Assembly: GCA_015143295.1 (NCBI GenBank)
Contig: CM026573.1
Span: 9,391,934 to 9,455,933, forward strand
Source of the DNA: Tetracentron sinense
Lineage: Eukaryota > Streptophyta > Magnoliopsida > Trochodendrales > Trochodendraceae
Reading direction: 5' to 3'
Length of the DNA stretch: 64,000 nt
Part shown: positions 1-64,000 of the stretch, in pieces
Layout of the letters: each line of letters opens with the position of its first letter
Numbering within the stretch: the stretch's first letter is position 1
Notes under the pieces: generated by a model
Databases searched by the model: none
The model's input: only the letters and a program-made list of their open reading frames with translations
What the model was told of the DNA's origin: nothing
Position numbers and translations under genes: made by a program

Positions 1-389
1 AAGTCATGATGACTTCAAATGCCTATAAAGCAAGAATCACCAGAAAAAATGGAAGGATGGTACGGAAGGCAAGAGAGGAAATAAAGGGCAGAAGAAGAAG
101 AGGAATAAGGAGATCTGAGAAGCTTGAGTCATTCACACCCCTATCCCAAAGGGCTATGCAGGCGGCCACTCACCTGATTCTCTCATCTTCCTTTGGTGTT
201 ATCCGGCTACTTGATGCTCTTTATAGCCTCACAATCTATTATGGTCACCGGATTCTCTCAAATAGGCCATGAATAGTGCTGAATCCGTTGTAGCGTTGTC
301 TGCTGTGAATAGTGCCGAATCCGTTGTCGCGTTGTGCTGTGAATAGTGCCGAATCCGTTGTCGCGTTGTCCGATGTGAATAGTGCCCAA

Positions 390-600
390 GCTCGTTGTCC
401 GTTGTGAGCTGTACAACGTACCCGTTGTCTGATGTACAACGTACCCGTTGTCTGATACACAACGTACCCGTTGTTTGATGCACAACGTATCCGTTGTCAG
501 AGCTATGTTATCCGAGCTAGAGCTACGTTGTCAGAGCTACGTTGTCTGTGCCTTATACGAGCTACGTTGTCAGAGCTACGTTGTCTGAGCCATATTCTTT
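390..600. repeat. Tandem repeat tract inside 5' LTR (GTTGTC-based unit)
   Basis: Short imperfect repeats built on ACGTTGTC and AGCTACGTTGTC run through this part of the LTR. The short open frames here on both strands are by-products of the repeats and not genes. Confidence 0.7.
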
Positions 601-2499
601 GTGCCTCCTGAGCTATAATCTCCAGAGCATAACAGCAGAGCTCGTCCTCAAGTGCATATACCCAGTGACCTCACGATAAGTATCTCTATACTATTATGTT
701 CATATATTCATGTGTTTGTGTCTTATACTGACTTTATCATCGGAGCTTATTTCAGGGTGCACGCCCGCCCCCTCAGACTCATTCACAGGTGGCTTTTTGC
801 TAACATTCCTCTACCAACTAAGCAGCTATAGACGTGTGGCGTGTACGAGATTTTTCCCTTTCAAAATGGCGCCGTCTGTGGGAAAAAGGCAAAGGAGCTT
901 AAACAATCGTAAATAATGAGCGCCTTCTACGTCTGAATGGGGCTTTCACTGCATGGCAACAATCAAGAGGTAATTATCGAGTGCATTCTCATCCTCAAGT
1001 GATTTATCAATTGAACTGTCCAGTGCATGCTCTAGTGAATTTTCAATATCAAGTGAATTTCGAAGTGACTTATCAAGTGAAAGATCAAGAGAAACGACCA
1101 GTGCCATATCAAGTAAAAAACATCGTGAATGCAATGTCAAATGATGTCTTATCTGATATGTCTGAATACGGTGATGGGACACTTGTAGCTTCTTAATGAC
1201 ATGTCATCCGAGCAAGGTGTCTTACCACACGGTTCGACACATATCTAAGCATGATGCTCACTATGGGACCTCTGTGACTCAGTCAGATGCATTGCCCGGT
1301 AAGCGACCAATTGACTTATTTTTATGCAATGCCATCTGAGCATGGTGTCATGATGCCCCATTACGAGTCATTCGCGTGAGATAGCATTTGTCTATATTTA
1401 TGATGGTTTTTACTGCAAACTCATCCGTGTGTTTATCAAGTGAATCCTTGTGTTCATATAGCTTCACGTGTTCATGCCCCTTCCCGTGCTCAAAGTACCT
1501 AATGACTTCATTTTTGATATATGTACATTCTCGTGCTCTCTGACACATGCTCTGAGGTACTATGCACGAGAAGCAATTGCTCTGACCTGACTAGGGGCTG
1601 ATACAAGCTCGTCTTCGCTGGCACAAGCTCGTCCTCGTTGATGAAAGTTCCTCTTTGATGTTTGCAAGCTCGGCCTCGTTGTCAATGATTCGCTCTAACT
1701 CCTCGGCGAGCTCTGCCTCCACAACATCAGTCTTCATGCGAAAGCACAACGTATCAGTGAGAACGAAGCATCTACAACGGAAGAGAGCGGAGAGCGGAAC
1801 ATAATCAGTGTCTGTGGACCAGGTAGATCCATGTTCCTTTTCACGCTCTAAGCAAGTTACTTGTTTGTTTGTGCAACATGCAGGATATCTTTTTGAGAAT
1901 TTTACCCATGAAGTATTCTCGGCACCTCGAACGGAGTCCAAGGCACTGAGAAGGGGCTAAGTGTAAGGGATAAAATTCGTAAAAATGAGTAAAAAGAATG
2001 GGTAAAATAGGAATTTCTCATGCTAACAAATTCTAACAATTTAGCCGACATAAGCCCACTTGGGCTATGTGCTGGCTCTCTTGAGTGTTGTCTGACAGGT
2101 GACCTCATCATGACTACACAAGTCATGATGACTTCAAATGCCTATAAATAAGCAAGAATCACCAGAAAAAATGGAAGGATGGTGCGGAAGGCAAGAGAGG
2201 AAATAAAGGGCAGAAGAAGAAGAGGAAGAAGGAGAGCTGAGAAGCTTGAGTCATTCACACCCCTACCACGAAGGGCTATGCAGGCGGCCACTCACCTGAT
2301 TCTCTCATCTTCCTTTGGTGTTATCCGGCTACTTGATGCTCTTTATGGCCTCACAATCTATTATGGTCACCGGATTCTCTCAAATAGGCCATGAATAGTG
2401 CTGAATCCGTTGTCGCGTTGTGCTGTGAATAGTGCCGAATCCGTTGTCGCGTTGTCCGATGTGAATAGTGCCCAAGCTCGTTGTCCGTTGTGAGCTGTA

Positions 2500-2915
2500 C
2501 AACGTACCCATTGTCTGATGCACAACGTACCCGTTGTTTGATGCACAACGTATACGTTGTCAGAGCTATGTTGTCCGAGCTATGTTATCCTAGCTAGAGC
2601 TACGTTGTCTGTGCCTTATCTGAGCTACGTTGTCGGTGCCTTATCCGAGTTACGTTGTCAGAGCTACGTTGTCTGTGCCTTATCCGAGCTAGAGCTACGT
2701 TGTCAGAGCTACGTTGTCTGTGCCTTATTCGAGCTACGTTGTCTGTGCCTTATCTGAGTTACGTTGTCAGAGCTACGTTGTATGTGCCTTATCCGAGCTA
2801 CGTTGTCCGAGCTACGTTGTCAGAGCTACGTTGTCTGAGGCTCTGAGCTACGTTATCAGAGCTACGTTGTCTGTGCCTTATACGAGCTACGTTGTCAGAG
2901 CTACGTTGTCTGAGC
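2500..2915. repeat. Expanded tandem repeat tract inside 3' LTR
   Basis: The same AGCTACGTTGTC / TGTGCCTTATCCGAGC units as in the 5' LTR, but repeated many more times, making this LTR roughly 200 bp longer over the comparable interval. Expansion or contraction therefore occurred after insertion or during the last replication. Confidence 0.75.
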
Positions 2916-3188
2916 CATATTCTTTGTGCCTCCTGAGCTACAATCTCCAGAGCATAACAGCAGAGCTCGTCCTCAAGTGCATATACCCAGTGACCTCACG
3001 ATAAGTATCTCTATACTATTATGTTCATATATTCATGTGTTTGTGCCTTATACTGACTTTATCATCGGAGCTTATTTCAGGGTGCACACCCGTCCCCTCA
3101 GACTCATTCACAGGTGGCTTTTTGCTAACATTCCTCTACCAACTAAGCAGCTATAGACGTGTGGCGTGTACGGGATTTTTCCCTTTCA

Positions 3189-4150
3189 GAAACCCTAGAC
3201 TGCACTCAAAGAACTCTCTCTCTCTCTCTGTCTCGTGCAAGTTCGTAGAAGAGATATCCAAAAATAAATAAATAAATCTGAAGAAAGTAATAGTAAAGAA
3301 AGAAAGGGAATTATATATAAAGGTTCTCCCGCATAAATTTTTGGGCAAAAACGTTTTGTTTTGTTAGAAGGACTTTGCTGTCCAATTCTGATTGGATTCG
3401 GACAGGGATTTCGTTTGGGAAAATAATCACCTCCTCAGTGGGTGACACAGCAGGTGCGTCTCGGGTTTCCTTTTAATAATACCACGTGTCCCTCTTTTAA
3501 CTCCATTTAATTTAACATAGGAGTTAAAAAAAAATTAACTAGAGTTCATAACATTGGAGTTGGCTTTGTGAGAGTGGGGGAGTAATAGTTATCGACTTAT
3601 CGCAAGTAGAGCAAACTACTACTCTTTCGTCTGGCCGCTGGATCAAATCTGTCTGGCCCTCATGTCACAGGCAGACGCGTGCCTATTTTGACATCCTTAA
3701 TTATGATTAAGATTTATTAATCCTTAGTGTTCAACCATGAGATTTAAAAAAAATATTATAACCTCAAGAGTTAGTAAGGCAAGATGGAATCGCACTCACA
3801 ATTATAAAGTCCCTAGTTTTAATATTTTTTAAAAGAAAATAAAGTAAAATTGTTTAATTCTAAGAAGTAGTAAATTTTAACCACAATTAACCATGGTTAA
3901 AAGGGACATGTGTTGACTGTCGTGCTATTATTTGAACTCTCTAAGAAACAAATTTTGTTTTTGGCCGTTTGGAAAATTTTAATGCCAACTATTTTAATAA
4001 GAAAATATATTTGTTATCTTTTTTTCTAATCTAATAATGAACAAGGAAAGATGACATGTATATTCTATAGGATTAGATAGATTGCAATATTCATCATTTT
4101 AACAAACAAAAGATATTCAAATTTGAGGACCAAAAGGACCTGAGCAAAGT
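3189..4150. other. Intergenic; MITE-like repeat at about 3417-3640
   Basis: No gene seen. About 3417-3640 (CACCTCCTCAGTGGGTGAC ... AGAGCAAACTACTACTC) is the same kind of sequence as 22905-23190, including the central CACGTGTCCC(T)..TTTAAC segment, and its two ends are weakly inverted, so I read it as a degenerate foldback MITE. The rest is AT-rich with scattered TTAACCATGGTTAA-like palindromes. Confidence 0.4.
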
Positions 4151-4158
4151 TCTAAGGC

Positions 4159-5173
4159 ATGAACAGTGGCCACCTCTTTCAAGTCACTCGTTGGGTTGCA
4201 GAGTGCACAACCAAGGAGATTGTTTTCGAATCCACCCCATTTTGGGTGCAACTTCATGATCTGCCCACAAATATGACAACAAAACATATTGGGGAAGCTC
4301 TAGGGGGTGAAATCGGAGAAGTTATGGACGCGGACCTGCCATAGGGGTCCCATTCAAGAGGAAAATATAAACGAGTGAGAGTGGGCATCAAAATAGCACG
4401 ACCACTTCGATACCAGATACGATTAATGCGTCCAGATCGCACGCCTGCTGTAATCGCAATAAAACATGAGAAGTTACCAACGTTTTGCTACACCTACGGC
4501 ATCAATGGGCATGATGAGAAAACATGCTCCCTTCAAGGGCAGGTTAGTGCTTTCCAAGAACACTCTTCTATTCTGGTATATGGGCCATGGATCTGTGCGG
4601 AGTATTTGGGAGCTAAAAGGCCACCGGAAATTTCAACAATCAACCTAAGAAGTAGTAGCAAATCCGGCGAAGGTACAAGCCATGGACGACATCCAGGGTT
4701 CGAGGGGAAGAAGACGAGCACGGACATGCCAGAACTTTTGAACGTTGGAGGCTGTTTCAAACACACAACTGAAGAGATAGAACGTGACAACCAGACACAA
4801 CAGATCAATAGACCATTAGAAATACTCAGTGCTAGGTTATCTCCTACTTTTCGTACTATCAGTCTTGGAAAGAGAAGGTCCTCCTACCAGCTCCAATGAG
4901 GAACAAGATAACATTAATTGCTCTGACCCACCTGGTGCAATCATGCAAGAGCATACAAACACGCCATCCCGGAGACAAGAACCAAGCGGTGAACCCGACC
5001 CAGAAGCAAGGAAATTGTGGGGTGAAGTGATGGAAATATTACCTGAACCACCTGATAGGAAAATCAGCATTGTTGATACCCGCCCAGATAAGAGGAGACC
5101 CAGCCCAAGGCAAACTAATTTGAGGCCTGCAAAGAAACAGAAACATGCTTCAATTATTCTAAAGCAGGCCTAA
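4159..5173 (+). pseudogene. LINE ORF1 remnant (DUF4283 + CCHC knuckle)
   Basis: The frame from 4159 reads ...FWVQLHDLP... followed by an IGEALGGEIGEV stretch, the C-terminal half of DUF4283 as found in plant LINE ORF1 proteins. After an in-frame stop at about 4342 the same frame resumes at 4375 and reads through a KHEKLPTFCYTYGINGHDEK knuckle ending in C, in which one Cys of the usual CxxCGxxGHxxxxC is Tyr. The frame then shifts near 4830-4899 into a charged, proline-rich tail (to 5173) with PAKKQKHA. ORF1 proteins bind the LINE RNA. Homology is recognised from the motif pattern only. Confidence 0.75.
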
Positions 5174-5400
5174 AAGGCCATTGCAAAAGCCCATCGCAGG
5201 AAATGTTCACAACCCAAAGGTAATTCCAGTCTCAACTCCATTCTATTAGCTATACGAACCGATCCCATCACCAGCATCGCATCTAAGGAGAGCCCACTCA
5301 CTCCTGCTCGGAGTGGAGCATCCTTTCCAGTCCCACATAAAGAACTAAGGCCCATTTTTTCATCGAAGGAGGTTGCAATGGAGCAACCCCTCCGTCCACA

Positions 5401-8400
5401 ATGAGTCTTATATGTTGGAACTGTCGGGGAATTGGGCAACCCCTGACAGTTCGGGCTCTCAAATAGCTTATTCATATTCACAAGCCTGAGGTATTACTTC
5501 TTATTGAGACAAAAGCACAAACAGCCAATATGGAAAGATTGGCCAGGAAACTTCAGTTTGATGAAGTCTTCATTCCGGAACCAAGGGTCATCGCAGGAGG
5601 AATGGGAGTCATGTGAAAGAGTTCCTGGGATTTGAAAATCATCAATGACTCTGATAACTTAATCCAAGTTAAAGCTACTCCCCCCAAAGCTAGGAAAACG
5701 TGGGGCCTATCTCTAGTCTACGGTCCATCAGAAGCTAATAAAAGGCTGCAATTCTGGAACCAACTCACTACTACACCCTCTTTGCTTAGCAGCCACATTT
5801 GGGTGGGAGATTTTAATGACATTTTGCATCCTCATGAAAAAGAATGAGGAAAGGCAAAGAATCTGAATCAAATGGCAGCTTACCGCGATTTCATTCAAGA
5901 TCAACAGCTTATGGATCTTGGTTTTCAAGGTAATCCATTCTCCTAGACAAACAAAAGAGCTGGTACAGCTAGTATTCAAGAGAGACTTGATCGGGCCCTA
6001 TGCACCACCGATTGGCACCAGGATTATGAAAATGCTACAGTAACTCACCTTCCCATTATAGGGTCGAACCACAGCCCCATCAAGATCACCCTTAACCCGG
6101 AGAAGGAGCACCAGAAACACCATTTTAAGTTTGAAGCAATGTGGACCAGTCATCCTAACAGTAAGCAGGTTATCAAGAAGGCTTGGGAGACCGAGTGCAA
6201 TGGATCAAACATGTATAGAGTTTGTAATAAGATAAGGCAATGCAGAGACAATCTTCGAAGGTGGAATAAGGAGGAGTTTGAAGATATTCATAGAAGGAAG
6301 CAGCATCTCATAGCTCAGATTGAAGAATTACAAAACAATTTCTCAACCAAAGAAGTTTGTCAAGTAGAGGATAAGCTACAAAATGATTTTGCCTTAACTT
6401 TGAAGCAGGAAGAAATGTTCTGGGCACAAAAGTCTCGGGTTCAATGGCTTCATGAAGGAGACCTTAACACAGTTTTTTCACCTATCTACAATCCAACGGA
6501 GGCAAGCCAATAGACTCTAGTGCATCACAGATGAACAAGGGAAGAACTATACTAAACCCTATGAGGTTATTGATTGCATTGTTAATCACTTCACCACTTT
6601 ATTCATTTCATCTAATCCTATTATTAACAATGAGGATTTTCATGACTTCCCCTTGTCAGTTACCACTGAGATGAATGTTGATTTGTGTAAAGTCTTATGG
6701 GACGAAGAGGTGAAGAAGGCCGCCTTCCAAATGGGGCCTACAAAAGCTCCAAGACCGGATGGAATGCCAGCGCTTTTTTTCCAGAACTATTGGGACACGG
6801 TTGGACCTCAAGTCATTCGGGCGGCCAAGAGATTCTTCTATGGGGGGTGCATGCTCAAGCAAGTTAACTACACCCATGTTGTATTAATTCCTAAAGTCCC
6901 TAATCCGTAGCATATAGGTCAGCTTCGCTCTATAAGTCTATGTAATGTCCTTTACAAAATCATTGCAAAAATCTTGGTCAACCGTATGAAATACATCTTG
7001 GAGGACATTATCCACCCAGCTCAAAGTGCTTTTATCTCGGGGAGGAGCATTCAAGAAAACATTCTCATTACCCATGAAATGCTCCACCACGTGAAAACAC
7101 AAAAAAGAAATTCGAGGTGGTACATGGCTATAAAACTTGACATGAATAAGACCTATGACCGTCTGGAATGGGGCTTCATAGTGCTTGTCCTAAAGAAAAG
7201 CGGTTTTTGTGAAAAATGGACTCAACTCATTATGCAATGCATCACAACTGTGAATTATTCCATTCTTATTAATTGGCAGGCTCAGTGTTACATATCTCCC
7301 TCTAGGGGTCTCTGACAAGGGGACCCGTTATCTCCCTATATCTTCATCCTTGCATCCAACTTTCTACAAGGGGACCCGTTATCTCCTTATATCTTCATCC
7401 TTGCATCCAACTTTCTATCTCATCTGATAGATAACGCCAATAGAAATGGTGATATATCCGAAATAACTGCTAGGAGATCTAGCCCAACTATTACCCATAG
7501 TTTGTTTGCTGACGACAACATTCTTTTTTGCAAGGCCTTCTTGCATGAAGCAGGAAACATAAAGGAGCTTCTTGAAAATTTTGGGCGGTTATTGGGGCAG
7601 CAAGTCAACTACAACAAATCTGGGTTGATGTTTAGCAAAAACACACCTTACAAGATTCAGAAAATGATTAGCCGAATGGTGAAAATCAATATCACGGTTG
7701 GAGCAGGGACATATTTGGGACTTCCCTCAGTATTTGGGAATTCTAAAGCTACTGTGTTCTCCAACATTAAGGATCACATTTTGAACTGGATTCAGAGTTG
7801 GAAAGGAAAATATTCTGACAAAAGCACGAAGGAACATTCTTATCAAAGCAATACCTCAGGCCATCCTAGCTTATGTCATGAGTTGTTTCAAGCTTCCTCT
7901 CACACTTTGTCGAGAGATAAACTCAGTAGTGGTCAACTTTTGGTGGGGACAAGATAATAACAAAAGAAAGATTCATTGGGTTAAGTGGGCTACAATGTGT
8001 ACCAACAAAGGAGAGGGAGGCGGGGGCTTCCACGACCTAGTCTCTTTCAACATCTCCCTTCTTGCCAAACAAGGATGGAACTTGGTCAAAAACCCCAAAT
8101 TCTGCATGGGCCCAATTAGCTAAGAGTATTTACTTTCCCAAGATGGCGAAGGTGGGAGCTCGACCTCGTGGTCATGGAAAAGTATTATAGTTGGCCGGGA
8201 AGCTCTTAAATTAGGCCTTCGATGGAACCTAGGAAATGGCCGCTCTATAAAACCTTTGGGAAGATGCCTGGATTCCCACCCTTCCCGGTCACAAAGTTAG
8301 ATCGCAAAAGCCTGAGCAATGTCATTGGAACAAAGTAGTTGACTTCATCAATATTCCCAATGAAGGATGGGAATTAGAGAAGCTACGACATCATTTTAAT

Positions 8401-9600
8401 TCGGAAGAAACTGTGGCGATCCTCAAAATCCCCTTTAGCAAGTCTAATGATAATGATGAGCTTATTTGGCATTTGGAGAAGAGCTGGTTGTTTTCAGTTC
8501 ATTCGGCCTATCATGGACATAGAGAAGCTACTTCCAATAGGTGTGTAGGAGAAGCAAGTTCAGGTAGTGCCATCACAAGAAAAGGTTGGAAAACCATGTG
8601 GAAGCTTCCAATACCAACCAAAGTTTGTTGGTTCATATGGCAGTGCCTAAAAGAAGCGATCCCAACTCGCAAAGTGCTTGTTAGGCGGAAGATTCTGGTT
8701 GATCCCCATTGCCCATTCTGTGATAATCAGATTGAATCTATTACCCATATTCTTTTTGATTGCCAAGTTACTCGTAGTGCTTGGTGGGGATCCTCGCTTT
8801 CCATCCGCATAGACCAACGAAAAGCAAGAAGTTTAAAGGAATGGTGGCAACAATGGACCAATCAAGTTTTAACGGAGCAGCATAAAGTTTCCTTCCTCAC
8901 TGTCTGTGTGTCACTCATGTGGAGCATTTGGAAAAGCCGAAATGAAAACTACTTTAAGGCGGTCCCTCCAGATCCGCGTAGTATCATTCATCAAGGTGAA
9001 AAACTCGCCCAGGAGAGCTTATAGGTGTTGAAGGATAGAAACACCATAACTATTTCGAGTCTGCCTTACTCAAGTAATCTCGGGGGACAAAGGACTTTAC
9101 CACCTAATGGCTGGATCAGAATCTCTTCGGATGGCGTATATAATCCCCGAACCCAGGCAGGCGGATCAGGATCCTTAGCTTTTAACTCTAAAGGGACCAT
9201 TCTCTTGGGTAAGATCCAGGCCATACCTAGGGGATCAGCTCTTATTGCCGAGGCAGTTGCTCTCCGAAATGCGGTCGAATTAGGATCCTCGCAAGGATGG
9301 AAGCAGGTGGAGTTAGCTCTAGACTCGAAAGTTTTGGTTAAGCTCACCAATCACCCAAAGATCAAGGAGCCATTTAAGATTGTAGCAATAATGGGGGACA
9401 TCAGAAAGGAAATCAGCAAAATCCCTCACTATGTTATTATACATATCAGTCGAACCGCCAACATGTTTGCTCACAAGCTCGCAAGCCGTAGTATGAGTTT
9501 CGGTGTCAATGAAGATTACAGGCATCATCTTTTAAATCCCTGGAATTGTAGGAAAGTGTTGGCCGAAAGGAGACCTCAACCTGTTCATGAGGGTCCTTAA
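5401..9600 (+). pseudogene. LINE ORF2 remnant: endonuclease, RT, zf-RVT, RNase H
   Basis: The start at 5401 reads MSLICWNCRGIGQP, the classic start of the APE-type endonuclease. WVGDFNDIL (about 5800) and SNHSPI (about 6070) are endonuclease motifs. Reverse transcriptase: APRPDGMPALFFQ (about 6750; the family usually has APGPDG), QSAFISGRSIQENILI (about 7020), KLDMNKTYDRLEW (about 7130), GDPLSPYIFILA and FADDNILF (about 7500; usually FADDT). Then a zf-RVT-like WKLPIPTKVCWFIW...CPFCD...HILFDC (8580-8780) and RNase H starting WIRISSDGVYN (9112) with AEAVALRNAVELG. In-frame stops lie at about 5464, 5615, 5845, 5946 and 9022, with frame changes near 6475, between 6910 and 6974, and near 7900-8400. 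RT Asp pairs remain but the product could not be made. Confidence 0.85.
7315..7417 (+). repeat. 51-bp tandem duplication within LINE RT
   Basis: The segment beginning CAAGGGGACCCGTTATCTCC and ending CCAACTTTCTA occurs twice in a row with about one difference. Each copy is 51 bp (17 codons) and encodes the GDPLSPYIFILAS motif, so the repeat keeps frame but duplicates a core RT segment. Confidence 0.85.
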
Positions 9601-9640
9601 AGCCTTCTGTATCTCCCACCAAAAAATAAAAATAAACAAA

Positions 9641-11350
9641 AGACATGCTTTAACTTGTGGAGTTGGGATCATATTCAATCAACTCACGACAACATGTGTT
9701 ATTTTTAATTCTTATTAACCGTGTTTAAGATTTAATAACCCTTAAGATTAAATAATTTAACCTTAGTTTTTTAGAATAAAAAACATTAAAACTATATTAA
9801 TCCTATGGGTTAAAACTTTTTAATTAGAGTTAAACCCAAGGTTAAAGAGGCTTTGTGAGTGGGATTGAACTCTCCCAAGTTCAATTGGACAAGATCCGGA
9901 CTCTAATTTATGTATTAGGAGCACCACCTGCCCCGTACCAGTGGTTGAGTTTATATCCCCAGGGTGTTTAGGTTCCATTCCGTCTAGTGGCGGTGTGGCG
10001 ATTGATAGCCCACCATATTTCCTGCTTCTAAGTCGGGTGTTTGGCCATCTAATCCACTAACCGTTGTTAACTAAAACTAACTAGAGTTACAACCTATCGT
10101 ATTCACTTACCAAAACAAAAACTCATGTATTATAATGCGCATACATTGATGAGAATTCTTGTTTTATTTGATTTTTCTAATTAGACATGATTAAAGTCAA
10201 GTAGGGGTAAGTGATGGTCATAGGAGGATTTGAGATTTTTGTGTCACGTGCCGCTAACATGTTCGTTACACTTAAGAAAGGGGAGGTGGGAAGTTGACTT
10301 CGCAGAGGAGTATAAGGGGTCATCAACCCTCCTTAAGACAGGCCCTTTTGGAGTGGTTGCTTAGACTTGCCCTTATGACACCTTAGCGGCTACCTTAGGT
10401 CTAGCTTATTAGCCTATAGGTTACAACCAAAGACACCTTTAATGATTTTGATGATAACACAATAATGAAATGACCATAGTGTTACTGATGTCTCTATTGA
10501 GTTTATTTGTAATTCGCTTTACAAAGAACATTAGCAAACCATCCAATGCACAAAGCAAGAAAATGTCACCAAGCATGGAAATGATCGACAATCAAATCAT
10601 AAAGCAAGTCATTCAATCAAGTTAAAGATCTAAAGCAAAAAGAGCTAAACTCATGACATGAAAAAGAAGATCCACTAAGAAGCAATCTTGTTTATAAATA
10701 TAAAATCAAAGAAGACAAATCAAGATAAAGTTAGAAGGACATTGAAGACTCTCCAAGACTAAAGGTTTTATATTTAGAGTTTGAGAGTTCTTATGACTTT
10801 TGTAAAAAGTCCTCAAAGTTTGAAGGTTGAAAGCTCAAAGACCTAGAATGACCTTAAGAAACTTAAGAACATATTTGCATATCATTCTAAGGCCCTAGGA
10901 CATCGATTTGAATGATAATAATCTTGATAAAAACAAACTAGTTGACCAAAAAGATTAATCAAATCATCTAGGCTTGTATAAGAGGAGTTTTCTGTGAAAA
11001 ACAGAAAACCAATCGACTGATTTAGTCCAGAGGCTACTGGAATTGACTGACTGAAAAGTGAAAATTTGTCTAAACCCTTCTCTAGCTTCACCCCTATGGG
11101 AGAGAGGTGAGTATTTCCTCACCGAAATTAGATACTAACCTAGTAAAGTGCAAAATAAAATAAAAGAGGAGACATAAGTAATTTTAGTATTGCACTATAG
11201 AGCATGCTTAATAGATATAGTTGAAGAGAGTTCAAATTAGTGCCACATAGATGCTATTTTTGCATAGGGATGACTCGGGTAGCATTTAATTTAGTTCAGA
11301 TTCATCTGAGGATTTTACTCGAGTCTTAGCAAACCTAGCAACCAATGGTG
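9641..11350. other. Intergenic, AT-rich; one SINE-like element
   Basis: No gene recognised. About 9690-9860 contains AT-rich inverted-repeat debris with GGTTAAA/TTTAACC motifs related to the MITE at 3417. About 10440-11340 shows no feature I recognise. The frame at 10882-11091 (minus) has no family resemblance. Confidence 0.4.
9930..10075 (+). mobile_element. Probable tRNA-derived SINE
   Basis: The plus strand has a box A-like ACCAGTGGTTGAGT followed about 30 bp later by a good box B, GGTTCCATTCC, the internal RNA polymerase III promoter layout of tRNA-derived SINEs. No clear poly-A tail or target duplication was seen, so the ends are approximate. Confidence 0.4.
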
Positions 11351-11358
11351 GACAATTG

Positions 11359-11816
11359 TAGGGCTGTCAACGGGTCAGATCTAGATCCGATTAAGAATCC
11401 GACAGATCTGAATCCGATCCGAGATATGCTAGATCATGAATTAATCAATCTAAATCCGAATCCGATTACATTTTTAAGATCCAAATCCGATCCAATTAAG
11501 GTTAGTTTAAAAAAAAAACTCTATTTTAATAATATAATAATCTAATAGTACCTTAATTTACTCTAATTAATGTTAATTTTTTTAAATTAATACTTCATGC
11601 ATAGAAAATCGATGTAATATATTTAAAATGATTTTTAAAAAAAGTTATTATAATCGGATCAGATTTTAATTGGACCAGATCACCCTATATCCGAATCCGA
11701 TCCGATTATAATCGGATTCCACCAATCCAAATCCGATCCGACGGATCACATATAGGGTCAAAGTCCGGTTAATCGGATCCAGATCCGAATCCTGATCCAA
11801 TCCATTGACAGCCCTA
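11359..11816. mobile_element. hAT-type MITE with perfect 8-bp TSD
   Basis: Begins TAGGGCTGTCAACGGGTC and ends GATCCAATCCATTGACAGCCCTA, so the termini are inverted copies. It is flanked on both sides by GACAATTG (11351-11358 and 11817-11824), the 8-bp target duplication typical of hAT transposons. The 458-bp body is rich in GGATC(C/A)GAT(C) subrepeats in both orientations and has no transposase. Confidence 0.92.
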
Positions 11817-11929
11817 GACAATTGCACCCTTCTTCACCTATTCTTAGAAATATTGTCCATGTTCATTTGAGCGTCATCCTTTAAGGAGGAGCAAAACTTA
11901 GCAACGATGGTCTTTGTTGCCAAGGGCTA

Positions 11930-12665
11930 GGCTACATATGACCAATTAATAGTATTCTGACACATTAAAAAAGTATCAAAAATGCGAGTTTCTAAATAAT
12001 AAAATAATTAATTTGACATTTTTCTGATGTGTCAAAATACTAGTGGGTAGGTCTTTGTAACCTTGTTGTCAAGTTTTGCTCTTTAAGGACGGTGCCTCTA
12101 CCAATCCCTACTCTGGCAAGTAATGAACTTGTGTAGTTGCTTTGAATGGCAGTTCCAAAAGAACATATTTCTATGTCAAAAAAGGGTATTCAGAAAAAAA
12201 TTTGAAAAAAGAAGGGATATTTGGTGACTTTTGTGAGGCATATACATGTAGTCTTTTCATTGGGGATCACAGGAGAGAATAAATGTAGTTTGACTTCATG
12301 TATTTTTTGTCTCCCCTATTTAATGAATTATCCCTAAGAAATTATCTTTATATTCAATACATAGGGAAAAAGACTAGTAAAGATTAACAAGTTCACTAGT
12401 CTTAGTGAAGGATAGCAATATTCTCCATACACATATCCACACATGCACATACACATATATATAGGGTTTGTTCTACTTTGGAGAGTAAATCTATGATTCT
12501 TGATTAAAAGAACACAACCAAAGTACATAAAAATTTAGAAAACAAGTGTTGTAACTTGGCAAGAATAAGAAAATCTTTATTTAGGTGGTCTTAGCATTGG
12601 CACATACTGCAAACACTCAGGGATTGTGATCAGTCATATGTAAGTAGGATCATTCAGAATACTCA
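11930..12665. repeat. Segmental duplication arm downstream of GMC copy A
   Basis: About 11990-12560 matches 22650-23485 (downstream of copy B), and its last part matches 38585-38720 (downstream of copy C). Shared landmarks are TGATGTGTCAAAATACTA (B has TAATG), GTCTCCCCTATTTAATGAAT, GACTAGTAAAGATTAACAAG and GTGTTGTAACTTGGCAAG (C: GCTGTAACTTAGCAAG). There is no gene here; it holds the 3' flank of the GMC gene. Confidence 0.8.
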
Positions 12666-13721
12666 TTAAAGCACATTTTCCTTCAATATCTTAACCCCTT
12701 GGTACCTGCCTAGCATTAACAGAGTTGCCATTGGGTTTGTGCCAGGTGAATCGACCAAAGTCGAACCATCAATAACCCTTAATCCATCAACTCCATAGAC
12801 CCTGTAATCCTCATCGACCACTGACCCAACAACGCAGCCTCCATGATAATGGTAGTATGTTCTCACATTCATCTTGCAAAATTCTCTTAGTTCATCATCA
12901 CTAGACTTCACAGTTTCGTAACTTTGAGTCCCTAAAAACAAACTGATTGATTTGGACTGTGAAACATGCTTGAGCAACCGAACCATCTCGACACATTTGT
13001 CCAAGTCCCTCTCCTCTACTAGATAATTGAATCTCACTGAAGGATTTTCCCTGGGGTCTGTGCTATTTAGTTGTAGCTTCCCTCTAGAAACTGGGACTGC
13101 AATTTTAGCTGCAATTCCTATCCGGGTTGCATTGAAGCTTATGGGTAGGATTGGAGATTGGATTATGATTTGGAAGTCATTTGCTATACCCACAACTTGA
13201 ATTGTGTCTATTTCTCGAGATCCTGGCTGAGAGTCTACATAAAGAAGGATGCCAGGGTTGTCTTGGATAGATTTCCCGACATTTATTGCGTCCTTGAGAA
13301 CTGAGATATTGAAGCGTTCAAGGTGTTCTTGGGGTCCAATTCCACTCAACATAAGGATTTGGGGACTACCTAATGCTCCTGCTGACAATACTACATCACC
13401 CCATGACTCTGAGTCTGGTTGCTTGAGGTAAGCTTCATAAATTTTGTCCGAGTTGCAATCGCTCTTGATGAATCTTATGCCGCAAGCTCTGAGCTTACTT
13501 CCATCTCCTGCATGGTCGAAATAAAGAACAATGTGAGCCATAAAAAAATTGAGAATAGAATTTGACTTTCCAAAGAGGAATGATTAGCTAGAGCAAGGAT
13601 TGAAAATACAGATTGAGTGGTAATGGTCCCAAACTAAACCTATACGTATCGATTTTAGTATTATTTCAGACAATACATATAGTTTTTTTCTCTTTTTTAG
13701 AAAAATTTAAAAATAAAATAA

Positions 13722-13797
<76 letters not shown>

Positions 13798-15044
13798 ATT
13801 AAATGAGTCATAGAACCAAATTTACCGAATTTAATAAGTATATATAGCCAAATGTAATGAGCTAAGACCAAGTAAAATTGTAAAAATGTAGAGTAGCTAA
13901 ATAAATTACCAGATAATCAATAACAAATTAACAATAAGTAATGAGAAACGAGTCAAAGACAAATTAGCAAATAAAATTACAATTACACAATGAATTAATG
14001 AAAACATAAATAACTAATAAATGCTACGTATCGCCCATTTTGTATCAGTATAAATATTATATAGCGCTACCGAAACCAACACGTATAACTCATTTCATGT
14101 CGGATTTGGTGGTTTTTATTTCCATGGATTAGAGACAAACCAAATATGTAACCAAGCAAAAGCTTGGAATAAAGCGATGAGTCAAAAAAAATTAAAGACT
14201 TAAAATCACTATAAATATTTTGTTCTAAGAAAAGTCCATTATTTTACCATTATCATGGAAGATGACATTTTTGACTGTGGCATTCAAAAGAACTGTGATA
14301 TTCTTCGAAACCCCGGTCCTTAGTATATCCGCAGAGGTATGTCGCCTTCCAAAATCATCAAATATCCACCCACCCATTTTTGTTCCTTCAAGATGCTCCA
14401 AACTAAGACCATTGAAAGGTAGAATTCCTACCTCAACAAGGCCATCTCTCACAGCAGACTGCCATGGGCTCAGCTTTGGTTCAAATACCACCTTAGATTC
14501 CACCCACTCATAAGCATCCCTCACTAGAGTCTCATCCCACCTAGCACTTCTAATAAAATCCCGGCTAGCTCTACTGTAAAAGCCATAGTTAATTGCCGTC
14601 GACCCCCCTAAAACTCTTCCTCTATAATTAACAACTCCTTCCTCGGACACGAACTGTTGCGCAACCGATGAGAATTCATCGGTTTGGATCAACGACAACC
14701 CGCATTTCTTCCTTTCTAATATGAAGGGATCATCATAAGGCGACCCGCCTCGTTCTACCAAAAGTACTGAGAATCTCTCGGACAGGGTCGCTGCTAGGGG
14801 GCAACCACCGGCTCCTCCCCCTACGATGATGTAGTCGAAGGACCTACCCGACACTTCTTCGATATCTGAAGTCATGTAGGGAAGCCCGTCTCCTACAATG
14901 AGAGCATAAAGAGATATAAGTGATCATATTTTCAAAACAAACCAAAAAAACATTGTGTAACTTACCTTGAGACAATGCAGAGAAGATAATGAGTAAGAAG
15001 AGGGATGCTGTAAAAAGGCCATGAATGATTTGTTGAAACTCCAT
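12666..15044 (-). CDS. GMC oxidoreductase copy A, (R)-mandelonitrile lyase-like / HTH family
   Basis: Exons (minus): 15044-14966, 14892-14248, 13507-12666; each intron is GT-AG and both junctions are phase 1, giving 521 residues with no stop. Residues 1-26 (MEFQQIIHGLFTASLF...) form a signal peptide, so the enzyme is likely secreted or vacuolar. Next come the FAD-binding Rossmann motif GGGAGG in FDYIIVGGGAGGCPLA, GMC signature 1 (RVLGGSTAINYGFYSR), GMC signature 2 ([15 protein letters not shown]), the catalytic-His segment YYHYHGGC, and the C-terminal GTNPMATLLMLGRYQGVKIL. The family includes almond hydroxynitrile lyase, HOTHEAD and related FAD alcohol oxidases; the sequence alone does not decide between lyase and oxidase. 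It is somewhat shorter than the usual 550-590 residues. The Met at 15044 was chosen because it starts the signal peptide; an in-frame Met lies at 15101. The leader is 5 codons shorter than in copy B. Confidence 0.9.
13717..13796. repeat. (TA)n microsatellite in intron 2 of GMC copy A
   Basis: About 75 bp of uninterrupted TA. The same intron position in copy B has only about 8 TA units (26916-26933), so the array expanded after the duplication. It creates a spurious YIYIYI reading frame. Confidence 0.9.
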
Positions 15045-15329
15045 GTTTGGTGTTTCTGTAAGTATTGAGGAGACCTTAAATAAATGAATTAAGGAGGACA
15101 TTATTCATTGAACCGTGTGTGAATTAAATGATAGTTATGTTTTTTTCATAGGAGTCATGGTACGTAGCAGAAAAATAAATTGAACTCTAGAAGTCCAATG
15201 TAAATAATGTTAGTAAAGGATTCACATTGAACAGTCAATGATTTTCTCTTTCCTGGGTGGATACATAGTCTTTTGCTGCTTATCTACCATGTTCTTTTTA
15301 TTTCTTCATGGAATGTGATAAAAAAAAAA

Positions 15330-15486
15330 CTCTCGATAGTAGGTACTATCGAGAGCTGGACCGTTGGATTGAAGATCCAATGGTTTCATGTCCTCACCTG
15401 CTTTAAATGATGGCCCCACATAATGCTTTACACCCTTAGATTCAAAATCCAATGCTCCAGCTCTCGATAGCAGGTGCTATCGAGAG
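15330..15486. mobile_element. MITE upstream of GMC copy A with palindromic ends
   Basis: Each end is itself a hairpin: CTCTCGATAGTAGGTACTATCGAGAG on the left (read as two 12-bp arms around GG) and the related CTCTCGATAGCAGGTGCT ending ATCGAGAG on the right. Inside, GCTGGACCGTTGGATTGAAG and CTTAGATTCAAAATCCAATG are mutually inverted. The equivalent site upstream of copy C (about 41335) lacks it; copy B has a partial copy (28391-28470). No transposase. Confidence 0.75.
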
Positions 15487-15574
15487 TTTAATTTAGTTGG
15501 AATTCATGTCTCAATGTATTCTAGAAATTCGGTGCCACAATACCCCATTTATGGAAGGAGGGTTGTCTGCCTTG

Positions 15575-15714
15575 TGGCCGAAGTTTCTGAATTATTTGTA
15601 CTCTTAACATAGGTAAGGTGAAACTTAAACTGCTTCACGTAAGATGGCCGAAGTTTCTGAATTATTTGTACTCTTAACATAGGTAAGGTCAAACTTAAAC
15701 TGCTTCACGTAAGA
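15575..15714. repeat. 70-bp direct tandem repeat (two units)
   Basis: The unit begins TGGCCGAAGTTTCTGAATTA and ends CTTCACGTAAGA. It is repeated at 15575-15644 and 15645-15714 with one obvious base difference. No coding potential. Confidence 0.9.
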
Positions 15715-15753
15715 GGGGGTGGAGTGCGATAGCAACACCTCCCTAAGGTTGGT

Positions 15754-16466
15754 TGATAAGATCTACACTCAATGACGTGTGCATGCTTATCTAAGATATA
15801 TCTTAGAATTGTTCTTTATCTTAGAAGTCTTTTAGTTATTAGGTTACGTATATTTATGTTTTAGGGGTTTCTTTTATAGGGAATGTTAGTGTACACGCTG
15901 TAAGTGAACATTAAAATCCTTCACCGCAGTGAAAATCTGATGGCATTATTGTAATAATAGCAAAAAAGTTAGTCAATGTTTTAAAATCAAATTTTCTGTT
16001 TATTACAAATATGCTACTCATAGCACCTCAAATTACAAAAGTGCCACCAAAAATTAGCTTGCGTGAGCGTTACTTCTGTTCACATACAACGTGACGTGAA
16101 GGTTATCATGACACTTCTTTTATTTAGACTTCTATTATTAGTTAGTTTCCTAATTTATTGGTTTTCCTATGTAACAAAGATAATCGGGTTGAATAAAAGA
16201 AGCAAATATTATTATTTCGACTCCATTAAAGGGACTTGGAGGTGTTGATTCCCTCATATAGAATCGAAATCTGCATCATCTAATCATTTTTATTGATATT
16301 CTCTTGAGGATAATATCAACTAGTATCAGAGCAATTGATCCAGGATGACGAACAAAGAGAGGCTTGATTATCTAGAGACTGAACTGAATAGGTTGATAGA
16401 AAGAGTCGATAATATTTATGTTCAACAACAAGAAGGTAATCAGCGATTGACGACTATTACCGACAC
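15754..16466 (+). mobile_element. Gypsy-like LTR retrotransposon fragment (LTR + PBS + gag start), interrupted by CACTA
   Basis: The LTR runs from TGATAAGATC (15754) to ...GAGGATAATATCA (16318) and matches the LTR at 30619-30943. It is immediately followed by ACTAGTATCAGAGC, an initiator-tRNA-Met primer-binding site, and then by the start of a gag-like frame at 16345 (MTNKERLDYLETELNRL...), predicted to be helical. The fragment stops where a CACTA terminus begins at 16467. The LTR itself contains a 237-bp Mutator-like MITE. Fossil copy, broken, with most of the element absent. Confidence 0.7.
15878..16114. mobile_element. Mutator-like MITE inside the Gypsy LTR, 9-bp TSD
   Basis: Flanked by TTCTTTTAT at 15869-15877 and 16115-16123, a 9-bp target duplication as made by Mutator-like elements. 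Its ends are imperfectly inverted (GGGAATGTTAGTGTACACGC against the complement of GTGACGTGAAGGTTATCATG). The empty site is visible in the sister LTR at about 30728. Confidence 0.85.
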
Positions 16467-16572
16467 TACAAAATTCAACACTTTCGGCGGCGGTTCAAAA
16501 CCGCCGCAGAAAAAACCACAAGCACTGTGAAATCATATAACGACGGTTTCTAAAACCGTTGTTGAAGACCGT

Positions 16573-18636
16573 GTCGGGGAATCTTTGTGAGCACGGGATT
16601 TCACTCCCTAGAAAAGTGTAGCACCTCGGACTTTTCTATACTTAATGAATAACACTTTCGTAGCCAATTGGCCTTCCACGTAGTCCAATTAATAAATAAG
16701 GGAGAAATTGAAAATTCTAATACGTCAGAAATGTTCGTTTTCGAAAGACGAATCCAACGCAAGTTGAATCGTCAAAATCCGACAAACGAGTCAAAAGATA
16801 TGGCCAAAACAGTGGAACCTGCAGAGCACCGATCGCTCGTTCCAATGTAGTGATCAATTGGTTCACAACCGATCGCTCGGTCATTATTAGCGATCGATCG
16901 GTCCAAAACCGATCGATCGGTAGCTATTGACTGGTTAACTTTTTTGTATGGGGAAAAATTCCAGAGAACATGTTTTTGACCGGTCACTCGGTCAAGAACA
17001 CTGGTTGCTCGGTAGGCAACCGATTGATCGGTCATAACCACCGATCGCTCGGTTTATCGCATTTTACAGAAATTTCATTAAGTGCTTTTTCGTCTTTTGA
17101 GCGTTAAACCCTTACCCATAAGGGCTTGCTCGAACAATTGGGTTCTCATTCACTACACTTAGAACATTTGGAGAGAAATGGGAAGAGAAGAAGAGGGTTT
17201 TTCTCCTACGGCATCCTTGGTGAAGAGATCAAAGGTTTAAACACCCAAGATCATTCCAAAAGGCTTGGGTTCATCAAATCCAACCTTAAGCTCGTGTGGC
17301 GTTTTCTTTTCAAGCTAGGGCAGCGATCCTACGGCATTTTGCAAGGGCTTCTTCCCCAAATCAAGCCTTCTTCAAGCAAGGGTTCTTCCCTACCATTTGA
17401 GGTTCTATTTTAAGGTTTCCTCAAGGTCAAGCCTTGATTCAAGGTTAGTACACCCTACTAACTCTCATTAGCAATACCCTAGGTTTTCTATTGTAAATGG
17501 TGACTCTTGATATTATGTTTTTCTTCCTTTTGAAATGTACTATTTCTATAAAATATAAACAAGATAATAAGGAATGTGGTGATGTATGGATGGATGAGGG
17601 GTTGAGGCGATTGGATGCCGTATGGATGTGGTGTGATGGATGAAATGGAAAATGGTGGAAGGGCACTCTATAAATAAGGAACTTACCTTGATGATTTGAT
17701 GGAAAATATGCACTAAAAAGAGTAAGATGAACCACTAAGGAAATGTTGTATGCTATGTGTTCGACCAACATATGTCAAGGAGGTTGGTAGCCCAGGGGTG
17801 TTCGGGTACTAGGCTCTACCTCACAAGAAAACAACATGTCAAGGAGGTTGGCAGCTCAGGGAGGTTCGGGTGCTAGCCTCTAGCTTACAAGTAAATGAAA
17901 TATGTCAAGGAGGTTTGTAGCCCAAGTGAATGGTACTAACCTCTGGCTCACAAGAACAGACTCACAAGAAAAGATTCACAAGTTTACATGACAAGACAAG
18001 ATATGCATGCATGAATTTCATAAGCAATGCCGAGAGATGAAACGGGTTTCCAAGCATGAGTTTTATCGGAGTTTTCGCATTCACGCATGCACGTCAAGAC
18101 AATTACATTGCTTCATGTTCAATACTATTCTTAATATTATTCTTATGATCTTCCTATTGCTTTGAATTGTGTGTTATATTGTGTTCACTGTTGTTGTGCT
18201 TTTATGATTGCTATTGTTAGCTAATAGCTTGTACTCGCTGAGTATTCCATGCTCAGCCGTACTTTTATGTCGGTAGGTACCGAGGAAGCCCTCGACCCTG
18301 AGCCTTGGGTTGAGGAAGAATACGTAGAGTAGATCTCGACGTGTGGCCATACCTCGACTACTGTTGAGGGGAGAGTACGAGAGGGTTCCTTGTGTATTTT
18401 GATATTTTGATAGGTGGGCCTATCCACCTTAGACTTGATCATGTTTTGTGTATATGTTCACTTGGAATACTATTTTGGAAATTTAGAAGAAAAGAAAACG
18501 TTAGTTTTCACTTCCCCATATATGTTAGTTTCAGGCCTCTGATTATTATCCTTATTGTATTATGTTAGCCCTGTTTACTTTAGGATGGTTTGGCAGGTAC
18601 TTATAGTCACACTTAAAGTATCCCTTAACTCCTATG
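16573..18636 (+). mobile_element. Probable Gypsy LTR remnant nested in CACTA
   Basis: Begins TGTCGGGGAATCTTTGTGAG at a break in the CACTA subterminal repeats. It contains CTGAGTATTCCATGCTCAGC and GGTAGGTACCGAGGAAGCCC (about 18240-18290), wording I associate with 3' regions of plant Gypsy LTRs. No gag or pol domain occurs inside. The 3' border and any target duplication are unresolved, so the borders are approximate. Fossil. Confidence 0.4.
16828..17054. repeat. Interspersed 12-mer array (CGATCGCTCGGT)
   Basis: About ten copies of CCGATCG(C/A)TCGGT and close variants, many alternating in near-palindromic form, with variable 10-30 bp gaps and a 70-bp gap in the middle. The array lies in the first part of the LTR-like segment. 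Confidence 0.8.
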
Positions 18637-21509
18637 GGGTATTTTGGGGCACAACAAAAAGTCACGGGATTTGTTAAGAGTCGCCACTTATTCGTTCAGA
18701 ATGGATAAGTCCCGGGAAAATATTGGATAAGACCTTGATCCACGATCAGGGATCGGAGTAAGAGGTTCAGTTAAGTTCGGGAAAGGGGTTAGGCACTATG
18801 ACACTTCCACATATAGTAGTTCCCTACTTGCTAGATTTAAGCCAAAATTAGTCTCAATGTTAATCAAATGTCAAAGTGTTTAAGTTAATTCTAACCGAAA
18901 GAAAGAAAAGCTAACTAGGGTCGAACCCCGGGTTGGGTTGCCTACGTACTCACATTAGGGATGTGATCAAATCGAGCGTAGTTCTAGCACTTGATCCCGT
19001 GCTAAGGCGATGAGGTTTGTGTGTGTGCACCAAATGTAGCTAATGGGCCTAATCCAGTAGATTAGGGTTTTGCTTGACTGGGATTGGTCAATGTGCAAAG
19101 GATGGGCCCGGTAGGTCGAGGGGTAGTCCGGTAGACTAGATTTAGGCCCAGTAGGCCAAGGATGAAGCCCGAAGGGAATGGGTGTGTTAACCCAGGGTTA
19201 GGGTTGCTAACCGGGGTTAAAAGGGGGTTAACCATGGTTAAGAATGTTAACCATGGTTAAAAAATTCAAGGAGTTGATTTTTTGGTCTTTTGTATTTTTC
19301 TAGATTTTTAGAGATTTTTCCAAATTTTTGTGGGGTTAGGTGGTGTTTAACCATGGTTAAAAGTTAACCAGATATCGTTTAACCATGGTTAAGGGTCATG
19401 GTGGGTCAAAAATGGGCCCAAAAGGTATGACAGGGCCTACAATGGCCTCCTACCAGGTTTAAGCCCTGCACAAAGCCCAAAAATAAAAAATTTACGAAAT
19501 GGAGGTAATCGAATTACCTCCATTACAGTACATTTTTAACCATAGTTTGTAGGATCATAACCAGGGTTAGGGACTTAACCAGGGTAAACTGAAGGCATAG
19601 AGAGATAGCCTGGAGTGTCAGGAGTCCAATGGACTTGGTCTCAGGCCCAGAAGAGTTCAGGTGTGGGCCCCACAGGGGCCCAAAGTCAGCAAAAACTAAG
19701 TCTGTATTGGCGGTAATCTGATTACTGCTAATACCCTGGAGGTGTTTTCCTAGGCTATCGGTAATTAGATTGCCGACAGTCTCTTAACTGAGGTTAAAGT
19801 CAAAGCTAACCAGGGTTAGGGTATGAATTAAGCCCTAGAATTTTGCAAGGAGGTAGAGGGGAGTCAGGGCTACCCATTGGACCTTGAGTGGGCCCTAGGG
19901 CATGAGGTATGTGGGCCCCACAAGGGCCCAAAGTCACCGAAAAAAAGGCTCATATTGTCAGTAATCAGACTGCCGACAGTCTGATAATCTGACTTTGGAA
20001 GCAAACTAACCATGGTTAGACGCATGATTAGGGTCTGGATTTTTACAAAGAGATGGCCTAAGGTCTGAAGTATCTAATCATGGCCCTGGAATTGACCAGG
20101 GCTTGACTAACCATGGTTAACTAGGTGAAATTCAAAGGGGTTTCATAATGTCGGCACTGCTATTGCCGACATTATGCATTTTTTTTAGAAAAAAACAAAT
20201 TTCCCCTATGGAGGCTGTACCAGAATGAGTCTAAAGGGTTCCTCATGGCCTGAGGATCCCCCAGACGCCGAGTGGACTGAACCATGCATGGTAGGGGCTT
20301 GACCAGAGGTGGCACCTCAAGGACACACCCCCCACACCTATGAGGAAGGTGGAGGGTGTCCTATCCTTGGTGAAGACATGTGGTGCATAGTGAAAGCAAA
20401 AAGTGGGACCCCTGGAGTAGGACCAGGGGTCCCTTACATTTGTAAACATAGAATACAAGGGAGGGGGGCAGTCTGCTACCTTGGATCAAAGCCTGCAGGG
20501 GCCTGCTAGGCTGTGGTGGCGCCTAGTGGTGTTGGAGCTACAGTGGGAGTTGGGACAAGGCTAAGGGGAGTCCCAGGGGTTTGCTAAGGAAGGGAGTGGA
20601 GGCTAAGGCAGGTGGAGGTTTGCACTGGACAGGGGTTTAACCTGAAAATTTTTGGTTCTCAACTCATGGTGGGAGGCTGGGTCTTATATAGGAGAGGGGA
20701 AGGTGCTTGGAGGCATTCTCGGCATTAAGAAAGTCACAGGGGACCAATAGGGGAGGACCCAATGCACCCAGGTGGTTGCTAATACGCGTTTGCAGAAAAT
20801 CCAGGTGTGGCGGTAATCAAATTACCGCCACCCAAAACAAAGGCAAATATGGGGTGTCGGTAATTCGATTACCAACACCTTGGGGTTTTTGTTATTACGG
20901 GTCAGGCCCTCGTACACTTAGGCCAAAGGGATAAGAATTGCCACTTTGAGGGTTTTCCCGCCTATTTTCGAACTCTAAAGGTGTGGGTCCCACCCTAGTA
21001 GACCCTAGAGGGTTGGTGGGCCCTTGCTTGGGCCCCCAAAGGTCTAGGCTTGCGGGTTTTTGAGGATTTGGAATGTAAATGGGTCTTGAGCCCATGAGGG
21101 TTTTAAACCTAAGTTTGGCTAGGGTTTAGGCTAGGGCTAGGTCTAGGGCATGTCTAGGGTTAGTCCTGGGGTTTAGCTTGGGTTTAGCTAGAGTCACACT
21201 AGGGTTTAGCCTAGGGTTTAGGGCATGCCTAATGGTAAGGAGCCTTGAGTCCAAGGGTTTTGGCTCTAGGTTTTGGTTCTAGGTTTTTAGGGTTTGATCT
21301 AGGGCACACCTAAGGTTTAGCTAGGGTCACACTAGGGTTTAGCCTAGGGTTTAAGGTTTTCCTAATGGTAATGGGCTTTGAGTCTAAGAGTTTGTTTTTA
21401 GGGTTTTAGGGGTTTAGGACCTACCTAGGACTTGTTTAGGGTTCTACAAGGGGATTCCACTGGGGAATGACAAGGTTTTGACAGGGTGTAAAAATTGGGT
21501 GCTTACAAT
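18637..21509 (+). mobile_element. Probable solo LTR, Ogre/Tat-like Gypsy
   Basis: About 2.9 kb with GGGATTTGTTAAGAGTCGCC near the start, CTTATATAGGAGAGGGG (a TATA-box context) at about 20685, and a GTAAAAATTGGGTGCTTACA end at 21509, all features I associate with Tat/Ogre-type LTRs. TCCTA occurs immediately before the start and one base after the end, a possible target duplication with a one-base offset. The body is full of short repeated motifs: TTAACCATGGTTAA palindromes (19200-19390, 20110) and GGTAATC(A/T)GATT(A/G)CCG inverted units. No coding domains. Fossil. Confidence 0.5.
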
Positions 21510-22639
21510 CCTATCGTGGCGCCTCTCATGACGGTTTACCAGAACTGCTGTTATCAAGTCCATATATAATGGCGATTTACAACCATCGTGGTTAACATAT
21601 TAATAATAATATTAAACTTCCATATGACATTGGTTTTCACCGCCGTCGTAGTATATATCAATGTCGGTGGTTCTTAACTGCTGTCATAGACACAATATAT
21701 AACGGTGGTTTTTCACCGCCGTTATATATACAATATATAACGTCGGTTAACAACTGCCGTTATTAATACAATTTATCACGGCGGTTTTTTACCGCCATTA
21801 TATATCCAGTAATATAACGGCGAGTAAAACCACCGCTGGTAATGAATAAATAATATGATTTAATATTACCTATCATGACGGCGGTTTTAATCGCCGCTAT
21901 TAATGAAAAAAACAAAAAAAAAATTTGCAATTCTATTTTTTTTGTACTTGTACTATTAGCAATATAACAATGAATTAACCAATTTCAGACAATTTTGTAC
22001 TTATAAGAAATATATAATAATTTCAATAAATATAATAACCAACTAATCAGTATACATGCCCAAAATGTAATAATAAAAATATATATACATGCTTAGAAAA
22101 AGTATCGAGTAGAAAAAAGGGGAAAAAATCTTAAGCTAGGCATCGGCCGAGCTCCCTCTTGGTGCTCGAAAGCCCGATAAGTGTGTGTTGCCGGCTCCCA
22201 CTTACAAAAAAAATAAAATATAATTTATTAATAAAACATCAAAATGATAAAATTTAAAGATTTAATAATTTAACAATATGCAAAGAAACAAACACATTAC
22301 AGAATTTTCAAAGTTTTCAGAAATAGTTAGGTCTAAATCCACAATCGCGCACCAAATCCAAACTGGAGTTCGGATTTTGTGGCGGTTTCTTCTAATGCGT
22401 GTATTCCAAACTAACCTAAGTGTGAGAATTGGTTTCGATGGAATCTGAGGTCCTTTGTCCGAGAAATTCATACCTTTCAAGAATAGCTAAGCCTAAACCC
22501 ACAACTGTGCACCAAATCCAAACCAGGGCTCGGATTTTGAAACGGTTTCTTCTAATGCATGTATTTCGACCCAACATAAATGCGTGAATTGGTTTCGATG
22601 GAATCCCAGGTCGTTTACCAAATTTGGTCACTTAATGTG

Positions 22640-23485
22640 ACGTTTTTGAGAAGTGTGTATATCTGACATTTTCCTAATGTGTCAAAATACTAAAGGCATA
22701 CTAAAGGCTGGGTCTTTGTAGACTTGGTACCACATTTTGTTCTTTAAGGAGGGTGTCTCTAGTAATCCTTACTCTAGCAAGTAATGAATTTGCTTGGTGA
22801 GTTTTGTGTTACATGCAGTATTTTCATAGGCAAGCAGTCATTAAATATTGGAGATAATAAATGCAGTTTGACTTTCCTTATTTTTTAGTCTCCCCTATTT
22901 AATGAATGGAAAATACTCACCTCCTCGGTCAGTGACGCGAGGAGGGACATCTCAACTCCCATTTTCTTGACACGTGTCCCCTTCTAACCCCATTTAACTA
23001 TGGTTAAGATTCATCCACCCTTAGGTTTCACCAATCTACCCTTAGTTTTTAGAAAAATAATTTTTTTTTAAAAAAGTCACTAAAGGGTTTAAAAAACACT
23101 AACCCTAGTTAATGGGAGTTGATGAGTTGGCTATTTGAGAGCGAGGAGCAATAGTTCCCTCCTCACCAGTGGAGTGAACTACTGCTCTTAATAAATTCTC
23201 CCTCTAAAAATATTACAATACCCAAATATTTAATAGAATGATATATAATACATAGGGATAAAAAAAAAAGACTAGTGAAGGTTAACAAATTCGTTAGTCT
23301 TAGTGAATGATAGTATTTTTCGTGTGTGTGTATATATATATATTGGGAATATTACCATTCACGTTGTACAGTACTATATATATAGAGTGTTTATTCTACT
23401 TTAGAAGGTAAATCAATGATTCTTGATTAAAAGAACCAAAGTTCATAAATTTTAGAAAACAAGTGTTGTAACTTGGCAAGTAAAG
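22640..23485. repeat. Segmental duplication arm downstream of GMC copy B (split by an insertion)
   Basis: Matches the flank downstream of copy A (11990-12560) with scattered differences, then breaks off at TTGTAACTTGGCAAG (23484). The homology picks up again at about 25812 (GATTGTGATCAGTCATATG). It contains a degenerate foldback MITE at about 22905-23190 (CACCTCCTC ends) that is absent from arm A. Confidence 0.8.
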
Positions 23486-25811
23486 AGAAATTGATTTATT
23501 GATAATAATCTTGATTTAAATAATATTCCAAGACTCCTAATATAGAAAGATCTCTCAAAGATAATCCTAATCTAATCATACCTAATCAAATCCTAAATTC
23601 AAATTTAATTGATACTATCTAATTATGAGGAGATACACTGATAACGATACAGTGTATCTCATTCATTTTATTATAATAAAATATTCTCTAATATTCCCCC
23701 TCAAATACATGTGGATTGAAAATCTCCATGAGTTTGTCACAACTTGAGTACTCCCTTTGTGCATGAAGAGCTAAAACATCTAACCGTGTTTGGTAGTCAC
23801 CGCCAATCTGTGAAGTCTATCTTTGTCGCATCCTGCTCATATTTACGAGTCTGTCGGAGCCGGTAGCCCACTAGATCAAGTTGTCATGATCTTCTCATCA
23901 ACACACATGACAAATGATTTGCAATGTGAAAAAATACTCTCGTTGGAAAGGTCTTCAATAAAATAAAAGGGGATATACTTCTAACGACATCCATCAAAGA
24001 AGATAAAAACACTACAATTTCTCATCTCACAACAGTTATATCAAAGACCACATTAATTTTCTCACTTTGCATTGTGATGGGATACCGGGGTGGCATTGAA
24101 TGCTTTGGAGATATCTGCAACACCACCAACCGCTTGAAGTTCCTTTAAGCATTACCTCGGTGAAGAAATCTGTTGAGATGCTCTTCATCACCATTCTAAG
24201 GTAGGCATGTCAGCCTATATTTATATTCCAAAGCATTAGAAAGACGAGCTCTTCTTTACCAAACAAAAGATGTGGCATGCTTGAAGGGATCATGCATCAT
24301 AAAGCTAAAGGCAATAACAGCATATCTAGGCTCAAGGGAGATGAATTGCTTTGGAAAGACGTTATTTGGTTTGTAGTGGGATCAACTGGACCACCATGGG
24401 CCGTGCCGGATAGGGTAGTGAACATACCGGGACTGAAAAATTAAAATAAAATAAGGTGCCTTTAATAGCAGGAAAAAAAGAAATAGAATGTAGGAACTCC
24501 AGTCTTGACAGGCGGCGGCAACTGGAAACACGTAATGAAATGGGACAAAAAAAATTAATACATGCAGATCGCCCGCACTGATACCATAAAGAGAAATAGA
24601 TTTTATTGAATTCTCAGGATAATTAGACTTAACTTGGGTTTAAATAGATAATAGTATACAGATAAATATAGAAACTAAATCAAACCATTCATAATCTAGC
24701 TAATAAAATCCTAATTAAATTTCAATCTCAATCTCATTCTAAAATCCAAATCCTTCCAATTGTGATAATGATAATGATATGGTGCATCTTAAGCATATCA
24801 TAACCATACATGTACTCTATTACTCCCTCTCAAACTCATGTAGATTTGAAAATTAATTTGCGTGAGTTTGATACTCAGTCATGTAAAGTAGTTTGTCAGT
24901 CATTCCAATGTCGTTGCAGATCTTAATAGTTGTCAATCGTCACCGTTATGTGTTGTATGAAGAGAAAATAATATGAGCCTCAATGGGCTAGACCTCTATG
25001 GGTCAATGAAAAGTGGTGAACCTCTCAATAGGTCAGGGTCTCAATGGGCCGAATAGCCTCTTGGGCAATGAAATGAGCATCTTGGGCCAAATACGAAATT
25101 ACATCCATGATCTTGCCTATGGTTTCGCCAATGGAATCACGGGTCTTCAAAAGAGCCTCTTTGGGCCTGAAAAGTGGATCCTGATGATCTGTGTCTTTGG
25201 CCTTTGCCAAAGCGGTCATAGCATCATAGGTTCTGATATGGGCCAAAAAAAAAATGAGCCTTAAACTTTTTATTTTCTCTCTCTCTTTTTTTTCAACACA
25301 ATCAACTATTAAATTTTTTTTCCCACACACATCCTGGGAATAACCACTCCTTGATGATCTATAAGCATTAAATGAGTTGAGAACAAACCCTATTTTTATC
25401 AAATGGTAAATCATGTGTTTGGTGGTTTTTGCTCAAATCGGCATCATCAAGCGCCACGCTACAACATGCCAGCATATCGAACTCTTTGATCCCCTTGTCA
25501 ATCAAGCATTGTGTTTATTGCTCCTCATCATTTTTCTGATTTCTAACATAAGAGAATCATGTGTCAAGTGTCACAATAATCACAATGATACAGGCACATG
25601 ATGAAATCCATTTTCAGGGACCATGCAGTAACTAGTAAGAGATCTCTTTAGACCAATTAAAGACCCAAACTCGATGAATTAATTGCAAATAGGGCCGTAT
25701 AACTTTCAGTGGTTGAGAACGGCAGCAACATGCAAAAAGTTTTAGGCCCCACGGAAAAGCAATTCAACAGTTTAAAAAAAAAACCAAAAAACAAACCAAG
25801 TACATTTTGTG
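23486..25811 (-). mobile_element. Retroelement debris inserted in the 3' flank of GMC copy B (Copia-like LTR signals)
   Basis: Defined as an insertion by comparison with the uninterrupted copy A flank. Two segments, about 23486-23705 and 24590-24830, are similar to each other. On the minus strand each follows a purine run (TTTGAGGGGGAATATT, TTTGAGAGGGAGTAATA), and the second is followed by TTTATGGTATCAG, a Met-tRNA-type primer site. These are LTR signals. No pol domain is present; a minus frame at 25025-25414 is helix-rich but unrecognised. Fossil, heavily broken. Confidence 0.4.
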
Positions 25812-25855
25812 AATTGTGATCAGTCATATGAGAGTAGGATCATTCAGAAAATTCA

Positions 25856-28200
25856 TTAAAGTACATTTTCTTTCAATATCTTAATCCCTTGATACCTCCC
25901 TAGCATTAACAAAGTTGCCATTGGGTTTGTACCAGGTGAATCGAGCAAAGTCGAGCCATCCACAACCCTCAATCCATCAACACCATATACCCTGTATTCC
26001 TCATCGACCACTGACCCAACAGCACAGCCTCCATGATAATGGAAGTATGTTCTCACATTCATCTTGCAAAATTCTCTCAATTCATCGTCACTAAACTTCA
26101 CAGTTTCGTTACATTTAGTCCCTAAAAACAAACTAATTGATTTGGACTGTGAAACTTGCTCGACCAATCGAACCATCTCGACACACTTATTCAAGTCCCT
26201 CTCCTCTGCTAGATAATTGAATCTCACGGAAGGATTTTCCCTGGGGTCTGTGCTATTTAGTTGTAGCTTCCCTCTAGAAACTGGGAATGCAATTTTAGCT
26301 GAAATTCTTATCCTAGTTGCATTGAAGCTTATGGGTAGGATTGTAGATTGGATTATGATTTGGAAGTCATTTGCTATACCCACAAATTGAATTGTGTCTA
26401 TTTCTCGAGATCCCAGCTGAGAGTCTACAAAAAGACGGATGCCGGGGTTGTCTTTGATAGATTTCCCGACATTTATTGCATCCATGAGAACTGAGATATT
26501 GAAGCGTTCAAGGTGTTCTTGGGGTCCAATTCCACTCAACATAAGGATTTGGGGACTACCTAATGCTCCTGCTGACAATACTACATCACCCCATGACTCT
26601 GAGTCTGGTTGCTTGAGGTAAGCTTCATAAATGTTGTCCGAGTTGCAATCGCTCTTGATGAATCTTATGCCGCAAGCTCGGAGCTTACTTCCATCTCCTG
26701 CATGGTCGAAATAAAGAACAATGTGAGCCATAAAAAAATTGAGAATAGAACTTGACTTTCTGAAGAGGAATGATTAGCTAGAGCAAGGATTAAAAATATA
26801 ATTTGAGCTGTATCCATCTCAACCAAAACTTATATCGATTTTAGTATTATTTCAAACAATACATATAGTTTTTTTGTCTCTTTTTATGAAAAATTTAAAA
26901 ATAAATTAAATTAATTATATATATATATATATATCAATTAAATGAGTCAAAGAACCAAATTTACCGAATATAATAAGTATATATAGCCAAATGTAATAAG
27001 CTAAGACCAAGTAAAATTGTAAAAATATAGAGTAGCCAAATAAATTACCAAATAATCAATAACAAATTGACAATAAGTAATGAGCTCAAAGATAAAATAA
27101 GCAAACACAATTACAATTACACAATGAATTAATGAAAACATAAATAACTAATAAACGTTATGTATCGCTCATTCCGTATAAATATAAATATCGTATAGCG
27201 CTACCGAAACACCAACACGTATTACCAGTTTCTTGTTGGATTTGGTGATTTTTATTTCCATGGATTAGTGACCAACCAAATATGTAACCAAACAAAAGCT
27301 TGGAATAGAGCGATGAGTCAAACAAAAATTAAAGAATCAAAATCACCATAAATATCTATGTTCTAAGAAAAGTCCATTATTTTACCATTATCATGGAAGA
27401 TGACATTTTTGACTGTGGCATTCAAAAGAACTGTGATATTCTTCGAAACCCCGGTCCTTAGTATATCCGCAGAGGTATGTCGCCTTCCAAAATCATCAAA
27501 TATCCACCCACCCATTTTTGTTCCTTCAAGATGCTCCAAACTAAGACCATTGAAAGGTAGAATTCCTACCTCAACAAGGCCATCTCTCACAGCAGACTGC
27601 CATGGGCTCAGCTTTGGTTCAAATACCACCTTAGATTCCACCCACTCATAAGCATCCCTCACTAGAGTCTCATCCCACCTAGCACTTCTAATAAAATCCC
27701 GGCTAGCTCTACTGTAAAAGCCATAGTTAATTGCCGTCGACCCCCCTAAAACTCTTCCTCTATAATTAACAACTCCTTCCTCGGACACGAACTGTTGCGC
27801 AACCGATGAGAATTCATCGGTTTGGATCAACGACAACCCGCATTTCTTCCTTTCTAATATGAAGGGATCATCATAAGGCGACCCGCCTCGTTCTACCAAA
27901 AGTACTGAGAATCTCTCGGACAGGGTCGCTGCTAGGGGGCAACCACCGGCTCCTCCCCCTACGATGATGTAGTCGAAGGACCTACCCGACACTTCTTCGA
28001 TATCGGAAGTCATGTAGGGGAGTCCGTCTCCTACAATGAGAGCATAAAAAGATATATATAAGTCATCAGATTTTCAAAACAAAACAAAAAAAATTGTGTA
28101 ACTTACCTTGAGACAATGAAGAAGATGAAAATGAAGAGAAGATAATGAGTAAGAAGAGGGATGCTGTAAAAAGGCCATGAATGATTTGTTGAAACTCCAT
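25856..28200 (-). CDS. GMC oxidoreductase copy B, (R)-mandelonitrile lyase-like / HTH family
   Basis: Exons (minus): 28200-28107, 28030-27386, 26697-25856; the splice sites and phases equal those of copy A and the product is 526 residues without a stop. It has a signal peptide with the longer serine-rich leader (FSSFSSSSLSQ), the GGGAGG FAD motif, [28 protein letters not shown], the catalytic-His segment YFHYHGGC and a GTNPMATLLMLGRYQGIKIL end. Exon 2 encodes exactly the same protein as copy A's exon 2, while exon 3 differs at roughly 26 of 280 residues, including YYHYH to YFHYH beside the catalytic His. The differences could change the substrate pocket. It is likely a functional paralogue; lyase or oxidase activity cannot be settled from sequence. 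Confidence 0.9.
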
Positions 28201-28390
28201 GTTTGGTGTTTCTGTGAGTATTGAGGAGACCTTAAATATATTGAACACTAAAAGTCCATGTAACACATGTTAGCAAAGGATTCACATTGAACAGTCAATG
28301 TTTTTCCCTTTCTTGGGTGGATACATAGTCTTTTGATGCTTATCTACGATGTTCTTTTTAATTCTTCATGAAAAGTCATAAAAAAAATAT

Positions 28391-28470
28391 CTCTCGATAG
28401 TACTTACTATCGAGAGCTGGACCGTTGGATTGAAAATCTAATGGCTACATGCCCTCACCTGTTTTAAATG
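28391..28470. mobile_element. Partial copy of the palindromic-end MITE upstream of copy B
   Basis: Left hairpin CTCTCGATAGTACTTACT ending ATCGAGAG plus the following GCTGGACCGTTGGATTGAAA, colinear with 15330-15410. Homology stops at GTTTTAAATG where unrelated LTR-like sequence begins. Confidence 0.7.
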
Positions 28471-29325
28471 GTGTCAAAAGGGAGACGAGGACCTGGGGTA
28501 AGATAGGAAACGAACCCATGGGTCCGCTGTTGTACCTTTGGGTGATTGTGATTCAAAATTAATAAAATAAATATTAATTTATTTAATTTTATTATAGCTA
28601 TTAAAGGCTTTAATGGTGGGAAACGTTTTATAGGTTTATTATTATAATTATTAGTCACTAATGTGACAGTTTTAGAATTCCAAAAACCTATTTAGTTTTC
28701 TATATATATACTATGTAATGTCTCCTCCAAAAAATGAGAGAATATTAGAAAGGGGTTTTCACAACTATTATGTTTTCTTATGTTTGAGAATTTTTTTTGA
28801 GAAATAGCTGGGTAAGAAACAGAGTAAGGTGTGCGACTGTAAGTTATGCACGCTTATAGTCAGGGATAGATTTGTGTGAAGCTGTTGTATCCTGGAGGCA
28901 TCGTGTCTAGCAACCCAGTGCATCTGTGGGGGGACGCGAAATGTCTTAAAGAAAGCGACGTGATCCGCGCCTCGAACTACCAATGTTCTAACAGTTTTTC
29001 AAGTGCAGGAATTTCTGAAATAAAAGTTACTATTTTGTTCGAGTTCTTCAAAGACTACAATTTGTGTTGGATTGCGATTCCAGGTAATTTACCCCTATGG
29101 GAACAACATCCGCTGAGTAGTGCTCTATATCATAAGCGAGCTATATATTCTTGTGATGAGGTTCGTTTGTCATGATCAAGAAATGTAAAGAAGCTTTTCT
29201 TATGGTGTTGTTGTGTTCAACCAAAAAAACACTATTACGACCGCCTCATGAGTTGCCTTGCTACCTAATCAACAACCGACAGCCAACTGGTAGGCTTTCC
29301 AACTCAATCACATCAGATCTTCTAC
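28471..29325 (+). mobile_element. LTR-like sequence, family unclear
   Basis: Begins TGGTGTCAAAAGGGAGACGA where the MITE homology breaks. It has a TATA-rich segment (CTATATATATACTATG, about 28700) and a G+C-balanced stretch with no convincing gene. The short plus frame at 28876-29175 has no family resemblance. The layout suggests an LTR, but the 3' end was not resolved. Fossil. Confidence 0.3.
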
Positions 29326-29342
29326 AGAAAGGAATAACAAAT

Positions 29343-29669
29343 AAGGACTTTGTTAGCGAGACCCTCTAGGGCTGAGATCACCCCAAGACCCTTCATGATA
29401 TGCATGGGACTCAAAAAAATATAAACAAAAGTTTGAGTTCAGTGCATATCATGCACGGTCTCGGGGTAGTCTCGGCCCTAAGGGATCTCGATAGCATTAT
29501 CCAACAAATAGGACTTTGTTAGCGAGACCACCCTGAGACCCTTCATGATATGCATGGGACTCAAAAAAATATAAACAAGATTGAGCAAATGTTTGAGTTC
29601 CGTGCATATCATGCACGGTCTCGGGTGGTCTCAGCCCTAAGGGGTCACAGTAGCATTATCCAACATATA
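29343..29669. mobile_element. Two tandem copies of a small inverted-repeat MITE
   Basis: Units at about 29343-29508 and 29509-29669 share GGACTTTGTTAGCGAGACC, CTTCATGATATGCATGGGAC, the complementary GTGCATATCATGCACGGTCT and the end GCATTATCCAACA. In unit 1 the ends GAGACCCTCTAGGGCTGAGA and the complement of CTCGGCCCTAAGGGATCTC form a terminal inverted repeat of about 33 bp; unit 2 has lost part of its left arm. Confidence 0.75.
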
Positions 29670-29929
29670 ATTCCCAACTTACCTGTTAAGTAAAAGATGC
29701 AACATTCAAGTGTGACTTTGTTTTTATTATTATTATTTATTACATTTAAGTGCGCTAATAGATAAGAATAGGGAGTAAGGCTGTCAATTTGGACTGATTT
29801 TTTAAAGACAACCCCTTACCTTTGGCAGATGGCAATTGGGCATCACTCTTTGGCTGTTTGCATGATGTGGGAAGGCATTTAAGTGAGTGATAGCACACAT
29901 TGCACATTCTATTGGGTGGTACGCACTTT

Positions 29930-30943
29930 TCAATAACGTGTGCATTCTTATGTTAGATCTATCTTAGAATTATTCTTATCTTAGAAGTCTTTATTTTATT
30001 TTATTTTTTCATATTGAGAACTCCGATTAGAAGTTAGTATTTGTTCTAAGTTAAGGGCTGGTGGAGAGTACAACACTCTCACCCTCTCGGGAATGGATCT
30101 CGGAACCTTCTTCCTAAGGAAGGGATACACCTACCACTGGGCTAGTCCCAGGGTGTTTAGAAGTCTTTTAGTTATTAGGTTACATATCTTAATGTTTAGA
30201 AGTCTTTTAGTTATTAGGTTATGTATCTTAATGTTTAAGGAGTTTCTTTTATTTAGACTTCTATTATTGACACGGGTAGAAGAAAAAATAAATTCAAACA
30301 GTTGCTACAACAACAGATCTAGCTAGCATGGGGTATTTGCCTCTACCATCAAATCACCGCCCTCCCTACCTTCGTTTCTAACGTCCAACACAAGCATGCC
30401 AATCCACAAATTGACACTGGTGGAGATGAACGACAAACGAAGCTGTGACCGTTACTATAACTGTGACGAATGTTTTCATCACGGCCACCAATGCAAACTA
30501 AAACACAGTTGTTCTTTATGGAAGGTGCATTGTCCGTTGAGGAAGAGGTACCCATTGACAATGACCCAGGCGAGGAAGATGAACCTTGAGGACAAGGTTT
30601 CGGTCATGGGGGGTGGAATGATAATCCACACTCAATAACGTCTGCATGCTTATCTTAGATCTATTTTAGAATTGTTCTTATCTTAGAAGCCTTTTAGTTA
30701 TTAGGTTATGTATCTTAATGTTTTAGAAGTTTCTTTTATTTAGACTTCTATTATTAACTAGTTTCCTAATTGTTGGTTGTCCTGTATAACAATGATAATC
30801 GGGTTAAATAAAAGAATCAAGTATAAGTATTATTATTTCGACTCTATTAAAGAGGCTTGGAGGTGTCGATTCCCTCATATATATAGAATCGAAATCTGCA
30901 TTATCTCATCATTTTTATTGATATTCTCTTGAGGATCATATCA
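29930..30943 (+). mobile_element. Gypsy-like LTR element debris (two LTR parts and a zinc-knuckle scrap)
   Basis: The right LTR 30619-30943 (TGATAATCC...GATCATATCA, 325 bp) follows the purine run GGGGGGTGGAA. A partial left LTR lies at 29930-30268. The short interior between them (30269-30618) includes NCDECFHHGHQCK, a Gypsy gag-type zinc-knuckle context. The same family supplies the LTR at 15754-16318. A SINE sits in the left LTR. Fossil: broken, most of gag-pol absent. Confidence 0.65.
29993..30156 (-). mobile_element. tRNA-derived SINE inside a Gypsy LTR, 12-bp TSD
   Basis: The minus strand has box A-like TAGCCCAGTGGTAGG and box B GGTTCCGAGATCC, ending in an A-rich tail (the T-rich 29993-30009 on the plus strand). 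Both sides carry TTAGAAGTCTTT (29981-29992 and 30157-30168). The uninterrupted LTR copy at 30680 confirms the insertion. Confidence 0.85.
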
Positions 30944-31205
30944 GTGCGTTCGTTTGGCGAGAAAGTGGGTGAAACAAAAGAAATGAACGAGAAAAGAAAA
31001 GAACTAGAAAAAAAATTAAATTAAATTTTCTCTCAAAATAACCATCAAAAGATGGATGAAGGTTTTTGGAGAAAGTTTGTCATTACTGAGAAAGTGCAAG
31101 AAAATGAAAGTGTGTTTCTTGCACACCATAGCAAGAAAAGTGCAAGAAATTAAACATAGTTTTCTTTTACTAATACCTCACTTTCTCGCCAAACGAACAC
31201 ACCCT
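30944..31205. mobile_element. hAT-like MITE (GTTCGTTTGGCGAGAAAGTG ends)
   Basis: The left end GTGCGTTCGTTTGGCGAGAA and the right end TTCTCGCCAAACGAACACAC are inverted copies, about 25 bp. The interior is A-rich and lacks a transposase. It abuts the 3' end of the Gypsy LTR at 30943. Target duplication not clear. Confidence 0.7.
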
Positions 31206-32225
31206 AAAGGCCTAAACCATTGCTGTCAAACAGGATATGCTACAGTATTTCGACCAGAATGGAAAAAAATGTTATATTCTGAAAATGCTGGTACATGGGA
31301 TCCCATACATGTTACCCATAAACACCCATCTGGATTGTTCAATCGGTGGCCCATCTGTTGGAGGGCTCCACAATTCTCCCTCAGTGCACTGTCTCAACTA
31401 ATTGGGGTTGGCAACACGACTCTTGTTCCTCCCTTCTAAGGAATGGATCAAGATTCCTTGTGGAACTTGATGGTATTGTAAGTAATTTCTCAATTAGACT
31501 ATTGAGCTTCTATCAACAATAACTTTACTTAAAGCTGAAACTTAAGAGATGGAGAGATAGAGAGGTATGTCCGTTCTTTTGGTGGAACTTTTAAAGCGTA
31601 GAACTTTCATTGTTTCACGCCTAATTTCACTTAATATCTAGAACTATATTATTTCATAAAGTGCAAAAGTACTACAAATATGGAACTTTCAAGTTCCACA
31701 AAAAATATCGGAATTTTTAAGTTCCATAGATGTGAAACTTCTAATTAAATTGAACTTGGTAAATCTGAGATACCATTGTGTAAAAGGGTTCCCAGAATCT
31801 TACCTCTTCTTCCAAAACATTAATGTTTCAGACTTTGAACAGGTCCACCTAAAGAACGAGCTTAATAGTTTAGTGCCACTTGTAATTATCTCCAATCATT
31901 TCCATTCTCCCAAGTCTCATAATATTTCCACACCAAAAACCTATTATGGTATAACTTTCTTTTGACATGGATACACTTTCAAAAGTTTTTGGGGTCCATA
32001 ACAATGAGGAGTAGTAGCCATACTCTCAGTCAACCCCTACTTCCACCCTTCACAATCACTTGTCCTTTCTACATTGATTAAAGCACTCTCTCAAAAAAAA
32101 TGGACAGGTGGGTGGTAGAGGGTGAGAGTATGGGTTGACTAAGAGTAAGGGTAGCATTCATCTCATAAACAATATACATGTATAATAAACCAAAGACTAG
32201 TCTCCAACAATGTTGTTTGAGAATT
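31206..32225. repeat. Segmental duplication arm upstream of GMC copy B, matched to copy C upstream
   Basis: Matches 41393-42140. Landmarks: GGTACATGGGATCCCATACA (C has GGGGTCC), CTGTCTCAACTAATTGGG, GTAAGTAATTTCTCAATTA and ACAATATACATGT. The frame at 31056-31439 in this repeat is not conserved in the C copy and is not called as a gene. Confidence 0.8.
32006..32164. mobile_element. MITE present in B arm, absent from C arm
   Basis: CATACTCTCAGTCAACCCCT near the left end is inverted against AGGGTGAGAGTATGGGTTGA on the right. In the C arm (about 42075) CATAACAATATACATG is uninterrupted; in B it becomes ATAACAAT + element + ATAAACAAT + ATACATG, a 9-bp-like duplication with one extra A. Confidence 0.75.
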
Positions 32226-33113
32226 CTCACTATACGTGTTCTAAATTTCTAACTAGACGTACAGACTACAGGCTTATGGAGTTGGTAAAGGAGGAAAAGT
32301 GTACAAGAAGTAAATGAGATTCTGAGAACTTGTAGCAAGTTTTTTTTTGGTTTTTAACCAAAATAAGCTCTTAGTTTTAACATTTTACCTAAATATGTTC
32401 TAACTTTTCAAATTAACTTTTGTAGGCTTCAACACGTGCATGCCTCCGAGTGAAACTTCATCTCTTGTTGTTGGTGCAAAAAATCTACAACAACCGAACA
32501 ATCAAGGTATGTTTGTGGTGGTTTTCTTCCATTTCATATTAAATTAAACAAATGTGGGACATCAATTTTTGGTTTGCATTTCATTTTTAAATTAAACTTC
32601 GTCCTCATGTACCCAAAGTGGCAAAACCATTTTTATAATTTATTCTCTAAAAAGGAATTAAACATCGATCTTCTCTTTTTTGAAAACCAAGATGAATATT
32701 CCCTTTTTATTTAATGTATTCCCTTTTTTAAAATCAAGAATGTGGCATCTGAGACCGATGGATCCCACACTAAAAGCATGTATCATCACATGCACCGGAA
32801 TTATTTGAGAATGATTAATCGTTCTCAGCTGAAGTATCTCACTTGATCTGTTGCTCATAGCTTCTTTAAACCATCGATCATCATAGGATATCAATAGATA
32901 TTCTTTATCTTGGAACGATCGATCGATATCCTATGATGATCGATCTTTATCCTGTAATTATCGATCGTTATAAGATATCGATCGATCGTTACATGATAAC
33001 GATTGAAACAACAGATTGTAATAATGTATGACCTTTATTATTTTACATGCATTGTTAATTAAAAAATACTGCTTAATTTGACAGCATAGAATAGTAAAAA
33101 AAAATAGGCATAG
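32226..33113. other. Intergenic with a GATC-rich inverted repeat at 32870-33000
   Basis: No gene seen. GATCATCATAGGATATC (about 32876) and its exact complement GATATCCTATGATGATC (about 32926) form a 17-bp inverted repeat with a loop of about 33 bp. Further ATCGATCG palindromes extend to 32990. Its nature is unknown; it could be the end of a MITE. Confidence 0.5.
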
Positions 33114-33639
33114 GAAAGTGTTGAGTATAGAAGCAATGAAACTCAAATAAAGAAACTTTTATTGATGCACTAACTCAAAAATATACAACACTTAAGGGAC
33201 ACTCAAGGAACACTAACACTCAAGAGATGCACTCACTCTTATCCTCGCACAAGAACATACACTCACTATCACTAGACCTCACACACTTAGAAGAGCTTTT
33301 GTTTCTTATATGCACAAATAAGGGGACCCTACCCTCTATTTATAGTAGGCATGTGAATGTTCTAGATTTCTAGAACATTCTCCCCACCTCCTTTCTTAAG
33401 AAATATCTAGAGACTACTACTACCTCTTTTTCTAGAGATAGAGATAAGTTTAGGGAGAATTCTAGAGATAGAATATTCTAGAGAGATGAATGTAAAGAGA
33501 AGACTCTAGAGAAAGAGAGACACTTGGAAGGGAGAGAGAAAGTTCTAGAGAGTTGGTGGTGACTCTCAACACTCCCCCTCAACACCGACTCTTCTACTAG
33601 TCATACCTAGTAGCTTTCGAAGCTCAGCAAGCTTGGAAA

Positions 33640-35310
33640 GATTGAGTCATTTAGTGAATATGTCGGCTACTTGGTCCTCCGTCTTGATTGGATGCATTTC
33701 TATCTCTCCTTGAAGTATTTTCTCTCTAATAAAGTGGTGATGCATTTCCACGTGCTTCGTTTTGGCATGGAACACTGGATTTTCTGCCAACTGTATTGCT
33801 GATCGGTTGTCACAATGCAGTGCCACTGGATAGTCAACAGGTTGATGTAGATCGTTCATTAGCTGCATCAATCATGTACTCTCTTGAGCTGCCATTGCTG
33901 CTGCTCTATATTCTGCTTCAGTGGTCGATAGTGATATCGTTGGCTGTCTTTTACTACACCAGGAAATTGCTCCCGAACCAAGGTTGAACACGTACCCGGT
34001 GGTTGATCGGCGCGTATCATGATCTCCCGCATAATCTGCATCGCAATAGCCAGCCACCTTACATATTTCTCATTTCTTGTAAAAGATACCGAAATCAAAG
34101 GTGTCCTTCACATATCTGAGTATTCGTCGAACCGCTTCTAGTTGAGGTTTCTTCGGTTTTTGCATGAACCGACTTACTACTCCAACCGCATAAGAGATGT
34201 CGGATCATGTCAACGTTAGGTAGATTAGACTACCCACCAATTGACCGGTACATGATTAAATCATCCAAGTCTTTGCCTTCCTCCGCACATAGCTTGGTGT
34301 TGGCCTCCATGGGAGTAGAAACTGGTTTACAATCAACCATGCCGTATTTCAATAAAAGATCTCTCACATACTTTTCCTGGCACAGGAACAAGCCTTCTTG
34401 TGTGTGTTCTACCTCAAGTCCAAGAAAGTGCTTAAGTTCTCCAAGCTCCTTCATTTGGAACCGAACTGAGAGATTTTCCCTTGTTATCTCCAGTGATGAT
34501 TAGATCATCCACATAGACTAGCACTATTGCTAGTTTTTCACCTCTAGCCTTGATGAATAGGCTCGAATCTGCCGGCGCGACTAAGTATCCACTTTGCACC
34601 AGAAATTCTGCTATCTTACCATACCATGCTCTCGGTGCTTGTTTTAATCCGTAAAGAGTTTTTCTTAGTTTGCAAATGTAGTTGGGATACACTCCACTTT
34701 TGAAGCCCTTGGGTTGCTCCATGTATATATCCCAATCTACTTCTCCATGTAGGAAAGCATTTTTCACGTCCAGTTGTCATAGCTTCCATGATTTGTTAGC
34801 TGCTAGTGCTAGAAGGACACGTACCGTTGTAATTTTTTCCACTGGACTAAAGGTCTCATCATAGTCTTATCCATATTGCTGAGAAAAACCTCGGGCAACG
34901 AGTCGAGCCTTGTATCTCTCTATGGAACCATCGGGATGAGTCTTCACCTTATAAACCCATCGACAGGTTATGGGCTTGACGTCCTTGGGCTTTGGGACTA
35001 AGTCTCAGGTTTGATTCTGCTTTAGTGCTAGAATCTCTTCCTCCATTGCCTTTTTCCATTCAAGACTCTGAAATGCTTCCTTGAATGTAGATGGTTCCCT
35101 TACACCATCTTCTTCGGCAAGAGCAGCGTTGGCATACTTCGGATTTGGCTGTCTCTGCCTGGTAGACCTGCGAAGTTGTGTCCGAATCTTCTGACTGACT
35201 TCACTTTCAGCTTTCTCTTGAAAGTCCTTACACTTGGAGAATACTTCTGATTTTTCTTTCAGAAAATATATCCACTCGTACCTTGAGTAGTCGTTGATGA
35301 AGGTCACCAT
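33640..35310 (-). pseudogene. Copia integrase-RT-RNase H part of the element
   Basis: Minus-strand segments in several frames: integrase-type [19 protein letters not shown] (around 35260), reverse transcriptase [20 protein letters not shown] and [18 protein letters not shown] with the catalytic [10 protein letters not shown] (34432-34767), and RNase H with [32 protein letters not shown] and HCDNRSAIQLAENP (33647-34060). Part of the fossil element; clearly non-functional as it stands. Confidence 0.9.
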
Positions 35311-35515
35311 GTATCATATGCCACTAATTGACGCTTGCTTTACTGGCCCGAACACATCTGAGTGGATTAGCTCTAAGGGTTCTTTCGCTTTGAACTTTGA
35401 CTCCTTATAGGGATTAGCTCTAAGGGTTCTTTCGCTTTGAACTTTGACTCCTTGTAGGGTAGTTGATGAGCCTTACCATATTGACATCCGGGGCAGATGG
35501 TATCTTCTCGAATAT

Positions 35516-37108
35516 CTAGTTGTGGAAGACCCTTGAGCATCGACTTTTCATAATTTCTTTCAGCTTGTGATAGCTAACGTGCCCTAACCGCGCATGCCAT
35601 AGATCTGCAGTCTCACTCCTTCGAGTCTTGTCTACGTATGTTGATTCTGCTGACATCACGTAGATGGATTCTAACCTTCGTCCCTCCATGATAGGTGTAT
35701 CTGATGGCTCCAAGCTTCGATACACTTTGACGTCTTCTGGCCCTAACACCACATAGTTACCTGATGCTGTCAGCTGTGATACTGACAATAGATTCTTCTT
35801 CATTCCAGGTACATGATAGACGTTCTGCAACTGAACTTGATGAGGACTGAAGCGAGGCACGATCATCGTCTTGCCAATGTGTGTGATTGGCAGTCTTGAG
35901 TTGTTGGCCGTCACTATTACTCGACCACATTTATACTCAGACACACTGAGCAGTTTATCCTTATCGCCAGTCATGTGATTGGAGCATCCAGAGTCAACGA
36001 TCCAATCTTTGTTGTAGTCGATTGCTCCATGATTTTGTATTGCAGCAAGTGTCATGTCTTCTGCTTCCGTCACAATAGAACTTGCTGCTATTTCAGTTGT
36101 GACCGTACTAGATTTATCATCTGTCTTCTTCTCCTCGAAAAAAATCTCATCTTCTGAGCAGATTTCTTTGACTTGCTCAGTTACGGCGAAGGATACTTCA
36201 GCATCCCACTCTTCCTCACTATTGCTCCCACTTTGGTGATTGTTGGATGTCACCAAGTTGCCTTCTGCTACCTTTTTCTTTGCCCAGCAATCTCGAGCAA
36301 AGTGACCTCTCTTGCCACAGTTGTAGCATTCATCATTACACCGTTTGGACTGTCGTGTGTCTCTATCTCGGTCATGTTGAGCTCCCCCTGTCTGAGAGCT
36401 CCTCTCCTGCAGCCTCCTTGATCTACCTTCTTCTTTCTTGGGTCTTGCCTGCCCTCTTGGCCTACCTCTTCTTCTACTACTAAAGAGGGCCTCCTCCTCA
36501 TTCTTAAATGAAACTCCAGCCATTTGTTTTGCTAGAGTTTCTTGATCAACCAATAGATTTTGTAAGTCTAAGATGGTTGGCTGTGTTGGCCAACCACGAA
36601 TCGCCGTGATGAACCCACTATACTCGGGTCTCAGGCCATGGATGATGATTCTTCTCATCCTATCTTCATTAATATTAGCTTTCGAATCCAATTGTGAAAT
36701 TTCACGGCAAAGAGATTTTACCTTCATAAAGTATTGGTTGATCGTCATTTCTCCTTGTGAGGTTGACATGAGCTCATTCTTCAGTTGTTGTAGCCTTGCA
36801 TCATTCTTCCTTGAGAAGAGGGCTGCAAAAGCGTCCCAAGCTCCTTTTGGTGTGACTGCATCCCTGATGTGCTCAAAAAACTCCTCTTCAATAGTTGTTT
36901 TAAGCACGAACATAGCCTTCCCGGCCTTAATTTTCCAGCGCCTTAGTGCATCGGCATTCTCTTGAGGAGGTGGATTAGTATCGCTACCATTAACGACCTC
37001 CCACAAATCCTGTCCCAATAGGTACGACTCTATACAGAACTTCCATTTGCTGTAATTTTGGTTGTTAAGCTTCTTGATCCCACCGGTTGCGCTCGCCAAA
37101 TCCGCCAT
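35516..37108 (-). pseudogene. Copia gag-protease-GAG_pre-integrase part of the element
   Basis: A long open stretch beginning [20 protein letters not shown]. It holds a UBN2-type gag core ([13 protein letters not shown]), the zinc knuckle [14 protein letters not shown], the aspartic protease motif [13 protein letters not shown] and the pre-integrase motif [14 protein letters not shown]. These parts package RNA, cleave the polyprotein and precede the integrase core. It belongs to the fossil element 33119-37706. Confidence 0.9.
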
Positions 37109-37711
37109 CGTGACTTGGTATGTCTTCACGTACTCCACCAAGTAAGCTTGATCCCAGATCAATCGACTTCACAGTCCCGGACTATGCACGAACAAGATTT
37201 ATCCTTCGCAGCGCTCGAACACCGGCCTCTGACAACTTGGCTCTGATACCAAATTGTTGAGTATAGAAGCAGTGGAAACTCAAATAAAGAAGCTTTTATT
37301 GATGCACTAACTCAAAAATATACAACACTTAAGGGACACTCAAGGAACACTAACACTCAAGAGATGCACTCACTCTTATCCTCACACAAGAACACACACT
37401 CACTATCACTAGACCTCACACACTTAGAAGAGCTTGTGTTTCTTATATGCACAAATAAGGGGACCCTACCCTCTATTTATAGTAGGCATGTGAATGTTCT
37501 AGATTTCTAGAACATTCTCCCCACCTCCTTTCTTAGGAAACATCTAGAGACTACTACTACCTCTTTTTCTGAGATAGAGATAAGCTTAGGGAGAATTCTA
37601 GAGATAGAATATTCTATTGAGATGAATGTAGAGAGAAGACTCTAGAGAAAGAGAGACACTTGGAAGGGAGAGAGAAAGTTCTAGAGAGTTGGTGGTACTC
37701 TCAACAGAAAG

Positions 37712-38584
37712 TCCAAGGAAAATAAAAAGGTGCACGTCGAAGCCCACCAAAGGAGATTCCACCAACTATTCGCCATTTAGGAGTGGATTATGGGCGGTCA
37801 GTGAAGTGCTCCCAAAAAATATGGTTCCAACTTAGGGCCAATTTCGAGGCCCACCCGGAGAGGAGGGAATTGTGGATGGCAAGTTGTTTCACCTACTTGT
37901 ATGGCCTCCCTAAGATCTTCATTTGTGGCTAGGCGATGCATCTTCTCCTCTTACGCCATTAGGGTGGATTGGAGTTCGAAATCTAAGGTAAATTGTTAAG
38001 TTTTATTGAGTTGGATTTCGCGTGCATTCTCGGCCTCAAATGCTCGCCTGCACAGCCTCCGGTCATCAAGGTGAGAGCACCCCCCCGGGTCATTGATGGT
38101 GCGTCTATTTCGGGACATCAAGCACATCTCGAAGAAGACCCTGATAAACCAATTTCTGCAATGCAATGATCACACTAACTCTCTAATCTACTGATTGATT
38201 TTGCATGTGCTCAACAATCACATCCGATCATTCATTTTGCTATCTTGGCTATGGCAAAAATTTTAATATAGGATCTTTTGAGATTATCACGTGGGCATCA
38301 CCAATATCCCACTCGACAAAGAAAACCTAAAATCACTGGGAAAGAGAGAGAGGAGAGATGGAGAGAGAGAGAGAATGCCAGAGCGGAGAGAGAGGATAAC
38401 ATGTTCTTCTCTTTTTAGGAAACTAAAGATAGAGACAATCTTTTAAAAAAATATTAAATTTCCTTAAATGCCATTCTACATATAAAATAGTTCTTGATTG
38501 TGGCCATTAGATCGGAAGATCCATTGATTGTAAGCATATGTGAACTTATATGTTCTTTTTCATATCTACGGATCCCTTCCCTAT
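37712..38584. other. Intergenic; no recognised gene
   Basis: About 37720-38160 is less AT-rich than its surroundings and could be a decayed coding fragment, but I recognise no motif in either strand. 38340-38380 is a GAGA-rich low-complexity stretch. Confidence 0.4.
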
Positions 38585-38790
38585 ATATATATATATATAT
38601 GTGTAGTGTATGTTCTACTTTGGTGAGTAAATCAATGATTCTTGATTATAAGAACACAACCAAAGTTCATAAAAATTTTGAAAACAAGTGCTGTAACTTA
38701 GCAAGAACAAGAAAATCTTTATTTAGGTGGTCTTAGCCATTGTTACATACTGCAAACACTCAGGGATTGTGATCAGTCATATAAAACTAA
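38585..38790. repeat. Segmental duplication arm downstream of GMC copy C
   Basis: GTTCTACTTTGGTGAGTAAATC, TTTATTTAGGTGGTCTTAGC and CAAACACTCAGGGATTGTGA match 12470-12630 beside copy A almost base for base. Confidence 0.85.
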
Positions 38791-41039
38791 TTAAAGCACA
38801 TTTGCTTTCAATATCTTAATCCTTTGATACCTGCCTAGCATTAATAGAGTTGCCATTGGGTTTGTACCAGGTGAATCGAGCAAAGTCGAGCCATCGACAA
38901 CCCTCAATCCATCAACACCATAGACCCTGTATTCCTCATCGACCACTGACCCAACAGCACAGCCTCCATGATAATGGTAGTATGTTCTCACATTTATATT
39001 GCAAAATTCTCTCAATTCATCGTCACTAAACTTCACAGTTCCGTTATGTTGAGTCCCTAAAAACAAACTGATTGGTTTGGACTGTGAAACTTGATCGATC
39101 AATCGAACCATCTTGACACACTTATTCGAGTCCCTCTCCTCTGCTAGATAATTGAATCTCACTGAAGGATTTTCCCTGGGGTCTGTGCTGTTTAGTTGTA
39201 GCTTCCCTGTAGAAACTAGGAAGGCAATTTTAGCTACAATTGCTATTTTAGTTGCATTGAAGCTTATGGGCATGATTACAGATTGAATTATAATTTGGAA
39301 GTCATTTGCTACACCCACAATTTGAATTGTGTCTATTTCTCGAGATCCCGGCTAAGAGTCTACAAGAAGAGCAATGCAAGGGTTGTCCTTGATACCTTTT
39401 CCGACATTTATTGTGTTTATGAGGACTGAGATATTGAAGTGTTCAAGGTGCTCTTGGGGTCCAATTCCACTGAACATAAGGATTTGGGGACTACCTAATG
39501 CCCCTGCTGATAATACTACATCGCCCCATGATTCTGATTCTGGTTGCTTGAGGTAAGCTTCATAAATGTTGTCCGAGTTGCAATCGCTCTGCCTGAATCT
39601 TATGCCGCAAGCTCTGAGCTTACTTCCATCTCCTGCATGGACAAAAGAAAGAACAATGCGAGCCTATAACAACAAAAATGAGAACAGAACTTGAATTTCC
39701 AAAGAGGGATGATTAGAGTAAGGATTAAAAATACGGTTTCAGGGTTGTATAGATCCGAACTGAAACGTATACATATTGGTTTCAAATGAATCAGAAAATC
39801 AAATTTACCAAATATAATTAGTATATATAGCCAAAAATAATAAGCCAAGACCAAGTAAAATTATAGAAATGTAGAGTAGCCAATTAATTTCCAAATAGTC
39901 AACAACAAATTAGCAATAAGTCATGAGAAGCAACTCAAAGCAAAGTAGCAAACATACTTACAATTATGCAATGAATGAAAACATAAATAACTGATAAACG
40001 CTACGTATCGCCCGTTTTGTATTAGTATAAATATTGTATAGGGGCTATTGAAACCAATACATATTGCCTGTATTGTATCGATTTTGGTGATTTTTATTTC
40101 CATGGATTAGAGACCAACCAAATGTATAACCAAGCAAAAGCTTGGCATAGGGATGATCCAAAACAATCAAAGACCCAAAATCAGCAAAAAATATCTATGT
40201 TCTATATAAGAAGTGTTAATTATATTACCATTATCCTTGAAGATGACATTTCTGACCATGGCATTCAAAAGAACTGTGATATTCTTCGAATCCATGGTCT
40301 TCAGTATATCTGCTGAGGTATGTCGCCTTCCAAGTTCATCAAATATACTACCACCCACTTTTGTTCCCTCAAGATGCTCCAAACTAAAACCATTGAAAGG
40401 AAGAATTCCAGCCTCAAAAAGGCTATCTCTCACAACAGACTGCCATGGGCTCAGCTCTGGTTCAAAGACAACCTTAGATTCCACCCACTCATAAGCATCC
40501 CTCACTAGCATCTCATCCCACCCAACTCTTCTAATATAATCCTTACTAGCTCTACTATAAAACCCAGCATTAATCGCCATTGACCCCCCTAAAACTCTTC
40601 CTCTATGGTTAATAACTCCTTCCTCAGACACAAACCATTGTGCAACCGATGAGAATTCATCAGTTTGGATAAACGGAAACCCGGACTTCTTCCTCTCTAA
40701 TACGAAGGGATCATCATAAGGTGGCCCACCTCGTTCTACCAGAAGTACTGAGAAACTCTCGGACAGGGTCCTGGCTAGGGGGCAACCACTGGCACCTCCC
40801 CCTACAATGATGTAGTCGAAGGACCTACCTGAGACTTCTTCGACATCTGAAGTCATGTAGGGGAGTCAATCTCCTACAATTAGAACATAAAAAGATATAA
40901 GTGATCAGTTTGTAAAACAAAAAAAAAAAAAACTGTGTAACTTACCTTGAGACAATGAAAAAGATGAAAATGAAGAGAAGATAATAAGTAAGAGGAGAGA
41001 TGCTGTAAAAAGGCCATGAAAGATTTGTTCAAACTACAT
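38791..41039 (-). pseudogene. GMC oxidoreductase copy C, pseudogene
   Basis: Exon boundaries equivalent to copies A and B are all still present (minus: 41039-40946, 40873-40229, 39632-38791) with GT-AG splice sites, and exon lengths match copy B exactly, so there is no frameshift. Three in-frame stops break it: TAG as codon 2 (41034-41036), TGA three codons into exon 2 (40866-40868), and TAG at 39352-39354 in place of the Gln of the VDSQPGSR segment. The FAD motif (GGGASG), RVLGGSMAINAGFYSR, YYHYHGGC and the MLGRYQRIKIL end are otherwise well kept, so inactivation looks recent. It is the most divergent of the three copies and lacks the upstream MITE shared by A and B. A truncated protein from an internal Met cannot be excluded but would lose the FAD fold or the active site. 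Confidence 0.9.
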
Positions 41040-42150
41040 GTTTGGTGTTTCTGTGAGCAGTGAAGAGACCTTAAATAGATGTAGGAGGACATTATTCATT
41101 GACCTGACTATGGATTAAATGATAGTTATGTTTTTTCATTGCAGTGATAGTAGCAGAAAAATAAATTGAACAATAGAAGTCCCATGTAAGTGTAACACAT
41201 GCTTATAAAGAATGCACATTAATGAGCAAACAAAGATTTTGCCTTTTCTTTGTGGATTAACTAGTCTTTTGCTGATATATCTTTAACAAGAACCACTCCA
41301 TTATCTATGATGTACTTTTTTCTTTCTTCATTTGGATAATTTAGTTGTTATTCATGTTTAAACATACCCTTTCCCGATATCTTGTATGATGGTACATGGG
41401 GTCCCATACATGTTACCCATCTGGATTTTTCAATTGGTGGACCAACTGTTGGTGGGCTCCACAATTCTCCATCAGTGCCCTGTCTCAACTAATTGGGTCG
41501 GCAACACGAATCTTGTTCCACCATTCTAAATATGAATCAGGATTCATTAAGCAGGATTTAGAAGTCTTTAGACCGACAGATAACCTGATATGACCCAACT
41601 CCTTCATCTGAGCTTTTGACTAGGCAATGCAATGCAGATCACAGTACTAGCGGAGTTGTTGGATGGTTCAATGCTATGTTCCGCTAATGACGATGTTAGA
41701 ATAAAAGTCCAGTTGTGAAAGCAGGCCGACATTCAAAAGGATTGGATTGATCTTATGGCCATAGAACAAGATGTCAAAAAAGTTTTGTCGAAACACCTTC
41801 CTAACTGATCAAACTAAAATAAAATTGAGAAACTTGATGGGATTGTAAGTAATTTCTCAATTAAAATATTGAGCTTCTATCAGCAAGAATTTTAATTACA
41901 GCTGGAGAGAGAGAGAGAGAGAGAGGTCTGTAATAGTTAGTACCACGTCACCCCCCTAACATTTCCATTCTCCCACATTTAGTCATAAAATTTCCACACA
42001 AAATCGATTGTTGTGGTATTACCTTCTTTTGATATGGATTATGGATATGCTTTCAAAAGTTCTTGGGGTCCATAACAATATACATGTTTTATAAACAAAA
42101 GATCAGTCTCCATAACTGGCAAAGTCCATTGGGTATAGATTATATAGTTC
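41040..42150. repeat. Segmental duplication arm upstream of GMC copy C
   Basis: The first 290 bp match the promoters of copies A and B (for example GTTTGGTGTTTCTGTGAG). 41393-42140 matches 31206-32220. It contains GA and TA microsatellites at 41905-41925 and 42163-42205. No gene. Confidence 0.8.
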
Positions 42151-42212
42151 ATACCCAACTGATATATATATATATATATATATGGAGAGAGAGAGAGAGA
42201 GAGGGATAATGT

Positions 42213-43746
42213 TTAGGTGCCAAAATGTTTCGAAGCCACTACAAACGGCTCTGTTTGCCTGCAGTTTAAGTCTAGTACATGTAATTTTTGTCCTGAATCA
42301 ATCTCACTCTGATACTGGCTGTTTAGATCAAGCTTCTCTGGTAATTCAATTTTTCTAAGCTGGTTACCACTTTTGCCTTCATGGGTTGGTGATCTTTTAG
42401 TTGATGGCTGCTTAATACAATTACCAAGAGAAATGGTGCTTCCGCTTCTCTTCTGTCCGCTAACACAATTGCTCGGACCAGTCTTCCATGGATGGCCACC
42501 ATTAGGATGGATCTCCATTAATGGAAGTGCAATGGAAGTTATGTCGCACTCAAGGATGTCTCCACTCTCTTCCTTTGGTTGCTTGTCATCCTTTCTTCCA
42601 GAGCCTTTAAAGGATGCAAAACTTGGGCATCGGGTATCCACCATGGAGACCAACTGAAAGAGTTCAGCTTTTGCAGCTTTGAGCTCCAGAGAAGAAGAAT
42701 TATACCCGACAAGTGTTTCCTCCGCTTTCTTTAGTACCGACTGTAAATACTTCCCTTGAGCTTCAATTCGCAGCTGCAAATGCCTCTGTACCTAAAAAGA
42801 ACATTCATTATTGATGGGTATCATTGGTTTTAGAAAAAACAATGAATGATTTAGACTGGAGTTGGTTCACTGAGTCCTACCTCAATTTGTTCATGAAGTT
42901 TCTTTTGCACTTCCATTTGCATTTTTAGAGCCTGAGCTATCTGCGAGCTTCTGAGTGACAGTAGAAACCTTCAACATTTCCTTCCAAATTCAGTGAATAG
43001 AAGAACAAATGTAATCTCTAGATCTTACCCATTATTCTGTGTGTGTGTTCCATTAATGATTTCTCCACTGATATGGCCACCTTTATTCTGTCTGTCTCTG
43101 TAATCTGTCTCTGAGAAATCTGTAATAAAATCCCATCAAGGCCCAAATGGGAAAAATGTCTAAGACGTGGTAAGTTCTTAATCTGATATATTAGACTCAC
43201 CTTCTTGAATATTGTCACTGAGGATTTCTGACTGATTCTTCCCGAGCCTATATTTCTGAAATAAAGAACACAAATATATTCATAATTTTGTCTCTCTATT
43301 TGATTAGAGTTGGAATGAATGATAAAACTGGATTCAGAGTGAACAAAGAATGCCTGTAAGTGGCTCTTTAGTTGGTACAAAGTAAGTTCAGGAATACCCA
43401 TCACCCTCATCACAGTCCTGGGTGTTGCCTCTGCCCCAAGTAGAAACAAAAAAAAAAGATATAAACTTCAGGGACATATTAGAAGATCTTAAAGATATGA
43501 ACAGATCATAAAGCTTATATACATACTATATGCTCCTCCAAGCTGTGCAACCGCCACAATGAATCGTTGGTGAAGTTCTGGAGTCCATTTTAGCCTGGGT
43601 TTTGGATCAGTGGACAGTACCAAGCTCATATCTGGGTTTTGCATTCTATGCAGATCCATTTCAGTTTTGTGAATCAGATACCATTGAACACTGAAATATA
43701 AACCTGAATTTTGATCCTTAAAACTCTGCATCAATGTGTGGCACAT
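42213..43746 (-). CDS. MYB-CC (GARP) transcription factor, PHR1-like (PHL/UNE16 type)
   Basis: Six exons (minus): 43746-43527, 43430-43354, 43255-43201, 43119-43029, 42950-42881, 42791-42213; phases agree throughout and give 363 residues. Exons 1-3 encode the GARP MYB-like DNA-binding domain: KPRLKWTPELHQRF, then GGAYKATPRTVMRVMGIPEL, then LKSHLQ/KYRLGK (SHLQKYR is the family signature). Exons 5-6 encode the MYB-CC coiled coil with the LHEQIEVQRHLQLRIEAQGK motif. The C-terminus is polar and low-complexity. Relatives act in the nucleus as dimers on P1BS-type sites, notably in phosphate-starvation responses. The junctions are ordinary GT-AG except intron 2 (43353-43256), which begins GC. The start at 43746 is the first Met; the Met at about 43659 (MDLHRM) is an alternative. 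The usual acidic residue after LGG(A/P) is Tyr here. Confidence 0.9.
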
Positions 43747-46185
43747 GTAGTTCTCTTTATAATTTGTTGGGGGATTGTCCTATGACTCCTGTCCTCTGTT
43801 TCACTCCTTATCTAGAAACATAGGTGGGGTTGTGTTTGAGAATATATGCCATGAGCTTCCCCTCTCTCCCACATCAAGTCTTTTTTTTTTCTTTCTTCTT
43901 TGACTTGAAAGGGAAGAAGAGAATCTCTGATGCATCAAAACAGAAAAAGGCAACATAGTTCAATTGAGCCTCAAAAAGGAGAGAAAAGAGGAAAGAGTAT
44001 GGATTGTTTTTAATGCTGTTTCCCACCCTCTCTCTCTCTCTCTCTACTCACTTGCTTGACACTGCTTCATTAGGTAATCCCACCATGATGGTTAATGGAT
44101 GCAACTTTTCTAACACTGTTAAAAGCCTTGGAAAATTTTGATGGGGATGCTTTATTTGTTTTTTCTCTTTAAGTGACTGAAAGATATCTGAGAAAAAAAA
44201 AAGATTGAAAGAGAAATCCAAATGAGAATTTCAATTTTCCTTTTATTATTATTATTTTTCTTTTTGAGGAGGATGTGAAGTGATGAGCAGACCTGTAAGG
44301 TTATTTCTAGGGACGTGGGAAGAAAAGAATTCAGTCTTCTATATCATTGAAGAAATGCTTCAAAAATATCTACCAATAAAGATATACTTAAAAAGCATCA
44401 CTCATTTATGGATTCTTGAATGAATTTTTCTTTAAGGAAATTAAACCAAAAGGAGTCATATATCAATAGGATTATCCAAATACAACGAGGAAACTCCGGC
44501 CGAGTCGTGTATAAACTGTCGATATGGCCTATAAACGACAAAGCTCAACATGTGGCATATCATTCAGTGGAGACCTAAAAAAGGGAACTCTTATGCCAAA
44601 AATCAAACTGATTGGAAGATTAGAGCATTTGATCTTTCACATTTTCTTGTATGACCAAGCTTTGTCTATAGGCTCAGAATAATGATCATTCTAGGTAAGA
44701 GACCATCAAAAAAACTGTTGTATATTTTCTTTGCCAGTGGCTGCATTTGTTTTAATTCTTTAAGAAAAAGGGCATTTTCTTAATGAAATAGAAATTACAG
44801 AAAATGTTACAATCTTATTAGGCCAATCCTTCCAAGTATTTCTTACACAAGGGATGATTTATCATATCGAAAGAGAGCCCCTGGTTTCATTATTGAGATA
44901 ATGCATTTTCACATATGAAGTAAGCAATTTCAGAAGAAAGGAAAGACAACTTTTATTTGAACTTAATCCTTCTCTGTTTTCTCTGCACCTCTTGCACCTC
45001 TTTAACAATGTAGTCAAAATGCCACCTAAGCAACCACCTCCCTCGCCAATCCAGGTTCCCAATCGCCCAGATCATGATCTAGGCGGGTACTTGCTAAATC
45101 TTACAATACTGATTCAAGATTAGCAAACTGCATGTTTTCTTGTGGTCTTAAAGTTCAATGTAAGTGATAGAAATTAATAAGCTAAGAATGAACAGGCGCG
45201 GCTTCATAATTGCAAAGTGCCGCTGAAACTTGAAACAAGATACTCTCTCTCTCTCTACCATCAGATCGATCATCGTAGGGTGCGGTTGCTAGTTTGATCT
45301 CCGGAATCAGAATTCAATCATTGATTTCCAAAGTGCTGACATCTCAGTGCCATACATTCAGTTGGCCTGCTGCGTTTAAGGAATTTTCAATAATTCAAAA
45401 GTGAGAAAGATCAGATACAAAGTATTATTAACCCAAGCTTCAAAACAGCCAGGTCCATCTAATTAATGAGGGACCTGGAGGACATTAGACTGAGAAAATG
45501 TTATGTTTCCTGTTTTTTTCTCATTGGTAAGCTGAAATTTCAAATAATGACACAATTGAATGAACACAATTAGCTTATCTATGACAGATACATGGGCAGT
45601 CTGATGTAACATATTGAGCAACCAACCAAAAAGTCCATAGATCAGATGGTTATTGTCATCACCCAGTCAGGTTAAATTTTGACCTAAAAGATATGCTTGG
45701 TGGATTTAACTGGTGGGTCCAGCCTCATTTCTCCCTGCATGGAAAGGGTTCTTTTCTTCTTCTTCCCATCCACCCCTTTGATGCAACTTCTCCCTATTGT
45801 CTGAACTTGTGCATGGTTTGAGTAACCTTGAAAATTCATCTAATGGTTCTACTATTCCCTACTGACAAGCTCATAGTTCAATCGACAAAGAGGAATCTGA
45901 TTATTGACTAGATTTTAGATATATGTGGCCTATAAGTTTGAAAACTAGAAAAGGAGAGTAATTAAAGTACCTTTCTCTTGCACCATCTGCTGTACTTACA
46001 GCTGCTTTCTTGCTTTAATATATTCCAAAACACATAAAGTAGATTCTGGAATGATGCCAAACGACCCCTGGTATATTTAGGTTAGTGGGAAAAGGTCTGG
46101 TGAATCAAAAGTAAAAGTCATCAGCAATACATTGAATCCAAAGTCATCAGCAAAGATACCCATCAATTTTTTAAAAAAATATTTT
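43747..46185. other. Intergenic, upstream of the MYB-CC gene
   Basis: Holds the probable promoter of the MYB-CC gene with CT-rich tracts (for example 44030-44045, CTCTCTCTCTCTCT). I found no coding exon or structured repeat in the remainder. Confidence 0.45.
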
Positions 46186-46350
46186 TTTTGTTGACGATAT
46201 CATTACCTAAAGTTAGTAGCATTAGTTAGTGGTGGTTAGTAGAGAAGTAATGGACTACTTGCAAGTCGTCACCCAATGGAAATAGATCCCACGACCTCTC
46301 TCATAAGAGAGGCCACACCCTACTAAACTATTCTCCAAGGGCCCATTAGA
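46186..46350 (-). mobile_element. Probable tRNA-derived SINE
   Basis: The minus strand has box A-like TAGTTTAGTAGGGTGTGG, then GAGGTCGTGGGATC in the box B position, and ends in an A-rich tail (the T-rich 46172-46190 on the plus strand). No family identified and target duplication not evident. Confidence 0.4.
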
Positions 46351-47450
46351 GGAGATCTTACAAATCCAAAAGTATGGAAAGAAGATTAAATATGGCCTAA
46401 AGAATCAGGAAAAGTGAAACAAAAGAAACCAGTCACCATCCCACCAAAAAATAATTGAGATAATGTATTATTGAAACTTCATTGATGGCATACAGCCACC
46501 TACCGAAAAATGACATAAGAAATATGTCACTCAATATAGAAGATGCTTATCCCTCTATCTATCTATCTATCTATCTATTTATCTATCTATATATTTATTT
46601 ACTTATTTATTTATCTGTCTATGTTTATTGTGTGGTTGTTTGTGCTGTGAGAGAAGTTAAAAGACTAAGCATTAAACCCAACCTCCAAATGACAGTAAGA
46701 CATTTTCACTGTCATTCGATAAAAAGGAATACTGGTAACAATGCCTGGACGATACTCTAGAGTCATACCCAAACAGTATTTAGGTTCATCTATGTGGCAA
46801 GATGTTTGGCTATATTATATCCACAATTAGACCTACTGGTTGAATGATCCGGATCAATGAAAATGTGCAATATGAGCCAATAAAGATGACAGGTGAAACT
46901 TCCATGGCTAGTGAGAAAAGCAGACACACGCGCGCGCGCACACGCACGCACGTGTGTGTGTGTGTGTGTGTTGAGGCATTGGTAACCAGTTAGTGTGTGT
47001 CAGCACCATCACATCACCCTGTTAGACTGCCTCCAAATCCATTTGAGATGTCCCCTTCTAAGCTTGATCCCAGGATCTGTCCTTATTGAGGAGGACGACC
47101 AAACCACTCTCAATACACACGCACAGATTCACATTTGGAAAGGAATTAAACATACAGCACGTAGAAGTGCCAGGTCGGTAATTTTTTTACAAAATTTTTA
47201 TTAATTTTTTTTGGGGATTGTCCCATTGAAGAGGTGGAACAACGATTGAATGATCCAGAACTATAATCCAGAAGGCAATGTCTACATTCATCGAGATTGA
47301 TAGACTTTCATTTTTCCCATACATTTTCTCAGGCATATATAAAGTATAAAGTATCTTAATTTAGTTATGACATATCTGCTTGATAGATTGCTTTCTTCAC
47401 CAAGACAATGGATTTTATACTTGCCTCATATGGTGTTGTCCAAGGCCTAT
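46351..47450. other. Intergenic with microsatellites
   Basis: A (CTAT)n array lies at 46553-46600 and a mixed (CG)(CA)(TG) purine-pyrimidine alternation at 46925-46972, which could adopt Z-DNA. No gene recognised. Confidence 0.6.
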
Positions 47451-48995
47451 TAATCAGTGCTAAATGTTATACATAAAAGCACCTCAAACTTAACTTGCTA
47501 ATCATTTAGAGTAATTATTTGTATTATTTTATGCTACTTGGTTGTTTATTCTCTTTTTAGGTTCATGCGAGGAAAAGAAGATAAAATGGAAGATTTACAA
47601 GCTTCAAAAACTCCAAAAATCTTAGAAAAGAGAAGAGCAAAAGAAAGAAGAAGAAAAGAGAGCGAAATCGCGAAAATCTACCCTGATGGATCGATCGGCC
47701 AAAATTGCATTTCTATCAATAAAGGGGTAGTTTGGTAATTTTTATTTATCCAAAATTTATAAAACTTTTTAGGTAGATTCTAGATGACCTAAAGGAGCTA
47801 TGTTTCAAATTTCGGGTCAATCCAATTAGAATTGAACTCTCTAGATTTATTTGAAGTTCAGTGGCAAAACTGTAAATAGGGTGAAATAGTATTCCGTGAA
47901 TAGTGTTTTAGTACTTCTAAACACTTTCTAACTCTATTATTGTCTTCCTAAATTAGGGTTTGATCTCCATTCAACCCTAAAAAAGTATAGAGAGAGAAAA
48001 AGAAGAGTTAGACCTCAATTAGAACTCCTTATTCTACAAGAACTCTATCTTTCTCTCTTTCTCTATAAAAATGAGAATTCCTAGCCATTATCATCATTAG
48101 AGAATTTTGTAGAGATTTTGGATCTGAAGAAGAAAAGCTCTAGAGATCAAGGAAGCCATGAAGAGAAGTGCTACAGCTTTGTCTATGAAGATGTTGCATT
48201 CCTCCCTCGCGATGAACTAATTTCCACTCTAGGGTTTCGATGAAACCCTAGCCAAGTAACTGTGTCGTTCTATTTTTTTTTTATTTTGATTTCTGAATTG
48301 TAAGACATTGATTGCATAAATTAGAGGGTTGTTTCAACAACTGGATTTATTGATTTATATTCGATTTCAATGGAATTCTCAACCTTGTCTAAAGTTTTAT
48401 GAAATTGGAATTGAAATCACTTGTGTTAATTTTCGTTAGAATTTAGACATAAGTTTTATGCAATGGTTTTAATATATCGAGAGATTAAATTCGAAGATAT
48501 TTTATACTAAGGGAAGACGAATGATAACACAACCGAAGATTAGTGTGTATCATTCGTGCTAACAGAAGATACGATATACTTAGAATATAATCCCTTGAAC
48601 TTTTCTAGATTAGTTGAGAGGGGACGTGCTGTCACTCTAACTAGAATGTTTGCAATTTAAGAAGTTAGGATAAATTCAAAATAGGGGCTGGTTATTAGGT
48701 TAGTGGTGGATTTGAAAACTCTAGATTTTCTCTTCCAAAAGATTTAAAACCATTAGTTGATAGTTTAATTTAGAAATCTCTTTTAATTAGTTTAATTAAT
48801 TGTTTTAGTTAATCAAGCAAAAATTCAATTACCCATTTTATTAGTTTAAAATTAATCTGAATAAAAGGCAACGAAACCAGCGCAGTCCTCAGAGGAACGA
48901 TACCCTTACTAGTACTATTCTACGGAATTATTACTAAGAATGAATAATTTAAGATTGACCGATGATCACCTATCACCTGCATCAACATGTTTGTC
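47451..48995 (+). mobile_element. Possible Gypsy (Athila-like) LTR remnant
   Basis: Sequence style only: GTCCTCAGAGGAACGATACC followed by CTTACTAGTACTATTCTACG (about 48880-48925) resembles the end of Athila/Tat-type LTRs. The small lysine/arginine-rich frame at 47538-47738 shows no known domain. No target duplication or partner LTR found. Fossil, low confidence. Confidence 0.3.
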
Positions 48996-51040
48996 CAAGA
49001 CCCTACAACTTAATTGAGAGAGAATATAGACAAAATAGAATCATGCAGAAATATTCCTTCATAGGGTAAGACTTACTCTTTTCTAATAAAATGGGAATCC
49101 ATACATTGATACCTCTTGATTGACAAGACTCAAACCCAGAATAGGGTATGCCTTAGTTGCACTAAGAGGGGATGCAGTGGGAGCAGGGAAGCAGCAGTTC
49201 TAAAGAAAATAGACCGGTAGAGTCTAGGAGGACTCTCTACAAATTAATAGGGAGATGTTAAGTTCTATTATATAAACTCTACAAGTGAATTTATTTTTAG
49301 GTCGCACTTATAAAATTTTATATATCAAGAACAAAAGAAAAACTAGAACTAAATTAATTGAACTACGAAGGTACAGTAGTATTGACGGAACCTTGGCTGT
49401 TGTTGTGGGTAGGAGCAAGAAGAGGTTCGGAAGTGTAGCGGGTACTTTACCTTGGGGCTTAGGTAGATAATTCCTGCAACTAAAAACCATTTCATGAGTG
49501 AGATTCTCCCAATTTGACAGAAATGATGATGCAGTTAGGTTCTCCAAACTCGGACAAGAAATGACTCTCCTCCTCTGTAGGGAAGAAGATTTCAATGAAA
49601 GACTAAAATTTGGAAGAAGATTCCAATTAAAGAATAAGATTTCCCACAATTGGATAAGCAATTCAGATTCAGATTGATAAGTTTAGACAAGTTTCCGATA
49701 ATGGGTTTCGATCAACTTCATATAACTTGGGAAACTTTATTTTGATTTCTCATGCCTAAGGCTCAACACACTGTTTTCACACTTGAGAACTTTTCTTTCT
49801 TTTGTTGACTCTTAAGAATATAGATTGTTACATAGATACTTCCTTAGCTTGATTATGGGAAGACTAGCTGGTTGAGCCATACCCATAATACTAAAAGTGC
49901 CAGTAAAATTTCCACCTTATTTATGTAAAAAATAATAATCTTCAAGAGAAGAGAATAATCCCCCGCGACCAACATAAAGAACCACCATAGCTTCCCAGAT
50001 TCTCACTATCCCCAGACTCATATACCAACTCTCAAAAATTATAAAATATAAACTCTAGTGTCCCAAATTCTACCCCTCATTTTCCTGGTTCATATCTGGT
50101 TATGACTTGGACATAAACATCCCAACTTAAGAACTTTTTAAAAGCAAGGACTTCGGAAAATTCTAGTGGGTAAAGCACCAAATTATGAATAATGACTGAT
50201 TGAGAAGTATTTTGGCAACTTTTTGCGAAGAAGGGCACAAGGTGCAAAATCACAACTTATCAGATATAGTAGATGATTACCAAAATGGAACTATGGGTAA
50301 GGCTCCTTAAGTACACGATCCTATTAAAATTTTAGCACTAAAGGAGGTAAAGGTAGTTAAAAAGAAAGTTTGTTAATGATGGAAGAATTAGGCTTGACTA
50401 ATCATAGAGCCAAGCACGAGTATAGTACTTTATTGGATTGGACTTGAGCTTTCATGGACATGATGAGATGTTCTATGCTTCATGAGTGGTAGTAGAGGAC
50501 TTTAAATTCATGTTAAAAAAGCATTATAGTCTAATGTCAGAAGAATTCATGCAAACCCAACTTTATTAGACAGGGCTTGGTTTATATACTGTAAATCCTT
50601 CCCTTTTCAAAATTTACTAATGTTCACTAATTATTTGTATCATTTACTCTACATGCTTTCACATATACTAGAAACATAATAAAAAAAGGCTCAAGAACCT
50701 ATCTCAGATTTCCAGATGATTAACAAAATCAATAACATAAACAAAACTAAAAGTTCAAAAATCAAGTAAAGCAAAGACAAACTGCAAGAAAAACAATTTA
50801 TGAAAAGTTCAAAATCTAAACAACAATTTTGGTTAGAATCACAACATCATATAATACCACAGATTAAAAAAGAGAGGTAGTGATGATTAGATAACTTTTA
50901 AAAACCACCCCTACAAGGTTCTTGCCATTCAATTATTTAAACACAATATGCTTTAGAGGAGCTTGATCTCACAAACAATGTTCCTCTTTGCATTGAAACT
51001 CACCCAACTGTATTTTTACCAATTACTAATCCTGTTCACC
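48996..51040. other. Intergenic; possible LRR-like scrap near 49300-49730 (minus)
   Basis: On the minus strand, GNLSKLINLNLNCL (about 49690) and SLENLTASSFLSNWENL (about 49530) have leucine spacing like degenerate LRRs of plant NLR proteins, but in different frames and without conserved landmarks. The remainder to 51040 is AT-rich without features. Confidence 0.25.
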
Positions 51041-51736
51041 CTACTTCGCGATCTTCCGAAACTTCTTTGGCGCTGGAACTTCCATTCTACCAACAGAACA
51101 ACCACACCTTGCCCGGAACACAAGAACAGCTCTCCCATTCTGAGGAGCCATCTTCCTAAGCTCAGCTTCCAATTCTTTATGGTGATCTAAGCCCAGCTCA
51201 AAAACTCCCTTCCCACCACCATCTTTCACCAAAGAAGAAGTCGAATTTTTCACACACTCCTCTGTCTCAAGTTGGATATCAAATTCTGCTGCCTTATGAA
51301 GGCCGAGGCAATTCGGCCTCCAACATTTCCTACTAAAAAATTTAGAAATTCCCCAAACAGCTAATATTGCAAATAAAACACCAAGTCCGAGAAAAGCATA
51401 AATCATTGGAGCTTGACACAGTTCTTCTCTCACCATAGAAACAGTGGCTCCACCAATTTCAACAATTCCATCACAGAACAGCTTAATATAGGGAAAAAAC
51501 AAAAACCCACAAGCACCAATAACTGCAATTAAGATTACCACATCAACAGCAACAGTTCTAGATCGATGGCAAGGAGTAATCTTTATGGGGGTCACAGAAT
51601 TGGGTTGCTTTCTGTTCCTCTGTGCTTGATGATTCTTCCTTGAATTGGAAGATGGATCGGTTAACTTCAGAGGATTCGCCATGTTTGTGGGTTGATCCAA
51701 TGGCTTGCAGAGTGAAATTGAGTTGTCGAAATAGAC
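51041..51736 (-). CDS. At5g19025-like two-TM protein (ribosomal L34e superfamily label)
   Basis: Single exon, 231 residues from the Met at 51736 (MVYFDNSISLCKPLDQPTNM), chosen because the remembered Arabidopsis relative At5g19025 starts the same way; an upstream in-frame Met lies at 51793. Features in order: basic, serine-rich N-terminus; TM1 VDVVILIAVIGACGFLFF; TM2 about residues 110-132 (YAFLGLGVLFAILAVWGISK); a cysteine pair in CWRPNCLGL; the conserved EFDIQLETEECVK; LEAELRKMAPQNGRAVLVF; and RARCGCSVGRMEVPAPKK. The family is often labelled ribosomal protein L34e superfamily, but two membrane helices make a ribosomal role unlikely. Function unknown. The putative 5' UTR holds a 30-bp tandem repeat. 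Confidence 0.88.
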   Translation of the reverse strand, partial: VYFDNSISLCKPLDQPTNMANPLKLTDPSSNSRKNHQAQRNRKQPNSVTPIKITPCHRSRTVAVDVVILIAVIGACGFLFFPYIKLFCDGIVEIGGATVSMVREELCQAPMIYAFLGLGVLFAILAVWGISKFFSRKCWRPNCLGLHKAAEFDIQLETEECVKNSTSSLVKDGGGKGVFELGLDHHKELEAELRKMAPQNGRAVLVFRARCGCSVGRMEVPAPKKFRKIAK

Positions 51737-51780
51737 CATTTGGAGAGAAACCAGATGATAAAAACGATCTTCGATGAAAA

Positions 51781-51848
51781 CCCACCAATCCAAAATCGAA
51801 ATCAGATCAAACCCACCAATCCAAAATCGAAATCAGATAAAACCCACC
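51781..51848. repeat. 30-bp tandem repeat in the 5' leader of the At5g19025-like gene
   Basis: CCCACCAATCCAAAATCGAA + ATCAGAT(C/A)AAA occurs twice in a row, followed by a third partial AACCCACC. Confidence 0.9.
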
Positions 51849-51959
51849 TCTGAAAAAGCGAAAGGAAAGATCTTGAGTGCAAATAAAGGTCGAGTTTTTA
51901 TGAAATTGAGATGTTTCTCTTGGTTTTCTCGTCCTGAAATCGATTCTGTGCGCTAGATC

Positions 51960-53185
51960 CTAGAGATCTCCTCCTAGGGATCTGGATGTGATTCGAATCC
52001 GACTAGCTTGTTAATGGGTTGAAAAATACAAACCCGAACCCAACTTAATATGGCATCCTCAACCCTAACCCACTACCTACACTCAATCCCAATTACACTT
52101 TTACCCTAAGCAGAGTACTGGAGAAAACTCTCAATGAATTAGTAGAAGTTTCCTTCGGAGACATTTCTAGATGGTCTACTCACCTTGTAAAAATTCACCA
52201 TTAAAAAAAATTGGTCACGGAAGGGTTCGTTTGGATCCGAACCAAACAAGACCTAACTCTTAAGTATTAGCCCTGCAGCTTCAAGCTTGTTGTTGCCCTA
52301 TGTTTTTATTAATAATTAGTATATACTGACTATATAATTATTGATACATAGACTATGTATTATGCCTGCATGCATGGGTTCAAAGGAGCTTAGCCTGAAC
52401 CTGACCCATGAACCCCAATGCCTAACCCCTGACCCGTGAAAAAGTAGGGCAAGCTAATGTATCGGGTCGGAATTGCCAACCCATCCAACAAATGGGCCCC
52501 ATTCGGATCTAATAGTCCAAAAGACAGGTTAATCAGCTGAGCTAAGCATTATGTCCACTTGCTCCAAAAAAAAAAATAACAAAAGTAAAAAAGTATAAAT
52601 AATAAATAAAATATAAAATGGTCTATTTTATGATTCTAAATCAGGTCATGGGCCAGCTTGCACGCATCCCATATTGATACTTAAGATACTAAAATATACC
52701 ATTGATGGCTTGATCTAAAAAGCTTTGTTTGATATTACTAAGGCTTCCATATTGTTAGTGATTTTATAAATTTAATTACTCACTGAAAACAGTTATAAGA
52801 AGCCAACCAGTTGACTTCAACATATGCAACCCATGACATTTTCTATTTGGCTTTGAGATTGGAAGGTCAGACAAATGAATTGATTGAAGATTTGAAAATA
52901 TCAGATCTATAATGAGGGTGGCATTTTGACACACAAGGTCCTTGAATGGAGATCCACTCAAAATCCCTAGAAGCCACCATAAAAGACCACCACCTAATGA
53001 AAATCTTCCATGCAATAATGTGTTTTGAGGATGAGAATCATAGTAAACTACAATGTGGTTTGGTTATGAGAAAGGTGTGTGACTAAACATATTTTAAGTT
53101 TGATAATTTTGCTAATTTAAAACTCTCCTAGAGCATAAAACATATTTGGCATAGTAAACCTTATTGGATACGAGGATGTAGATAA
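51960..53185. other. Intergenic
   Basis: No gene recognised. 52000-52520 has runs of ACCC(A/G)AACCC and GGGTCGG that look like worn hAT-MITE subterminal repeats, but I could not define ends. Confidence 0.35.
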
Positions 53186-53189
53186 TTAT

Positions 53190-53630
53190 ACTCAAATGAC
53201 TGATCTTCCTTTTACTATCAATTTGCAGACTCCAAAATCATTAGGCTCTACTACTAAACCAGCTCTATATGAAGAAGTGAACAAAGGAGTTGAGGCTTCT
53301 GCCACTGTTAATGAGTGGAACTATGCTAAGAGTTTTATTGGCAAAAGGATGTCTAGCTTGACTAACAAAAAAGTGAGAATATATCAGGTGAGCCGAAGCA
53401 AGTTCTTGATGATATTCTTGTTGAAGAATCTGAAAAAGAAGACAGTTTTCAAACAGTGATTTCAAAGAGAAATAAGGGGAAGAATAAAGCAGCTGACACA
53501 ACATCAATAGTTTTTTTTTTTTTGGTTCTCTGTTTTTTTTGGTTCTCGACATAGCATCAATAGTTAATTCTTCTCAAGGAAGACTAAAGAGGAAGGTTAG
53601 CAAATTCACTCGATTTAAGGAGTAGCTTTA
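53190..53630 (+). pseudogene. Probable LINE ORF fragment
   Basis: Plus frames read TDLPFTINLQTPKSLG and, after a frame change, VEESEKEDSFQTVISKRNKG, like the linker region of plant LINE ORF1 proteins just before the endonuclease ORF. No RT or endonuclease follows. Frame changes and a poly-T interruption show it is dead. Confidence 0.35.
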
Positions 53631-53639
53631 TAGTGCCTC

Positions 53640-55340
53640 ATATATATATATAAACAAAAAAATCACTAACTAAAAATAAATTTTTAAAAATGTCATTAAT
53701 TTTTTACTAATTTGTCAGATGAAGTCTTCATTTAGATTTGAAATGCATTTTTATTGCTATATTTAATGGGGAAATTACCTTAAGGTCTCATTACCTATTT
53801 GGTTAGGAAGTTTTTCCCCTTTAAAATCCATGATAATAAATGCTGATTCAATATTGAGAAGATTTCTTGTAACAATATTCTCTAGAAAACCTACTTTTCT
53901 GCCTCAGAAGTTTTAGTCCACATTCTAACCAAACTAATTAGTTATTAAATAAAAAGAATCACAAGCCTCATCACTCTCTATGGAAAGAGGGGTTCCTTAT
54001 GAGGCAGAATACCCATTTGCTTAAAAGTGAATCTGATGGGGATGGAAAGTTAGTGGTTGGAAAGTAAGTGACTACCACCACAGACTCACTTCCTCCACTT
54101 TAAGTCTATATTGTGATCTGTCTTTTTCATATTCTTTTTCTTTTTTTTGGTGAGGGTTTGTTGTGATTTGCATAAAGGGTTACCTAACAATATTTTACAT
54201 GTATATATGAATTAGTCTAATGGACTTGCAAGACCTTGGAGATCCAACCCTTTTAAGGAAAACAGTTGACTTAATTACATAATGATCATTAGGGGTATAT
54301 ATGAGCAAGTATCGATTTGGTTAGCTTTTACTTTTTTGAAGTTTAAGTCATTTTTCCTTACTTTAAGTCATTAATCGTCCATTTGATTTTCTGTACAATT
54401 CTTATATATATGACTTTGTTATGATTATGCCTTGTATTTTGATTGATCGTCAGTTTGGACAGTACAACAAGTGCAACTTCACGGGTTATATAATTGCATT
54501 TTATAAATTTTTGGGTTATTGAATGACAATTTCATAATTTTGCATATTTCTGCAAGATATATAACTTTCCTAAGAAAAGAGAAAGGAGAGGAGAGGAGAA
54601 AATTTTGTAACCCCTTTCACAGGTAATAGTAAAAGAATCTCTCATCGGCCATGAAAGCACATAAATTTGTGTGTTATTTTTACTGTTGCTTTTCATCATT
54701 ATTTTATGACATCCATTGCCAATTCAAATATCATATATGTTATTGCTACCATGGATTTCCCTAGCAATTGCTTGGAGATATAATGATTATATATTGGATT
54801 AAAATTGCGACGCTCGTCAATTAGGAGCAAACCGCATTCCTTTGGTTGATAATAAACATGATTGATTATGTGAATAACATACTTCTCGCGAAAGTCATGG
54901 TGTGTGTCTTACGTTCATCAAAAAGCAGTCAAAGCGACGAATAAAACTAAATAAAAAATGGGCATATTCAACTCTTAATCTTTCTACCGACCCATCAATA
55001 GAGCTTTGAAAATGGAAGGGGATTTGAATTGGAATAGTCTTCATGGTAGTTAATGGGACATATGAAGGGTCCCCTAATAGGCTATAGCTAGAGTCCATAT
55101 AATGCCTCTTTTGAATGAAAGCCATAAGAGCATTTATAACAGGTTTGGAATTTACGTCATGAGTCGTGAAGACCATTGATTCTGTTAAAGAGACAGTGGA
55201 TATGAGAGAAGTCTGGGAACATAATATAATGACAACTGGCTCTTCAAGGCATTTGAACCCTATAGCACCATGTTGCATATCATTTATTACATGCTTGAAG
55301 AGAATGACTCAAGTTCTGCTTTGGAAATTGCCATGCTTAG
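53640..55340. other. Intergenic; unrecognised minus frame at 54895-55278
   Basis: The 127-residue minus frame (MQHGAIGFKCLEEPVVIILC...) includes FIQKRHYMDSSYSLLGDPSY and IPFHFQSSIDGSVERL. It reads like a coding fragment but I recognise no family, and there are no visible splice partners. The rest is AT-rich. Confidence 0.3.
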
Positions 55341-55341
55341 C

Positions 55342-55521
55342 TTTTTTTTTTTAGGGTGACGATTAGAGCACCTGACTAATCCCCTAGGTATGTGCAGACC
55401 CCTCAACCACACGCACTAGGTAAGTAGGGATAAATCCTTGAGGGTGGCCAATAGGGGGAAGGAGAATTGAATTCAAGACCTCCACTTCCTGAGATGTGGT
55501 CCTGGCCAGCACACCAACCCC
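55342..55521 (-). mobile_element. tRNA-derived SINE (copy 1)
   Basis: On the minus strand it starts GGGGTTGGTGTGCTGGCCAG (box A region), has GAATTCAATTCTCC in the box B position (worn), CACCCTCAAGGATTTATCCC, then GGGATTAGTCAGGTGCTCTA and an A tail. About 75-80 percent like the copy at 57365-57552. The 3' part is reminiscent of the Au SINE family (from memory). Confidence 0.75.
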
Positions 55522-56265
55522 ATATTCCTGTAACATGAAAGCTATGTATGACTTCTATAGGCTTTTGAATTTTCATTTTTTTTCAAAAATATCCATAATT
55601 TTCTCCAAATTTAACTATTAGAATTTCTAATAGAGATAAAATTACAAATCAGCTGTTGCAAATATGATATTTTTATACAGATAAAAACAACTTAAAGTCA
55701 AAAGATCATGCCACTCTTAAAAGGTCTGGAAAGCTTACTAAGAAAATATTAGTTGTGGGATATACAATGAAAATTTTAGACTTAGTTTAGCAGTCTTATG
55801 TCACTTTTTTGAATTTCAAAAGGAGTTGTTGTTTGGTTAAAGCTACAAGTTTACTCAATATAATATATATTCTGCACCGATAAAAGAATTCCTTTCTTGA
55901 TATTGAAAACTTTGGCATCTCAACAAGGGTTGTTTCCACTCCTTGGAGGTGCATTAGGCCCTCTTATAATTTATATTTAATAACTCAATAATCTCTAATA
56001 TTAAATCATTTTTAAGGAACCAACTTGATTCCATGGTTTATAATTAATATTTTCTTATATTTAATGTTTCTATGTAATAGTAAATATGAGAATTTATTTG
56101 TACACTACATATATAAATCTATATTACATACACTAGGCAGTTACCAATCCGCCCCAACAAATATAACTTTAATTAGTTGACTGTGTGGGAAGGTTTGGCT
56201 CCTTTAAAAATTTGTAATTTTTTCTAGGTATAATATAAAAAATTAAAAATATAGTTAATTTTATT
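55522..56265. other. Intergenic, AT-rich; nothing recognised
   Basis: No frames, repeats or RNA structures that I can support. Confidence 0.4.
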
Positions 56266-56267
56266 TA

Positions 56268-56495
56268 GAGCAGTGATTAGCATTCGCTAGATAGTTGAAT
56301 GCCGGTCCATGTGTCCCTTTTAACACTCCTTTTAACTATGGATAAGTTTAACTAAATTAAGGTTAATAATTTTTTTTTAAAATTGGATGGATTGACCCTC
56401 GAGGGCTTGAATCTTAACCACAGTTGGTAAGTGTTAAAATGGGGAGGTGGACCAATGCGAACTATAGATTCAGCTATGCCAAATGTGCGGTCCGC
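56268..56495. mobile_element. Degenerate foldback MITE
   Basis: The left arm GGTCCATGTGTCCCTTTTAA and the complement of the right arm (GGTCCACCTCCCCATTTTAA) align over about 50 bp including ...TTAAC.CT....AACT.TGG. The interior is A-rich. It resembles the foldback at 62187-62553 and the MITEs at 3417 and 22905. Confidence 0.6.
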
Positions 56496-57364
56496 TATCT
56501 TCCCTTTAATTATTTATATAATGACTCTCTCAAAATGTCCTTGTTACTAGACCTTTATTGAAACGTAACATTAACGAATTTTATGACCAAGATTGACTCA
56601 TTACGAAAAAAAAAAAACTCTCAAGGGCTAACCCTGAACCTCAGGCCCATACCCCCAAATCCATTAATTTTCTTGATACATTTATTTCATTGCCCCAAGG
56701 AAAAATTCCTGGCTCCGCTCCTTTAGGTAGGTACAACATATTGTAATTGTAAATACAACATCTTTTTTTGTAGGCTAATATATGTATGGTTGTGAAAACA
56801 CTACATGTCTCACATATGTAAACTTTAATAAGTGAAGCTTGGAGAGTATTAAAGGCATTTTGGCCCAATATAACACATGTTATAGAGTATAAAACTCTTT
56901 CTCTCTCAAAGTAAGGGATTGAGACTTTTTTTCTTCTCTCTTTTGTTTTTTTCTTACATTTCTTCCTCAAAATTAGGATTTTGTACACCATACCCTTGAA
57001 CACCAACGATAAAAGAGAACCCTTAATTTATGTGACATTCAGAACAGAGAAGCTGTTGAAGAGCATGTAAAAGCAGCTTGGATTGCAAGAATGACATTTC
57101 TGATCCCGGTTATTCCTTCCATCATCGAGATTAGTCTAGAGTTGAATATGAACGAAATCGAGATGGAACATGCTAACATGTTCAGCGCCCAACCTATAGC
57201 GCCTCATAAGTGATCATTTCCATCAACTCATGTTAATTAGAGAAATTCATTCTTGAGGAGTGCTAGCACCAGACGAAATAAGTCAAAGTTTTTCCCGGAC
57301 ACAAAGTGGGAGCAACACGTGGTGTTGCTACCCTTTAATAGGGAGATGGTTAGTTTGACACTTG

Positions 57365-57552
57365 TTTTTTTGGCGACAAGGGTGTCCGGGCCTCTTAGAG
57401 CACCCGACTAATCCCTAGGCAAGTGCAGACCCCCAACCACACGCACCGGATATGTAGGAATAATTCTCGGAGGGTGGCCAACAGGGGGGAGGGGAATCGA
57501 ACTCAAGACCTCCGCATCATGACACGAGGTCTTGGCTAGCACACCAACCCCC
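57365..57552 (-). mobile_element. tRNA-derived SINE (copy 2) with imperfect TSD
   Basis: The minus strand reads GGGGGTTGGTGTGCTAGCCA, box B AGTTCGATTCCCC, GGGATTAGTCGGGTGCTCTA, GGCCCGGACACCC and an A tail. The flanks GATGGTTAGTTTGACACTTG (left) and GATGGTTTGACCACCTTG (right) look like a worn target duplication. Confidence 0.8.
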
Positions 57553-57554
57553 GT

Positions 57555-58447
57555 TGGTTAAGATGGTTTGACCACCTTGCTTCTGGGGTAGCATTTCAAT
57601 CTGTTCATTCTTTGTATGATTTTTGTTTGATGAAATAATTAAGGTGATTGTATCTTTTGGGATTTGGTTTGAAATTGAATGAAAGTTTTTATTTTATTTT
57701 TTATCATAAAATGTTCTGATCTAACTAAACATTGACTATGCATTCTATACCATTTGATGACATTGGTAGAAACTCATAGTAAATCTCCACAAGAAAGTCA
57801 TGAAAATAAATATTTTGATGAATGAATGTTGTGGTTTCTTATATATAAATTTCCTTATAAATAATAAAATCTCTTTCCACCATGATTATTAATTGTACCA
57901 AGTTATTCCATGCCCGGATGAAATGTGCAAATCAAACAAAAATAGCTGTTGTTGAGATGAAAATTGGTTTGTACTTGCAACCAAACACCCACACCCACAC
58001 CCCCATGGATGAATTCAAATATACAGAATTAGGTGAGAATTATTAGTTGAAATTATGTGCTCTTACAAATAGTTTGTGGACTGCTTAAGAAACTTAATTA
58101 CAATTACCTGTGTAAGCAAATTGTACTGAAACTTGTTATGAAGTGCTTAAGACAACTGATGGTTTCATCAACTTCCTCAACAGCATCCACATTCATACTT
58201 AGGTACTAACCCTTAGGGTTCTTAACATATCAAGTTTAGATATTAGATAAAGTCACTCCAATCACAAAAACATATCTCTCCCTCTAATCCTACCACTTAA
58301 GAATAGTTTTTAGCCTCACTCCCCTACGACTATCTTAGTAACTTGAAAAGGCTGGACATTAGAAGCCAAGTCATGTTTACAAATTTTCATACATAACATA
58401 AGGTTATAAATTAATATCACCACCTAAAGAGACTAATTAACAACAAC
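57555..58447. other. Intergenic, 3' flank of the peptide gene
   Basis: AT-rich; no gene recognised. It presumably holds the 3' UTR of the gene starting at 59317. Confidence 0.4.
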
Positions 58448-59317
58448 TCAGCCTCTCCCAAGTGGCGGCTTCGGAGTGTGGCGATTATTAGCTCCTGATC
58501 CTGGATAATCGTGACTCTCCCAATCCATCCTGCCTTTAATATTGAGTTCCTCTTCCATGCCTTCCACTGTGATTTCCTGATTTCATTGAAAGAAGATGCA
58601 TTAGCTTAACTTAATTAAGAATCAGAGATAATTTTAATGGTTTAAATATCTAGTGTTGAAACTTTCTTGTAATTTTTTCTACAAAGTGTGTATATATATA
58701 ATGTAAAAATGTAAAATTGTTATATCGTATTCAACTCAAGAGTCCTTCCCTCAAAAGAAAATTTAAAACGTAACAAAATAAGCTCATGATTTTATGTTCA
58801 TTTTAGAGTAATCATACATAGATATGTTAGCTCAATGAAATGCGACGAAAGAAGGAGAATTCCATGAATTTTGTCCATTTCATTATCAGAAACAAGTATT
58901 AATTGCTCCTAACCATGTAAGAATTTGTAAGAATTTTGTCGTTGTATTGTATAACTAACATAGACTTAAGAAAAACTATAATCAAAATTGGTTATTAAAT
59001 CAGTTTTGTCCAAAATAATATCAAGAATTCCCTGAGACCTCATGAGTTGATTGTTGAAAATGATTTTGATCATCAAATTTGTAAAATACCTGGTGGGTAT
59101 TCTCTGAAGCTACTTGACCTTGAGTTTCATGCAGTAGATTTCTAGTCCCTGTAAACACAAAAAAAAAAAAAAAAAGCTTAAGCAAGAAGAAGAAGAAGAA
59201 GAAGGTACAATACATAAGAGATCAAGGATAATTACTTGATATTGGGACAGCATTCAAGGTGATAAGGTGAGAGAAACTCAATAGAATCACTAGTAGATGA
59301 AGGGCAGTGCCTGCCAT
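58448..59317 (-). CDS. Small secreted peptide precursor, PSY-like (tyrosine-sulfated peptide type)
   Basis: Three short exons (minus): 59317-59236, 59148-59090, 58576-58448. Introns are GT-AG (donors GTAATT and GTATTT; acceptors TTTACAG and AAATCAG), with phase 1 then phase 0, giving 89 residues. Residues 1-24 (MAGTALHLLVILLSFSHLIT...) form a signal peptide; the middle is acidic and variable; the C-terminus is MDWESHDYPGSGANNRHTPK followed by PPLGRG and a stop. The core DYPGSGANNRHTP fits PSY1 (DYGDPSANPKHDP) and bacterial RaxX (DYPPPGANPKHDP) at D-Y, A-N, basic, H and P. An Asp before Tyr is the usual tyrosine-sulfation context. PSY peptides are apoplastic growth/stress signals. The family call is from motif memory; the reading frame, splice sites and signal peptide are seen directly. 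Confidence 0.82.
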
Positions 59318-59387
59318 TTCTCTTAAACACCAAGTTATATTGATAGTTTTTGTGAGTGTTCTATAGTTCTTCTTTCACAAGGCTAGT

Positions 59388-59400
59388 GCTCCATTTATAC
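59388..59400 (-). promoter_or_regulatory. Candidate TATA box of the peptide gene
   Basis: The minus strand reads ATGTATAAATGGAGC about 75 bp upstream of the ATG at 59317, a good TATAAAT at a plausible distance for a short 5' UTR. Confidence 0.5.
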
Positions 59401-61283
59401 ATTCTTATAATAGACTCTGTCTGGGGGTATGTGGTGTTAGGGCACATCTATCATTTCACAAAAGTCAAAAAGCTTAAAAGAGCACCACCCCCTATGGAGG
59501 TCTACCTAACTTGTGCGATCTCTTTTTATAATAACTCACAAATGAAGGAACCAATACCACTTCTCTAGGTTTTGATAAAGACACCAAGTACAGTATTCAA
59601 TTTGTGCTATAATTGAAGGGAGGACTTGATATTTTGTTGAGGTCCAAGGCGTTTAGTTTTTTTTTGGTTAAAAGGCGTTTAGTTGAGTGGAGGATATCAT
59701 GATAAATATATTAAGTCAAAACTAGTATGGAAATATGAACCCACCATGAAAGTGGGTGAGTGACAAAAGAATGATAGCTCCATAACAGTAGAGATTCTTA
59801 CCCTGATTTAAGTCAAGCTCCTAGTGGGATATGTATCATCAGATTTCGAGGAAATCCAAAGGGTTAGATTGATTATAATGGTACCCCAGATTCTGGAAGA
59901 AAAAATAGGCATACTGGATCACAGTGTTGGTCCAAAACTAGTATTTAATAACATATTATAGATCATATGATACATTATCGCGATTTTTTGTTGTTCAAAT
60001 GGACGTAAAGAGGGTATATAAATATACAATTAGAGGTTTACATGTAAATGCTTTAGAAATCTATCATATCTATGACCATACTTGTGCTTGCTATACCTTC
60101 GAACGCGTTATAACACTTGTTACATATAATCTTAAGGAATTTTCATTACTAGGGTCTAGGCATTTTGGGGAACCAAATTGGGTGTTTGATGGCCAGGATA
60201 TCGTGTACAGCTGTTGAATCCGTATAGCCCATTTGATCCTACCCTTCAAACACTCATGGCCCTAGGGAAGAACACAGACGATATGCTTCCGCATTTTGGT
60301 TGCCTGCAATTATAAGCTCGTTGAACAAGGACAGCATTGGGTATTTAGTGGAGTCTGTGACTCGATCATGGAATCTATCGCGCGTCCTCTTCAATGTCCT
60401 TAAGGCTACGTGTTGCTGTTTGGCTTGCTAGAAAATTAGTGTTGGAAGATATGATAATGCCGGTAGGAGATGGAGTCAAGCATGAGAAATATGAAGCTAA
60501 AGACAGTCCTATTGCAGGAAGCTCAATGAGAGCATTGAAGACTCATAGTCATAGACGTAGGCTTTTTTTTTATAGAGTGGTAATTAATGGCTTTAGTACT
60601 TAATGAGACACAGTCCCAAGGAGTAAGACTAAATCCCATATCACCTTGCTTATAATAATATAGGCTTCTAAGCATATTAAGGAGCAAATTCTTACTTTTT
60701 TTTTTGTTGATTCGTGGGACTTATCTGAAAGATTTGCTGGATATTAATTTGGACAAACAAGATGATTTTAATTACTCGCTTTGATCCTTTTTGAATGGCC
60801 AGATATAAAAGTTCAGAGCTCTAGATTGAAAGAATCTTGCCACAGAGCCCTAATCTATGTTGTACGATACGAAGAAACTAGGATTGTGTTAGGTTAACAG
60901 TTGTGTAAAAAAATAGTTAGGATTGTATCCGGTTAACAGTTATGTTAAAAAAAAAAAAAAGATTCTTATGTTGCTAAATCATGCATGTTAGTGTTACCTC
61001 GCAAAAGCCTATTTTATTTTTAACGAGATCAGTAACTCAAAGTTGCAAACGTGTTTTGAATCCTTCAATTAGGAATGACAATCCCTGACCCAACCCCATC
61101 CACACCCAGTGCCAACTTATTTTATAATTAATTAATTAAGTTGCATACGAACCAAAAAAAAAAAAATTTAATTAAGTTGCATAGACACAAGTTTTGGAGT
61201 CCTACACGAAGGCAAGTTGCTATATTCGTTGACCCCTAAAAAATAAATAGGATTGGAGGACTCGGAGAATATTTCAAATTTAT
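59401..61283. other. Intergenic; possible decayed coding scraps at 59999-60600
   Basis: Plus frames at 59999-60217 and 60394-60603 have somewhat coding-like composition but no recognised family, and no splice connection was found. The remainder is AT-rich. Confidence 0.35.
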
Positions 61284-61291
61284 GTAATGCT

Positions 61292-61467
61292 GGGAAGCTA
61301 AGGCTTGTCCCATTGGTGAGTGTGTCACTTGACCACTTTGTCGATCGGGTTCCAGTCCTTGGAGCGTGCTTCAGTTGCAATATCAGCCTCTGACAGGTAA
61401 GTAGCCGTACTAACACTAACCACTAACTATTCATCAGCACCTGTGGGGCCCTCAAAAAAAAAATTAG
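61292..61467 (+). mobile_element. tRNA-derived SINE with 8-bp TSD
   Basis: Box A-like TTGTCCCATTGGTGAGTG and box B GGGTTCCAGTCCTTGG, 35 bp apart, with an A-rich end (CTCAAAAAAAAAATTAG). Both flanks carry GTAATGCT (61284-61291 and 61468-61475). Confidence 0.8.
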
Positions 61468-61962
61468 GTAATGCTAACTACACTTTCTTTTAACCTCACT
61501 TTTTTTAAGGGGAAGATATGCGTTATTGTCTTCTATTAAAAGAAGAGTTAAGTATCGTTTTGTCGCCCTAAACAAAAAATATCCCTGCTTAAGACATGAT
61601 TTGAAAAAAATTACCAAAGAGGATATACATTCCAATTTTACCCTTATAGTTTTTGGTGTTTATGTGCATAGCTTAAGGGTAAATATGTCAAATGCATGCC
61701 CTTTCTATTAATAAAAATATAAATGATGCCCTATTTGATAAATATGTCAAAAGTATGCCCTTTTAGTTAATAAAAATACAAAGCATGCCCATTTAGGTGA
61801 AGCCCCCTTAAAAGAAAAACACATGTTTTGAACCAGCACTTGTCCAATCATGAATAGAGCGTATTAACAAAGAGTGTTGCTAGATTATCTTCAATTTTTA
61901 GTTGGAATGCTAAGCATACTCTCACAATATCTACTCTCAACTTTTTTAGATAATAAAGCAAA

Positions 61963-62135
61963 AGAGCAATGCTATGTCCACTTTTTGGCCATCCACTCTC
62001 CCCTATTTTTGTACAAGAAAACAAAAAAGTGTGACATTTTGTGTGGGTCCCACCACTTTTATTTTGTCTTTTTGTTTTAAATTAGTAAAAACCGCCGTAG
62101 AATGGATGGCCGGAAATTGGATGTAGCATTGCTCT
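61963..62135. mobile_element. MITE with 8-bp TSD (hAT-like)
   Basis: The ends AGAGCAATGCTATGTCCACT and AATTGGATGTAGCATTGCTCT are inverted copies, with GGCCATCC also mirrored, about 40 bp of inverted repeat. Flanked by AAAGCAAA at 61955-61962 and 62136-62143. 173 bp, no coding capacity. Confidence 0.92.
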
Positions 62136-62186
62136 AAAGCAAATGATGTGGGCCCCACACAACATCATTTGTTTTATTATCTAAAA

Positions 62187-62553
62187 GGAGTCAAATCATC
62201 TACGGTGATAATCGGATTTGGCAAATGCAATTATCACCCCTAGAGGTCGTCACGTGTCTCCTTTGACACCCCTTAACCATGGGTAAGGTTCACCCACCCC
62301 TAGGGTTCACCCACCAATCCTTGGTTTTAAAAAAAAAAAACTGTTTTTAATTATAAAAAAGCTCTAAAAACAGTTTTTTTAATTTTAAAAAAAGAATTAA
62401 TATTTTATAATAAAAAACAAGGATGGGTGGGTGAACCGTAGGGGTGGGTGAATACTACCCACGGTTAAGGGGTGTCAAAGGAGACACATGGCGACCTCTA
62501 AGGGTGATAACCAGATTTGCTAAATCCGATTATCACCGTAGAGGATTTGACTC
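62187..62553. mobile_element. Foldback MITE, Mutator-like, perfect 9-bp TSD
   Basis: Almost the entire 367 bp is one inverted repeat: left GGAGTCAAATCATCTACGGT, GGTCGTCACGTGTCTCCTTT and CACCCCTTAACCATGGGTAA mirror right-arm sequences ending ACCGTAGAGGATTTGACTC. Flanked by TATCTAAAA at 62178-62186 and 62554-62562, a 9-bp target duplication typical of Mutator-like elements. The transcript could form a hairpin of about 150 bp per arm. Confidence 0.93.
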
Positions 62554-62893
62554 TATCTAAAATGGTGAGAATAGAGATTGTGAAAAGGATAATGCTAGCA
62601 CCACTTTCTTTCAAAATTGACTCTCTTTTTTAGTGGACATAGTGTTAGTACAAAACACATGTTTATCTCTTATTAGAAGACAATAACGCATGTCCTTCCT
62701 TTAAAGAAAGTGAGTATAAAATAAAGTAAAGCTAGCATTACCCGAGTGAGAATATGCTTGTGCAGTTGTGTTGTGTGTCTCTCATGTGAGTGTGAGTGGT
62801 CTGTGATCAATTCCTATGAGTTGTGATGAGGCAATTAATATATATGTCCATTGTTTGACCCAACTTCAAAGGTTAGGCTTCTATCCCACTAAC

Positions 62894-63396
62894 TAGGGGT
62901 GTACACGAGTCGGACTAGCTTGGTTGTTCGGTTTGGCCTAGCCCGATCAAGCTGAGCTCAAGCTTGATTTTTAGGTTCAATCAAGTCGGGTCGGGCCGAA
63001 CAACCAAGCTTGAAATTTACTAAGCTCGGGCCAACCCATGTTTGATTTGGCTCAGGTCGCAGCTTGGCCCGATTGAGGCTCGATTCAATTCAAAGCTTGG
63101 CTACTTAAATATTATATTAAAAAAATAAATAATATTATTTATATATAACATTATTATATATAAATAATATAAAATATTTCTATATTTATTTTAAAAGTAT
63201 TTTATTAATTAAAACAAGTCAAGCTTGAGCCAAGCCGAGCTTGGCCCGAGCTTGAATCAATTCGAGCTCGAGCTAGCTATTTGAATTCGGGCTGAGCCGT
63301 TCGAACACCATTTCAAGTCGAGCTTCGGGCCGAGCCTAGATTACCTCCCTTTCAAGCCAAGCCAAGCTTGGCTAAGCCCGGCCCGAATACACCCTA
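62894..63396. mobile_element. hAT-type MITE with imperfect TSD
   Basis: Starts TAGGGGTGTACACGAGTCGG and ends AGCCCGGCCCGAATACACCC + TA. The subterminal regions are dense in (G)AGCTTGG / CCAAGCT(C) motifs in both orientations. Flanks CCACTAAC (left) and GCACTAAA (right) agree at 6 of 8 bases, consistent with a worn 8-bp duplication. Confidence 0.75.
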
Positions 63397-64000
63397 GCAC
63401 TAAACCATGAACAGATACTAGCTAATACAGTTAATTGTGGTTGCGGCCTAACCATATTTGGGATATACCCCCAAAAGAGAGAGAGAGAGATGTGAACATC
63501 GGGTTTTCATGAACATACATTGGCTTGTGTTTGTGCTGTATTAGTTTGTTATAATTGCTACAGCCATTGCCAGATTGGTATCTATACTACTACTACTACT
63601 GTAAAACATAGTTAGTGCGCTTCAATGGATACCACCTAAGCACCCTTTGTGAAGCCACCTAAGCGTGTTCTTTGCTTGTGAAGCCACCTAAGCAAAATAG
63701 TGGGACCCACTCATTTTTTTCATTCTCTCCCATTCATTTCTCTCGTCACACACGTTTCCCACTCATTTATTCCTATTTCCCATTCACGTTTCCCATTCAT
63801 CTCCACCCATATACGTTTCTAATTAACATGTACATTTCCCTATTCATCTCCCCTTATTAATGTTTCCAAATTCTAAGGAAACATTTCCATTCTAAGCTTC
63901 TCTCCATCTATATACGAAGCCATGGCACCACTCATATCTATGTTTCCCCATTCATCTCCCATTAACTCACGCCTCCTATTTTCCTCCCTTTCCTATCTTC
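63397..64000. other. Intergenic to window end, pyrimidine-rich
   Basis: 63610-63695 has three direct repeats of GTGAAGCCACCTAAGC. 63710-63980 is CT-rich with repeated CGTTTCCCATTCAT words. It could be the start of another repeat element or a promoter; no gene supported. Confidence 0.45.

Follow-up and report, generated by a model that had tools for sequence, protein, structure and literature searches.

A predicted PSY6-type peptide-hormone precursor gene with diverged and decayed relatives in the same plant genome

The 64,000-nucleotide stretch of DNA analysed here (the window; C23:9391934-9455933 of a 1.16-Gb assembly) appears to carry a nuclear plant gene for a peptide-hormone precursor of the PSY family, of the PSY6/PSY8 type, and we put the probability of this reading at roughly 0.92. 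The assignment, made from sequence, draws on the gene model, the family motif, homologues of the same layout elsewhere in the genome, relics in two related blocks, and a core identical to that of AtPSY6 and of a tomato peptide. This would add one more PSY6-type gene, together with its duplication history, from a further plant genome. The case also indicates that a spliced micro-gene overlooked by ORF scans can be put together correctly by a reader of raw sequence.

Splicing the letters of the window gives a three-exon gene on the minus strand, with GT-AG borders at both introns and a 270-nt coding sequence (Table 1). The complete predicted precursor has 89 residues, MAGTALHLLVILLSFSHLITLNAVPISRTRNLLHETQGQVASENTHQEITVEGMEEELNIKGRMDWESHDYPGSGANNRHTPKPPLGRG, and its C-terminal end reads DYPGSGANNRHTPKPPLGRG. 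The sequence-only reading that first proposed the gene had placed the introns at 59235-59149 and 59089-58577, exactly where we find them, and had correctly given 42 residues as the most that any exon encodes (exon 3). It also called the gene hidden, a description that holds for an ORF scan only. Two homologues on C18, designated C18a and C18b, are described below. The word upstream of the start codon, TATAAATGG, is identical in C18a, and TATAATTGG is found at C18b.

Table 1. Features of the predicted PSY6-type gene, in window coordinates.
Feature	Position and length	Strand	Remarks
Exon 1	59236..59317, 82 nt	minus	carries the start codon; N-terminus hydrophobic, a likely signal peptide; phase 1 at its end; 82 nt also in both C18 homologues
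Intron 1	59149..59235, 87 nt	minus	GTAATT...TTTACAG, 60% T; GT and AG borders also in the C18 copies
Exon 2	59090..59148, 59 nt	minus	propeptide spacer; 59 nt in all three copies
Intron 2	58577..59089, 513 nt	minus	GTATTT...AAATCAG; 136 and 480 nt in the two C18 homologues
Exon 3	58448..58576, 129 nt including TGA stop	minus	acidic spacer, GRMDWESH, core DYPGSGANNRHTP, tail KPPLGRG
13-residue PSY6-type core, DYPGSGANNRHTP	58472..58510	minus	same as AtPSY6 and the tomato MS peptide
TATAAATGG, likely TATA box	59391..59399	minus	82 nt upstream of ATG

Several features of the predicted product agree in pointing to a PSY-class precursor. First, residues 1-25 form a hydrophobic N-terminus, with 15-residue Kyte-Doolittle means reaching 2.17, followed by NA-VP, and acidic residues outnumber basic ones by 8 to 2 over residues 46-70, so that both the hydrophobic stretch and the acidic spacer are present as previously described. 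Second, the definitions of the PSY family in PMC7913133 and PMC11641228 give the motif DYXXXX[AP]NXXHXP, with four residues between DY and [AP]N, and this motif has a single match in the window, both strands counted. The sequence-only reading had written it as DY.....AN, which is one position too long: there are four positions both here and in the family definition of PMC7913133, and the five-dot pattern matches nowhere in the window. Third, a criterion printed in PMC11641228 places the motif within the C-terminal region of a precursor of 60-200 residues, and here the core occupies residues 70-82 of 89. Apart from these features, an Asp stands at position -1 to the core Tyr; an acidic residue adjoining the Tyr is needed for TPST, according to PMC7913133. 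The propeptide is short and probably disordered. A Pfam scan of the precursor returned nothing above the cut-off (the best match was DUF3641, E 0.037, 14.5 bits where the cut-off is 24.9).

Every exon of this gene is short by itself, as would be expected if the frames were open by chance and there were no gene. Yet we regard this as hardly credible, because the motif occurred in 0 of 1000 simulated windows (first-order Markov, same length) and because homologues keep the exon layout. We give equally little credence to the idea that the gene encodes a DY-type sulfated peptide of another family (RGF/GLV or CIF) rather than a PSY. The cores of those families, as printed in PMC11534595, PMC9028419 and PMC9369194, also start with DY, and they are likewise described as derived from secreted precursors (PMC7913133). 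When compared by eye, however, neither the RGF1-RGF5 cores in PMC11534595 nor the CIF-type cores in PMC9028419 and PMC9369194 contain AN..H.P, whereas the core in the window is the one printed for AtPSY6 (PMC11534595).

All homologue searches were made within the same genome. With the 89-residue product as query, 10 matches at E <= 0.001 were obtained among 12 scored candidates: three were the window gene's own exons, four came from the two C18 genes, one from C1172 and two from C7. When spliced by the same rule, C18a and C18b both have first and second exons of 82 and 59 nt and phases as in the window gene; their predicted products are 86 and 87 residues long. These shared lengths and phases provide independent support for the exon model. 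Against C18a, the window gene is 93% identical in exon 1, 85% in exon 2, 76% in exon 3, 75% in intron 1 and 62% in intron 2; against C18b, the figures in the same order are 90%, 90%, 74%, 78% and 66%. In both comparisons, exons 1 and 2 lie above the introns. The flanks show 81% (C18a) and 72% (C18b) identity over the 150 bases before the ATG, and 68% and 65% over the 400 bases after the stop. Exon 3 overall is therefore no better conserved than intron 1. The window gene differs from C18a and C18b by 12.0 and 12.3 synonymous and by 31.0 and 32.7 non-synonymous changes, giving a pairwise dN/dS of 0.73 in both cases (0.62 between C18a and C18b), which indicates that pairwise constraint is weak.

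A ratio of this size, not strongly below 1, would also fit a PSY6-type gene that worked in the past and has since fallen silent or begun to decay, that is, a pseudogene with an intact frame. The clear decay of the related copies in two other blocks, described below, points the same way. We nevertheless judge this quite improbable, as the window gene retains its frame, all four splice borders, its start and stop and the TATA word, as well as the core printed for Arabidopsis and tomato, whereas the copies on C4 and C10 have lost theirs. A gene encoding a PSY6-type precursor remains the preferred reading.

The surroundings of the gene recur elsewhere in the genome. The neighbouring gene at 51041-51832 encodes an unnamed protein with no Pfam match above the cut-off, and among the 13 matches listed for it the best others lie at C18:15394304 (78%), C10:34519675 (72%) and C4:50035072 (68%); each of them has the minus-strand orientation seen in the window. 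For the MYB-CC exon at 42213-42791, C4:50024003 and C10:34508827 are the best other matches, each lying some 11 kb ahead of the neighbour-gene match on that contig, and C18 is absent among its 17 matches. The distance from the neighbouring gene to the PSY gene is 6.6 kb in the window, and roughly 7 and 41 kb for the two genes on C18. We searched ten stretches of C10, C4 and C18 for related sequence, and found it on C4 at about 50042548-50043354, 6.9 kb beyond the neighbouring gene, and on C10 at about 34523827-34524216, 3.5 kb beyond it. As DNA, the C4 copy matches at 69% over 1019 bases (E 4e-91) and at 65% over 418, and the C10 copy at 67% over 301 bases (E 1e-14) and over 324 bases (E 3e-16). 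As protein, both copies match more weakly: the best E for C4 is 2.5e-8, and C10 matches the C18b product at E 1.2e-6 but the window product only at E 0.024; these values refer to the ten loci alone, where many chance matches appeared in the other loci, reaching E 0.11 at best. Both copies are decayed: they contain stop codons and have lost the frame, and the Asp before the core Tyr is replaced by Tyr. The matching block positions thus place the window gene in one of four related blocks. The window holds the intact copy with the PSY6 core, two diverged copies are present on C18, and relics remain on C10 and C4. We infer that the blocks arose by whole-genome duplication.

The MYB-CC gene itself occupies 42213-43779 of the window (minus strand), with the LHEQLE motif (PF14379) on the 42213-42791 exon and upstream frames, up to 43779, that look by eye like its MYB part. 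Elsewhere in the window are three tandem GMC-oxidoreductase genes, at 12666-14923, 25856-28073 and 38791-40865 (minus strand). The first has Pfam GMC domains; the second matches, in its N-terminal part, (R)-mandelonitrile/hydroxynitrile lyases of solved structure, and matches best of all 8s2y_A, which is named simply as a GMC oxidoreductase N-terminal domain protein; the third was assigned by eye from its ORF translation. By eye, open frames at 4345-9600 (plus strand) resemble a reverse transcriptase of the LINE type that ends in an RNase H-like part, and those at 35516-37168 (minus strand) resemble the Gag region of a Copia-type element.

A wider census, in which the C-terminal exon on C1172 served as a second query (10 matches at E <= 1), brings the number of PSY-like C-terminal exons in the genome to at least nine: one in the window, two on C18, four on C7, one on C11 and one on C1172. 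The count is a lower bound, since the census proceeded exon by exon, scored the best candidates and was run without a PSY1-type query, and for the copies on C7, C11 and C1172 it covers the last exon only. The exon on C1172, a small contig, is 95% identical over the query to that at 22.87 Mb on C7; the two may be one locus assembled twice. A candidate at C11:41777073 (E 0.2) was dropped, as it has no DY motif. The four C7 exons lie within about 300 kb (22.87-23.17 Mb), two with the core DYPGTGANPGHDP, one with DYPGTGPNPGHDP and one with a shortened spacer, DYHTGPNHDHDP.

The family motif DYXXXX[AP]NXXHXP is matched by seven of the nine exons, and the PSY6 core is found in one of the nine, that of the window gene. 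In C18a, the core reads DYSGPGANDRHTP. The two exceptions to the motif are C18b, with DYNWPPGANDHHTP and a five-residue spacer, and the C7 copy at 23.17 Mb, with a three-residue spacer. The C18b gene (C18:15435753-15436578) has an open frame, and its longer spacer breaks the family motif; it is either relaxed or encodes a changed ligand. This change of spacing, seen in C18b and, with less certainty, in the C7 copy, is the least explained point of the analysis. It is conceivable, though we think it unlikely, that after genome duplication the C18 copies have been turning into a new class of ligand (perhaps antagonists, or peptides with altered receptor choice), while of the nine PSY-like exons only that of the window gene keeps the PSY6 core.

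How the product might act can be proposed from the family. The N-terminus would direct secretion of the precursor, TPST would sulfate the Tyr of the DY pair, at least one proline would be hydroxylated, and proteases would cleave before DY, freeing a peptide that starts there. This peptide would then bind PSYR-type LRR receptor kinases and repress their stress output, allowing growth. In Arabidopsis, PSYR1-3 directly bind PSY5 and PSY6 and, when unbound, drive stress responses and restrain growth, according to PMC10519359, which also reports LC-MS/MS identification of the secreted mature forms of PSY6 and PSY8, and secretion of mature PSY5. With a 13-residue core equal to that of PSY6, the product of the window gene would most likely act in the same way. 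A search of the genome for TPST with PF03567 gave no match, and the same search was equally silent in 14 control genomes, so the result is uninformative.

Among published systems is the bacterial mimic RaxX, a PSY1-like sulfated peptide whose synthetic forms bind PSYR2 and PSYR3 (PMC10519359). Unlike the window product, RaxX is bacterial and is perceived by XA21 according to the same source; the two are likened by description only, and the comparison adds nothing beyond membership of the PSY class. Of nine tobacco genes described in PMC12153210, one has two introns and eight have three, and PMC11641228 gives two exons for seven wheat genes and three introns for the remainder. Intron number is therefore not diagnostic. 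Peptides of a neighbouring type, for example DYPGTGANNRHDPKTPGGP, are listed from soybean xylem sap in PMC9369194.

Closer comparisons bear on the core and the tail, both of which had been called distinctive in the window gene. Tobacco NtPSY1, printed as DYPGSGANNRHMPRPQLGR in PMC12153210, ends in an LGR-type tail similar to PPLGRG, but its core has M where that of the window gene has T, and the prolines of its tail are spaced differently. In PMC11534595, PSY6 is given as DYPGSGANNRHTPH and PSY8 as DYPGSGANNRHLPR, with precursors of 94 and 85 residues, respectively, compared with 89 here. The first 13 residues of AtPSY6 (At1g74458) are those of the window core, 13 of 13, and AtPSY8 (At3g47510) shares 12 of 13, and the core DYPGSGANNRH of the PSY6/PSY8 subgroup, as grouped by the printed cores, is present in the window gene; the tail KPPLGRG differs from both, and the sequence comparison was made over the core. 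In tomato, Table 2 of PMC9028419 lists a xylem-exudate peptide from Solyc03g115950, DyPGSGANNRHTp, with a sulfated Tyr and a hydroxylated Pro; the letters "PSY" are absent from the main text of that paper. Compared as a released peptide, it has the same 13 residues as the window core. Thus, the GSGANNRHTP core is already in print for AtPSY6 and tomato, and the style of the PPLGRG tail is in print for NtPSY1, so neither can be called distinctive. As the core has been described before and detected in tomato, the window gene adds little to current knowledge of PSY signalling.
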